Below are positions 1 through 46,850 of a stretch of 46,850 bases of DNA, piece after piece. Position 1 is the first letter of the stretch. The number at the start of each line of letters is the position of its first letter. A model generated the notes under the pieces. That model saw nothing but the letters and a program-made list of their open reading frames with translations, made no database searches and was not told where the DNA came from. The stretch comes from Rhodospirillales bacterium (GTDB lineage Bacteria > Pseudomonadota > Alphaproteobacteria > Rhodospirillales > UBA2165), in NCBI GenBank assembly GCA_012960465.1, contig DUBF01000011.1:1-46850 (forward strand), given 5' to 3'. Both the position numbers and the translations under genes were made by a program.

Positions 1-196
1 GTTTAATACGCAAAATTACCAGAAATAAAATATTCTCTAAGTAAACAGTAATATGTATTAATCTACTAATTACAGTAAATGGAATATAATTTTCTCAGTA
101 ATAACTTTGGATTTAACAATTCTATCATTTTTTCTTCCCTTTTCTAACTTTGTCATAATAATTATTTTTATAATCTATAATACAAATATAAAGAAT

Positions 197-334
197 TTAA
201 TTATACTTATCTCTAAATATAACTAAATTCTCGCAAAGAATGGTTCGGGCAAGGGGCTTTTCATCAAGTTCATCAGACCACGCACCGATATACCAAGCAT
301 TACGAACTAATTTTTCCATGGCAAATTCAGACAT
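197..334 (-). pseudogene. N-terminal remnant of a Rieske-type aromatic oxygenase (VanA-like)
   Basis: Reading the minus strand from an ATG at 334 gives 45 codons and then TAA. The peptide contains LVRNAWYIGAWSDEL followed by KPLARTIL and LVIFRDK. This is the characteristic opening of vanillate-demethylase / phthalate-dioxygenase-type Rieske oxygenases, which place an N-terminal RNAWY...AWSDE...PLART stretch before the CxH...CxxH iron-sulfur motif. Family members run to roughly 330-450 residues. Here the reading frame ends before the Rieske cysteines, and I find no continuation in the AT-rich sequence leading to the window start. It is therefore a truncated remnant rather than a working enzyme. 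It lies beside an aromatic-catabolism-like cluster, so it may be debris from a larger oxygenase locus. Family recognition is from residue pattern only. Confidence 0.6.
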
Positions 335-617
335 CTAAACTCCCAGTCTCTGCATTTTTTGTGACGACTAAGTTATAATTATTACCATCTAAATTAATCC
401 TAAAGTTAGAATTAGTATAGATTGTAGTCAACTCATGCATTTCCAAAAATTAAGCAAGTTTATCAGAAAAACAGTATTGTTAGAGAATACTTTTGTCCCA
501 ACACTTTGCTTGCCTGTTTAATGTAGCTGTTTGCTTGATTGGGTTTCCAGATTATTGTCTAAAGGCCGTGGATTATGAAAATTAAATCACTTTTCCCAAT
601 TACTGGGGGGGGTAAGT

Positions 618-1826
618 ATGAAAAGTCTGGCGCGTAAGGCTCTCAATATTGATGATCTTCGCAAGATGGCGAGCCATCGATTAACAAAATCCTTATTCGA
701 CTTTTGCGATAAAGGAAGTGAAGACCAAATCTCTATGCGAGATAATCGTATTGCGCTCGATCGTATCAAACTGATGCCACGTGTCCTGCGAGATGTTTCG
801 CGTCGGGACCCAAGTACTACCCTATTTGGTAAGCGTCACGATCTTCCGCTCGTGATTGGACCAACCGGCCCCGCCGGTTTTGTCTGGTATCGGGGAGAAA
901 CAGCACTAGCTCGAGCTGCTGCCGGAGCAAACATTCCGTTTACTCTTGCCAGCTCCTCTAACACGGCTATGGAGAAAGTTATGGCCAACGGTGGCGGAAC
1001 TCAATGGTTTCAGCTTTATATTTGGCAAGATGTGGAGGCAGCCTTGCTAACCGTTAAGCGCGTACTCGACGCCGGTTTCGAAGCTTTAGTCCTTACGGTC
1101 GATTCACCTGTGTACAATAATCGTGAGATCGACGTTCGTAATGACCTGTCGTTTCCCCCTCGAGTTACGCTGCGTAGCGCAATTGATGGTATCCTTCATC
1201 CCCACTGGCTTTTTGGCACGATCGGACGCTACATTCTGGATGAAGGCCATCTGCCCAAATTTACCAATGTACACATTCCCGAGCAGCATAAATCTAACGC
1301 TTCAAATTATGTTTCTGCCGCCTCTAAAGGTTTCTTCAATCGAAACGATACACTGGATTGGAATTTCGTGCGGCGTCTCCGCGATCTGTGGCCGCGGAAA
1401 CTGTTAATCAAAGGAATATTACATCCCGAAGATGCCTTATTGGCCGCAGATTGTGGTGCTGATGGTATATTTGTCTCAAATCATGCCGGTAACGTCAATG
1501 ACACTGCTATTACGACCTGGGATGCTCTACCTGCTATTGTTGATGCCGTAAGCAACCAGTTAACAATTATCGCTGATACAGGAGTTCGCCGGGGTAGTGA
1601 TGTTTTAAAGGCGCTTGCCCTTGGAGCAGACTTAGTCGCGATTGGGCGGGCGACGCTGTATGGCGTGGCGGCCGCTGGAGAGATGGGAGCCGCTCGAGCG
1701 TTAGAAATTTTCGATGCTGAAATCTGTCGGACGATGGCTGTTATGGGGCTGTCGGATGTTTCATCTATTACCCGGGATCATATCCGTCTCCCCGGAGAAT
1801 TGCCGGTGTCGGGATCAGTCAAATAA
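618..1826 (+). CDS. Atypical FMN-dependent alpha-hydroxy-acid oxidase / dehydrogenase
   Basis: The 402-residue protein matches the LldD / glycolate oxidase / mandelate dehydrogenase family: a TIM barrel that binds FMN and oxidises 2-hydroxy acids to 2-oxo acids. WFQLYI (Tyr134), LTVDSP (158-164) and the base histidine in SNHAG (His289) are present. Two substrate-binding residues differ from the family norm. The position of the first tyrosine (Tyr24 in glycolate oxidase) is Phe29 in LFDFCDKG. The arginine that follows the catalytic histidine (HGxR in most members) is Asn292 in HAGN. The canonical paralogue at 40956-42104 keeps both. The substrate is therefore probably not a simple 2-hydroxy carboxylate, or the chemistry is altered. 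The start follows a G-rich stretch at 605-612 that can act as a ribosome binding site. Confidence 0.88.
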   Translation: MKSLARKALNIDDLRKMASHRLTKSLFDFCDKGSEDQISMRDNRIALDRIKLMPRVLRDVSRRDPSTTLFGKRHDLPLVIGPTGPAGFVWYRGETALARAAAGANIPFTLASSSNTAMEKVMANGGGTQWFQLYIWQDVEAALLTVKRVLDAGFEALVLTVDSPVYNNREIDVRNDLSFPPRVTLRSAIDGILHPHWLFGTIGRYILDEGHLPKFTNVHIPEQHKSNASNYVSAASKGFFNRNDTLDWNFVRRLRDLWPRKLLIKGILHPEDALLAADCGADGIFVSNHAGNVNDTAITTWDALPAIVDAVSNQLTIIADTGVRRGSDVLKALALGADLVAIGRATLYGVAAAGEMGAARALEIFDAEICRTMAVMGLSDVSSITRDHIRLPGELPVSGSVK

Positions 1827-1964
1827 TTGTGAAGGTGCTTGGTCAATTAAGACTATTTTCTGTGGGGGTCGAGCGTTAGTTTCGACCGGGAGCACGGTGC
1901 AAAATCAGAATATCTATTCCTAAGGTGTTGACTGAAACTAAGTATAGTCGCTGTAAACTGTTTG

Positions 1965-2645
1965 CTAATTTTTACCGGCAAAAAGCATATATTCACGTTC
2001 TCTTTTCCATACATCTGCGTATCCGCAATTGCTATACTCTTTATAGTAGGGGCCGCCAGAGGTGTAATGCAGGTTAGAGATTTCTTTAATTGGTTTAGCT
2101 GGATCATAATCAACGAGATGGTTCCAGCTATGAGGAATGGCCCCAATTTGGTTTTCACCTGATAACCAGCGAAAACAATGTAATTCTAATCCACTTGCAG
2201 TATTGACATATTCTGGCGTTAATATGGCACATTTATTACAGTTAAGTAACATGACACTTGACCAATTTTTTTTCTCATAAACTGTTTGAGGTTGGTTGAG
2301 AAATTTGGTTTTTTCTTTGGGGACGTGATTATGCTTTACGCATTGCACGGTAAATTTGTCATCACGAAAATCCCATAGCTTTGCAATATCATCCAATACC
2401 AACATATCACAATCCATAAAAATAGCCCAACCATCATAATTACAAAGGTACGGGGTGAGAAAACGAGAAAATGAAAATTCGGTGGACTGCAGGCCGGCGC
2501 GACCTCTCCACATCTGAGCCTTCAGTTGCGATAAGTTAATTGGCGTTATCGCGACTGGCTGACTTGATCGAACTTGGATGGAATGCGATAAAACATTAAA
2601 AGCAACAGCTTCTCTTGGATCGTAGCCAATAAATATTCTTATCAC
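1965..2645 (-). CDS. GT8-like glycosyltransferase
   Basis: The 226-residue protein opens with RIFIGYDPREAVAF, and FMDCDMLVLDD follows at about residues 76-86. Asp78-Cys-Asp80 is the DxD motif that binds Mn2+ and the sugar nucleotide in family-8-type, GT-A fold glycosyltransferases. The C-terminal LHYTSGGPYY resembles the metal- and donor-binding HY..G segment of the same group. No signal peptide or membrane helix is visible, so the enzyme is probably cytoplasmic. It starts with GTG at 2645 with only a weak upstream purine stretch. It is convergent with the alpha-hydroxy-acid oxidase gene and stands alone, so donor and acceptor cannot be read from context. The glycosyltransferase call is confident; the exact family is less so. 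Confidence 0.75.
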   Translation of the reverse strand: MIRIFIGYDPREAVAFNVLSHSIQVRSSQPVAITPINLSQLKAQMWRGRAGLQSTEFSFSRFLTPYLCNYDGWAIFMDCDMLVLDDIAKLWDFRDDKFTVQCVKHNHVPKEKTKFLNQPQTVYEKKNWSSVMLLNCNKCAILTPEYVNTASGLELHCFRWLSGENQIGAIPHSWNHLVDYDPAKPIKEISNLHYTSGGPYYKEYSNCGYADVWKREREYMLFAGKN

Positions 2646-2871
2646 GCGCTTATAAGTCCCACTTATTTATTAACATAATATACGACATTTTTTGCTTCAC
2701 GATAGCCCCAATGTTTTCATCACACAACGGCTTAGCTTTCCACAGTTTCTGTTAAAGTGCGATTGAGAAACAAACCACTATTCAGAATAACCATAATCAA
2801 ACTGGTGGTTATTTATATGGTTGTAGGCAATCACGATTTTTGTTTACAGATTTTGAATTCAATTTCAAACT

Positions 2872-3627
2872 TCATTTAGCTGTTGGCCATATGCGTTCGC
2901 CGATGCTCGGGCTTCCTGGCGCGTGTGCGGTATATTTAACAACACGATTGGTCCACTCTCCATCGGAGAACGCTAGAATTTCATGATCCATAAAATTTGT
3001 GTGGTGAGCTTCCTCTGAAATGAACTCGTAGAGGATTACGTGTTTTGCCCAGCCGGCAATCGTAACGAGTTTACGCGCTGCAATCGCTCCGGGCATCGCG
3101 GCAATTGTTGGCAGCCTGTATTCTGCATACCAAGCGTTTAGATCAAATTCCTCTTCAATTGAACGAACCCGAAAATGGCCCAGTTGAATAAATGGTCCGG
3201 GTGTTGTGCCGGGTGCCCGCTGACCTATTTCTGGGCCATTCACTCGAGCTTGTTCGGTCGTTACAACCATTCGTGCATTAATGCGTTTAGCAAACATTGT
3301 TTGAGTGATAGAATTTTTATTGTCGTCTTGATCAAAGTTGGATTTAAAAAATAAGTGGGGGGATCCGGCACCTGCTAAAAGGGCATATTCGGATCCGGCC
3401 GGCACGTCGTCAAAATCATCTGGTCGGCCGACAAATTGCGACAGTTTTTGTATGGTTTCATCTGTCTTGATTATTTTATAGTGAGCCGCCCATAGGATCC
3501 CTGGCCGGGCCATTAAATCTGGTAGATAATCGTTATGAAGCCACTCTAAATATTGATCTTTTTCCTCATCCACGAGATCATACCATATAATTCGGATACC
3601 CTGGTCCATATTTGCATCTCCCGACAT
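2872..3627 (-). CDS. EthD-like / dimeric alpha-beta barrel protein (two repeats)
   Basis: The 251-residue protein appears to be built from two ferredoxin-like halves of the dimeric alpha-beta barrel superfamily. The first half has WYDLVDEEKDQYLEWLHNDY, then LPDLMARPGILWAAHY. The second has AWYAEYRLPTIAAMPGAIAA followed by a strand ending in VILYEFISEE. Both follow the pattern strand, helix with (H/Y)...P, then a PG turn. EthD-like proteins accompany oxygenases and can act as accessory factors, isomerases or decarboxylases. No defined catalytic set is visible, so I give no reaction. The gene lies 127 bases downstream of the FAD hydroxylase on the same strand and is probably in its operon. A second in-frame ATG at 3609 is an alternative start. 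Confidence 0.6.
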   Translation of the reverse strand: MSGDANMDQGIRIIWYDLVDEEKDQYLEWLHNDYLPDLMARPGILWAAHYKIIKTDETIQKLSQFVGRPDDFDDVPAGSEYALLAGAGSPHLFFKSNFDQDDNKNSITQTMFAKRINARMVVTTEQARVNGPEIGQRAPGTTPGPFIQLGHFRVRSIEEEFDLNAWYAEYRLPTIAAMPGAIAARKLVTIAGWAKHVILYEFISEEAHHTNFMDHEILAFSDGEWTNRVVKYTAHAPGSPSIGERIWPTAK

Positions 3628-3754
3628 TCTGATATTTGCATTCTTTACACTAAATAGTTCAAATTTTATGCCATTGTTTCCTCTATGTTATCAAGGTTAA
3701 TTGGTGGTTTACGTTGATTTATAAATTTGTTCGAATTTTAAATATAGGGTGATG

Positions 3755-5248
3755 TCAACAGATACCAGTTTTATGCATATGTATTAGCTCGTTTAATTCG
3801 GTTTCAGAGGTCGCTGTTCCGGCGATATAACGATCGGGTCTAATTAAAGCCGCGCTTGTCTTATTATTAAACCAGTCTTCAAGTTTAGTAGACGCATCGA
3901 CAATGACCGCAATATCCATTTCCATTATGACTTTGATTATTTGTTCTGATAACTGGGCTTGAAAATTAGCCAACAGGATTAGGGCAGATCGGCTGCCAAT
4001 CAGATCGTCGAGCAATTCGCCTCCCTCCAGTCGCGGCTGCGGAAATAAATGCCCTCTAAATTTTATATTTCCAGAGGATGGGCCCGGCCCCAGTTTCGGT
4101 TTTAATTGACCAAGGCTTTGCGGACCGTCTTCAGGATTGGTTACATTGCCTGCGACGATAGCCGTTTTTGTTTTGTTGATTATTTCCCCCATTTGTATGG
4201 TGAGCTCAATAAATTCTTTAACATGAGGATATCTTTCAGTCTGGTATGTCCTTAGTAAATCTCTGGAGATGTTCCTCTTTATTATACGCTCTAATTTCCA
4301 ACCTAAATTTGCAACATCGCGAATACCAGCACACATGCCCTGACCCATAAATGGGGGTGTCTGATGGGCTGCATCTCCGGCAATTAAAATACGGCCTGTA
4401 TGCCATTGCCGGGCGATAATTGACTCAAAGGTGTAGACAGCGGCACGTTCTATAGATGCCTCATTTGGTCCGATCCACCGTTCCAACAATTTCCATACAT
4501 TTTTAGGTTTAGTTATTTCTTCTGGTATGTCATCTGACTTAAGACGAAATTCCCACCGTTTACGTTTAAATCCAACAAATGCCGAACTAGCGGATCTATC
4601 CAATCCACAATAATGAAAACTTTCTCTGCTTGAATCATTTGAGGGAACCTTTAGAACGAGATCGACAACGAGCCACGGTTCTCGGAAACCAAAGTCTTCA
4701 ACGTTTGAATTGATATAATTACGCGTTAAAGATCGCGCGCCATCGCACCCTATAATATAGGAAGTATTTATCGTATAATTTTTATTTGAAATTATATCTG
4801 TATATTCAAGAGTAGCATCGTTTTTAGACTGACTTAGGGAGATAACCTGTGAGCTCCATCGTATCGTAACTGATGAAAATCGTTTTAAGCCATTGCGTAA
4901 AACTTCCTCCAAGTCAGGTTGGTGAAAGCGGTAGCTTACAGAATGATTGTTTTCGCTAAGTTTTTGGGGGCGTATCCAGCTTAAAATTATTTTATCTTTA
5001 CCATCGACAAAATGAGCATTTCCTCCAATTTCTGCGATTTCGGCCATTTGTTCAGCAAGGCCAATCGATTGAAAAATTCTCATGACCTCATCATCAAAAG
5101 CAACTGCGCGGGGAAGATGATACGCCGAGGTTTCTTGGTCGAGGATCAGCGTCGAAATATTGTATTGTCCCAAAATATTAGCAAGGGTTGCTCCAACTGG
5201 ACCAAGGCCAATAATGACTATATCGTAATGTTCAGTTTTTGCGGTCAC
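3755..5248 (-). CDS. FAD-dependent aromatic hydroxylase, MhpA-like
   Basis: This 497-residue flavoprotein monooxygenase belongs to the class A (para-hydroxybenzoate hydroxylase fold) group and is closest in pattern to 3-(3-hydroxyphenyl)propionate hydroxylase. It has the Rossmann GLGPVG at about 14-19, the middle GCDGARS (DG motif) at about 164-170, and the third FAD motif LIAGDAAHQTPPFMGQGM near residue 290, with GIRDVANLGWKL after it. Such enzymes use NAD(P)H and O2 to add a hydroxyl to a phenolic ring. MhpA has a C-terminal thioredoxin-like extension, and the last ~110 residues here fit that size. The start is GTG at 5248, nine bases after the GST stop codon, so the two are almost certainly co-transcribed. 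Substrate is not predictable from sequence alone. Confidence 0.85.
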   Translation of the reverse strand: MTAKTEHYDIVIIGLGPVGATLANILGQYNISTLILDQETSAYHLPRAVAFDDEVMRIFQSIGLAEQMAEIAEIGGNAHFVDGKDKIILSWIRPQKLSENNHSVSYRFHQPDLEEVLRNGLKRFSSVTIRWSSQVISLSQSKNDATLEYTDIISNKNYTINTSYIIGCDGARSLTRNYINSNVEDFGFREPWLVVDLVLKVPSNDSSRESFHYCGLDRSASSAFVGFKRKRWEFRLKSDDIPEEITKPKNVWKLLERWIGPNEASIERAAVYTFESIIARQWHTGRILIAGDAAHQTPPFMGQGMCAGIRDVANLGWKLERIIKRNISRDLLRTYQTERYPHVKEFIELTIQMGEIINKTKTAIVAGNVTNPEDGPQSLGQLKPKLGPGPSSGNIKFRGHLFPQPRLEGGELLDDLIGSRSALILLANFQAQLSEQIIKVIMEMDIAVIVDASTKLEDWFNNKTSAALIRPDRYIAGTATSETELNELIHMHKTGIC

Positions 5249-5257
5249 GGGATCAAC

Positions 5258-6070
5258 TCAATTATGGGTGGCTACGTATTCTGCCCGTTTTTCTTTAAAG
5301 GCATTAACTATTTTTCTTCCTTCAATCCCCATAGTTTCAGTTTCCTCGTCGGAGGGCCCCACGCGAGCCTCTAAATAGCTCGGGCGTTTTTTAATATTTT
5401 CCCACCACCTTTTAGTTTGGGGTTTATCTGCTAGCCACGGTTCAATTAATTGGAGGCCATCTAATCGAGCAATAAATGGGGCAAGATTAAGATCAGCTAA
5501 TGTAAATTCCTCTCCCATTAACCAAGTGCGGCCATCTGAAATTACACTTTCTATCTTTTTAAAAATACGCTCCCATGTGGCGATAGCCCGAAGAGCGTAG
5601 GGTGAATTTAAACCCTCAAATACACACGATTGTTGTCGCTGGGTTCTCTCGAGAACTGTTTGGCTCGCCCAGTAATTGGCGCGGTCCTCATCATGCATAT
5701 TCATTAGTTTTTTTCTAAAAATAATGACAAATGATAATGATGCGACGCCCTCGAAACCAGCTTCGTCTGCTTCTTTTATCCATTCTCGCATTTGGGCAAT
5801 GGCGCTCAGAGACGACGGTTTTAAATTTTGTTGTGGGTACAAGTCATCTAAATAATCACAAATTAAGGAGGATTCCCTAATTACTTCACCGTCATGAACG
5901 AGGGTCGGCACTTGTGCTTTAGGATTTAGTTTTAAGTAATTGGGATCAAATTGTTCGTGTTTAAATAAATGAATATGATGTGGTGTCCAATCAGTTATTT
6001 TCTTTTCAGAAAGCGTCATAAGAACCCGTTCAGAGCATATTGAATTTTCAAAATAATAAAGTTCAAGCAT
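5258..6070 (-). CDS. Glutathione S-transferase family protein
   Basis: The 270-residue protein has an N-terminal thioredoxin-fold GST domain opening MLELYYFENSICSERV, where Ser or Cys (residues 10-12) could be the thiol-activating residue. It carries the cis-Pro segment QVPTLVHDGEVIRESS and then ICDYLDDLYP. The all-helical C-terminal domain includes TWLMGEEFTLADLNLAPFI, the usual GST C motif. Aromatic-catabolism gene clusters often contain a GST that acts as a glutathione-dependent isomerase or dehalogenase, and the position as first gene of a leftward operon with an FAD hydroxylase supports that kind of role. The exact reaction is not predictable. The gene is divergent from the extradiol-dioxygenase-like gene, across about 125 bases. 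Confidence 0.85.
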   Translation of the reverse strand: MLELYYFENSICSERVLMTLSEKKITDWTPHHIHLFKHEQFDPNYLKLNPKAQVPTLVHDGEVIRESSLICDYLDDLYPQQNLKPSSLSAIAQMREWIKEADEAGFEGVASLSFVIIFRKKLMNMHDEDRANYWASQTVLERTQRQQSCVFEGLNSPYALRAIATWERIFKKIESVISDGRTWLMGEEFTLADLNLAPFIARLDGLQLIEPWLADKPQTKRWWENIKKRPSYLEARVGPSDEETETMGIEGRKIVNAFKEKRAEYVATHN

Positions 6071-6104
6071 GTCTTTAAAACCTCTCGATATTGTGCATTT
6101 TTTA

Positions 6105-6130
6105 TCTATAATCTAGATAGATTGTATAGA
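6105..6130. promoter_or_regulatory. Near-palindromic candidate operator in divergent promoter region
   Basis: TCTATAATCT (6105-6114) and AGATTGTATAGA (6119-6130) are reverse complements apart from two extra bases in the right arm. The element sits in the 125-base gap between the divergent GST and extradiol-dioxygenase-like genes, where a regulator could control both operons. No regulator gene is found nearby, so its identity is unknown. AT-rich sequence makes chance palindromes more likely. Confidence 0.3.
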
Positions 6131-6195
6131 TTTTGAAACAACTAAATTGGTTATAATTAGCTGTGCGGTACGACTAATTTCATGGGGACAATATA

Positions 6196-7074
6196 ATGGC
6201 AATTTTGAGAATTGAATCTTTAGTTTTTGGCGTTGAAAATCTTGCGATGTGTATTAAATTCCTTAATGATTGGGGGTTGAATAAAATTGAGAGCAATGAT
6301 GAAGGTGCCGAGTTTAAGACGCCTGATAACCAGTCTATTATCCTTCGACAAGCCAGTGATCCCTCGTTACCGCTGACCGAAGAAAGAAATTCGACCCTTC
6401 GGGAAATTTTGTGGGGTGTGGATTCACAAATTTCTCTAGATTCAATTGCCACCGAACTTAGTAAAGATAGAGAGGTCCATTCGGATGGTAGTGGCACTCT
6501 ACACACGATGGATGATAGCCAGAATTATTTAGGTTTTAAAATATCTGATCCTAAATTTACTGATGTTTCTGTCTCCGAAGTTAATTTGTATGAGGATATT
6601 AATCGTGTAAACAAACGTGGTTGGCCAGTAGATAAAGCGAGACCATTACGCATCGGTCACATTGTTTATAGCCTTGAAAAGGAAGGTAATTGGGAAGCCG
6701 CACAATTCTACGTGGATCGTCTAAAATTTAGGGTGACAGATCGTTCTGAGACAGGCGGTACATTTTTGCGTTGCGAGGGTTCTAATTTTCACCACAATTT
6801 ATTTTTGTTTCATCGACAGGGATCCCGTCGGTACTATAATCATGTGGCTTTTGAGGTAAATTCTTTTGATGAGGTGATGATAGGCGGTAATTATATGCTA
6901 AAACAGGGTGCCGTGTCAGTCTCAGGTCCAGGCCGGCATTCGCTCGGTTCAAATATATTTTGGTATTTCAATAATCCTTGCGGCGGAGATATTGAATATT
7001 TTTCTGATATGGACCGGATGGATGATAATTGGGAAACGCGGTATTGGGACGAGTCGCCGCCCTATGCACGCTAG
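6196..7074 (+). CDS. VOC-fold protein, type I extradiol ring-cleavage dioxygenase-like
   Basis: The 292-residue protein has two vicinal-oxygen-chelate halves. The C-terminal half holds a plausible 2-His-1-Glu metal site in the BphC arrangement: His155 in RIGHIVY, His216 in YNHVAFEV and Glu267 in GDIEYFSD. In 2,3-dihydroxybiphenyl 1,2-dioxygenase the equivalent residues bind Fe2+ and support meta-cleavage of a catechol. The N-terminal half is the degenerate structural module, as in that family. An FAD hydroxylase encoded across the divergent promoter could make the catechol substrate, and the SDR follows on the same strand. The weak points are modest overall similarity and an unknown substrate. 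It could also be a glyoxalase-like enzyme of another reaction type. Confidence 0.72.
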   Translation: MAILRIESLVFGVENLAMCIKFLNDWGLNKIESNDEGAEFKTPDNQSIILRQASDPSLPLTEERNSTLREILWGVDSQISLDSIATELSKDREVHSDGSGTLHTMDDSQNYLGFKISDPKFTDVSVSEVNLYEDINRVNKRGWPVDKARPLRIGHIVYSLEKEGNWEAAQFYVDRLKFRVTDRSETGGTFLRCEGSNFHHNLFLFHRQGSRRYYNHVAFEVNSFDEVMIGGNYMLKQGAVSVSGPGRHSLGSNIFWYFNNPCGGDIEYFSDMDRMDDNWETRYWDESPPYAR

Positions 7075-7129
7075 ATGATGGGTGAAGAAGAAATTCAAGG
7101 CTAAATAGCTCGGAGGAGATGAAGGTACT

Positions 7130-7909
7130 ATGGATCTTGGAATAGCAGGCAAAAGTGCAATAATTTGCGCGTCCAGCCAGGGACTGGGTAAGGCTTGTGC
7201 CCTCGCCTTAGCGGAGGAAGGTGTGCGGGTTTATATTAATGGGCGTGATTTAAAAAAGTTAAAACTGACAGCAATTGAAATTAACCAATCGACAGACACT
7301 GACATTATCCCGGTTGCTGCTGATATTAATACCGAAGATGGGCGTGATAAACTTCTTGCCGCTTGTAAGGCGCCAGATATTTTAGTTAATAATAATTCCG
7401 GCCCACCCCCTGGAACTTTTGAAGAGTGGTCTCATGCGGATTGGTTAGATGGCATTGAGTCTAACATGATTGCGCCGATAATGATGATTAAAGGCGTGAT
7501 ACAAGGGATGGAGGCACGAAAATGGGGGCGAATAGTTAATATTACTTCTGCTATGGTCAAAGCCCCAACCCCAAGGATGGGCCTTTCGACTGGTGCTCGG
7601 GCTGGTTTAACGGCTTTTTCTAAGTCGCTATCAAGACGCGTTGCTGTAAATAATGTGACTATAAATAATTTATTGCCTGAGCGGATCGATAGTCCGCGCC
7701 AGATTTATATGGCTGAACTTAAGTCAAAAAATGAAAATATTAGTTATGAGGAGGCTCGAACACGGATTGCAGATAATTTGGCAACAAAGAGAATGGGATT
7801 GACTGAGGAATTTGGGGCTGCATGCGCTTTTTTATGTAGCAGCAAGTCTGGATATATCTCAGGGCAGAATTTACAATTAGATGGAGGGACTTATCCCGGT
7901 GTGTTTTAA
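7130..7909 (+). CDS. SDR-family oxidoreductase lacking the YxxxK motif
   Basis: This 259-residue Rossmann protein has a dinucleotide-binding segment ASSQGLGKA (14-22), a DI..ED acidic segment, NNNSG (87-91) and the strand-5 serine in NITS (Ser140). In classical short-chain dehydrogenases a Tyr lies 13 residues after this Ser and a Lys four further on. Here those positions are Ser153 and Arg157 in MGLSTGARAGL. A subgroup annotated FabG-like shares this divergence, so the loss looks like a subfamily trait rather than decay. It starts at ATG 7130 after a GGAGGAG-like site at 7110-7117. It is probably co-transcribed with the VOC gene 55 bases upstream and could handle a ring-cleavage or side-chain intermediate. 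Confidence 0.85.
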   Translation: MDLGIAGKSAIICASSQGLGKACALALAEEGVRVYINGRDLKKLKLTAIEINQSTDTDIIPVAADINTEDGRDKLLAACKAPDILVNNNSGPPPGTFEEWSHADWLDGIESNMIAPIMMIKGVIQGMEARKWGRIVNITSAMVKAPTPRMGLSTGARAGLTAFSKSLSRRVAVNNVTINNLLPERIDSPRQIYMAELKSKNENISYEEARTRIADNLATKRMGLTEEFGAACAFLCSSKSGYISGQNLQLDGGTYPGVF

Positions 7910-7954
7910 GAGTTATTATGGAGACCTAAGGACCAACGAAAATAGAAGGAAGCA

Positions 7955-8371
7955 ATGGTAAAAACTACAAAAGTACAATCGAAAAATTTGAGTAATATCA
8001 AGCGAGAGCAAGGAGAAAAGACCCAATTAGAAATTGAAATGCCCGAACTGGTTAAAGTTTTATCAATAAATAGCAAAAGCTCAGTCATTGATTACAATGC
8101 CGTAGCCGCTAAAAATAGGTTAAAGGCGATATTGGATCAAGAACAAGGTGAAAATACAGTCTCAGTATTCTTCAATCAAAGTCGAGATCATATGGTTTTT
8201 GGTTATATGATGATGCAAAAATTCTTTGAATCTATCCAACAAAACAGTCGTGCGCATGGTACTCTGATTAGCAGCATTAAATCAAATTTAAAGAATGGCC
8301 CTTCCACGAAAGAAAAAATATTTAATGATGCCTGCAGAAAAGGGTTCTCTATAAAAAGTCGAGCATCTTGA
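7955..8371 (+). CDS. Unknown protein, possibly truncated by an in-frame TGA
   Basis: I do not recognise this 138-residue ORF. It has an ATG at 7955 behind an AAGGAAG ribosome binding site and a polar, lysine- and serine-rich N-terminus. A probably helical centre contains HMVFGYMMMQKFFESI. No signal peptide or Cys/His motif is visible. It follows the SDR gene by 45 bases on the same strand. The stop is TGA at 8369-8371, and the same frame stays open for another 76 codons to 8602. The gene may therefore be a recently broken ~215-residue protein or may have a readthrough product. AT-rich codon use is like its neighbours. Confidence 0.5.
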   Translation: MVKTTKVQSKNLSNIKREQGEKTQLEIEMPELVKVLSINSKSSVIDYNAVAAKNRLKAILDQEQGENTVSVFFNQSRDHMVFGYMMMQKFFESIQQNSRAHGTLISSIKSNLKNGPSTKEKIFNDACRKGFSIKSRAS

Positions 8372-8602
8372 AATAAGAATCTTACTATCATTTTCCCCAC
8401 GGCTATAACGATCGCTAATTTTCTGCAAGATAATTATAGTAATTATATGCGGGTTATTGACTTTGGGTTGGTTGAAATACATCAAAATCTCAAAAAAGAA
8501 ATAAATATCAGTGTTATTCCAAAGATTGATAAAACTCTAAATGAAATTGACCGCCAAAAGCTTGGCCCTGTTTGGTCTCAGATAGTAAATGAGATGAAGT
8601 GA
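8372..8602 (+). pseudogene. In-frame continuation of the preceding ORF beyond its TGA
   Basis: The frame of the 7955 ORF is uninterrupted from 8372 to a second TGA at 8600-8602 (76 sense codons). The C-terminal part reads as a plausible helical, charged protein segment, with KEINISVIPKIDKTLNEID and then PVWSQIVNEMK. It has no start codon with a good ribosome binding site before the internal ATG at 8447. The simplest reading is the severed 3' part of one gene. The bases after the TGA at 8369 form no obvious SECIS-like hairpin and there is no cysteine-motif context, so selenocysteine is not supported here. Confidence 0.4.
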
Positions 8603-8651
8603 TTAATTATTTAAATTAAACCCACTAGTAATAAACCAAAGTAGAACTCAT

Positions 8652-8690
8652 TATTAGAAAACACTATTAGAAAACGCTATTAGAAAACAA
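8652..8690 (+). repeat. Three tandem copies of a 13-base repeat
   Basis: TATTAGAAAACAC, TATTAGAAAACGC and TATTAGAAAACAA follow one another without gaps. They lie in the 398-base gene-free stretch (8603-9000) upstream of the molybdenum hydroxylase operon. Outside these repeats and the operon's ribosome binding site I see no gene in that stretch. The repeats could be slippage products or binding sites for an activator. Confidence 0.75.
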
Positions 8691-9000
8691 TACTGACTAT
8701 TGACGCTAACACAAAAAATATGTTTAGATTATAACATAATAGAATTCACATATCAAAATGTGAGCATAAATGGGTGGTGAGCGTGGCAACTTACCTTATT
8801 ATACTTGGTGAAATTGTATTAAACGGGTGCGCAAATTTTGAGTGCAACCTGATTAAAATACAATGAATCATCATATTTAACTGGACTTATTCAAATTGAA
8901 TGAGGTCGCTGTTTGTAGTTTGACGTGAGTGATAGTCCGTGGGTGAAAGTATTTTTGGCTGCGGAATACATAAATTGTTAACAAAAAAGGAAGTGTATGC

Positions 9001-9729
9001 ATGGTTGAAATTTGGAAAGATGAAATTGTTGAGCATGAAGAGTTCGAATTTCCACCGGATCCCGCTGATGACTTTGAATGGGCGCCGGCAACAGCTGAAA
9101 TAGCTGGAAACCAGCCTGATTTGCCATTGAATACATGGCAAACTACCGGAGTAAGCAGAAGAGACTTTTTGCGAGGAGTTGTATGTTCCGGGGTAGCTGT
9201 AGCCGCGGCTTCTTATGTTATGGTTGGAGGAATAGGAAAAGCGAGGGCGGCCATAAGGGGTGTAGAGCGTCTTGTTTCTTTGAATATTAACGGCAAAATA
9301 CGTCGTGTTGATGTAGCTCCAAATGAAACATTGGCCCATACCATTAGATACCGTCTGGGTATGACTGGCACTAAGATTGGCTGTAACCGGGCTGAATGTG
9401 GGGCCTGTACCGTCATATCTGATAATGTATCAATTTATTCCTGTTCCACACTAACCCATATGGTTCGCGGACAAAAAATACGCACAATTGAAGGCGTTGC
9501 ATCTGCTAGTGGAAAATTACATCCGGTTCAACAAGCATTCATTGATGAGCTTGGGCCACAATGCGGTTTCTGTACGCCAGGTCAGGTAATGGCTGCGGTA
9601 AATTTACTTGAAAAAAATCCAAAGCCGACGGTCGATCAAGCGAGACGAGCAATGTCAGGAAACTTATGCAGGTGTGGGGCATATGATCATTATCTCAAAG
9701 GCGTTATGCGCGCAGCAAGGAGTGTTTAA
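9001..9729 (+). CDS. Tat-exported 2Fe-2S subunit of a molybdenum hydroxylase
   Basis: The 242-residue protein has the two [2Fe-2S] domains of xanthine dehydrogenase-family small subunits. The plant-ferredoxin cluster is Cys128, Cys133, Cys136 and Cys148 (GCNRAECGAC). The helical-domain cluster is Cys188, Cys191, Cys223 and Cys225 (QCGFC and NLCRCG). Before them lies a twin-arginine signal, SRRDFLRG (52-59), followed by a hydrophobic stretch to about 77, as in the periplasmic aldehyde oxidoreductase subunit PaoA. Unusually, about 50 mostly acidic residues precede the twin arginines. A start at ATG 9001 fits the AAGGAAG site at about 8988-8994. The stop is followed after two bases by the large subunit gene. 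The subunit passes electrons from the molybdenum site towards FAD and probably carries the whole complex out through Tat. Confidence 0.9.
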   Translation: MVEIWKDEIVEHEEFEFPPDPADDFEWAPATAEIAGNQPDLPLNTWQTTGVSRRDFLRGVVCSGVAVAAASYVMVGGIGKARAAIRGVERLVSLNINGKIRRVDVAPNETLAHTIRYRLGMTGTKIGCNRAECGACTVISDNVSIYSCSTLTHMVRGQKIRTIEGVASASGKLHPVQQAFIDELGPQCGFCTPGQVMAAVNLLEKNPKPTVDQARRAMSGNLCRCGAYDHYLKGVMRAARSV

Positions 9730-9731
9730 TT

Positions 9732-12146
9732 ATGGGATTTAACTTAATAGGGAAGAACTTTACTCCACCGGATGTTCACGCCAAGGTTACTGGGAGTGCT
9801 AAATACGCCGAAGATTTTAGAAAAGATGGCATGGTTTTTATTAAGATCTATTCCTCACCGATGCCGCACGCTAAAATTAAATCTATTGACGTTAGCAAGG
9901 CTGCAAAAATGCCTGGTGTCGTTGGCTTTTTGTTGCCGGATGAGATTAAACAACCAAAAGACGCTGGACATGCCATATTAAGTAACTATCCAGTATTTGT
10001 TGGTCAACCCATCCTAGCTGTAGCTGCAGAGACAGAGCAACAGGCGGAGGATGCACTAGAGGCGGTTAACGTTAATCTGCAGCCATTGGCATTCTGCATA
10101 GATCCGCTAGATAGTCTAAAGCCAAAAGGGGTTAATGCTCATAAAGATGGAAATGTGGCAAATAGGAAAGGGATTAAACTCCAAGAAGTTAAATGGTCAG
10201 GTAAAGATTTCGCACTTGCTGGTGATGATAAATTGCCCATGGGTAAGGCAGTTACGGAGTGGTCTTATGGTGATGTTGAGAGTGGATTCAAAAAAGCAAA
10301 AGTTGTTCTGGAAGAGACCTTTGTTAGCGCTGCAAATGCTCATCACGCCTTGGAACCTAGATCGGCAGCTGCTTATTGGGAAAATGGAAAGTGCCACGTT
10401 TGGGGGTCAACCCAATCATCATCTTTCGCTCACCCTAGTTTAGCTAAGTACATTGGTATTCCGCCAACTAAATTAAATCTGGTTACGGAATTTTGTGGTG
10501 GTGGGTTTGGCGGAAAGGCTTATTCTTATCCGATAATGGCACTGCCAGCTCTAATGTCTAAAAAATTAAATGGACGTCCAGTAATGATGCGCTTAAGTCG
10601 TGCGGAAGAGTTTTATAACGGTTCTGCTCGCGCGGGATTTCAAGGCTGGGTTAAAATAGGCTTTGGAAACGACGGTCGTGTTCTGGCTATGGATAGTTAT
10701 GTTATCCAAGATAATGGCTCAACCGGCGGATTCTGGGATTTTCAAAACTTCGGTGTTGCCGGTTCTGTTATTTTACAACCAAAGGCAATGAGGTTTCGTG
10801 GAATTCCGGTGTTAACTAATACACCTCCAAAAGGTGCGCAAAGGGGACCTGGAGAAAATCAAACTGCAAATATTCTTGAGCCTATTTTAGATAAGGGAGC
10901 CCGTAAGTTGGGTATAGATCGATTGGCGTTGCGTCTGGTAAATACGCCAGGCGGAGGGACTGGTGCTAAGGTTGGCCCAAAACGTGTGCCAGTGACTAGT
11001 GCATATCTTCGTGAAGGTTTGGTCCAGGCGTCAAAGAAATTTGGTTATTCCAGCCGTGTGAAAAAATCGGGCAAACAAGCTAACGGTAAGATAAGGTCTA
11101 TTGGTATTGGGCAGGCTTATCATGCTGCTGGGTATAATGGCTGGGATGGTATGGTTAGAATAACGCCAGATGGTAAATTACATATACACACAGGTGTTGG
11201 TAACTTGGGAACCTATTCCTATGCGGCCACTTCGCGAGTTGCAGCGGAGGTATTGGGGTATGATTGGAAGAATACGGTCATTGAGCGGGGTGGAACTTTG
11301 AAGGCGATGCCGTTTAATATTGGCCAATTTGGATCTAACACGTCGTTTACTATGACGCGAACCAACTTTGCAGCAGCTACTGATGCCAAGCAGAAATTAC
11401 TAGAAATTGGTGCCATGATGATGGGTGGAAAGGCGTCTGATTATGAATTACGTAAAGAGAAGGTGGTTAGTAAGAAAGGATCCAATTCGATAACGTTTGC
11501 CCGAGCGGCGCAGAAAGCTATTGAGCTGAAAGGGAAGTATGCAGGGCATGTAGTTGATGAGGATTTGAAGGGTTTGACTAAGATATCGGCAAAAATGATT
11601 GCAGGTACTGGCCTCGTCGGCGTAGCTAAAGATAAAATCCCAAAGAAGGGCTCAGTTCCGGCTCTTGCCGCGGCATTTATAGAAATAGAGTTGGACCCTG
11701 AAACCGGTCGCGTCGAAATTCTAGATTATCTTGGTGTCGCAGATGTGGGTCAAGTTCTTCACCCGCAGGGTCTGGATGCTCAAATTCGGGGTGCGGCTGT
11801 TATGGGTTTCGGCTTAGCAGCTTTAGAACGGTACGTATACGATCCCGCGTACGGTCGTCCCAATGCGAGGGGTTTATACCAAGCAAAACCGCCAACCTAC
11901 CTCGATGTTCCAGCAAATTTGGATTCACTGGCGGTTAAGGGAGCATATGATAAACAAAATCCGGTGGGAGCTAAGGGAGTTGGAGAACCCATCATGGGGG
12001 CTGCATCCTCAGCATATCTGAGTGCCGTAGCGGAAGCCATGGACGGTCAACTTCTCAATAGGGTGCCTGTAGTGGCAGATCAAATTATAAACGCTATGGC
12101 TAAACAGCCACAGTCCCATAAACTTCTTCAAACAAATTGCCAGTAA
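9732..12146 (+). CDS. Molybdopterin-binding large subunit, xanthine dehydrogenase family
   Basis: The 804-residue protein is the catalytic subunit that binds molybdopterin cytosine dinucleotide or a related cofactor and hydroxylates or oxidises a substrate with water-derived oxygen. The N-terminal aldehyde oxidase/xanthine dehydrogenase a/b-hammerhead domain begins DVHAKVTGSAKYAEDF. The cofactor-binding body has ANAHHALEPRSA and EFCGGGFGGKAY. GAKGVGEPIMGAAS near the end carries Glu752, the equivalent of the universally conserved catalytic glutamate. It has no signal peptide, which fits export as a folded complex on the Tat signal of the 2Fe-2S subunit. PaoC, isoquinoline oxidoreductase and related enzymes are plausible relatives; substrate cannot be assigned. 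It sits two bases after the 2Fe-2S gene. Confidence 0.9.
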   Translation: MGFNLIGKNFTPPDVHAKVTGSAKYAEDFRKDGMVFIKIYSSPMPHAKIKSIDVSKAAKMPGVVGFLLPDEIKQPKDAGHAILSNYPVFVGQPILAVAAETEQQAEDALEAVNVNLQPLAFCIDPLDSLKPKGVNAHKDGNVANRKGIKLQEVKWSGKDFALAGDDKLPMGKAVTEWSYGDVESGFKKAKVVLEETFVSAANAHHALEPRSAAAYWENGKCHVWGSTQSSSFAHPSLAKYIGIPPTKLNLVTEFCGGGFGGKAYSYPIMALPALMSKKLNGRPVMMRLSRAEEFYNGSARAGFQGWVKIGFGNDGRVLAMDSYVIQDNGSTGGFWDFQNFGVAGSVILQPKAMRFRGIPVLTNTPPKGAQRGPGENQTANILEPILDKGARKLGIDRLALRLVNTPGGGTGAKVGPKRVPVTSAYLREGLVQASKKFGYSSRVKKSGKQANGKIRSIGIGQAYHAAGYNGWDGMVRITPDGKLHIHTGVGNLGTYSYAATSRVAAEVLGYDWKNTVIERGGTLKAMPFNIGQFGSNTSFTMTRTNFAAATDAKQKLLEIGAMMMGGKASDYELRKEKVVSKKGSNSITFARAAQKAIELKGKYAGHVVDEDLKGLTKISAKMIAGTGLVGVAKDKIPKKGSVPALAAAFIEIELDPETGRVEILDYLGVADVGQVLHPQGLDAQIRGAAVMGFGLAALERYVYDPAYGRPNARGLYQAKPPTYLDVPANLDSLAVKGAYDKQNPVGAKGVGEPIMGAASSAYLSAVAEAMDGQLLNRVPVVADQIINAMAKQPQSHKLLQTNCQ

Positions 12147-12168
12147 CTGGCTGAACGGAGACAGAGAT

Positions 12169-13158
12169 ATGTCTGATTATATGCATTCATTTGAACTCTT
12201 TGAGCCTGCCAGTATTGGCGATGCGTCAAAGCTTATTAATAAATTCGGAAAAGACGGGTGGATTATTGCGGGTGGTAAAGATAGTCTAGATTGGTTTAAA
12301 GATCGAAATAAGCGACCTAAAGCAGTAATAAATATAGCAAATTTGAAAGAGTTGAGAGGTATAAAAGATAACAAAGATTATGTATCAATAGGTTCTGTTA
12401 CGACACTTACGGAAATGGAAGACAGTAAATTATTAAAAAAACATTTCCCAGTGTTGATTGATGCAGTCTCCCGTATTGCTAGTCCGCAGATACGGAATGC
12501 TGGAACTCTTGGCGGAAATGTAGCGCAAGATACGCGCTGTACTTACTACCGAGATGGTTTTCCATGTTATAGGGCCGGGGGAAATACTTGTTACGCAAAT
12601 ACCCCCACTGCGATGAATAGAGAACATGCTGTTTTTGACGTTGCACGTTGCGTGGCAGTAACGCCATCAGATACTGCACCTGCATTGGTTGCCTTAGAGG
12701 CTGAGATGGTCATTTCGAGTAAAGGTAAAACACGAAAAGTCATGGCAGAAGAATTTTTTATTGGTCCGGCAACTGATATCACCAGAATGACTGCCTTAAA
12801 AAAGAATGATATTCTAGTGGAAATCAGGATCCCTAAAAAGTGGGCCGGTGCTAAATACTACTTTGAGAAAGTAGCCGACCGACAAACCTGGGATTTCTCT
12901 CTGGTTAATATTGCGATGGTTGCAAAAACTTCCGGCGGTAAAATTTCTGAAGTCAGGATGGCTTGCGGTGGTGTTCAGTGCACCCCGCGGAGGATGACTA
13001 ATGTCGAAGATCTTCTTAAAGGCGAGAGTGCTGGTCCAGAGATGGAGAAACTCGCAAAGCGTGTTGCCGCTCAGGGTGCAAAAGCACTTAATTACAATCA
13101 CTTTAAAATACCGCTAATGGGTAATCTTGCCGCTAGGGCTGTAAGGTCAATGGCATAA
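12169..13158 (+). CDS. FAD subunit of the molybdenum hydroxylase with a four-Cys insertion
   Basis: The 329-residue medium subunit has the FAD-binding fold of molybdopterin dehydrogenases: IIAGGKDSLDWFK (32-44) for the pyrophosphate, and IASPQIRNAGTLGGNVAQ (103-120). Between that and CVAVTPSDTAPAL lies an insertion with Cys124, Cys133, Cys141 and Cys161 (RCTYYRDGFPCYRAGGNTCY). The same spacing type is found in PaoB (YagS), where four cysteines hold an additional [4Fe-4S] cluster, so one is predicted here. A C-terminal CO-dehydrogenase flavoprotein domain completes it. The gene order small-large-medium differs from E. coli paoABC. Spacing of 22 bases to the large subunit gene supports one operon. 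Confidence 0.9.
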   Translation: MSDYMHSFELFEPASIGDASKLINKFGKDGWIIAGGKDSLDWFKDRNKRPKAVINIANLKELRGIKDNKDYVSIGSVTTLTEMEDSKLLKKHFPVLIDAVSRIASPQIRNAGTLGGNVAQDTRCTYYRDGFPCYRAGGNTCYANTPTAMNREHAVFDVARCVAVTPSDTAPALVALEAEMVISSKGKTRKVMAEEFFIGPATDITRMTALKKNDILVEIRIPKKWAGAKYYFEKVADRQTWDFSLVNIAMVAKTSGGKISEVRMACGGVQCTPRRMTNVEDLLKGESAGPEMEKLAKRVAAQGAKALNYNHFKIPLMGNLAARAVRSMA

Positions 13159-13161
13159 TTT

Positions 13162-13305
13162 ATGTGGGAGTTTTTTAGGATTTCGAAGAATGTGTGGGGA
13201 CAAGAAATGCTGTTGGGGGTTTCCTGGGACTTGCTATGGGTCCCAGTTGCAGCGGCAATATGCTTTATACTTGCACACCAGGTCATCCGGTTGTTAAAAA
13301 TATAA
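13162..13305 (+). CDS. 47-residue single-helix membrane protein of the molybdenum hydroxylase operon
   Basis: An ATG three bases after the FAD-subunit stop opens a 47-codon frame ending with TAA at 13303-13305. The peptide begins MWEFFRISKNVWGQ, then has GVSWDLLW, a hydrophobic helix VPVAAAICFILA and a basic tail HQVIRLLKI. That is one transmembrane segment with a His near the end. Tight packing between the FAD-subunit gene and the cytochrome b gene argues that it is real and linked to membrane attachment of the enzyme. It might supply a heme ligand or a docking helix. I know no named family for it. The coding call rests on position, intact frame and composition. Confidence 0.65.
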   Translation: MWEFFRISKNVWGQEMLLGVSWDLLWVPVAAAICFILAHQVIRLLKI

Positions 13306-13334
13306 TACAAATATAAGAATTGGAAGACCTAGTA

Positions 13335-13889
13335 GTGGCTAATAATATTCGTCATCAATTATCTGATCGAGTTTTTCACTGGTCTATGGCGATCCTAACA
13401 GTCATATTATTAGGCACAGCATTTTTGCCTATTCTTGGGGTTAAGTTTAATTGGGTCCCAATTCATTGGGTTGCCGGGGTTTTACTTATAATCAGCGTTA
13501 TTTTTCATCTTTATAGGTCTTTCTTTGTTCACGGTCTGTCTGAAATGCTACCGCGAGTAAAAGATTTTTACTCGCCTTTTGGTAAAAGTAGTTCGGAAGA
13601 GGAAAAATATGACTTGGGACAGAAAATGTATCACTGGTCGATAGCCTTGATTATGTTAACCTTACTTATTACTGGAGGTTACATGTTAGCTAAGATTGAC
13701 ACCCCATTCTGGAACCGTGATCCATCAATTTTAACTGATTGGACTTGGGGTATAGTATACGTCTTGCATGGTGTAGCTTCATTTCTTCTAATATTTTTCT
13801 TTATTCTTCATATTTATTTTTCTTTTTTACCTGAACATCGAGAGTTATTGCGTTCAATGGTATATGGTAAAAGAGATTTGAATAATTAA
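13335..13889 (+). CDS. Di-heme cytochrome b (FdnI / HyaC / b561-like) membrane subunit
   Basis: The roughly 184-residue integral membrane protein has four predicted helices. Histidines are suitably placed to bind two b hemes: HQLSDRVFHWSMA, WVPIHWVAGVLL with IFHLYRS, MYHWSIALIM, and VLHGVASFLL with ILHIYFS. This is the layout of the quinone-reactive cytochrome b subunits of formate dehydrogenases, hydrogenases and thiosulfate reductases. As the membrane partner of a Tat-exported molybdenum hydroxylase it would carry electrons to ubiquinone. I prefer GTG at 13335, which has GGAAG about eight bases upstream, over a TTG at 13320. An electron-transfer role is strongly suggested by the operon, while direct partnership is inferred. 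Confidence 0.82.
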   Translation: MANNIRHQLSDRVFHWSMAILTVILLGTAFLPILGVKFNWVPIHWVAGVLLIISVIFHLYRSFFVHGLSEMLPRVKDFYSPFGKSSSEEEKYDLGQKMYHWSIALIMLTLLITGGYMLAKIDTPFWNRDPSILTDWTWGIVYVLHGVASFLLIFFFILHIYFSFLPEHRELLRSMVYGKRDLNN

Positions 13890-13901
13890 TAAGGTGCATA
13901 A

Positions 13902-14279
13902 ATGCAAAAAGTAAAACAAATTAGAGACCAGATTGAAAAAATAGAAGAAGCATACGAATATATGCTCGCCTATGCCGCTCAGGGGAGGGCAGAGGAAGGG
14001 GCAGGGGCCGATGGAGCTCAGATAAGAACCTTCTTGAAGCAATTTTCTGCAGCTTTAACTGCGCTGGAAGAGGCCACCTCACTTATAATTGACGAAAACC
14101 CAGCGGCGGGTGGCTTTATTGAAGTTTTTATATCTGAGTCTAAAGTTATGGCGTCTATCTTGCTGGTTCTTCTCGCGCGAGAGAACCTCTCTTCAGAGGT
14201 AATTGATAACACTAATGGTTTAATTTCGGTTAGAGCATATCTCACTTCACTGTTCTTTCTAGACAAGTCTGTCTTGTAG
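13902..14279 (+). CDS. Small helical protein of unknown function in the molybdenum hydroxylase operon
   Basis: The 125-residue soluble protein begins MQKVKQIRDQIEKIEEAYEY, with heptad-like helices through about residue 25. It continues through a Gly/Ala-rich turn (GRAEEGAGADGAQ) into further helices. There is no signal peptide, cofactor motif or cysteine. It lies 12 bases after the cytochrome b gene behind an AAGGTG site, so it is almost certainly translated from the same mRNA. A dedicated assembly or insertion factor for the enzyme is one possibility. XdhC-type chaperones are larger and carry different motifs, so it is not one of those. Confidence 0.6.
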   Translation: MQKVKQIRDQIEKIEEAYEYMLAYAAQGRAEEGAGADGAQIRTFLKQFSAALTALEEATSLIIDENPAAGGFIEVFISESKVMASILLVLLARENLSSEVIDNTNGLISVRAYLTSLFFLDKSVL

Positions 14280-14301
14280 TCTGAAACTTATATTTTAAGG
14301 T

Positions 14302-14661
14302 ATGCTATATTTTTTGTGTTCGTTTAGAAAAATTTTAGTTTTAGTATTCACTTTTATCGCTATTTCAACTCAAAACTCAGCATCCCAAGATATAGATTCT
14401 GGCATTACTGCATATAAGCGGGGAGAATATGCAATTGCTTTGAGGAACTTTCTGCCGCTAGCTGATATAGATACAGATTATACCCAGCTTAGGATTAGTG
14501 AAAATAATCCTACTACTACTCCTCTTGCACAGTATTATTTAGCTTTAATGTATTGCGGAGGTTTGGGAGTGATGCCTGATAGGCGTAAGGCCTTAGTTTG
14601 GTTTGATAAGGCCAGAAGGGGTGGTAATTTATTAGCAGAAAATGAAACTTGTAAAAAATAA
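14302..14661 (+). CDS. Secreted Sel1-like repeat protein
   Basis: The 119-residue protein starts with a cleavable-looking signal peptide (basic FRKILVLVFTF then an AIS...ASQ region). It continues with a helical TPR-like pair, GITAYKRGEYAIALRNFLPLAD, and one recognisable Sel1 repeat: AQYYLALMYCGGLGVMPD, then KALVWFDKARRGGN. Sel1 repeats are protein-interaction modules. With only about one and a half repeats this is a short member. It lies 22 bases after the 125-residue ORF and could be the last gene of the molybdenum hydroxylase operon. It converges on the zinc alcohol dehydrogenase gene with only seven bases between their stop codons. Confidence 0.7.
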   Translation: MLYFLCSFRKILVLVFTFIAISTQNSASQDIDSGITAYKRGEYAIALRNFLPLADIDTDYTQLRISENNPTTTPLAQYYLALMYCGGLGVMPDRRKALVWFDKARRGGNLLAENETCKK

Positions 14662-14668
14662 TATAATT

Positions 14669-15721
14669 TTATGGAACTAAAATAACCCGCCCGATTGTTG
14701 AACCACTTCTGAGGTCATCTAAGGACTCTGATGCTTTTGTCATAGGCCGTTCTTCAACAGGAATAGGATTAATTTTTCCGGATTTTGCGAGTTTTATGAC
14801 TTCTTTTGTTTCGTCAAGAGACCCCGTTAGGGTGCCAATTATGCTAATTGCCCGCAGCGGAATGGTTGCAAGTGGGATTGATATTTCTCCACCATATAAG
14901 CCAACCACTATATACTTGCCGCCTCGTTTGATACACCTCAGTCCAAATGCGGCACTCTTTTCAGAGCCAACGAAATCTATAACCGCTGCAATACCTCCGT
15001 CAGTCTCCGAGATCAATCTCGGGACTGAATCTTTGGCGCCCGTGTCATAAACGCTCGCCGCTCCCAAATCTTTGGCATGCTGAAGTTTTGCATCATCGAT
15101 ATCAGCGGCAAGCAATGGGTTATCCAGAATTGCTTTACCAATTTGCAGGCCAGACATACCTACGCCGCCTAAACCTAGAATAAGTACACTGTCATTTTTC
15201 TCTAGTTTACCTATTTTTTTTATTGCTGAGTAGGCAGTGACACCTGAGCACATATATGTCGCAGCTAAGCGGTCATCAATTCCTTCGGTATTTATTAAAT
15301 ATTTTGAATGGGGAACGATTACATAGTCGCTATAGCCCCCATTTACGCTTGTCCCAATACCATTACTTCCCTTGTCGCAAAGGTTTTCATTTCCTTGAAT
15401 ACAAGTTGAGCACTTACCACAGCCAATCCATGGAAAAACTGCGCGTCGATCACCTGTTTGGATGTCTTCGGCATTTTCGCCAAGTCCGGCCACCTCACCG
15501 AAAATTTCATGGCCTGGTGTGAATGGGAGCGAGCGTCTTGAACTTGTATCCATTCTTTTCTCACCAGACAGCGTAAAGTAGCCATCGTTTATGTGAACGT
15601 CGGTGTGGCAGACACCACAATAAAGAATTTTGATTAAGACTTCTGTTCCCTGTGGTACTGGAGTGTCTTCTTCTACGGATACGAGAGGTTTCTCATATTG
15701 AATTATTTTTTGGCTTTTCAT
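14669..15721 (-). CDS. Zinc-dependent alcohol dehydrogenase (MDR superfamily)
   Basis: The 350-residue medium-chain dehydrogenase has the catalytic-zinc segment CGVCHTDVH with GHEIFGEVAGLG. Its structural-zinc lobe has four cysteines (CGKCSTCIQGNENLC), and the Rossmann motif is GLGGVGMSGLQ. It should oxidise an alcohol or reduce an aldehyde with NAD(H). I start it at ATG 15721 because AAAGGA lies eight bases upstream. The frame runs open to an ATG at 15769, but that adds a basic, unconserved-looking extension. The gene faces the Sel1 gene tail to tail. Its upstream 368 bases (15722-16089) hold no gene that I can support. AdhP-like primary alcohol dehydrogenase is a reasonable family guess. 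Confidence 0.88.
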   Translation of the reverse strand: MKSQKIIQYEKPLVSVEEDTPVPQGTEVLIKILYCGVCHTDVHINDGYFTLSGEKRMDTSSRRSLPFTPGHEIFGEVAGLGENAEDIQTGDRRAVFPWIGCGKCSTCIQGNENLCDKGSNGIGTSVNGGYSDYVIVPHSKYLINTEGIDDRLAATYMCSGVTAYSAIKKIGKLEKNDSVLILGLGGVGMSGLQIGKAILDNPLLAADIDDAKLQHAKDLGAASVYDTGAKDSVPRLISETDGGIAAVIDFVGSEKSAAFGLRCIKRGGKYIVVGLYGGEISIPLATIPLRAISIIGTLTGSLDETKEVIKLAKSGKINPIPVEERPMTKASESLDDLRSGSTIGRVILVP

Positions 15722-16089
15722 TTTTTTATCCTTTGTTGTTCCTCTTAACCGTGTTCTCAGCGCAAGCAATATGATTTTTAGTTTTGCTCTAAATTACTTT
15801 ACTCAAATATGAAATGTTCGAAAAGTTTGTAGTTCAGTAAACTTAACGTAAATTATATAAATTGATAAAATAAGGTTGAGGAAAGAGACTTATATTTGAT
15901 GTTTTGCGATAAGATTGAAGGAACCCCGACTTAGTTAAACATTTTGCCTTGAGTTTAGGTCAAATTATTAACTAGATAAAAAAGGACCTTTTTTTTACCT
16001 TGGGTTTCTGTGTAATTAGTAATAATTTATTTGATATGCTCAAAGCTTATACTTTTTTAAAATAAACTAACTTTGGGGAGGTAAATAGA

Positions 16090-16896
16090 ATGGATGTGCC
16101 TAGAAGTCAGGCGATGCCATATAATAATGATCATTTCACAGTAAAAGAATATGATTGGGATGTTTTTGGCGGTCCTTCGTCAGGTGAAAAATTTATTGAT
16201 TGTGAACTGTTCGATCTAGGAACAGGTAATAAGGTCAAATTTTCTGATTTCGAAGGGAAGTGGGTTGTCCTTGAGACGGGTTCTTCTACTTGCTCTATGT
16301 ATACTAAAAATATTCCTGACATGAAGGGGATTGAAGAAGAATTTCCAGACGTAAAATTTTTGATGATTTATGTTCGCGAGGCTCATCCAGGTGAGCGTCT
16401 GGGTGCTCATAAAAACTGGGAAGAGAAGCTCGCGGCAGCAAAACTTGTTAAACCTCGTTATAGTGAACATCGACAGGTTTTGGTTGATGGCGTTGAGGGT
16501 GAGTTTCACCGTCAATACGGTATGATGCCTAATATCATTTATGTGATTAGGCCCGATGGGACAATCCACTACCGATGTAATTGGGCTACGGCCAACGATC
16601 TCAGGTCAGCTCTTACGAATCGTGAAGAATTTCACACTTATGAAAATGCGGACCTTAAAAAGTTAAAGGCGGCTCGCGGACTTTATACAACCATTAGGAC
16701 GATGTGGACGGGTGGTTTTGTTGCGCTGTATGATTTTATTAAAGCCAGCCCGGGTATGGCTATCCGCCACCAGCGAGTAGATCAATATTATAAGGAAAAT
16801 GGAAAATTTAATAAAAAGCCCGGCTTATTTTCTCAAGGTTCAACAGGTCTTCAATCGTACGAAGATACTAAAATAGAAAATGACAGTAAAACATAA
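16090..16896 (+). CDS. Iodothyronine-deiodinase-like thioredoxin-fold protein (Cys form)
   Basis: The 268-residue protein has the hallmarks of the deiodinase-like branch of thioredoxin-fold proteins. VVLETGSSTCSMYTKNI places Cys68 where animal deiodinases and many bacterial relatives have selenocysteine (GSxTUPxF). FLMIYVREAHPGE (90-102) matches the conserved IYxxEAH segment. LVDGVEGEFHRQYGMMPN and VIRPDGTIHYRCNW fit the later thioredoxin strands. Bacterial members are cytoplasmic thiol-redox enzymes of uncertain substrate, so deiodination should not be assumed. The start at ATG 16090 has GGGGAGG nine bases upstream. A single peroxidatic-like cysteine with no CxxC suggests peroxiredoxin-like chemistry is also possible. 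Confidence 0.75.
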   Translation: MDVPRSQAMPYNNDHFTVKEYDWDVFGGPSSGEKFIDCELFDLGTGNKVKFSDFEGKWVVLETGSSTCSMYTKNIPDMKGIEEEFPDVKFLMIYVREAHPGERLGAHKNWEEKLAAAKLVKPRYSEHRQVLVDGVEGEFHRQYGMMPNIIYVIRPDGTIHYRCNWATANDLRSALTNREEFHTYENADLKKLKAARGLYTTIRTMWTGGFVALYDFIKASPGMAIRHQRVDQYYKENGKFNKKPGLFSQGSTGLQSYEDTKIENDSKT

Positions 16897-16997
16897 GAGA
16901 ATTAATTATAAATAACATTTGTTTTTATGAGAAAATAAAAATTAAACTGCTTCCACGTGGCATTAAAGCTAAATAACTATTTAATTATGGGGGAATT

Positions 16998-17387
16998 ATG
17001 TTTTCAAAATATAACGATAATGTAGCAGCGGTAGTCTTGGGCCTTTTTTTACTAGGTATAGTTTTTTACGTTTCTCAACTTTTTTTTAATACTGAGGGTT
17101 GGTTGTTAGAAAATAAGATAAATGTAAATGCCACCACTATAGCAAGAGTTATGGGGGGAGCATGGCTTGGTCTTGGTTTTGGGTTGTTATTGACCTTTCT
17201 ACATGGACCGGATGGTCAAAAAATTTACTTTTGGACCATTGGTCTAGCGCAGATCTCAACTTTGGCGGTGATTTTGTATCATCACTTTGCTCTATCTACA
17301 CCCGGCACTGCCGACGATGCCGCAATTGTATCGGTGCTTACTCTTTTACTCCTTATTGGATTTTTTAGAATAAAATCACGCCTTTAA
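16998..17387 (+). CDS. Four-helix membrane protein of unknown function
   Basis: The 129-residue protein is predicted to be integral to the membrane, with helices at about 9-30, 48-68, 75-93 and 105-123. The third begins YFWTIGLAQISTLAVIL and is followed by HHFALSTPGTADD. The fold resembles small DUF4345-type proteins, but I cannot assign a family. It starts at ATG 16998 with a GGGGGA site four bases upstream. It lies 101 bases after the deiodinase-like gene on the same strand and may share its transcript. Confidence 0.65.
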   Translation: MFSKYNDNVAAVVLGLFLLGIVFYVSQLFFNTEGWLLENKINVNATTIARVMGGAWLGLGFGLLLTFLHGPDGQKIYFWTIGLAQISTLAVILYHHFALSTPGTADDAAIVSVLTLLLLIGFFRIKSRL

Positions 17388-17434
17388 TAGAGAGTATCTT
17401 CTTAATACTTTTAATTATTACAACATGAGAGTGT

Positions 17435-17472
17435 ATCAGCTTTCTGATGACTAATCTCCTCAGAAAGCTGAT
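17435..17472. repeat. Perfect 13-bp inverted repeat with 12-base loop
   Basis: ATCAGCTTTCTGA (17435-17447) and TCAGAAAGCTGAT (17460-17472) are exact reverse complements. The element lies 47 bases after the small membrane-protein gene. It is followed by CCCCCAGG rather than a T-run, so it is not a classical rho-independent terminator on the plus strand. It may be a transcript-end hairpin, a repetitive palindrome or a mobile-element relic. Confidence 0.6.
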
Positions 17473-17534
17473 CCCCCAGGTTTTCTATACTTCCGGTTAG
17501 CGTCAGGGCTCTCGCATAAATCTTTGGTGATCAC

Positions 17535-17699
17535 TCATGCCCGTGTATAGGCCATATACTGTCTACAGCACATTGGTGATTTTATCTTGCTAGGGTCGTT
17601 GGGGCACTCTGATACCCGATCAGTACTTCCATCATCTTTCGTTAGGGTGTTATTTTTAAGTGGCTCTTCACATTTGCCACAGCCAGCATTAACGCTCAT
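17535..17699 (-). CDS. 54-residue Cys-rich small protein (possible zinc ribbon)
   Basis: An ATG at 17699 on the minus strand opens 54 codons ending with TGA at 17535-17537. The peptide has CGKCEEPL near the N-terminus (Cys7, Cys10), then VSECP (Cys32) and KIKSPMCC (Cys44, Cys45). Two cysteine pairs around a polar middle section suggest a zinc-ribbon or rubredoxin-like metal site. The C-terminal ~10 residues look less structured and may have drifted. A weak GTGAG lies just before the ATG. It is the only coding candidate in the 364-base gap 17388-17751, and lies downstream of and in the same direction as the ABM-domain gene. Confidence 0.45.
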   Translation of the reverse strand: MSVNAGCGKCEEPLKNNTLTKDDGSTDRVSECPNDPSKIKSPMCCRQYMAYTRA

Positions 17700-17751
17700 C
17701 TCACAATATTACATTCGTATGTTGCTATTGAGTTTCTTTTTTTGGTTTTGT

Positions 17752-18045
17752 TTAAGCATCCATTAAATCTGACCAAATAAATTTAGGAGGGCTAGATAAC
17801 ATGGTCATAATTTTATCTATATCGCCTCGTTCCTTTCGATAGGCAACATAGTTCTCATGGTGAGACCGGCTATCCCAGCGTTCGACTAAAACTATTCGAT
17901 CTGAATTATCTTGATCGACACAAACATCAATACTAATGGCTCCTTCTTTCTTTCGGGTTTCAGGCACCATCTCACTTAAGCACTCAAGTAATGCGGGCCC
18001 CGCGCCATCCTTACCCGTAAATTCAGCTGTTACTACGCAAACCAT
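17752..18045 (-). CDS. ABM-domain (quinol monooxygenase-like) protein
   Basis: The 97-residue protein is a single ferredoxin-like antibiotic-biosynthesis-monooxygenase (ABM / YgiN-like) domain. It opens VCVVTAEFTGKDGAGPALLE, continues with a PETRKKEGAISIDVCVDQDN segment and has the conserved VLVERWDSRSHHENY. Such proteins form dimers that oxidise quinols or small aromatics without a metal or flavin cofactor, although many have unknown substrates. The gene is divergent from the TRAP importer operon across about 200 bases and is the only clear gene before the Cys-rich ORF downstream. Confidence 0.82.
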   Translation of the reverse strand: MVCVVTAEFTGKDGAGPALLECLSEMVPETRKKEGAISIDVCVDQDNSDRIVLVERWDSRSHHENYVAYRKERGDIDKIMTMLSSPPKFIWSDLMDA

Positions 18046-18154
18046 ATTAAACCTTCTCTTGAAATGATTGTCTTGGTTTATACCAACTAATTACACATAT
18101 TGTAAGTAGCTCGTACTTTAAACATTTTTATTAGCTATGTATCATAAGTGTCGT

Positions 18155-18183
18155 TTGACCAACGTTCTCTTTGATCTTATAAA
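18155..18183 (+). promoter_or_regulatory. Candidate sigma-70 promoter for the TRAP importer operon
   Basis: TTGACC (18155-18160) and TATAAA (18178-18183) are separated by 17 bases, 59 bases before the dctP start. A second overlapping candidate, TTGATC (18171-18176) with TAGAAT (18193-18198), has a 16-base spacer. Both are close to the -35/-10 consensus, and which is used cannot be told from sequence. Confidence 0.45.
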
Positions 18184-18242
18184 AATTTAGTTTAGAATGT
18201 TTGAAGTACTAAAATTTTAACAAATTGGGGAGTATCAGTTAA

Positions 18243-19223
18243 ATGAAGAAATCTCTAACTATTTCAATAGCTCTATTGGGAATGTTATTTGTGCCGTTTG
18301 GATCCCCAGTAGTGGAAGCTGCTGAGTCTAAAATTAAAATGGTTACAATGTTGCCAGCGAAACATCCAGTGGGAAAATCATTTGGTGGCTTTATCAAAAG
18401 AATAAATACCGCCTTGAAAGGGGAGTTCAATATTGATTGGCGTGGGGGTCCAGAGACTGTTCCGCAATTTAAGCAGCCAAATGCTGTGAGGTTGGGATCG
18501 GTTGACGCTACAATAACCAGTCCCAGCTATGTTAACGGAATTTTGAATGTATCTGGCGTTTCAAACTACTCTAATAAGACTTATAACGAAAGAAAGGCAG
18601 CTGGCTTTCATGATTATTTTGCTAAACTTCATAAAGCAAAGGGTCTTATTTATGTTGGGGAACTTCCCATGTCGAACAAGAGTTTCCATATTTTTCTCAA
18701 GAATCCCATTAAAAAGCTTGATGAATTAAAGGGCTTAAAAATTAGAGTTTTCCCAGCGATTGCGCCCGCTGTTAAGGCGTTGGGAGCCCATCCTGTCGTC
18801 TTGCCGATGCCAGCGATTTACACGTCAATGGAACGAGGTGTTGTCAAGGGATTTGTCACGGGAATTCCTGGAGTTGCTAAGATGTATAAAGGAGTCCTTG
18901 GCGGTTGGATTCATGAAGGATTTTATACCGCGGTTTTTCATTTTCTCGTAAATCCAAAGTCTTGGGCCAAGATCCCGGCTGCAACAAGGGCGAAAGTGGT
19001 AAATTACGTTCGTAATGTTGACCCTCCAATTTTTGAGGCGAAGTGGAAACCTATAATTGATGCAAATTATAAGGCCGTTAAAGTGGCTAAAATTCCTGCA
19101 ACTAAATTTTCAACTGCGGGAACCGCTAGGTATAATAAGACCGTCTATGATGCCGCTTGGGCAGCTGTTAAGAAAAAGGCCCCTATAGAAGGTGCTAAGC
19201 TTGAAAAAATGTTGATGAAGTAA
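18243..19223 (+). CDS. dctP: TRAP transporter substrate-binding protein (DctP family)
   Basis: The 326-residue periplasmic protein has a signal peptide (MKKSLTISIALLGMLFVPFG, cleavage near VEAAES). The body includes the interlobe strand with the conserved ligand-carboxylate arginine in LKGLKIRVFP (about residue 168) and the two-lobed DctP pattern. It delivers a small organic acid to the membrane partner DctQM encoded next. The ligand is unknown; DctP proteins take C4-dicarboxylates, 2-oxoacids, aromatic acids or amino acids. The start at ATG 18243 follows a GGGGAG site. A promoter candidate lies just upstream, and a strong hairpin separates the gene from dctQM, which would favour higher levels of this subunit. 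Confidence 0.88.
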   Translation: MKKSLTISIALLGMLFVPFGSPVVEAAESKIKMVTMLPAKHPVGKSFGGFIKRINTALKGEFNIDWRGGPETVPQFKQPNAVRLGSVDATITSPSYVNGILNVSGVSNYSNKTYNERKAAGFHDYFAKLHKAKGLIYVGELPMSNKSFHIFLKNPIKKLDELKGLKIRVFPAIAPAVKALGAHPVVLPMPAIYTSMERGVVKGFVTGIPGVAKMYKGVLGGWIHEGFYTAVFHFLVNPKSWAKIPAATRAKVVNYVRNVDPPIFEAKWKPIIDANYKAVKVAKIPATKFSTAGTARYNKTVYDAAWAAVKKKAPIEGAKLEKMLMK

Positions 19224-19253
19224 AGTTGTCTTTTTTATAGAGATTACACTAGA

Positions 19254-19289
19254 ATTTGGAGGATTACTTTTGAAAGTAATCCTCCAAAT
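19254..19289 (+). terminator. 17-bp perfect hairpin between dctP and dctQ
   Basis: ATTTGGAGGATTACTTT (19254-19270) and AAAGTAATCCTCCAAAT (19273-19289) are exact reverse complements around a two-base centre (in practice a loop of four or more). The hairpin starts 31 bases after the dctP stop and ends 33 bases before dctQ. There is no long T-run after it. An attenuator or an mRNA-protecting 3' end that raises DctP relative to DctQM is more likely than full termination. Confidence 0.7.
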
Positions 19290-19321
19290 CGTATATAAGT
19301 GTTTGGAAGTAATTTGTAATA

Positions 19322-19852
19322 ATGTTCAGCCGGTTGTCATCAGTAGCTAAATGGTTTGATAAATTTAACCAATTTCTGGCCTTTGTTGCCTGCACTTTAT
19401 TGGTGCTTATCATCCTTGCTATCTGCGTCGAAATCGTTACACGTTCCTTTTCCACTATAACAAACCCGTGGCTCATCGACCTCAGTGAAATAACGTTGCT
19501 TTATTCTACCTTCCTTGCTGCAGCGTGGGTCCTTGGTAAGGATAAGCATGTCTCCCTCGATTTAATTTTAGACGTTTTAAATCCCCGGATAACCAAATAC
19601 ATGCATTTTATTTTATCAATTTTAGCTGCGGTGGCGTGCTTTACCATCTGTTGGTTTGGTATTTTAACGGTTATCGATCAATTTCAACATGATATTCGCG
19701 AAACAACAATTATGGCTCCATTGACATTCTGGATAACGGCGGTGGTTCCTTTTGGGCTGTTTTTATTGGGTATCCAGTTTGTTCGGCGAGGCATTCATGC
19801 CTTACTTGATCTTCCGCTGGCAGTTAGCCTAATTTCTGAAAAAGAAGACTGA
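19322..19852 (+). CDS. dctQ: TRAP transporter small membrane subunit (DctQ family)
   Basis: This is a 176-residue four-helix membrane protein. Helices lie at about 18-40 (LAFVACTLLVLIILAI), 56-75, 92-113 and 135-155. The pattern WLIDLSEITLLYSTFLAAAW then KDKHVSLD is typical of DctQ. It helps assemble and couple the large subunit DctM. It lies four bases upstream of dctM and ends in an ordinary TGA. A 98-base gap with a strong hairpin separates it from dctP. Confidence 0.88.
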   Translation: MFSRLSSVAKWFDKFNQFLAFVACTLLVLIILAICVEIVTRSFSTITNPWLIDLSEITLLYSTFLAAAWVLGKDKHVSLDLILDVLNPRITKYMHFILSILAAVACFTICWFGILTVIDQFQHDIRETTIMAPLTFWITAVVPFGLFLLGIQFVRRGIHALLDLPLAVSLISEKED

Positions 19853-19856
19853 TTCT

Positions 19857-21170
19857 ATGGAATGGTGGGAAGCATTTCTTTTGATCATGGGATCGCTCTT
19901 CTTCCTAATGTTCATAGGCATGCCGGTGGCATTTACCTTCTTGGTTGTAAACGTGGTTGGCGCTTATTTTTTCTTTGGTGGCTTGCCGGGGATGTTACAG
20001 CTTGTCATTCAAATTTCGGCATCTCTCAGTACATTTACTTTGGTTCCGGTGGCCTTATTTCTCGTAATGGGCGAAATTATGTTCCACTCCGGAATTGGCG
20101 TAAACCTTCTGGATGCACTCGATAAGTGGTTTGGCAGTATAAAAGGGAGACTGGCACTGTTAGCTGTTGGTGGAGGGGTGCTTTTCGCCGCCTTGACTGG
20201 CAATAGCATGGGAAGTGTCGCGTTACTCGGATCATCTCTAGTGCCAGAAATGGAAAAGCGGGGATATGGGAAACCAATGTCTCTTGGTCCAATCCTAGGC
20301 AGCGGGGGATTGGCAATAATGGTTCCCCCGAGCGGTTTAGCTGTTTTGCTCGGCGTCATTGCTGAACTTTCAATTGGACAAATTTTAATAGCCATTATTT
20401 TGCCGGGTATAATAATGGCCATTCTCTACGCTATCTACATCGTGGGTCGCTGCACGATCGATCCCAAAGTGGCTCCGGCATTTGCCGTTGAGCCGGTTCC
20501 CTTATCTGAAAAATTGTACGCAACTGTAGTTCATATCTTGCCGGTTTCCTTCATAATTTTTATGGTTGTCGGGGTGATTTTTTTAGGATTTGCGACCCCC
20601 AGTGAATCGGCCGCATCTGGTGCATTAGGGACATTTCTCTTGGCGTGCTTCCAACGTCGGATGAATTGGAATGTTTTTAAGAAAGCTATGATAGGTAGTC
20701 TGGAAATTTCAGTGATGCTCCTTATGATAATCTCTGGGGCACTAGCTTTTACGCAAATGCTTGCGTTTACGGGAGCAACAGTGGGGCTTATTAAAATGGT
20801 TTTAAGTTTTGGAACCAGCCCGTTCATATTAATCGTTTTGATGCTGATAACGGTTATCCTGCTGGGGATGGTTATGAGCCCCGTACCTATCATGTTAGTG
20901 ACGCTTCCTGTTTTTATACCCATCGTGGAGCAACTGGGCTTTGATCCAATCTGGTTTGCAGTACTCTTTTTGATCGCCATTGAGACTGGCACCACGTCGC
21001 CGCCATTTGGGGCCAGTCTTTTTGTAATGAAGGGTGTCGCCCCTAAGGGGACGACTATGCCTGAAATTTATCGGGCGGCAATACCATTTTTAATTTGTGA
21101 TGCGATTGCTTTAATTATTGTTTTATTCTTTCCAATTATTGTTCTTGGTCCAATGGGTTGGATGTTTTAG
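19857..21170 (+). CDS. dctM: TRAP transporter large membrane subunit (DctM family)
   Basis: This 437-residue polytopic protein of about 12 helices is the sodium-coupled channel of the importer. Family signatures include LAALTGNSMGSVALLGSSL, then MEKRGYGKPMSLGPILGSGG, IMVPPSGLAVLLG, and the later ETGTTSPPFGASLFVMKGVAP. Length fits the family norm. It is translated four bases after dctQ. Together with dctP it makes a complete TRAP importer, although no catabolic or regulatory gene for its substrate is adjacent. After its stop, the 378-base stretch 21171-21548 holds only a small inverted repeat. Confidence 0.9.
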   Translation: MEWWEAFLLIMGSLFFLMFIGMPVAFTFLVVNVVGAYFFFGGLPGMLQLVIQISASLSTFTLVPVALFLVMGEIMFHSGIGVNLLDALDKWFGSIKGRLALLAVGGGVLFAALTGNSMGSVALLGSSLVPEMEKRGYGKPMSLGPILGSGGLAIMVPPSGLAVLLGVIAELSIGQILIAIILPGIIMAILYAIYIVGRCTIDPKVAPAFAVEPVPLSEKLYATVVHILPVSFIIFMVVGVIFLGFATPSESAASGALGTFLLACFQRRMNWNVFKKAMIGSLEISVMLLMIISGALAFTQMLAFTGATVGLIKMVLSFGTSPFILIVLMLITVILLGMVMSPVPIMLVTLPVFIPIVEQLGFDPIWFAVLFLIAIETGTTSPPFGASLFVMKGVAPKGTTMPEIYRAAIPFLICDAIALIIVLFFPIIVLGPMGWMF

Positions 21171-21243
21171 AGATTTACCCATTTTATCGAAATTTGATCT
21201 AATTACATCGATTACTTGTGATCTAGTAAATTAAGATTACCGT

Positions 21244-21284
21244 ATCAGTTATGTGGTAAATAAGATTACGGAAAAATAACTGAT
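21244..21284. repeat. 9-bp inverted repeat in the gap after dctM
   Basis: ATCAGTTAT (21244-21252) and ATAACTGAT (21276-21284) are exact reverse complements 23 bases apart, about 75 bases after the dctM stop. A nested TAAGATTAC repeat lies near 21233 and 21261. The rest of 21171-21548 holds no gene that I can support. The repeat could fold at the end of the TRAP transcript or could be an operator for the efflux operon. Confidence 0.35.
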
Positions 21285-21548
21285 TAAAAATACAAAACGC
21301 AGCGCTATGACTTGCGTGCTAGTACCTTTCGTTAACTACTATTAGTTTTGTCTAAGGTGCCTTTCCGTTTTCCAGATTAACTCAGTGAGATTTGAATGAG
21401 TAGTGTTTTGATGCAGCCTCTTTATAAATTGTTTGGCGAAAGATTTATAATAAGATAAAGAAAGAACCCTAATTATGCACTGCTAGGTGGATATCTGATT
21501 GAGCTAATTTTTTTTTGAGTATAGGGTCAATAATGAATAGAGTGGGAC

Positions 21549-22892
21549 ATGAGTTTGCATTTTTTCTCAATTTCTAAACATAATATCATGCTAAAGTTGG
21601 TCATTGTAACTGTGACTTGTTTGGCTTTTAGTTTAAACGCTCTAGGTCAAAAAACGCCACTGTCGGACCGCGGGAAAGCTGCTGATAAGAACAAGAATGG
21701 CCTCATTGAGAGAAGCGAAGCCGGAGGGCCACTCGCTGCCAATTTTGATGAAATAGATTGTGATAAGAACGGTGGATTAGATGGAGCCGAGATCCCAGCC
21801 TTTTTCCAAGGAACTGGTTGTCCAAAACAAACGTCGACCGAAAAGAAGAAAGATCAAAAGCAGGCCAATAAAAAGAAGAGTGTCAAAAAGAGAGGAAGAG
21901 CCGGCGGTCGGCCTCCACAGGCCGTGAAATTGGAAGAAGTAAAGCTTGAGACCACAAAAGAAACTTATAAAGTGATTGGCCGCATTGTGGCCATGCAAAC
22001 CGGCCCATTAGCAGCTCAAGTTCGTGGAGCTGTGGTTGGTGTTAAAGTAAACATAGGAGATCGGGTGAAGAAAAATAATGTACTTGTTACACTTGATAAA
22101 CGGGCTTTGCAGGCGGGCCGCAAAAGAATTTCGGCGCAGGTATCGCGTTATAAGACGATGCTTGCAAACGCTACAAGAGAACTCGTACGCATGAAAAAAT
22201 TATCAAAGTCCGCAGCTTATTCAAGGGCACGTTTTGAAGACCAGGAAGGGCTTGTAGCTGAGCGTAAGGCGCAATATTTGGAATTTAGGGCAGCTCTAGA
22301 ACAGGCTCAGATTGATATACAGAACACAAGTATCAGAGCTCCGTACGATGCGGTGGTTATAGAAAAACATGTAGAAGTCGGGGGCTACGTGAATGTCGGT
22401 GCTAAGGTGCTAACGTTGTCTAATGATAAATCTGTCGAAGTTGAGGTTGATATACCAAGTTATCGTCTAGTTAATTTACAGCTTGGAACCAGAGCTAAAA
22501 TAATAACTGGTTCCGGTAAAACCTACGGGGCTACGGTCAGGGCTATAATTCCAAATGAGAACACGAGGACTAGAACGCGTCCCGTAAGATTAGAGGCAAA
22601 TTTTGGCAGCGAATCGTCTAAGTATGCCGATAATGAAAGCGTGACGGTTGAATTACCTTTGACCAGTGGTAATAAGGTGTTGACCGTTAATAAAGATGCT
22701 GTACTGCGACGTGCTAACGGCACTATTGTTTTCATAGTTTCCGGAAATAATGCCAAAATGAAAAGTGTTCAGCTTGGTCGGGGCATAGGTAATAAATATC
22801 AGGTTGTAGACGGTTTGAAGGCTGGAGACATGGTCGTTGTTCGAGGCAATGAGCGTCTTGGAGCTGGCGGTCGAGTCAAAATAATAAAATAG
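21549..22892 (+). CDS. RND efflux periplasmic adaptor with an N-terminal EF-hand pair
   Basis: The 447-residue membrane-fusion protein has a signal peptide ending near LNALGQ (about residue 34). Next come two canonical EF-hand loops, DKNKNGLIERSE (46-57) and DCDKNGGLDGAE (70-81), and a Lys-rich linker (about 97-120). The adaptor body has a beta-barrel and lipoyl half (VRGAVVGVKVNIGDRVKKNN), a helical hairpin (about 190-260), the returning lipoyl half (TSIRAPYDAVVIEKHVEVGG) and barrel/membrane-proximal domains. It links an inner-membrane RND pump to an outer-membrane channel. Calcium-binding loops at this position are unusual for the family. A shorter start at 21588 would still leave a signal peptide. 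The pump gene follows after 14 bases. Confidence 0.88.
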   Translation: MSLHFFSISKHNIMLKLVIVTVTCLAFSLNALGQKTPLSDRGKAADKNKNGLIERSEAGGPLAANFDEIDCDKNGGLDGAEIPAFFQGTGCPKQTSTEKKKDQKQANKKKSVKKRGRAGGRPPQAVKLEEVKLETTKETYKVIGRIVAMQTGPLAAQVRGAVVGVKVNIGDRVKKNNVLVTLDKRALQAGRKRISAQVSRYKTMLANATRELVRMKKLSKSAAYSRARFEDQEGLVAERKAQYLEFRAALEQAQIDIQNTSIRAPYDAVVIEKHVEVGGYVNVGAKVLTLSNDKSVEVEVDIPSYRLVNLQLGTRAKIITGSGKTYGATVRAIIPNENTRTRTRPVRLEANFGSESSKYADNESVTVELPLTSGNKVLTVNKDAVLRRANGTIVFIVSGNNAKMKSVQLGRGIGNKYQVVDGLKAGDMVVVRGNERLGAGGRVKIIK

Positions 22893-22906
22893 GCGATTAT
22901 CAAAAG

Positions 22907-25900
22907 ATGAATGTAATACAGCTCTCCATCCAGAGACCAACAGCGGTTGTAGCTGTTGTATTGATGGTGGTTTTGTTTGGGTGGGTCTCCCTTAGTCAAA
23001 TACCGATTCAGATGGCTCCCGATGTACGTCAGCCAGTGATCATAATAAAAACAAGTTGGAGGGGTGCATCTCCTACGGAGGTTGAGCGGGAGATAGTATC
23101 CAAGCAAGAAGAAGAGTTAAAAGGAATTGAAGGCGTTAAAAAAATACTGGGTGAGGCAAAATCGAACCAAGGTGTTGTAACGTTAACTTTTTCCCCAGGA
23201 ATGGATTTTAACCGTACACTTCTTCTTACCGCCAATCGCCTCGATCGTGTGACGGGTTATCCCGATGAGGCCGATGAGCCAGAAATCAGTACTTCTGGTA
23301 CTGAAGATAATGCAATCGCCTGGTTTTTTTTAAGAAGAATTGAAGGTAACGAGCGTCCTATAAGTACCTATGGAGATTTCTTACGAGACGTTGTGCAGGA
23401 CCGTTTTGAGAGTATTCCCGGTGTTGCCGGAGTAAATTTATTTGGGGAAAATGAGCGGGAAGTTCAAATTATTGTCGATCCTGAGAAGTTGGCATTGTAC
23501 CGGATGACGATTACCGAAGTTGTCAAGAAACTCCGAGCTGAAAATTCATCGGTAACTGGCGGGGAAATTAATGAAGGAAAACGTCGGTATGTTGTTAGGA
23601 CGGAAGGTGAGTTAACAAAACTAGATCAAATAAGCAGCGTTCTCTTAAGAAGTGAATCAAAAAATAGTGGCGGCGGAAGCTTAGGTAGGGTTACGCTTGC
23701 GGATATTGCAGAAATTCAGGTGGCTTATAAAGAGGCATTTGGCCGCGCACGCTTTCGTGGTGAGCCGTCTCTGGGTTTTAATATGACACGTGCACAGGGT
23801 GCAAATGTCTTAGATACGATGAAAGAAGTCAGGGCGATGGCGAAATATCTCGCTGATGGCCCGATCAAAAGCGCTGGTCTCGAATTAAGGCAGGTGTACG
23901 ACGAAACTACATACATAAACTCTTCGATCGGTCTAGTTGTTCAGAATATTTATTTTGGAGGAGCATTGGCGATTCTTATCCTGCTTCTATTCCTTCGATC
24001 ATGGCGTCCAACCGTGGTCATTAGCGCGGCCATTCCTGTTTCAGTCATTGGTACGTTCGTGGCTATGGCAATTCTGGGAAGGTCGCTTAATGTTGTAAGT
24101 CTAGCGGGCATTGCCTTTGCAGTTGGTATGTCGGTCGATGCAGCAATTGTCGTTCTCGAAAATATATTTCGATTACGTCAACAGGGTATGAATGCAGCTG
24201 AAGCTGCCTATAAAGGTACTTCGCAAGTTTGGCCAGCTGTTTTGGTTTCTTCGTTAACAACCGTCATGGTATTTATCCCGATCTTATATATGGATTTGGA
24301 GGCAGGCCAATTATTTCGAGATATTGGCGTTGCTATTTCTGTTTCAGTTATTCTGTCACTTTTTGTTTCGATTTCGCTTATACCCGGCCTTTCGAATAAG
24401 ATGTTTGAAAATGAAAAGTTCGCAAACGGCCAATTATTGCGGCTACCCTACGTTGATACATTTGCCAGTGCATTTGTGAGCTTCTGGGTTGCTTTTGCAG
24501 AATACGTTGTTCGTAAGAAAGTTCAGGCTTTAGGAGTAGTGTGTGCAGTGACTATTGGCGCAGGACTATTTGCTTGGGTTGCCATGCCAAAATTAGATTA
24601 TTTACCCACAGGCAATCGGAATTTGGTCATTGGGTTTGTTCAGGCTCCATCAGGCTATAATCTTGATACCATGGAACAAATAATGACGCGAGTTCAGGAA
24701 AGGACGCGGAAATATTGGGTGGAAACCCCGAAATTGATGAAGGACCTGGCGTCGAAGACATCGGAGGCAGTGAAGAAAGTAACCTCAGACGTCGAAAAAC
24801 AAATTGATCGTTTCTTTTTCGTTGCTTTGAGAGGGCGAGCCTTTATAGCCAGTACACATATTGATGAAGGGAAGGCAAGTAATCTCATTCCAATCCTGCA
24901 AACACCAGCCCGCGAAGAGCCAGGCACATTAGCATTCGTATTTCAACCTTCACTCTGGGGACGTTCTATTGGGTCAGGTCGAGGAATTGATGTTGATGTA
25001 CTGGGGCCAGATCTAGAACAAAACTACAAGATAGCACAGACAATATTTTTTAGGTTATTGGGTAAATTCCCTCCCCGTGAAGGTAACAGGATACGTCCAA
25101 GGCCTGGTCTCTCATTGGGAGCGCCTGAAATTCGTGTGACTCCAAATCGTTTAAAATTGGCAGATAATGGTGTTTCCGCATTTGAGTTGGGTCAGACACT
25201 AGATGTTTTTAATGATGGTGTTCGCATAGCCGAAGTTACATTTGAAGGAAAGCGTATAGACCTGACCTTAAAGGGAAAAAAACTTGAGAACGAGACGACC
25301 CAGGCAATTTATGGTTTACCAATAGTAACGCGAGATGGGCGCATTTTGCCGATTGAAAGTCTAAGTGATATTCAAATTACGAATGGTCCTTCTCAAATCA
25401 GGCGTATAAATAGGTTTAGAACGGTAACTTTAACAGTAGGCCCACGTGACAATATTCCCCTGGAAGCTGCTATTGATAAAATTCGTGAGGAAGTCGTCGG
25501 GCCAATGATTAATCGTGGTCTTCCCGATGGAGTGCGCATTCAAATCTCGGGAAGTGCAGATAAATTACAAGAAACATGGGACGAAATTGTCTTTGATATT
25601 CTGTTATCCATCGTTATCGTTTATTTGGTTATGGCAATTTTATTTGAGAGCTTTGTATATCCTTTAATAGTTATGCTATCAGTTCCAGTAGCTGCTGCCG
25701 GCGGTTTAATGGGGCTTTCAATTCTTAATATATTTGTTGATCAATCATTGGACATGCTAACAATGATGGGATTTATTATTTTAATTGGTATTGTTGTTAA
25801 CAACGCTATATTGTTAGTTCATCAGACACTTTATCACATACGTGTTGAGAATATGGATGCCGGCGATGCCATTCAAGAGGCGACGCGCAATCGCGTCCGG

Positions 25901-26101
25901 CCAATTTTTATGTCCACATTGACCTCAATTTTTGGCATGCTGCCGTTGGTATTATTCCCGGGTGCAGGTTCCGAACTTTATCGTGGTCTAGGCTCTGTCG
26001 TGCTTGGTGGCTTATCCCTTTCCGCAATTCTTACACTAGCATTAGTCCCGCCAATAATGTCCTTTTCAGTTGGTCTGCTAGAAAGGCAAAAGGCAAATTA
26101 A
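22907..26101 (+). CDS. RND efflux pump inner-membrane permease (HAE1-like)
   Basis: The 1064-residue protein has the AcrB architecture: two repeats of six helices, each with a large periplasmic loop. It starts at an N-terminal IQRPTAVVAVV helix and ends LTLALVPPIMSF. TM4 carries GIAFAVGMSVDAAIVVLENI, so the first proton-relay aspartate is kept (Asp411, AcrB Asp407) and the second is Ala412 (AcrB Asp408). TM10 has IGIVVNNAILLVHQ with Asn965 at the AcrB Lys940 position. The proton path therefore differs from AcrB. These changes recur as VNNAILLV in some uncharacterised RND branches. It is operonic with the EF-hand adaptor. No TolC-like gene is present, so the outer-membrane partner must lie elsewhere. 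Confidence 0.9.
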   Translation: MNVIQLSIQRPTAVVAVVLMVVLFGWVSLSQIPIQMAPDVRQPVIIIKTSWRGASPTEVEREIVSKQEEELKGIEGVKKILGEAKSNQGVVTLTFSPGMDFNRTLLLTANRLDRVTGYPDEADEPEISTSGTEDNAIAWFFLRRIEGNERPISTYGDFLRDVVQDRFESIPGVAGVNLFGENEREVQIIVDPEKLALYRMTITEVVKKLRAENSSVTGGEINEGKRRYVVRTEGELTKLDQISSVLLRSESKNSGGGSLGRVTLADIAEIQVAYKEAFGRARFRGEPSLGFNMTRAQGANVLDTMKEVRAMAKYLADGPIKSAGLELRQVYDETTYINSSIGLVVQNIYFGGALAILILLLFLRSWRPTVVISAAIPVSVIGTFVAMAILGRSLNVVSLAGIAFAVGMSVDAAIVVLENIFRLRQQGMNAAEAAYKGTSQVWPAVLVSSLTTVMVFIPILYMDLEAGQLFRDIGVAISVSVILSLFVSISLIPGLSNKMFENEKFANGQLLRLPYVDTFASAFVSFWVAFAEYVVRKKVQALGVVCAVTIGAGLFAWVAMPKLDYLPTGNRNLVIGFVQAPSGYNLDTMEQIMTRVQERTRKYWVETPKLMKDLASKTSEAVKKVTSDVEKQIDRFFFVALRGRAFIASTHIDEGKASNLIPILQTPAREEPGTLAFVFQPSLWGRSIGSGRGIDVDVLGPDLEQNYKIAQTIFFRLLGKFPPREGNRIRPRPGLSLGAPEIRVTPNRLKLADNGVSAFELGQTLDVFNDGVRIAEVTFEGKRIDLTLKGKKLENETTQAIYGLPIVTRDGRILPIESLSDIQITNGPSQIRRINRFRTVTLTVGPRDNIPLEAAIDKIREEVVGPMINRGLPDGVRIQISGSADKLQETWDEIVFDILLSIVIVYLVMAILFESFVYPLIVMLSVPVAAAGGLMGLSILNIFVDQSLDMLTMMGFIILIGIVVNNAILLVHQTLYHIRVENMDAGDAIQEATRNRVRPIFMSTLTSIFGMLPLVLFPGAGSELYRGLGSVVLGGLSLSAILTLALVPPIMSFSVGLLERQKAN

Positions 26102-26388
26102 CGCCTATCTAAATTCGTATTTTCAAATAATCGAAGATATTAGAATTTGATTCGAATTTTGAGCTTGTAAAAAACTAAATACAGTCGTATACCCCCAACG
26201 AAATTATAGTTATTTTTTAGCCGTTTTCTGGGGTTATGTTGCATTTTGTAGAAGAGCTTTTAACTGGATTCGACGCAGTCTCCTAGGCGTGTTAGATAAA
26301 GTTTAAATCACATTGTTGTACTGTCATTTGGTGGTATTTCTTTGTCGTCAATTTTAGCTCTCTCGTTTCAAGTAGGAGCAATTACTGT

Positions 26389-28395
26389 ATGTCGCCTGAC
26401 CAGACCGTATTAAACACATCCTCTGACTTTAATTCTTCTCATCAAGACATGGCTAATGCAATTCGGTTTTTATCTGCCGACGCTGTTCAGCGGGCAAATA
26501 GTGGGCATCCTGGTATGCCAATGGGAATGGCCGATGTTGCAACGGTATTATTTAGCCACTTTCTCAAATTTGATGCTGATAAACCCAAATGGCCCGACCG
26601 CGATCGTTTCATATTATCAACTGGCCACGGTTCAATGCTTCTTTATTCTTTGCTGCATTTGACGGGTTATAGTGACATGCCAATTGAGGAACTACAGAAT
26701 TTTCGACAACTCGGGTCTAAAACAGCAGGGCATCCAGAATACGGTCATGCCGATGGCATTGAATGCACGACAGGACCATTAGGCCAAGGCTTAACAATGG
26801 CAGTTGGAATGGCTCTGGGTGAGCGGATCATGAATGCACGTTTTGGCGATGCGCTTGTTGATCATAAGACATACGTAATCGCTGGTGATGGTTGTTTAAT
26901 GGAAGGTGTCAGCCATGAGGCAATTTCAATGGCGGGACACCTAAAATTATCTAACCTAATAGTATTGTTTGATGACAATGCCATTTCGATTGATGGCAGT
27001 ACTGAAATGGTGGTTTCTGATGATCAATTAACACGCTTTCAAGCTTCAGGCTGGGATGTAGCCGCCGTCGAAGGCCATGATCCAAAATCTGTTGCTGCAG
27101 CTATTCAAGCAGCCCAACAAACGGATATGCCATCGTTGATAGCGTGTAAGACTGTAATTGGAAGAGGTGCCCCAACTAAGGAAGGCAGCTCCGCAACCCA
27201 CGGTGCGCCGCTAGGAGATGATGAATTAGCTGCGGCTCGTGAAAAAATGGATTGGCCTTATGCGCCATTTGAGATTCCAGACAATGTTGTTCGGAGTTGG
27301 CGTGCTGTTGGTAAGAAAAGTACTGGTGAGAGCCAAAAATGGGAGTCTCGATTAAACGCGAGTGGCCGACGATCTGAGTTTGAATTATCTGCTGCTGGCG
27401 CTTTACCGAAAGACCTCTCGGTTTTTATCAATACTCATAAAAAAAACATGTCAAAAGCATCAGCCAAAACTGCAACACGCCAGGCATCAGGAGCAGTTTT
27501 AGAAGTTTTAAATGCTGCAATTCCTGAGTTGATTGGAGGTTCAGCAGACTTAACTGGCTCTGTGAACACAAAAATCAAAAACGCTATGGTGATTTCCGCT
27601 CCTGACTATGCTGGAAAGTATATTCATTATGGTGTACGCGAGTTTGCCATGGCGGCAGTAATGAATGGTCTTGCTTTGCATGGAGGTGTCATTCCGTATG
27701 GCGGCACTTTCTTGGTTTTTGCCGATTATTTGCGTGGTGCATTACGTTTATCGGCTTTAATGAGCCAACGCGTTGTTTATGTTTTAACACATGATTCAAT
27801 TGGGCTTGGCGAGGATGGTCCAACCCATCAACCGGTTGAGACGCTGGCTTCTCTCCGTGCTATCCCAAATTTGAATGTATTCAGACCTGCTGATGCGATA
27901 GAAACCGCTGAGTGTTGGCAAATTGCAATGGAAAGTTATAGGAAGCCTTCAGTTATTGTTTTGACCCGTCAGGGTTTGGCGACCGTTCGAACAGACCATA
28001 CGGATAAAAACCTCTCGGCCAAAGGGGGGTATATACTTGCTGATTGTCATGGTGAGCGCCAAGCAACTGTTTTGGCGACAGGATCGGAAGTTGAAGTAGC
28101 CTTGGAAGCACAAAAAACTCTTCAGGCTGAGGGTGTGCCGACAGCTGTTGTATCTATGCCATCGTGGAATCTTTTTGAGGAACAAGATAGTGCGTATAAA
28201 GAGCATGTACTGGGCTCCGGCGTTCGCGTTGCAATCGAGGCCGCTGTTCAAATGGGCTGGGACAAATATATTGGCTCAGAAGGTGGATTTATTGGAATGT
28301 CCAGTTTTGGAGCATCGGCTCCGGCTAGTGAACTTTATAAACATTTTGGTATAACCGCCCAGGCTCTAGTAACGGCTGTAAAAAATAGGCTTTAA
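26389..28395 (+). CDS. tkt: Transketolase
   Basis: The 668-residue protein is full length for the thiamine-diphosphate enzyme that moves two-carbon units between sugar phosphates in the pentose phosphate and Calvin-type pathways. Clear segments are SGHPGMPMGMADV (about 39-51), ECTTGPLGQGLTMAVGM, the ThDP/metal-binding GDGCLMEGVSHEA with FDDNAISIDG, the proton-donor region HYGVREFAMAAVMNG with its catalytic glutamate, and DGPTHQPVETLASLR. It starts at ATG 26389 with AGGAG eleven bases upstream. Class I aldolase and ribulose-phosphate epimerase genes follow on the same strand, so it heads a small sugar-phosphate cluster. The 287 bases before it have no other gene. Confidence 0.95.
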   Translation: MSPDQTVLNTSSDFNSSHQDMANAIRFLSADAVQRANSGHPGMPMGMADVATVLFSHFLKFDADKPKWPDRDRFILSTGHGSMLLYSLLHLTGYSDMPIEELQNFRQLGSKTAGHPEYGHADGIECTTGPLGQGLTMAVGMALGERIMNARFGDALVDHKTYVIAGDGCLMEGVSHEAISMAGHLKLSNLIVLFDDNAISIDGSTEMVVSDDQLTRFQASGWDVAAVEGHDPKSVAAAIQAAQQTDMPSLIACKTVIGRGAPTKEGSSATHGAPLGDDELAAAREKMDWPYAPFEIPDNVVRSWRAVGKKSTGESQKWESRLNASGRRSEFELSAAGALPKDLSVFINTHKKNMSKASAKTATRQASGAVLEVLNAAIPELIGGSADLTGSVNTKIKNAMVISAPDYAGKYIHYGVREFAMAAVMNGLALHGGVIPYGGTFLVFADYLRGALRLSALMSQRVVYVLTHDSIGLGEDGPTHQPVETLASLRAIPNLNVFRPADAIETAECWQIAMESYRKPSVIVLTRQGLATVRTDHTDKNLSAKGGYILADCHGERQATVLATGSEVEVALEAQKTLQAEGVPTAVVSMPSWNLFEEQDSAYKEHVLGSGVRVAIEAAVQMGWDKYIGSEGGFIGMSSFGASAPASELYKHFGITAQALVTAVKNRL

Positions 28396-28438
28396 GGAGA
28401 GCTTAGTTTGCAAGTAGAAGAAATTTGGAGGTTGATAA

Positions 28439-29455
28439 ATGGATTTAGATAACCTGGCGGCTGTAGCACAAGCTATGGTAGCTGATAATAAGGGTTTGTT
28501 GGCTGCAGATGAAAGTACGGGCACGATTACCAAACGTTTTGATACAATTAACGTAGAGTCAACGGAAGATAGTCGTCGTGATTACCGAGAGCTATTGTTT
28601 CGTGCCGCGGGTATTGGAGAATATATTAGTGGGGTTATTTTATATGATGAAACTATCCGTCAATCTGCGGCTGATGGCACACGCTTTGTTGATTTAATGG
28701 CAAAACAAGGGATCATTCCTGGTATTAAAGTGGATGCAGGCGCTAAGCCGCTTGCAGGCTCTGATAATGAAACAGTTACAGAAGGGCTCGATGGCCTTCG
28801 TGACCGAGTAAAGGAATATGTTGATCTTGGGGCCAAGTTTGCTAAATGGCGCGCCGTTATTAAAATTGGTGACGAAATGCCAACGGGATATGCGATCCAT
28901 GCTAATGCCCATGCGTTAGCTCGTTATGCAAAGATCTGTCAGGAAGGCGGGTTAGTGCCAATCGTGGAGCCAGAAGTTCTGATGGATGGTGATCACGATA
29001 TACATAATTGCCAAATGATTACTGAAGAAACATTAAATTGTGTGTTTGGTGAGCTCTATGCACAGGAAGTCGCGCTTGAGGGTATGATTTTAAAACCTAA
29101 TATGGTAATCTCAGGATTAGATGCAAAAAATCGAGCTGATTTTAATAAAGTTGCTGATGAGACTGTCGCCGCATTGATGCGCTGTGTGCCTGCAGCGGTT
29201 CCTGGAATTATGTTTCTTTCTGGTGGGCAAAGTGAAATAGATGCAACGATGCATTTAAACGTTATGAATACTAATTACAAAAATCTTCCCTGGAAATTAA
29301 GCTATTCATATGGTCGTGCTCTTCAAGCAAGTGCTTTGAAAGCATGGTTAGGTGACTCCGGAAAAGTTAAATTAGCACAAGGGGCTCTAATGCTACGTGC
29401 TTCTTTAAATAGTGCTGCCTGTGCAGCTGAGTATAAAGGTGAATCTACGCAGTAA
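28439..29455 (+). CDS. Fructose-bisphosphate aldolase, class I
   Basis: The 338-residue class I (Schiff-base) aldolase cleaves fructose 1,6-bisphosphate to dihydroxyacetone phosphate and glyceraldehyde 3-phosphate. It has the N-terminal [17 protein letters not shown], the segment [11 protein letters not shown], and [12 protein letters not shown] holding the Schiff-base lysine (equivalent to rabbit Lys229). [12 protein letters not shown] and [17 protein letters not shown] follow as in animal-type aldolases. It lies 43 bases after tkt, with GGAGG before the ATG, and 14 bases before rpe. Such eukaryote-like class I aldolases occur in several alphaproteobacteria. Confidence 0.93.
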
Positions 29456-29469
29456 TCGCGGAATTTAGA

Positions 29470-30123
29470 ATGCAAAAAATTAAAATAGCACCGTCAATAC
29501 TTTCAGCAGATTTTGCACGATTAGGCGAAGAAGTGCGAGCTGTTGACGAAGCTGGTGCAGATTATATTCATATAGATGTAATGGATGGACACTTTGTCCC
29601 TAATTTGACATTTGGCCCACCAGTTATCGAGTCTATTCGTTCCTACACAAAAAAACCTTTTGATGTGCATTTAATGATTAACCCAGCAGTTCAGTATCTT
29701 AAAGATTATGTTACGGCTGGAGCAGACATGATTACGGTCCATGTTGAAGCAGATATTCATCTACATCGAAGTATACAAGTTATCCATGACTTGGGTAAGA
29801 AAGCTGGTGTTTCACTAAATCCATCGACAGATGAGAGCGTGCTAATAAATGTGCTGGACGATATTGACCTTATTCTAGTTATGTCAGTTAACCCAGGATT
29901 TGACGGGCAATCCTTTATCACATCGCAACTTGGTAAGATCAGTCGCATTCGGAAAATGATCGAAGATCGTTCTATAGAGCTAATGGTAGATGGTGGTATC
30001 AAACCGAGTAATATTGCTAATGCCGTTAAAGCTGGGGCTGACGCTTTTGTTGCCGGAAGTGCTGTCTTTGGTGGTAATGATTATGTCGCATCTATTAAAT
30101 CTCTTCGTGATGCTGCGTGTTAG
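29470..30123 (+). CDS. rpe: Ribulose-phosphate 3-epimerase
   Basis: The 217-residue TIM-barrel enzyme interconverts ribulose 5-phosphate and xylulose 5-phosphate. [17 protein letters not shown] opens the protein. [17 protein letters not shown] carries metal-binding His and catalytic Asp, FDVHLMINP the next His, [13 protein letters not shown] the phosphate loop, and [12 protein letters not shown] the second catalytic Asp. Length is typical. It closes the tkt-aldolase-rpe group, whose spacing of 43 and 14 bases indicates an operon. Its stop is followed by a 106-base gap before the DASS transporter gene. Confidence 0.95.
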
Positions 30124-30229
30124 TGTACTTCGTTTATCGAAAAAGTAACGATTATAAACTTTATTAATATATCGAAATTGATCCAAGAGTTCGCAACAGT
30201 GTATGTTAGATATTTTTCAGGTTTAATTT

Positions 30230-31732
30230 ATGGTTCGAGGATTTAATATTCCTAATCAGAGGGTGCTTGCAGGGGCCGGAGCGAGCCTAAAAAAACTTAT
30301 CACGGATTTTTCAATCCATTTTGTATGGGAAAAAAAATGGTTTTTTATAGCCATGGTGGTTGGGATTATTTTGTTGAGCTTTCCGACTCCAAATGGCCTC
30401 AGCAGAGAAGCTATGATTGTACTCTCGATGTCGATTGTGGCGACAATTCTCTTTGTTACTGAACCTATCCCACTTCCCGCAGTTGCGTTATTGATAATAT
30501 TAGGCCAGGTTTTTCTTTTAGGGAGTTCTTCGTCGGACGTCTCTAAAACATTATGGAATGATTCAGTTCTCTTTATTCTTGGTTCTTTAATGTTGGCTGT
30601 TGGCGTCGTAAAACAAAAGCTCGATAAGCGGATTGCTTGGGTCATTGTACGGATAACCGGAACTAAAACATCCAATATTTGTTTTGGGATTTCGGTGGTC
30701 TCGGGTCTATTAGCCTCATTTATTGGCGAACACACTGTTGCTGCTATGATGCTTCCGGTTGGAATTACGCTTGTTACGTTAACGTCAGATGACCCTAAAA
30801 AAGTCCGAAATTTAGCGGCTGTTCTTTTGTTTTCAATTGCCTATGGTTGCTCGGTTGCTGGGATAGGAACGCCTTCGGGTGGTGCCCGAAATGCAATTAT
30901 GATTGGTTATTGGCGTGAGTTCTTTTTTGATCCGAGTAATCCAGAGACCCAAAAATTTTTGATCGATTATGTTCGATGGATGGTTTTTGCATATCCTATG
31001 TTTTTAATTCAACTACCCTTTGTAACTTTAGTTTTATTTTTGACCTTTAAACCAGAATATCGGGACTTGTCCCGTGCTGTAGTTAAATTACGGGCTCAGG
31101 TAGAAAGCGAGGGCCCTATGAAAGCTGCTGATTGGGTGTCTATCGTTTTATTCCTTTTAGTTCTTATGGGTTGGATTTTTATGTCTGATAGTGTCGGTAT
31201 GGGAACTATTGCGATCCTTGGTGCTACTGCTTTTTTGATTTCAGGATTAGTACGTTGGGAGGATATCAATTCGGGGGTCAATTGGGGCGTTGTATTATTA
31301 TATGGCGCTGCGATTTCTCTCGGTATTGAAATGAAAGAAACGGGCGCTGCAATTTGGGTTGCAACAAATTTTCTAAATCTTCTAGAGCCATTTGGAGCAA
31401 GTGACGGTTTTGGACTTTGGGCAGCTGTGTCTGTGCTAACCACTGCTGTTACAAATATGATGTCTAATGGTGCTGCTGTTGCAGTATTGGGGCCTGTAGT
31501 TTTGAAGATGGCTGTTGTCGCTCAAGAAGATCCTATCATAATAGGTTTTATCACGGCTATATCATCAGCTTTTGCGTATTTAACCGTAGTTGGGACGCCT
31601 GCCTGCACAATTGTTTATGCGTCTGGATATTTAAAAACCACAGATTTCTTAGTAGTTGGTTGGAAAATGGCGTTAATTTCAATTGTTATTATGCTTGGGG
31701 CTGCGTTTCTTTACTGGCCATATTTAGTTTGA
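30230..31732 (+). CDS. DASS / SLC13-family anion (dicarboxylate or sulfate) transporter
   Basis: The 500-residue membrane protein has 11 or more helices and the two-repeat plan of divalent-anion:sodium symporters. The second half carries TNMMSNGAAVAVLGPVV, which matches the SNT substrate/sodium motif, and the first half has GIGTPSGGARNAIMIGYW. The usual first SNTATA-type motif is replaced by SFIGEHTVAAMMLP, a His-containing variant. Substrate could be a dicarboxylate, tricarboxylate or sulfate. It starts at ATG 30230 and lies 82 bases upstream of the double-UspA gene, a common partner for such transporters. Ends in TGA. Confidence 0.85.
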   Translation: MVRGFNIPNQRVLAGAGASLKKLITDFSIHFVWEKKWFFIAMVVGIILLSFPTPNGLSREAMIVLSMSIVATILFVTEPIPLPAVALLIILGQVFLLGSSSSDVSKTLWNDSVLFILGSLMLAVGVVKQKLDKRIAWVIVRITGTKTSNICFGISVVSGLLASFIGEHTVAAMMLPVGITLVTLTSDDPKKVRNLAAVLLFSIAYGCSVAGIGTPSGGARNAIMIGYWREFFFDPSNPETQKFLIDYVRWMVFAYPMFLIQLPFVTLVLFLTFKPEYRDLSRAVVKLRAQVESEGPMKAADWVSIVLFLLVLMGWIFMSDSVGMGTIAILGATAFLISGLVRWEDINSGVNWGVVLLYGAAISLGIEMKETGAAIWVATNFLNLLEPFGASDGFGLWAAVSVLTTAVTNMMSNGAAVAVLGPVVLKMAVVAQEDPIIIGFITAISSAFAYLTVVGTPACTIVYASGYLKTTDFLVVGWKMALISIVIMLGAAFLYWPYLV

Positions 31733-31814
31733 TAGTGAAACTATAAAGAAATGGCTAGACAAAACTGTTCTTTAAAATAACTATTCTATAGTGAAGTTAT
31801 AATAGGAGAAAACC

Positions 31815-32786
31815 ATGGCCGATACGTATGTCGACCAAAAAGATCTCTTTGAAAGACGCAAAGAACGCTATCGAGTTTTAGTTTGCATAGATGGTAGCGA
31901 CGAATCTTATCGCGGTTTGTCTTATGCTGCACAGGCCGCTACCAATAAAAATTCTGATATTGTTCTTCTCTATGTAAGGCCAATTGATCAAGGCTTACGG
32001 TCTGGCGGATTACAAGTTCGTGTTGCTCGAGAGAACATGCTCAGTTGGGGTTTGGAACTCCCCGGGATCACATATCTAAAAAGAGGGCTTGAGCAATTGA
32101 TATCAGGCGATGAGTTATCGGCAGATTGGCACGAGAAAATTACGCATACGGACATCGATGGGGACCCCCTTGGCGACAATAAAATAGAATACACCAATGA
32201 AGTCGGCCAAACAATTGTCCTAAAACTAAAAACTGCAGCAACGATTGCATCGGGTATTCTCGATCAATATGAACTTGGTCCTTATGATTTAATTATTTTA
32301 GGTGATTCGGGTTCTTGGGGCGGCTGGGCAAAATCATTATGGGATCCAGCTGTTGCAGAGAAGGTAGCAATGCATGCGCCGTGTTCTGTCCTTGTCGCGA
32401 GGGGACTTGAGCGTGGCCATGGTCATCTTCTTTGTACTGATGGTTCAGAACGTGCTATGAGAATGGTAAAACGCTCAGCTACTGTTTCTAACAGGATTGG
32501 ATCTAAACTCTCTGTTATGGCCGTTGCTCGCGATAATGAAGATAAGGCCGAAGCGCAAGAAAATGTAGATATTGCTGTTGCTGAGCTTAAATCATTGGGT
32601 GTCGATGTCGTGAATGCTTTCACGCGTGTTGGAAATCCGTTTGAAGAAATTATACATGCTGGTAAAGAATATTCTTTTATTGTGGTCGGTAGCACTGGCA
32701 AAACTGGTTTACAGCGATTTTTTCTAGGAAGTGTCTCTTTTAAAGTGATGGAACATGCAAAAAATTCTGTAATTATAACTCGTTAA
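31815..32786 (+). CDS. Double-domain universal stress protein
   Basis: The 323-residue cytoplasmic protein has two UspA folds in tandem. The first starts RYRVLVCIDGSDESYRGLSY (about 17-36), and the second starts LLCTDGSERAMRMVKRSA (about 205). The C-terminal repeat keeps the ATP-binding G-2x-G-9x-G-S pattern in GSTGKTGLQRFFLGS. The first repeat has GDSGSWGGWAKSLWDP in that place and probably does not bind ATP in the same way. It starts at ATG 31815 with AGGAGA six bases upstream. Usp proteins next to transporters may modulate them. Confidence 0.88.
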   Translation: MADTYVDQKDLFERRKERYRVLVCIDGSDESYRGLSYAAQAATNKNSDIVLLYVRPIDQGLRSGGLQVRVARENMLSWGLELPGITYLKRGLEQLISGDELSADWHEKITHTDIDGDPLGDNKIEYTNEVGQTIVLKLKTAATIASGILDQYELGPYDLIILGDSGSWGGWAKSLWDPAVAEKVAMHAPCSVLVARGLERGHGHLLCTDGSERAMRMVKRSATVSNRIGSKLSVMAVARDNEDKAEAQENVDIAVAELKSLGVDVVNAFTRVGNPFEEIIHAGKEYSFIVVGSTGKTGLQRFFLGSVSFKVMEHAKNSVIITR

Positions 32787-32797
32787 AAATTGAGTAC

Positions 32798-33262
32798 TTA
32801 TAATTTTACTTTACGCTCGAACCTAAGTTTAGCTGATGTTCTTATTATGCGACTTGTTTCGGTCCAAAGATCCAATCCTTCAATGTCATCTAACTCGTGC
32901 CACGCAACGTTCATTGCATCTGAGCTTGCGCTGGCAACACCACTAATCCATTTTGCTGAAAAGTCGACTAAAGTAGCGTGGTATTCTACTTGGCCATCTT
33001 TATCTTTTTGGATTGAGTCTATAACACCTAGGAAATCAATAATTTGAACTGATAAACCAGTTTCCTCTTTAGTTTCTCGAATGGCTGTTTCTTTAACTGT
33101 TTCTCCTAGTTCCTGACGTCCTCCGGGAATACTCCATTGACCAAGGCGAGGGGGTTTGCCTCTTTGTATTAAAAGGAATTTTTCTGCTTTCCATACAACC
33201 ACTCCAACACCAACAAAGGGATAGTCAAGATAAGTCCTTTTATCTTCTGTATTTTTTATCAT
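32798..33262 (-). CDS. NUDIX hydrolase
   Basis: The 154-residue protein carries a full Nudix box, GRQELGETVKETAIRETKEE then TGL (about residues 49-71). The box has the metal-binding glutamates of the REXXEE core, preceded by LIQRGKPPRLGQWSIPGG. It should cleave a nucleoside diphosphate linked to another moiety. ADP-ribose pyrophosphatase or an 8-oxo-dGTPase-like role are options, but substrate is not visible. I start it at ATG 33262, with AAAGGA eight bases upstream, rather than at a longer in-frame ATG at 33358. The 335-base stretch 33263-33597 upstream is very AT-rich and holds no gene that I can support. Confidence 0.88.
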   Translation of the reverse strand: MIKNTEDKRTYLDYPFVGVGVVVWKAEKFLLIQRGKPPRLGQWSIPGGRQELGETVKETAIRETKEETGLSVQIIDFLGVIDSIQKDKDGQVEYHATLVDFSAKWISGVASASSDAMNVAWHELDDIEGLDLWTETSRIIRTSAKLRFERKVKL

Positions 33263-33597
33263 GGTCGATTCCTTTCTTGCGGATTTATATATAGGTTTCA
33301 AAGGAGACAGTAGGGCTTTACTTTTCAATGGTGTCGCAGGATGGTATTGTATTAACAAATGTTAAACATATTAAGAATGATGTGTTGATTAATACAGGAT
33401 TAAATTTGATAAAATAATTATAAAATAAATCTACGATAATCTATGTTTAGATATTTAAATAAAGCTAATATTTCAAATTGGATAAAATCTTAAAAAAAAA
33501 TTGGTTGAGGTGATTGGTTAACGGTTTGAGGTTTGGTAATTCTAATTAAGGTGGATTATAATGCGGATAATTAAATCTAAAAAGGCGAGATGTTCAA

Positions 33598-34392
33598 TTG
33601 AATAAACCAAACGCTAACGGGAAACCGCTCCCGCCATCTGCTCACACTCAAGTTAGTGGGGGTAAGAGCCGTGGATTTTGGGGGCGAATACGAGGTTATT
33701 TCCTTGCAGGGATTCTAGTAACTGCCCCCTTGGGCATTACAGGGTATCTTGCTTGGATTATTGTGGGTTTCATAGATCATTCGATTACTCCATTAGTGCC
33801 TGATAAATATAACCCTGAGACGTATTTGCCTTTTAGCCTGCCTGGGCTGGGAGTACTAATTTTAATACTAGTACTAACGTTGATTGGTGCGTTAACAGCA
33901 GGTTTATTGGGTCGGTGGTTACTCCATACGGGCGAGCGTATTTTGAATAGAATGCCTGTTATCCGAAGTTTTTATTCGGCAACAAAACAAATATTCCAAA
34001 CTGTACTGGCTCAGAAATCCAATGCCTTTCGGGAAGCTATTTTAGTAGAATATCCGCGTCGGGGAGTTTGGGCTATAGCATTTATTACGGGAACAACCCA
34101 AGGAGAAGTGCAAAATCTAACTGAACAAAAGACTGTAAATATTTTTCTACCAACTACGCCAAATCCTACGTCTGGTTTCCTTTTGTTTGTGCCAAAAGAA
34201 GATGTGGTTCCATTGAATATGAGTGTAGAGGAGGCGATTAAGATGGTGATATCGGGAGGTATAGTCACTCCTCCAGATAATCGACCTTTGGCAGAGCAAA
34301 AAAAATCTCAAGTTTCTTCTAAGATCTACGAAGATCTAGATATTTTGCGCGAGCAAGAGGGTATACCAATTTTGTTATCCAAAAAAGATTAG
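33598..34392 (+). CDS. DUF502 family membrane protein
   Basis: The 264-residue protein has two membrane helices, YFLAGILVTAPLGITGYLAW (about 34-53) and LPGLGVLILILVLTLIGA (about 80-97). They are followed by the DUF502 signatures RMPVIRSFYSATKQI and VEYPRRGVWAIAFITG. FLPTTPNPTSGFLLFVPKED and MSVEEAIKMVISGG then complete the family pattern. Function is unknown; a membrane-associated regulatory role is common speculation. It starts with TTG at 33598, with AGGCGAG about eight bases upstream, since the closest ATG is out of frame. It is convergent with recG, with ten bases between the stops. Confidence 0.88.
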   Translation: MNKPNANGKPLPPSAHTQVSGGKSRGFWGRIRGYFLAGILVTAPLGITGYLAWIIVGFIDHSITPLVPDKYNPETYLPFSLPGLGVLILILVLTLIGALTAGLLGRWLLHTGERILNRMPVIRSFYSATKQIFQTVLAQKSNAFREAILVEYPRRGVWAIAFITGTTQGEVQNLTEQKTVNIFLPTTPNPTSGFLLFVPKEDVVPLNMSVEEAIKMVISGGIVTPPDNRPLAEQKKSQVSSKIYEDLDILREQEGIPILLSKKD

Positions 34393-34402
34393 GATCTTTG
34401 AA

Positions 34403-36484
34403 TTATCCTGATCTCAGAAATTTCACGGCGGCATTGCGTTCAAATAAATAAAGCAGTATTCGAAGGTTTATACCGCGTTCAGTTTTAAGCTCTGGATCTT
34501 TCTCGAGTATCAGTTTTGCATCGTCACGGGCAGTTGAAACAAGTTCCCCATGTGCGGTGAGATTAGCGAACTTAAATTCTGGAAGGCCACTTTGTCGCGT
34601 ACCGAGAACCTCACCCGCTCCTCGAAGTCGAAGGTCTTCCTCAGAAATCATAAAACCATCTTCGGTATCTCGCATAATGTTTAGCCGTTTTCGTGCCATT
34701 TCAGTTAAATTTTCTGAGAACATTAAAATACAAGTTGATTGGTTAGATCCTCTACCTATGCGCCCCCTTAGTTGATGAAGCTGTGCAAGACCAAAACGTT
34801 CTGCGTGTTCGATAATCATGATACTGGCTTTTGGAATATCAACGCCAACTTCAATTACCGTGGTAGCTACTAGAATATCGACGTGGCCTTCTTTAAAGGA
34901 TTTCATGGAAGCATCTTTCTCCACAGCTTTCATTTTACCGTGCACTAATCCAATTCGTTCACCAAAGATGGATTTTAGTTGATCAAACCGATCTTCTGCA
35001 GCTGCCAAATCAAGTTTCTCTGATTCTTCAATTAATGGGCAAACCCAAAATATTTTTTTATTTTTTTCAAGGGCTCTTTTCAGGCCCTGAATAACATCAG
35101 CTAGTCGATTAATTGAAATCGTACGTGTGTCAATAGGTAAGCGTCCTGCGGGCTTTTCCATTAGACGAGAGACTTCCATATCACCGTAAGCTGTAAGTGT
35201 GAGTGTGCGTGGTATCGGGGTTGCGGTCATTACTAAAATATCAACATTGCGCCCTTTGGATGTGAGAGCTAATCTTTGGTGGACTCCAAAACGATGTTGT
35301 TCGTCAATAACGGCAAATGCTAGTTCTCTGAAGTTTACACTTTCTTGAAATATAGCGTGTGTACCTATAGCAATTTTTATATTGCCGTTGGTAAACCCCT
35401 CTAATATTGAAGTGCGTTTCTTACCTTTTTCTCTGCTGGTTAAAAGGGCGACATTTACTCCTGCTGCGGTGGCTAGAGGTTCAATTGTAGCTAGGTGTTG
35501 GCGAGCAAGTATCTCAGTAGGAGCTAAGAGTGCAGCTTGTGTCCCGCTTTCTATTGCGTGAAGCATACTCAGAAGTGCTACAAGTGTTTTTCCGCTGCCA
35601 ACATCGCCTTGCAAAAGGCGGTGCATACGGCCATCCGAACTCATATCGTCAGTAATATCATTTACAGCTTCAATTTGAGAGTTTGTAAGTTTGAAGGGTA
35701 AAGCAGCTATGACCTTTCTTTTTATTATATCTGTACCAATTATAGGTCTGCCTCCCTTTTTTCGCATGTGAATTCTAATTAATGCCAATGCTAATTGGTT
35801 AGCGAGTAACTCGTCGTAGGCAAGGCGTTGATGGATAATATTCTCTGGAGCTAGATCTGTTTCATCATTGGGCGTATGAGCCTTAATTAAGGCCGTATTC
35901 CAGCTTGGCCACTTTTGCTTTTTGAGATATGCTTTGTCTAACCACTCTGGTAATTCCTCTATTAGCGTGAGACCATTTTTTATCGCTTTATGCAGAACTT
36001 TTTGTGATAAACCCTGTGTTAATGGATATATAGGTTCAATAATTTCGATTTCAGCGCGGTTTTCTACTTCAACTACGTGATCGGGGTGTGCCATTTGTAT
36101 TTTATTGCCATAGTGTTCAATAATTCCGCTAATTATTCTTTTTTCACCCTCTGGTAAAAGCTTACGTAGGTAGTCCTCTTTAGCGTGAAAAAATATTAGG
36201 GTAATCGTGCCCGTTGCGTCGGAACATATTATTTTATAAGGCAGTCGTCGTGATTTAGCTGGGAAATGTTGATCGACGTCTACGGTTAATGTCGCGACTA
36301 TTCCGGCCTCTGCATTTGAAATACTTGGGGTGTTACGTCTATCTATTAGTCCACTAGGCAAATGCCACAATAGATCAATTATATTAGGCCCGCGGAGTTT
36401 GTCGATAAGCTTTGCAATACGTGGCCCAACCCCATTCAATTTTGTGACAGGTGAAAATAGTGAAAATAATATTTCTGGGCGCAT
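34403..36484 (-). CDS. recG: ATP-dependent DNA helicase RecG
   Basis: The 693-residue branch-migration helicase remodels stalled replication forks and Holliday junctions. The N-terminal wedge/OB region includes LNGVGPRIAKLIDKL (about 17-31). Helicase motifs are Walker A GDVGSGKT (293-300), DEQH with VIDEQHRFGVHQR, TATPIPRTLTLTAYGD, and motif VI HQLRGRIGRG. The C-terminal LRGAGEVLGTRQSGLPEFKF is characteristic of RecG. Length matches the family. It is divergent from sdhE and mfd with about 100 bases between, the order often seen in alphaproteobacteria. Confidence 0.96.
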   Translation of the reverse strand: MRPEILFSLFSPVTKLNGVGPRIAKLIDKLRGPNIIDLLWHLPSGLIDRRNTPSISNAEAGIVATLTVDVDQHFPAKSRRLPYKIICSDATGTITLIFFHAKEDYLRKLLPEGEKRIISGIIEHYGNKIQMAHPDHVVEVENRAEIEIIEPIYPLTQGLSQKVLHKAIKNGLTLIEELPEWLDKAYLKKQKWPSWNTALIKAHTPNDETDLAPENIIHQRLAYDELLANQLALALIRIHMRKKGGRPIIGTDIIKRKVIAALPFKLTNSQIEAVNDITDDMSSDGRMHRLLQGDVGSGKTLVALLSMLHAIESGTQAALLAPTEILARQHLATIEPLATAAGVNVALLTSREKGKKRTSILEGFTNGNIKIAIGTHAIFQESVNFRELAFAVIDEQHRFGVHQRLALTSKGRNVDILVMTATPIPRTLTLTAYGDMEVSRLMEKPAGRLPIDTRTISINRLADVIQGLKRALEKNKKIFWVCPLIEESEKLDLAAAEDRFDQLKSIFGERIGLVHGKMKAVEKDASMKSFKEGHVDILVATTVIEVGVDIPKASIMIIEHAERFGLAQLHQLRGRIGRGSNQSTCILMFSENLTEMARKRLNIMRDTEDGFMISEEDLRLRGAGEVLGTRQSGLPEFKFANLTAHGELVSTARDDAKLILEKDPELKTERGINLRILLYLFERNAAVKFLRSG

Positions 36485-36584
36485 TTTAGAGGAATTTCTT
36501 ACAAATCATTGCTGACATACCAGTTGCAAAGGTTTAAACCGTACGACATTAAATATCGTACAAAGATAGTTCATTGGGCCCAGT

Positions 36585-36836
36585 ATGGAAACTCTCCGTA
36601 AACGAATTTTTTACAAAGCGACCCATCGAGGGATGCATGAGACTGATAAAATAATTGGTGGCTTTGCAGTGCAGGAATTGAAGAACTTGAGCGAAGTCCT
36701 GTTATATGACTTTGATAAGTTGCTTGATGTTCCTGATGTTGACTTATTGAATTGGATTTTAGGGAGAGATAGGGTCCCTAGATCTTTTGATAATAGAATT
36801 TTTCAATTAATAATCGCATTTAAGGAAAGTTTATAA
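36585..36836 (+). CDS. sdhE: FAD assembly factor SdhE
   Basis: The 83-residue helical protein contains the RGxxE motif as HRGMHETD (15-22) and YDFDKLLDVPDVDLLNWILG, both typical of SdhE/SDHAF2. It promotes covalent flavin attachment to the succinate dehydrogenase flavoprotein in the cytoplasm. It sits between the divergent recG and mfd, with mfd starting four bases after the sdhE stop, so those two are probably translationally linked. The recG-sdhE-mfd arrangement is a recognised alphaproteobacterial context and supports the call. Confidence 0.9.
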   Translation: METLRKRIFYKATHRGMHETDKIIGGFAVQELKNLSEVLLYDFDKLLDVPDVDLLNWILGRDRVPRSFDNRIFQLIIAFKESL

Positions 36837-36840
36837 GTAA

Positions 36841-39800
36841 TTGTTGGATATAAAAAAAATATTTGAAATTTCTGGAGATATTGTTGTTGCAGGAGTTCCG
36901 GATGGTTACGACGGTGTTGTATTGGATCGGTTTATTCAGGGCGGTAAATCAGTATTATTTGTTGCTCGTGATGATCGCCGAATTGCTGCGATCGAATCTA
37001 GTCTCGAATTTTTTGCGGCTGAAACAGAGTTAGTAAAATTTCCTGCCTGGGATTGTTTGCCCTATGATAGGGTTTCGCCGAAGAATGATATTATAGCAGA
37101 AAGAGTTGATGCACTTACGAATTTAGCAGATACGAGTAATGCTCAGCCTCGAATCGTTTTGACTAGTGTTGCTGCTTTGTTGCAAAGAGTACCAGCTTGT
37201 AAATCATTAAAAGATGCTACTTTAAACTTTGGGGTTGGTGGAGAAACACTGCGTGATATTTTATTAACCTATCTTGAAAATAATGGTTATGGTCGCAGTG
37301 AAACTGTCATGGAACCCGGGGAATTTGCAATTCGTGGCGGGATTGTTGATGTTTATCCGCCAGGTTTTGAAGAGCCACTTCGCTTGGATTTCTTTGGTGA
37401 TGAGTTGGATTCAATTCGAACCTTTGAACCATTTAGCCAGCGTACCAGTGGCGGATGTGAAAGCTTTACTCTCAAACCATTTAATGAACTTTCTCTTAAC
37501 GAGAATGCGATTAGTCTATTTCGTAGCGGATATAGGGCGCTTTTTGGTGTGGTTTCAGATGAAGACCCGCTATACGAGTCAATATCCAAAGGACGCACTC
37601 AAGCCGGCATGGAGCATTGGTTGCCTCTCTTTCATGAAAAAATGGGAACACTTTTAGATTATATACCAAATTTTGCCATCATATTTGATTATCAAGCGGA
37701 AGAGGCAGCTGTATCGCGTTGGGAGCTTATCAATGAGTGTTATGAATCTCGCTCGGATATGAAAGTCCGCGGTCTTGCTGTATCCGAAACATCATATAAT
37801 CCATTACCAGTAAACGATCTTTATCTTTCCCCCGAAAATGTAAACGTAATCTTAGCCGAACATAAAAAGATTACCTTTCAATCGTTTTCTGCGCCGGAGG
37901 CTCAGTTAAAAACTATGGATGCCGGTGGAAAACCCGGTTTTAATTTTTCAGAAGCTCGAACGCTGACGGATGTAAACGTTTATGATGCTCTTCGCGATCA
38001 TATTAAGGATTCAAATGAAGCGGGGCGCGTCGTAATTATCGGCGCATTTTCTGAAGGTTCTACTCAGCGTCTTCTTGGAATTCTAAAAGAGCATAATATC
38101 CCAGTATCTAGTGAGTTAGAAGCCCCCATTCGTATAGCCACTTTGAAATTAGAGTGTGGATTTATAGCACCTGGTTTAGAGCTAATAACTGAGCAAGATA
38201 TTTTGGGCGATCGATTGAGTTCTCCAAAACGCCGCAAAATTCGACCCGAGAATTTTATCGCCGAAACTTCAGTCCTTAGTGCCGGTGATCTTGTAGTTCA
38301 TATGGATCATGGAATAGGTCGCTTCGAAGAGTTGGTTACACTAGATTTAACAGGTTCTAGTGTGCCTCATGACTGTTTACTTCTAATTTATCACGGTGGC
38401 GATAAGCTATTTTTGCCAGTTGAAAACATAGAAATTATTTCCCGTTATGGTGAAGGTACTGAAACAGCTCGGTTGGATAAGCTCGGTGGCGTTGCATGGC
38501 AGGCGCGTAAGTCTGATCTCAAGAAACGAATTCGTGATATGGCAGACCAACTGATATCAGTTGCGGCAGCACGTGAATTAAAATTAGGTGAAGTAATGGA
38601 GCCTCAACCAAGTGCTTTTGATGAGTTCTGTTCTGGATTTTCGTTTACTGAGACTGAAGATCAGGAGCGGGCAATCCTCGAAGTCATCGAGGATTTGGCG
38701 AGTGGCCGCCCAATGGACCGCCTTATTTGTGGAGATGTTGGTTTTGGCAAGACTGAGGTCGCATTACGTGCAGCTTTTATCGCAGCCATGGAAGGCAAGC
38801 AGGTAGCCATTGTGGTGCCGACGACATTACTATCTCGTCAGCATACAAAGATATTTGAATTACGTTTTGCGGATTTTCCTGTTCAGGTACGCCAGTTATC
38901 GCGGTTGGTTTCCAAGAAGGAGGTAGAAGAGACCAAATCAGGTCTTGAAACAGGAAAAGTAGATATCGTTATAGGCACGCATGCTTTGCTTGGACCAAGT
39001 ATTAAATTTGATCGTCTGGGATTATTAATTATCGATGAAGAGCAGCATTTTGGCGTTATCCACAAAGAGCATTTAAAATCACTGAAAAGTAATGTGCATG
39101 TGCTAACATTAACTGCGACCCCGATTCCGCGAACGTTACAAATGGCACTAACTGGTGTTCGACAACTAAGTTTAATAACGACACCACCCGTAGATCGGCT
39201 AGCGGTTAGGACTTTTGTTCTACCATACGATCCCGTTGTCGTTCGTGAAGCTATTCAACGTGAGCGTTACCGCGGGGGACAAATTTTTTATGTTTGCCCA
39301 AGGGTATCAGATCTCAGTCATATTGAAGAGGCGTTACGAGAATTAATACCTGACTTGAAGATTGCACGGGCCCACGGTCAAATGCCGCCAAATAAACTTG
39401 AAGATGTTATGAACGCGTTTTATGAGGGAAAGTATGACTTATTATTAGCGACAAATATTGTTGAATCTGGACTTGACCTTCCGAACGTAAATACAATTAT
39501 TTTACACCGCTCGGATATGTTTGGTTTATCTCAGCTCTATCAATTACGCGGACGCATTGGTCGTGCAAAAGTTAGGGGTTATGCATATTTTACAATTTCA
39601 CCAAAACGTTCTTTAGCAGGCTCAGCAATGAAACGGTTGGAAGTAATGCAATCGTTAGATACATTGGGCGCAGGTTTCACTTTGGCAAGTCATGATCTTG
39701 ACATTCGGGGAGCGGGAAATCTTCTGGGTGATGAACAGTCCGGTCATATTAGGGAGGTTGGAGTTGAGCTTTATCAACAAATGCTTGAAGAGGCTGTCGC

Positions 39801-40293
39801 CGAGGCCAAGTCTGCTGGTGATATCGAAGATCATATTGCAGATAAGTGGACCCCACAAATTGATATTGGTGTACCGATCCTAATTCCTAGTGATTATGTG
39901 TCAGAATTGGGTGTGCGTCTTTCGCTATATCGCCGTATCGCCGATCTTATGGACCAAACTGAAATTGAAGCTTTTGCTGCTGAAATGATTGATCGCTTCG
40001 GGTCTATTCCAGAAGAAGTTGAAAATTTATTAGAAACTGTCGCTATAAAAAAACTTTGTTCAGTCGCTGGTGTTGAAAAACTGGATGCTGGATCAAAAGG
40101 GGCGGTTATTTCCTTTCGTAATAATGAATTTAATAACCCGGCTGGTTTGGTTGAGTTTATTAACGCCCATGTTGGAACAATAAAAATCCGGTCTGATCAC
40201 AAACTTATTTTTATGCGAAAATGGGATGATGCGACCACACGTCTTGTTGGTGTTCAATATTTAATTAAAGAGCTTTGTAAGATTGCGGCCTAA
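36841..40293 (+). CDS. mfd: Transcription-repair coupling factor Mfd
   Basis: The 1150-residue ATP-dependent translocase removes stalled RNA polymerase at DNA lesions and recruits UvrA. The N-terminal UvrB-like module has WDCLPYDRVSP with IRGGIVDVYPPG. The RNA-polymerase interaction domain has AGDLVVHMDHGIGRFEEL. Helicase motifs are CGDVGFGKTEVALRA (about 629-643), IIDEEQHFGV, LTATPIPRTL and QLYQLRGRIGRA. The end has the TRCF C-terminal domain. It starts with TTG at 36841, four bases after sdhE; a second TTG follows immediately. Length matches the family. The gene is convergent with the Sec-containing thioredoxin-like gene. Confidence 0.96.
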   Translation: MLDIKKIFEISGDIVVAGVPDGYDGVVLDRFIQGGKSVLFVARDDRRIAAIESSLEFFAAETELVKFPAWDCLPYDRVSPKNDIIAERVDALTNLADTSNAQPRIVLTSVAALLQRVPACKSLKDATLNFGVGGETLRDILLTYLENNGYGRSETVMEPGEFAIRGGIVDVYPPGFEEPLRLDFFGDELDSIRTFEPFSQRTSGGCESFTLKPFNELSLNENAISLFRSGYRALFGVVSDEDPLYESISKGRTQAGMEHWLPLFHEKMGTLLDYIPNFAIIFDYQAEEAAVSRWELINECYESRSDMKVRGLAVSETSYNPLPVNDLYLSPENVNVILAEHKKITFQSFSAPEAQLKTMDAGGKPGFNFSEARTLTDVNVYDALRDHIKDSNEAGRVVIIGAFSEGSTQRLLGILKEHNIPVSSELEAPIRIATLKLECGFIAPGLELITEQDILGDRLSSPKRRKIRPENFIAETSVLSAGDLVVHMDHGIGRFEELVTLDLTGSSVPHDCLLLIYHGGDKLFLPVENIEIISRYGEGTETARLDKLGGVAWQARKSDLKKRIRDMADQLISVAAARELKLGEVMEPQPSAFDEFCSGFSFTETEDQERAILEVIEDLASGRPMDRLICGDVGFGKTEVALRAAFIAAMEGKQVAIVVPTTLLSRQHTKIFELRFADFPVQVRQLSRLVSKKEVEETKSGLETGKVDIVIGTHALLGPSIKFDRLGLLIIDEEQHFGVIHKEHLKSLKSNVHVLTLTATPIPRTLQMALTGVRQLSLITTPPVDRLAVRTFVLPYDPVVVREAIQRERYRGGQIFYVCPRVSDLSHIEEALRELIPDLKIARAHGQMPPNKLEDVMNAFYEGKYDLLLATNIVESGLDLPNVNTIILHRSDMFGLSQLYQLRGRIGRAKVRGYAYFTISPKRSLAGSAMKRLEVMQSLDTLGAGFTLASHDLDIRGAGNLLGDEQSGHIREVGVELYQQMLEEAVAEAKSAGDIEDHIADKWTPQIDIGVPILIPSDYVSELGVRLSLYRRIADLMDQTEIEAFAAEMIDRFGSIPEEVENLLETVAIKKLCSVAGVEKLDAGSKGAVISFRNNEFNNPAGLVEFINAHVGTIKIRSDHKLIFMRKWDDATTRLVGVQYLIKELCKIAA

Positions 40294-40316
40294 TTAACTC
40301 TTAGAATAATGTTGAG

Positions 40317-40850
40317 TTATCGCCGAATATTACCCAGAATTTTAGAAAGTTTTTCAGTACCTAAAAATTCTTGTTTCCCGCGGCCATAAATAATTTTACC
40401 TTGTTGATTAAAAATAAAACTCATTGGAACGTTAGTTAGTGGGGAAAAATATTCTTCAATTCTTTTATTAGAACGAACCACGCGAATACTGGGGTGGAAC
40501 GCTCGGACCATATTATTTAAACGCCCTAATGAGGAATTTTCGTATCTCTCTTCTGTCCAATTAATAGCTATAATATTAACTCTTTTTGTCCCACCTTTAT
40601 TAAGAAATTCACGGAGTTGCACGAACTCTGCGCGGCAGGAACCTCACCAACTTGCAAAGAACGTTATGAGAATTGGTTTACCGTTAAAGGTTTTTTGACT
40701 GACCTTTTTACCAAGAACAGGCTTAGCCTGGAGTAAAATTTCTTTTATATTTTCGGACAGGTTAAGTATTTGGTCCGCCCCAGCACTAGGAACTGCGGAC
40801 AAAAAACCTATATACAATAACAGTGAAAGTGATAAATATTTTAATTTCAT
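40317..40850 (-). CDS. TlpA-like thioredoxin-fold protein with in-frame UGA (candidate selenoprotein)
   Basis: The frame runs from ATG 40850 to TAA 40317-40319, interrupted only by TGA at 40644-40646 (codon 69). Read through, it gives a 177-residue protein with a signal peptide (KYLSLSLLLYIGFLSAVPSAGA) and FNGKPILITFFASW (about 55-68). The UGA codon and GSCRAEF follow, and later VPMSFIFNQQGKIIYGRG holds the cis-Pro loop. In TlpA/ResA-like proteins the motif is FxASWCxxCRxE, so UGA is exactly at the first redox cysteine and Cys72 is the resolving one (UGSC). Both sides match the family, which argues against decay. It would be a periplasmic thiol-disulfide or selenenylsulfide oxidoreductase. 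A nonsense mutation remains possible. TGA is a normal stop elsewhere, for example in dctQ and the DASS gene. Confidence 0.8.
40610..40632 (-). promoter_or_regulatory. Candidate bacterial SECIS hairpin after the in-frame UGA
   Basis: On the minus strand, GAGTT (40628-40624) and AACTC (40618-40614) form a five-bp stem around the loop CGTGC (40623-40619). After one A-C mismatch, CGC (40632-40630 on the minus strand, 5' side) can pair with GTG (40612-40610, 3' side) through one G-U pair. The loop starts 24 bases counted from the U of UGA. Its second base is G. Bacterial SECIS elements are short hairpins about 16-37 bases after UGA with G near the start of the loop, so position and shape fit. Confidence 0.55.
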
Positions 40851-40955
40851 ATAATTTTTGCCCTAGGATCGTAACTTTACTTATTTTACAACCAGATCAA
40901 TATCAAACTTGTCAATTTTATTCATGAGAATAATTTTTTTTAAGGGGTAAATCGG

Positions 40956-42104
40956 TCATCCGTCCTGCCATATATATTCTCGATCAAGTTCCATTATATC
41001 TTTACAGCCAATTTGGGCGAGTACTTTATCAACCTCATTTACCATAAGATCGAGGACAAATTCAGCTCCTTGTTCATCGAGTGCTCCTATGCCAAACATA
41101 AATGAACGACCTGAAAAAGTAAATGAAGCCCCTGAAGCAAAAGCTTTAATAATATCGGTACCACAACGAATTCCGCTATCCAACATTATGGTCAATCTTG
41201 GTTCAACTGCTTTTACTATCCGAGGTAGCGTTTCAATAGATGAAGGGGCACTATCCAATTGGCGACCTCCGTGATTGGAAACTATTATACCATCGGCGCC
41301 AATACGCATAGCAGCTTGTGCAGATTTTGGTGAAAGAATTCCTTTTATTACAAAAGTACCACCCCAGGAATCACGAATTTGTTTGATTAAATCTTCACTT
41401 AATCTGGCTGATGTTTGGAGTACTTGTGCGGCGTTTAAAGATTGTTTATCAGCAGCTTCTTGCATGTATGGTACCATATTTTCAAATCGCGGTATGCCAT
41501 TGATTAAAGTAGAGATGGCCCAGCGTGGTTTTCGAACTATGTCCATAATTATCCGCGGTGTCATTTTGAAGGGTAATGTAAAATTATTTCGAAGATCGCG
41601 GAGGCGTATAGATGGCTCTGGTATATCAACTGTTAAGACTAAAACTTTAATCCCAGATTCTTTAGCGCGTTTAATTAAATCAAAACAAATGTAATCTTTA
41701 CCGGGGATATAAAGCTGAAACCAAGTGTGGTCTGGCGCTATATCCGAAATTTCCTCAATTGTAGAAGTCCCAACGGCACTCAATAAGTAGGGTATATTTC
41801 TTTTCTTTGCCATCGTAGCGAGCGTTTTATCGGCATTAGGCCATATTAAATTTGCTAGACCTATTGGGGAGATGCCAATCGGGGCATCATATGTATGCCC
41901 GAAAAGAGTAATTTTTTGATTTCTCTCAGTGACGTTGCGTAGGTACTCTGGTTGGAGCGTAATGTTTCCAAAACCAGAACGATTACGGTGAATATTTGCT
42001 TCGTTGCCGGCTCCGCCATCTAGGTAGTCAAAGGCGAGTTTTGGAATTCTTGTTTTAGCTCGTGATCGAAGTTCATCGAGTGTGAAATATTTATTTGGGG
42101 TCAT
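40956..42104 (-). CDS. FMN-dependent alpha-hydroxy-acid dehydrogenase (LldD-like)
   Basis: The 382-residue enzyme shows the complete active-site set of the L-lactate dehydrogenase / glycolate oxidase family. Tyr27 lies in FDYLDGGAGNE, Tyr132 in WFQLYI, and His278 with Arg281 in SNHGGRQLD. It is an FMN TIM-barrel enzyme that oxidises a 2-hydroxy acid such as lactate, glycolate or mandelate and passes electrons to quinone, cytochrome or oxygen. The gene follows the FrnE/DsbA-like gene by 16 bases on the same strand. Its stop is about 105 bases upstream of the candidate selenoprotein, so the three may form one leftward unit. It is the canonical counterpart of the divergent paralogue at 618-1826. 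Confidence 0.92.
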   Translation of the reverse strand: MTPNKYFTLDELRSRAKTRIPKLAFDYLDGGAGNEANIHRNRSGFGNITLQPEYLRNVTERNQKITLFGHTYDAPIGISPIGLANLIWPNADKTLATMAKKRNIPYLLSAVGTSTIEEISDIAPDHTWFQLYIPGKDYICFDLIKRAKESGIKVLVLTVDIPEPSIRLRDLRNNFTLPFKMTPRIIMDIVRKPRWAISTLINGIPRFENMVPYMQEAADKQSLNAAQVLQTSARLSEDLIKQIRDSWGGTFVIKGILSPKSAQAAMRIGADGIIVSNHGGRQLDSAPSSIETLPRIVKAVEPRLTIMLDSGIRCGTDIIKAFASGASFTFSGRSFMFGIGALDEQGAEFVLDLMVNEVDKVLAQIGCKDIMELDREYIWQDG

Positions 42105-42120
42105 GGTAGTTTGATTTTTC

Positions 42121-42795
42121 TTAATTATTTGAGTGGATACTGTGTACGCCAGGTTCGTGGATCTTGTTTGAATTTTCTTCTGCTACATTAAGCATACGCA
42201 TAAGAACTTTTGTATCTTGTACGCCAGAAATTGAGAATTCTTGATTAAAAATAAAGGCAGGAACGCCGTTAATACCCAAGCGAGAAACGTGTTGGTTTTG
42301 ACTTAAGGTTTCGATAATATCTTTATCACTATATAGATATTTTCTTAAATTTATGTCATCAAACCCAAGTTCTGTTCCAATATCGATAAGAATGGATCTG
42401 TTGCCTATATCTCTTCCCTTCACAAAATAATTTTGGTAAAGGGCTTCCAACATCTCAGCACCCTGGTTTTGGCGAGAAGCTAATTTAATCAACCTATGAG
42501 AATTTAACGTATTCGGAGCTCGTTTTATTCGAGTTAAATCAAATTTTAACTTAAGGTTCTTGGCTGATCGGCTAATAGCGTTATTTAATTTTTCATATTT
42601 TAGTTTTCCACCTAATTTCTTATGTATATATTCATTAAAATCTATACCTTCTAGAGGCATTTCTGGATTGAGAAAATATGAATACCAATTAATTTCAAAA
42701 TTTAAATATGGCAAGTTAGCTAGTGCCAAGTCGAGCTGTCTTTTCCCAATGAAACACCATGGACAAATTGTATCAAAAACTATATCAATTCGCAT
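42121..42795 (-). CDS. DsbA-family oxidoreductase, FrnE-like
   Basis: The 224-residue thioredoxin-fold protein with a helical insertion carries the redox motif CPWC (Cys11-Cys14) near the N-terminus in FDTICPWCFIGKRQ. The cis-Pro segment is GINGVPAFIFNQEFSISGVQ. The helical insertion has NSHRLIKLASRQNQGAEML. No signal peptide is present, so it is cytoplasmic, unlike DsbA. The FrnE / 2-hydroxychromene-2-carboxylate isomerase group acts in disulfide chemistry and stress tolerance or, in isomerases, glutathione-dependent steps. It is divergent from the MFS exporter gene across 240 bases and lies 16 bases upstream of the LldD-like gene. Confidence 0.9.
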   Translation of the reverse strand: MRIDIVFDTICPWCFIGKRQLDLALANLPYLNFEINWYSYFLNPEMPLEGIDFNEYIHKKLGGKLKYEKLNNAISRSAKNLKLKFDLTRIKRAPNTLNSHRLIKLASRQNQGAEMLEALYQNYFVKGRDIGNRSILIDIGTELGFDDINLRKYLYSDKDIIETLSQNQHVSRLGINGVPAFIFNQEFSISGVQDTKVLMRMLNVAEENSNKIHEPGVHSIHSNN

Positions 42796-43034
42796 AAATT
42801 AATTTAATTGTGTTTTACACTAAGTTCAATATTGATCTTCATATTTAAATTTTATAAATCGGTCAGTTAGATAGTTTATCGTGTGAAGTTGATTGCAATA
42901 CGATATACAATCTTCGAATTATAGGTTTGCTTTAAAATAGGATCCAGGTTTATTTTTTTTACATTTATTGTAAGTTAATCGCTTAAGTGACAGTTTATGT
43001 AAAATACTTCTCTTTCCATAAAAGAATCCAAAAA

Positions 43035-44279
43035 ATGGTACTACAAACAAAATTTGGCGGGATTAGTCGCGCTTTCAAGAGTAAAAATTATCGTTATTAT
43101 TGGATTGGTGGTGCTACTTCAATTTTGGGTTTTTGGCTAAGTAAGTTAGCTCTTGGATTGTTGACGTGGCAGCTGACCCATTCCCCTTTATGGCTTGGTA
43201 TTATAGGATTTTCGGCGACATTTCCAGCAGCTTTTTTTGCCCCTTTTGCCGGTGCTATTGCGGATCGTTATGGACTTAGAAAAGTGGCAATGTTTGCGCT
43301 TGCTGCATCGGCTATAAACGCTTTTATTTTAGGCATATTCACTTATCGAGACGAAATGACCATTGAATTACTCGCTGTATTGGTTCTTATACAGGGCATT
43401 ACGCTGGCTTTTGATCTGCCATCTCGTCAAGCTTTGGTTCATCACACTGTACCTAGAGATGACCTCTCATCTGCTATTGCTCTTAATACCACAACATTTC
43501 ATCTAGGCGCTTTTGTTGGCCCAGGGTTATTTGCTGTATTAAATCCGTTTTTTGGTATTTCATTTGCCTTCTTTTTTAACTCTTTTACATTTTTAGTTTT
43601 TGGGGTTGCTCTCGCGGCTATGAAATTGGAGCCACGTTTGCCCCGAGATCATGAAGGCCCATCAATATTTTCTGAGATGTCCGATGGTATACGTTATACA
43701 TTTAATCATCTGGGAATATTTTCGGTATTAGCGATTATCGCGGCATCACACATTCTTATTCGGCCTTATATCGACTTATTACCAGCTTTTTCTGACGTGG
43801 TGTTTAGAGCGGGTGAAAATGGGTTTGCTATGTTGGCTGGAGCATCTGGTTTTGGTTCTTTAGTCGGCGGAATTTGGCTTGCGATACGAGGCAGAAATGA
43901 AGGATTGACGCGGATATTATGTATAGGGATCTTAGGATCTTCAGTAATAATATTTTTGTTTGCTTCTACCAATAATTATCTTTTAGGACTACTTTGTATG
44001 TCAGCCCTTGGTTTTGCTTTAATTACCATGGCGGTGGCATCTCAAAGTTTGATTCAGAATGCAGTGGATCCGACCAAACGTGCTCGGGTCATTAGTCTAA
44101 GCACGGGTATGGCAGTCGGCTTTCCTGCTGTCGGAGCGCTAGTTCTCGGCGGATTTGGTGATGTTTTTGGTGTACAGACACCAGTTTTAGTTGCTGCTTT
44201 ATTATGTCTAATTTATTCGATACGCGCTTCAAGACATTTGCTACGGCAAACTAATTCATTGGAGCCGAGTACAAATTAA
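43035..44279 (+). CDS. MFS transporter, EntS-like exporter type
   Basis: The 414-residue permease of 12 helices has a family opening of GISRAFKSKNYRYYWIGGAT. Its loop 2-3 motif is FAGAIADRYGLRKVAMF. LAFDLPSRQALVHHTVPRDD and IALNTTTFHLGAFVGPGLFA are typical of enterobactin-exporter-like (EntS, MFS_3) proteins. It probably exports a small molecule using the proton gradient. I choose ATG 43035; a GTG at 42987 would add 16 basic residues and has no better ribosome site. It is divergent from the FrnE-like gene and convergent with the DUF2786 gene. Confidence 0.88.
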   Translation: MVLQTKFGGISRAFKSKNYRYYWIGGATSILGFWLSKLALGLLTWQLTHSPLWLGIIGFSATFPAAFFAPFAGAIADRYGLRKVAMFALAASAINAFILGIFTYRDEMTIELLAVLVLIQGITLAFDLPSRQALVHHTVPRDDLSSAIALNTTTFHLGAFVGPGLFAVLNPFFGISFAFFFNSFTFLVFGVALAAMKLEPRLPRDHEGPSIFSEMSDGIRYTFNHLGIFSVLAIIAASHILIRPYIDLLPAFSDVVFRAGENGFAMLAGASGFGSLVGGIWLAIRGRNEGLTRILCIGILGSSVIIFLFASTNNYLLGLLCMSALGFALITMAVASQSLIQNAVDPTKRARVISLSTGMAVGFPAVGALVLGGFGDVFGVQTPVLVAALLCLIYSIRASRHLLRQTNSLEPSTN

Positions 44280-44294
44280 CATTATAACAAAAAT

Positions 44295-44834
44295 TTAAGC
44301 TGCACTTCGGGATTTTAATTTCATGGTTATAATTTTATAAACATCCAAACCTGTGATATCAGAAATTTCCTCAAAAGAAAGAGAGGTTTCTTTTAGCAGG
44401 ATAGTGGCATGAGTTGTTGGATTTCGCCGGGATTTACTATTTTGTCGCCGCTCACTAGCAGCTTCTTGTGCGGCTTTTTTTGCATTTTCCGCCTTATCGA
44501 GCCCTCGGTCTTTTGCCCGATCCATTGCTGCTTGCCACAGCTTTTTTTCCGCTTCCGCGTTTTGCTGGTTTTTTACAAGATTGGAAACTTCAGAAGATTT
44601 AACGGGTCGTTGATACGAGCCTTGCTGAGCCATATTTTTACCAGGTGCAATATCTTCTGGGTTCCAGCGGGTAGCTTCGTCTAGCGTCATGTTATACTTT
44701 TGCGCTATGCGGGTTGCGGCAGCCAAAGCATTTTCACGTTCGCCGGGGTATTTGCTGTCATTCGCTAATTCTAGTAGATTACGAAAACGGTTTCGTTCTG
44801 ACTCTGTAAAATAGTTACTGATGGTAGACCTCAA
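44295..44834 (-). CDS. DUF2786 domain protein
   Basis: The 179-residue protein has an N-terminal DUF2786 pattern: RFRNLLELANDSKYPGEREN, then AATRIAQKYNMTLDEA (about 16-56). A polar, coiled, Lys/Ala-rich middle follows (about 85-145). The C-terminal ~30 residues (LSFEEISDITGLDVYKIITM) look like a helix-turn-helix. Some DUF2786 proteins are phage- or plasmid-linked or carry metal-binding domains. None of those is visible here. A DNA-binding role is possible but not shown. It starts at ATG 44834 and is convergent with the MFS gene upstream. Confidence 0.7.
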   Translation of the reverse strand: MRSTISNYFTESERNRFRNLLELANDSKYPGERENALAAATRIAQKYNMTLDEATRWNPEDIAPGKNMAQQGSYQRPVKSSEVSNLVKNQQNAEAEKKLWQAAMDRAKDRGLDKAENAKKAAQEAASERRQNSKSRRNPTTHATILLKETSLSFEEISDITGLDVYKIITMKLKSRSAA

Positions 44835-44949
44835 TCTATAGATTTTAGCATAATATTTATTATAACAGAGTTAATACGCAAAAAGGTTAATATCGGCAAG
44901 AGATAAGACAAAAATTGTATTTGAGTTTTAATTTAAGGGTGGATTGAGA

Positions 44950-46170
44950 TTACTGATTGCAATGATTTAGAGAACCCGATTTTTTTTCTATTATTCGCAT
45001 CCATTGTGCTAAGGCTAAGTTTAGCATAGTGCCCATAAATAGAACCCACCCTATTTGATTCCAATCTCCCGTATAAGTAACAAACCAAGCAACAACAGGT
45101 GGTCCGAAAAGGTGGCCTATTTGCGAGCCTTGGTAGACGAGACCATTAGTGGAACCGAGCTGTGCCGGTGTAGGGCTGTGAATTGGTACGCTAGCCATGA
45201 CCGCAGATGGTTGTAAAGCACCTAGAAATGAAAAAACGAGAACTAGTCCAAATCTCAGAAAATCAGGTAAAATATTTGGAAATATGAATATTGATGACAA
45301 GCCCATGATAAAGGTGCCTATACTAATAAGTATCCATCGGGATATTCCCCGGTGGATCAGCCAGGCTCCAAATAGATTGCCAAAAATATTTATAGTAACT
45401 GCAGCCGCCGCCAACCCAGCTGCAAGTTTTAATTCTAATCCGCGTTCTTCAATAACAAATGTTGGTAGCCAGACCATAATTGCATACCACTGAAATGTAT
45501 AAGTCATAAAACAAATTGAAATTAACCATGGTCCAGGGGTTGAGGTTGTTTTTTTAATATTTGACCAATAGGGTTGTTTGTTCCGTAAAGTTTGGGCATC
45601 AATCCCCTTGAATGCAATCAAGGCAAGTATCATAAAGGCGATTGTAGATATTCCTGTAATCCACCATAAATTGCGCCAGCCATATTGATGTATTACTACA
45701 GGTGCTGCGATCATGGTAATAGCCATACCTAATGGCGTAACACTGCTGAAGAGACTAACAGCAAAAGCACGATGCTGATCGCTGGCAAGCCCAGCAATCA
45801 ATGCGGGTAAGATGGCCATTGTTCCAATATATCCGGTGCCTTCGATAACTCGTGATAATAATAACATTGTTGTAGAGTTTGAATATGCTCCAAGAATTGA
45901 GCCAAAAGAAATAAGAACTAGAGCATAGACAATAATCTTAACTCTACCGACACGATCAGCGTACATTCCAGCCATCATGCCTGTGACCGAACCCATAGTA
46001 GAAAAAATGGAGACCACCCATCCTGCCATAACTAAGCTTAGAGCTAAATCAATCCGAATGCTTGGAATAGCGGGTGGCGTTTTACCTATGTATCCGGCTA
46101 CAGAAACACCTATTATTAACGCCAAAAAGATAAGATACCAGTTGGTCTTTTGAATATATTCCTTGTTCAT
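44950..46170 (-). CDS. MFS transporter
   Basis: This 406-residue protein of 12 predicted helices has the family motif A in loop 2-3, GMYADRVGRVKIIVYAL. Other helices include ILPALIAGLASDQHRAFAVS and the motif-C-like region TPLGMAITMIAAPVVI. It resembles cyanate/nitrate-type or organic-anion MFS proteins, but substrate is unclear. It begins at ATG 46170 and is the second MFS gene within 3 kb, though the two are not close paralogues by opening sequence. It stands apart from other genes. The 190-base stretch after its start (46171-46361) has no gene that I can support. Confidence 0.85.
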   Translation of the reverse strand: MNKEYIQKTNWYLIFLALIIGVSVAGYIGKTPPAIPSIRIDLALSLVMAGWVVSIFSTMGSVTGMMAGMYADRVGRVKIIVYALVLISFGSILGAYSNSTTMLLLSRVIEGTGYIGTMAILPALIAGLASDQHRAFAVSLFSSVTPLGMAITMIAAPVVIHQYGWRNLWWITGISTIAFMILALIAFKGIDAQTLRNKQPYWSNIKKTTSTPGPWLISICFMTYTFQWYAIMVWLPTFVIEERGLELKLAAGLAAAAVTINIFGNLFGAWLIHRGISRWILISIGTFIMGLSSIFIFPNILPDFLRFGLVLVFSFLGALQPSAVMASVPIHSPTPAQLGSTNGLVYQGSQIGHLFGPPVVAWFVTYTGDWNQIGWVLFMGTMLNLALAQWMRIIEKKSGSLNHCNQ

Positions 46171-46361
46171 ATTTATTCTATTTGTAGATTAAGAGTTAGG
46201 AAACATAACTCAAAGAAATAATTATGCCGATCTTTATTTAGCGATGGCATGAAATTAGACGTAAAAATAAATTTAACAAAGACTATATAACTACTTGGAA
46301 ACAGCAGCTATCTATCCTTCTTTATATGGAATGCAACCTCAGCGTTTTGGAGATTAGTATG

Positions 46362-46547
46362 CTATGCAATTTGTTGACTATCATCGTAGGGATGAAAACC
46401 GCTAACTCTTGTTTTCTCTTGTAGTTTAAGAACATGGAGTAGGGCTTCTTTCTCGGTACGGCATATTGCAACTAAATCAGAGCCTCCACCTGTGTCAAAA
46501 ATAGCCCATTCATCACTTGAAGCTTGATATTGGATCGAAAAACGCAT
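46362..46547 (-). CDS. Small conserved-looking protein of unknown function
   Basis: The 61-residue protein opens MRFSIQYQASSDEWAIFDTG, has a DLVAICRTEKEALLHVLKLQ segment and ends in a polar tail. The strand-strand-helix layout (YQ...W.I.D, then V....T..EA..H....) is the look of small DUF2188-like domains, but I cannot assign the family. No signal peptide or metal motif is visible. It starts at ATG 46547 with AGGA just upstream and GGAGG further back. The stretch 46548-46850 to the window end holds no gene that I can support. A plus-strand start near 46838 with an AGGTGG site might begin a gene that lies beyond the edge. Confidence 0.6.
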   Translation of the reverse strand: MRFSIQYQASSDEWAIFDTGGGSDLVAICRTEKEALLHVLKLQEKTRVSGFHPYDDSQQIA

Positions 46548-46850
46548 TTTTCCTATTCCCTCCGTTTATCTCATGAAGAGTTGTAAGTATTAAAAGTTAC
46601 TATTCGGTAAATTGAAATGATTGGCTGATATGAACCGTAATTCTAAACAAAATGAATACTATAAAATTTTCTTAGGAGTTAATCGTTTCGAGGTAGATTA
46701 TTCGATCGGATAGTTATCTATAGGAGTTTATGGCGTTTGACATATTAGTATAAGCATTGATTATAAAGCGTATTTTAACGGAGAGCAGACTCTAGATATT
46801 GATAAAATTTGTGTCAAAAATTCTACGAAAGGTGGAGATGTTAGCCGCGA

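Follow-up and report, generated by a model that had tools for sequence, protein, structure and literature searches.

Selenoproteins with a UxxC redox motif in TlpA-like and related domains have already been described. TlpA-like (cd02966) and Redoxin (PF08534) UxxC selenoproteins are both tabulated in a review of 2026 (PMC13188914), and a thiol-disulfide isomerase-like selenoprotein with the same motif was reported in 2005 from the Sargasso Sea, with 4 sequences (PMC1088965). Because such proteins are on record in these two sources, the claim of a UxxC selenoprotein is in itself less novel. The locus presented here lies in a window of 46,850 nucleotides, which is the whole of contig C11 in a draft genome of 3.74 Mb and 245 contigs from a bacterium of the order Rhodospirillales. 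By its description, the Sargasso Sea selenoprotein has in common with the protein encoded in the window (hereafter the window protein) a TlpA-type domain (cd02966, as the review labels it), the UxxC motif and a bacterial SECIS element (PMC1088965, PMC13188914). By the listing of domains and motifs, the Redoxin (PF08534) and Prx-like (PF00578) UxxC selenoproteins share the motif and belong to Pfam families which the window protein also matches above cut-off (PMC13188914), and the same motif is listed for Trx-like 1 of the GOS data (COG0526, UxxC; PMC2398784).

The lineage of the window protein is named in no title or passage of the open-access PMC selenoprotein literature that was covered (PMC13188914, PMC9312934, PMC2398784, PMC12013277, PMC5029168, PMC1088965), and the families listed there may include it. 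It is taken here as a new lineage within a known kind of selenoprotein. A well-supported selenoprotein lineage is thereby added, whose gene is likely to be broken in two or overlooked in routine annotation. One and the same family displays Cys relatives, apparently one gain of selenocysteine (Sec) and, in some genomes, two copies, and the RNA signal stands out through a steep local fall in synonymous change. The understanding of Sec insertion and of TlpA proteins stays as before.

The thiol-disulfide oxidoreductases ResA, StoA and CcmG (DsbE) resemble the window protein in predicted fold, in the layout of the active site and in the apparent export signal, but they have Cys at the first redox position, where Sec is proposed for the window protein. 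At +3 from its second Cys the window protein has a Glu, and ResA presumably has one there too. In NCBIfam, the window protein scored 40.9 bits with the DsbE/CcmG model (cut-off 123), 40.7 bits with StoA (cut-off 210) and 38.3 bits with ResA (cut-off 170). With 38-41 bits against cut-offs of 123-210, it is therefore none of the three by the curated definitions, and no NCBIfam model listed up to an E-value of 1 reaches its cut-off. The UGC-containing TlpA selenoprotein, or WAxxUGC ResA-like protein (NF041054), is TlpA-like with Sec in the active site by its name (PMC13188914); its motif is UGC whereas the window protein has UxxC, and the latter obtained 25.7 bits against a cut-off of 300. The UGSC-containing protein (NF041046) shares the four letters U-G-S-C with the window protein. 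Membership in it was rejected: the model is not among the 15 NCBIfam matches up to an E-value of 1, and the middle residues vary in homologues (UTTC, USTC, UMTC, UPPC and others), so that the likeness in four letters is accidental.

An open frame interrupted by a single TGA

The original prediction had described two ORF halves in one frame with nothing but a TGA between them. Indeed, when the TGA is read as a residue, positions 40850-40317 of the minus strand form one frame of 177 codons from ATG to TAA of which the TGA is the sole interruption. From the frame, the Pfam matches, the AlphaFold model and the PDB match, 40317-40850 (minus strand) is proposed as a selenoprotein gene coding for an exported TlpA/ResA-like thioredoxin, with one UGA read through. 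The TGA is codon 69 (40644-40646, minus strand). It is preceded by FFASW and followed by GSCRAEF, giving FFASW-U-GSC-RAEF, and frame and alignment column make it the proposed U69, first residue of a UxxC motif completed by C72.

With the base composition of the window, the chance of 107 further open codons is about 0.0009. A count of TGA-interrupted frames in the window, requiring 30 or more codons before and 40 or more after the TGA, came to 33. In all but four of them, 30% or more of the length is shared with another ORF of 150 aa or longer; one of these four is the antisense of the selenoprotein gene. Judged by eye, the codon-69 frame alone has a redox motif at its TGA.

Conservation of the TGA and cysteine homologues

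The TGA form was detected in 7 of the 9 genomes of the genus, in 16 of the 24 genomes of the family and in 18 of the 317 genomes of the order, the own genome being included in each count. As three genomes carry two TGA-form genes each, the 18 genomes hold 21 genes, and a profile search returned the same 21. They are 33-63% identical to the window protein, and every one of the 21 matches contains one stop only, the TGA. The phylum sample yielded 1/398, the own genome alone.

In an alignment of 27 rows, column 69 has U in 21 rows and C in the other 6, and Cys is present at +3 in 27/27, which agrees with the earlier proposal that the UGA occupies the position of the first redox cysteine. The two residues between the redox positions are variable (GS, GA, TT, ST, IT, MT, VT, SV, SA, PP). 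An exchange of Cys and Sec at this column had been put forward as a check, and it is seen in the 6 Cys rows, in the class sample (385), where 9/9 matches besides the own have Cys at column 69, and in 13/13 named loci of several phyla. The search for named loci wrote U as C in its patterns and consequently leans towards Cys forms. Among the loci whose sequences were read, L070 had no match to the pattern applied. The observation of the in-frame TGA is confirmed as real, and the strong evidence is its conservation, i.e. the same TGA in the same column of 21 genes in 18 genomes. The gene very probably encodes a protein with Sec in its active site.

A tree of 44 rows, with U written as C, placed the 21 Sec forms in one clade (support 98/89) among Cys forms, with no Cys row inside it. 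Nearest to the Sec clade is the Cys gene L028 from the same genus, and the other Cys forms lie outside. The root was set at the midpoint and some of the outgroup branches are long. The tree was built without the fragment L029, and L043 and L072 are identical in it; L046, L051, L052 and L053 were left out both of the tree and of the comparison of stem pairing between Sec and Cys genes given below. The simplest reading of these relationships would be one change from Cys to Sec and a later duplication that gave rise to two types, UPPC (clade support only 88/58) and UxxC-R. On balance, we lean towards a lineage-specific Sec subfamily: Cys would have been replaced by Sec once, in an exported TlpA-like oxidoreductase that now occurs in three families of a single order, whether inherited or transferred; duplication and a near-frozen SECIS would have followed, and the sampled Sec clade contains no Cys form. 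If this holds true, the subfamily would make a clean case for asking what selenium brings to a disulfide reductase outside the cytoplasm. In the genome G002 (C29:43677-44220), the Cys paralogue of this protein family is present as two overlapping pieces in different frames, from decay or an assembly error, and the Sec copy of that genome is intact.

Selection on both halves and a SECIS-type hairpin

After the hairpin described below, w amounted to 0.046, 0.051 and 0.088 in three gene pairs of one genus and, in a fourth pair that has few changes, to 0.22. Three further close pairs gave pN values of 0.023-0.027 versus pS values of 0.07-0.15. Over 210 pairs of Sec genes, where synonymous sites are near saturation, the means were pS 0.74 and pN 0.36 downstream of the TGA versus pS 0.70 and pN 0.32 upstream. 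The low w after the hairpin and the similarity of downstream and upstream values indicate that the part 3' of the TGA is under purifying selection and constrained as a protein much like the part before it. Recoding rather than decay, which the original prediction had favoured, is thus upheld by relatives that keep the TGA together with an intact and selected downstream sequence.

From folding, covariation and synonymous constraint, a SECIS-type hairpin is predicted at 40610-40632 (minus strand), with the stem CGC-A-GAGUU / AACUC-C-GUG and one A.C mismatch. It starts about 11 nt downstream of the UGA, inside the coding sequence, and its apical loop CGUGC (40619-40623) is spaced 20 nt from the UGA. 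In the window gene the hairpin has a 5-bp upper stem (-9.2 and -9.5 kcal/mol) and, with the one A.C mismatch, fits the bacterial SECIS model as quoted in PMC13188914. The folding energy of the window stretch is no better than that of shuffles (z -0.21 to 1.16).

Across the 21 Sec genes, a core stem GAGUU/AACUC is accompanied by variable outer pairs, and the loop of the relatives is CGUGC, in some CGUGG or CGGGG. The core stem belongs to the minimum-energy fold of 16/21 Sec genes and is missing in that of L020, L061 and L065-L067. The gene L064 displays GAATT/AATTC with a longer loop of 6 nt (CGUGCA), a register shifted by one and Ile for Leu, at -7.2 kcal/mol. RNAalifold delivered the same stem at -7.49 kcal/mol with a covariation share of -0.41. 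In the 19 distinct rows of the 21, 90.8% of the stem cells are paired, versus 25.7-45.4% when the partners are slid by 1-3 columns. Ten cells show a change in both partners, and a single pair accounts for nine of these; 0/500 shuffles reach this number, and 0/500 reach the covariation score. The number of pairs with a double change (2, reached by 316/500 shuffles) and that of further pair types (6, reached by 459/500) are not above shuffles.

A stronger contrast was obtained at the level of codons. Codons +6 to +10, which form the core, have a pS of 0.066, the lowest of 136 five-codon windows with a median of 0.716. In a set of 17 genes (the 21 Sec genes minus four near-copies), the fraction of identical codons reaches 0.88-1.00 over +6 to +10, drops to 0.25 for both +4 and +5, and is high also at the neighbouring codons +2, +3 and +12 (0.78-0.88); its mean over +3 to +11 is 0.75 versus 0.42 elsewhere (p 0.002). 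When the better of two registers is taken, all 6 counted stem positions pair in 19/21 Sec genes versus 0/24 Cys genes. Five of the 6 pair, by alignment, in the window gene and in L020, and likewise in 5/24 Cys genes. As far as these sequences tell, the case for the hairpin is carried by the frozen codons and not by the pairing of the window gene alone.

Selenocysteine machinery and its co-occurrence with the TGA gene

The original prediction had made its case dependent on selABCD elsewhere in the genome, and a genome-wide search found selA, selB, selC and selD. A tRNA-Sec is located at C123:6803-6893 (77.5 bits, above the gathering score), where ARAGORN also calls a SeC tRNA with anticodon tca. 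On the same contig, selA (L018:18657-17254; 611 bits, cut-off 268) adjoins selB (L018:17257-15335; about 453 bits, cut-off 242). The selD gene (399 bits) was found on C109 (L054, 49958-50887). It is interrupted by a single in-frame TGA of its own at the usual site, HGGG-U-GCK, which makes SelD probably a second selenoprotein of this genome. The tRNA-Sec gene lies about 8.4 kb from selB and is not nested inside it (L018 6799-18657, C123 of the own genome); nesting within selB is mentioned for some alphaproteobacteria (PMC9312934). The interval between tRNA-Sec and selB codes for two proteins that, judged by eye, are a large oxidoreductase of the molybdopterin type and a ferredoxin-like protein.

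Among the 18 genomes with the TGA gene, 16 have selB or tRNA-Sec: selB was found in 12 and tRNA-Sec in G006, G017, G109 and G111. For the remaining two, G008 and G018, neither selB (E-value up to 1e-60) nor tRNA-Sec (E-value up to 1e-9, 131 candidates scored each) was found; both genomes are fragmented, with a completeness of 88% and 80%, respectively. Over the 24 genomes of the family, the presence of the TGA gene and of selB (both, TGA gene only, selB only, neither) is distributed as 12/4/2/6 (Fisher p 0.03). The same table for selB or tRNA-Sec is 14/2/4/4 and not significant (p 0.13), tRNA-Sec having been sought in 13 of the 24 genomes (the own genome, G001, G012 and the 10 in which selB was not matched). 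In the 10 best genomes, the association is 7/7 versus 1/3. Four of the 8 family genomes without the TGA gene carry part of the machinery, namely selB in G001 and G012 (the latter without a tRNA-Sec match) and tRNA-Sec in G003 and G015. In these four, other selenoproteins may keep the machinery, or the gene may have been missed in the drafts. No tRNA-Sec was found in any of the five f7 genomes with Cys forms (131 candidates scored each).

Export, fold and proposed function

The first 25 residues or so (40776-40850, minus strand) are a probable Sec-type signal peptide, predicted by eye from the basic end KLK, a hydrophobic core and SAGA before the cut. The best Pfam match of the protein is Redoxin (7.8e-12); AhpC-TSA, Thioredoxin_8 and Thioredoxin are also above their gathering scores, and GSHPx and SCO1-SenC match below their cut-offs. 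An AlphaFold model, in which U was handled as C, reached a mean pLDDT of 84.9; most of residues 1-26 scored below 50. The top PDB match of this model is ResA (1su9; E-value 1.1e-9, 18% identity, TM 0.59/0.75), and the predicted fold is ResA/TlpA-like. With U read as C, W68, U/C69, C72 and P142 are invariant in the 21 Sec sequences; E75 is kept in 18/21 and is Gly in the other 3. We take E75 to sit at the place of the active-site Glu80 of ResA, and P142 to be the cis-proline of the thioredoxin fold.

The proposal for the function builds on what can be read from the sequences, namely the conserved UGA, its exchange with Cys, the Sec machinery and the selection on both halves and on the hairpin. 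SelA, SelD, SelB and tRNA-Sec of the same genome would insert Sec at codon 69, the UGA, with the hairpin within the coding sequence directing the insertion. The N-terminal signal sequence would export the product. Beyond the cytoplasmic membrane it would adopt the fold of a TlpA/ResA-type thioredoxin domain and act as a thiol-disulfide oxidoreductase, most likely a reducing one. In the active site, U69 would be the attacking nucleophile and C72 the resolving cysteine, with E75 and P142 at their usual places. When selenium is missing, translation would end after codon 68 and leave a stub. We hold it as highly probable that the gene encodes such an exported Sec thiol-disulfide oxidoreductase, in which the genome's own machinery inserts Sec at codon 69 and U69 attacks while C72 resolves. 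The likeliest job would be thiol-disulfide exchange outside the cytoplasm, probably in the reducing direction, for which Sec would offer a faster nucleophile. We infer here the actual insertion of Sec, the export, the redox direction and the substrate.

Alternative explanations

A nonsense mutation or a sequencing error in an ordinary CxxC gene, leaving a decaying pseudogene, would require one base change from TGC or TGT to TGA, and the contig belongs to a draft genome in 245 pieces. This explanation was rejected and is given practically no credence, the same TGA being conserved in all 21 genes with no other stop in any match and the downstream half being under purifying selection. A TGA reassigned throughout the genome (e.g. 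to Trp, code 4), or read by a near-cognate tRNA, would account for one sense-like TGA within an otherwise open frame. However, TGA serves as an ordinary stop, as the original prediction had assumed: the next upstream gene (42104-40956) ends with it, as do L066 and L067 among the homologues. Column 69 is moreover Cys, and not Trp, in those homologues without TGA that were read, and reassignment leaves the constrained hairpin 3' of the UGA unexplained. With TGA stops in use and Cys at column 69, genome-wide reassignment was rejected, and such a decoding of the TGA appears just as negligible as a pseudogene.

The two other alternatives accept a selenoprotein and differ in what it is for. Its main job might be peroxide reduction, as in a peroxiredoxin-like protein, or a Sco-like copper or redox function, instead of thiol-disulfide reduction. 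Sec is common in peroxidases, Redoxin is the best Pfam match with AhpC-TSA above and GSHPx and SCO1-SenC below cut-off, and structures of Sco1/ScoI occur among the lower ranks of the best 50 of 1256 PDB hits. The same best 50 are led by ResA, followed by StoA, DsbE and CcmG, and peroxiredoxin is named in none of their titles. The UxxC pair is kept, and the second Cys and P142 are invariant, which is the layout of disulfide exchange. In the tables of the 2026 review, the verified peroxiredoxin selenoprotein has TxxU, and UxxC is assigned to a 'Prx-like thiol:disulfide oxidoreductase' (PMC13188914). A peroxidase or Sco-like role is accordingly considered unlikely, though worth keeping in view. 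Alternatively, the gene could be kept mainly as a selenium switch, translation stopping after codon 68 when selenium is scarce and readthrough serving regulation. Such behaviour follows from UGA recoding in general, and the Sec clade of the tree contains no Cys row; against it, the 68-residue stub would be without most of the fold according to the AlphaFold model, and no coupled downstream gene is seen at the locus. A regulatory purpose is thus regarded as quite improbable, and the exported Sec thiol-disulfide oxidoreductase remains the preferred reading.

Genomic neighbourhood

Five neighbours in the window were compared with the flanks of 22 loci (own locus included, L057 left out), using ORFs of at least 90 codons and flanks of at most about 1.8 kb, some of them much shorter. 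The one neighbour met again was mfd, in a single other genome (G006), and no neighbour in the window names a substrate. Two paralogues of an FMN-dependent dehydrogenase (PF01070, E-value about 1e-119 each) are located near opposite ends of the contig, at 618-1826 (plus strand) and 40956-42104 (minus strand). The latter is adjoined by a DSBA-domain protein (42121-42795). At 16090-16896 (plus strand), the window also encodes a Deiodinase/AhpC-TSA-like protein (PF00837, 1.3e-11) with a Cys in GSSTCSMYT; the genome, as described above, is equipped with the Sec machinery. This Cys apparently stands where, as we assume, deiodinase-like selenoproteins carry Sec.
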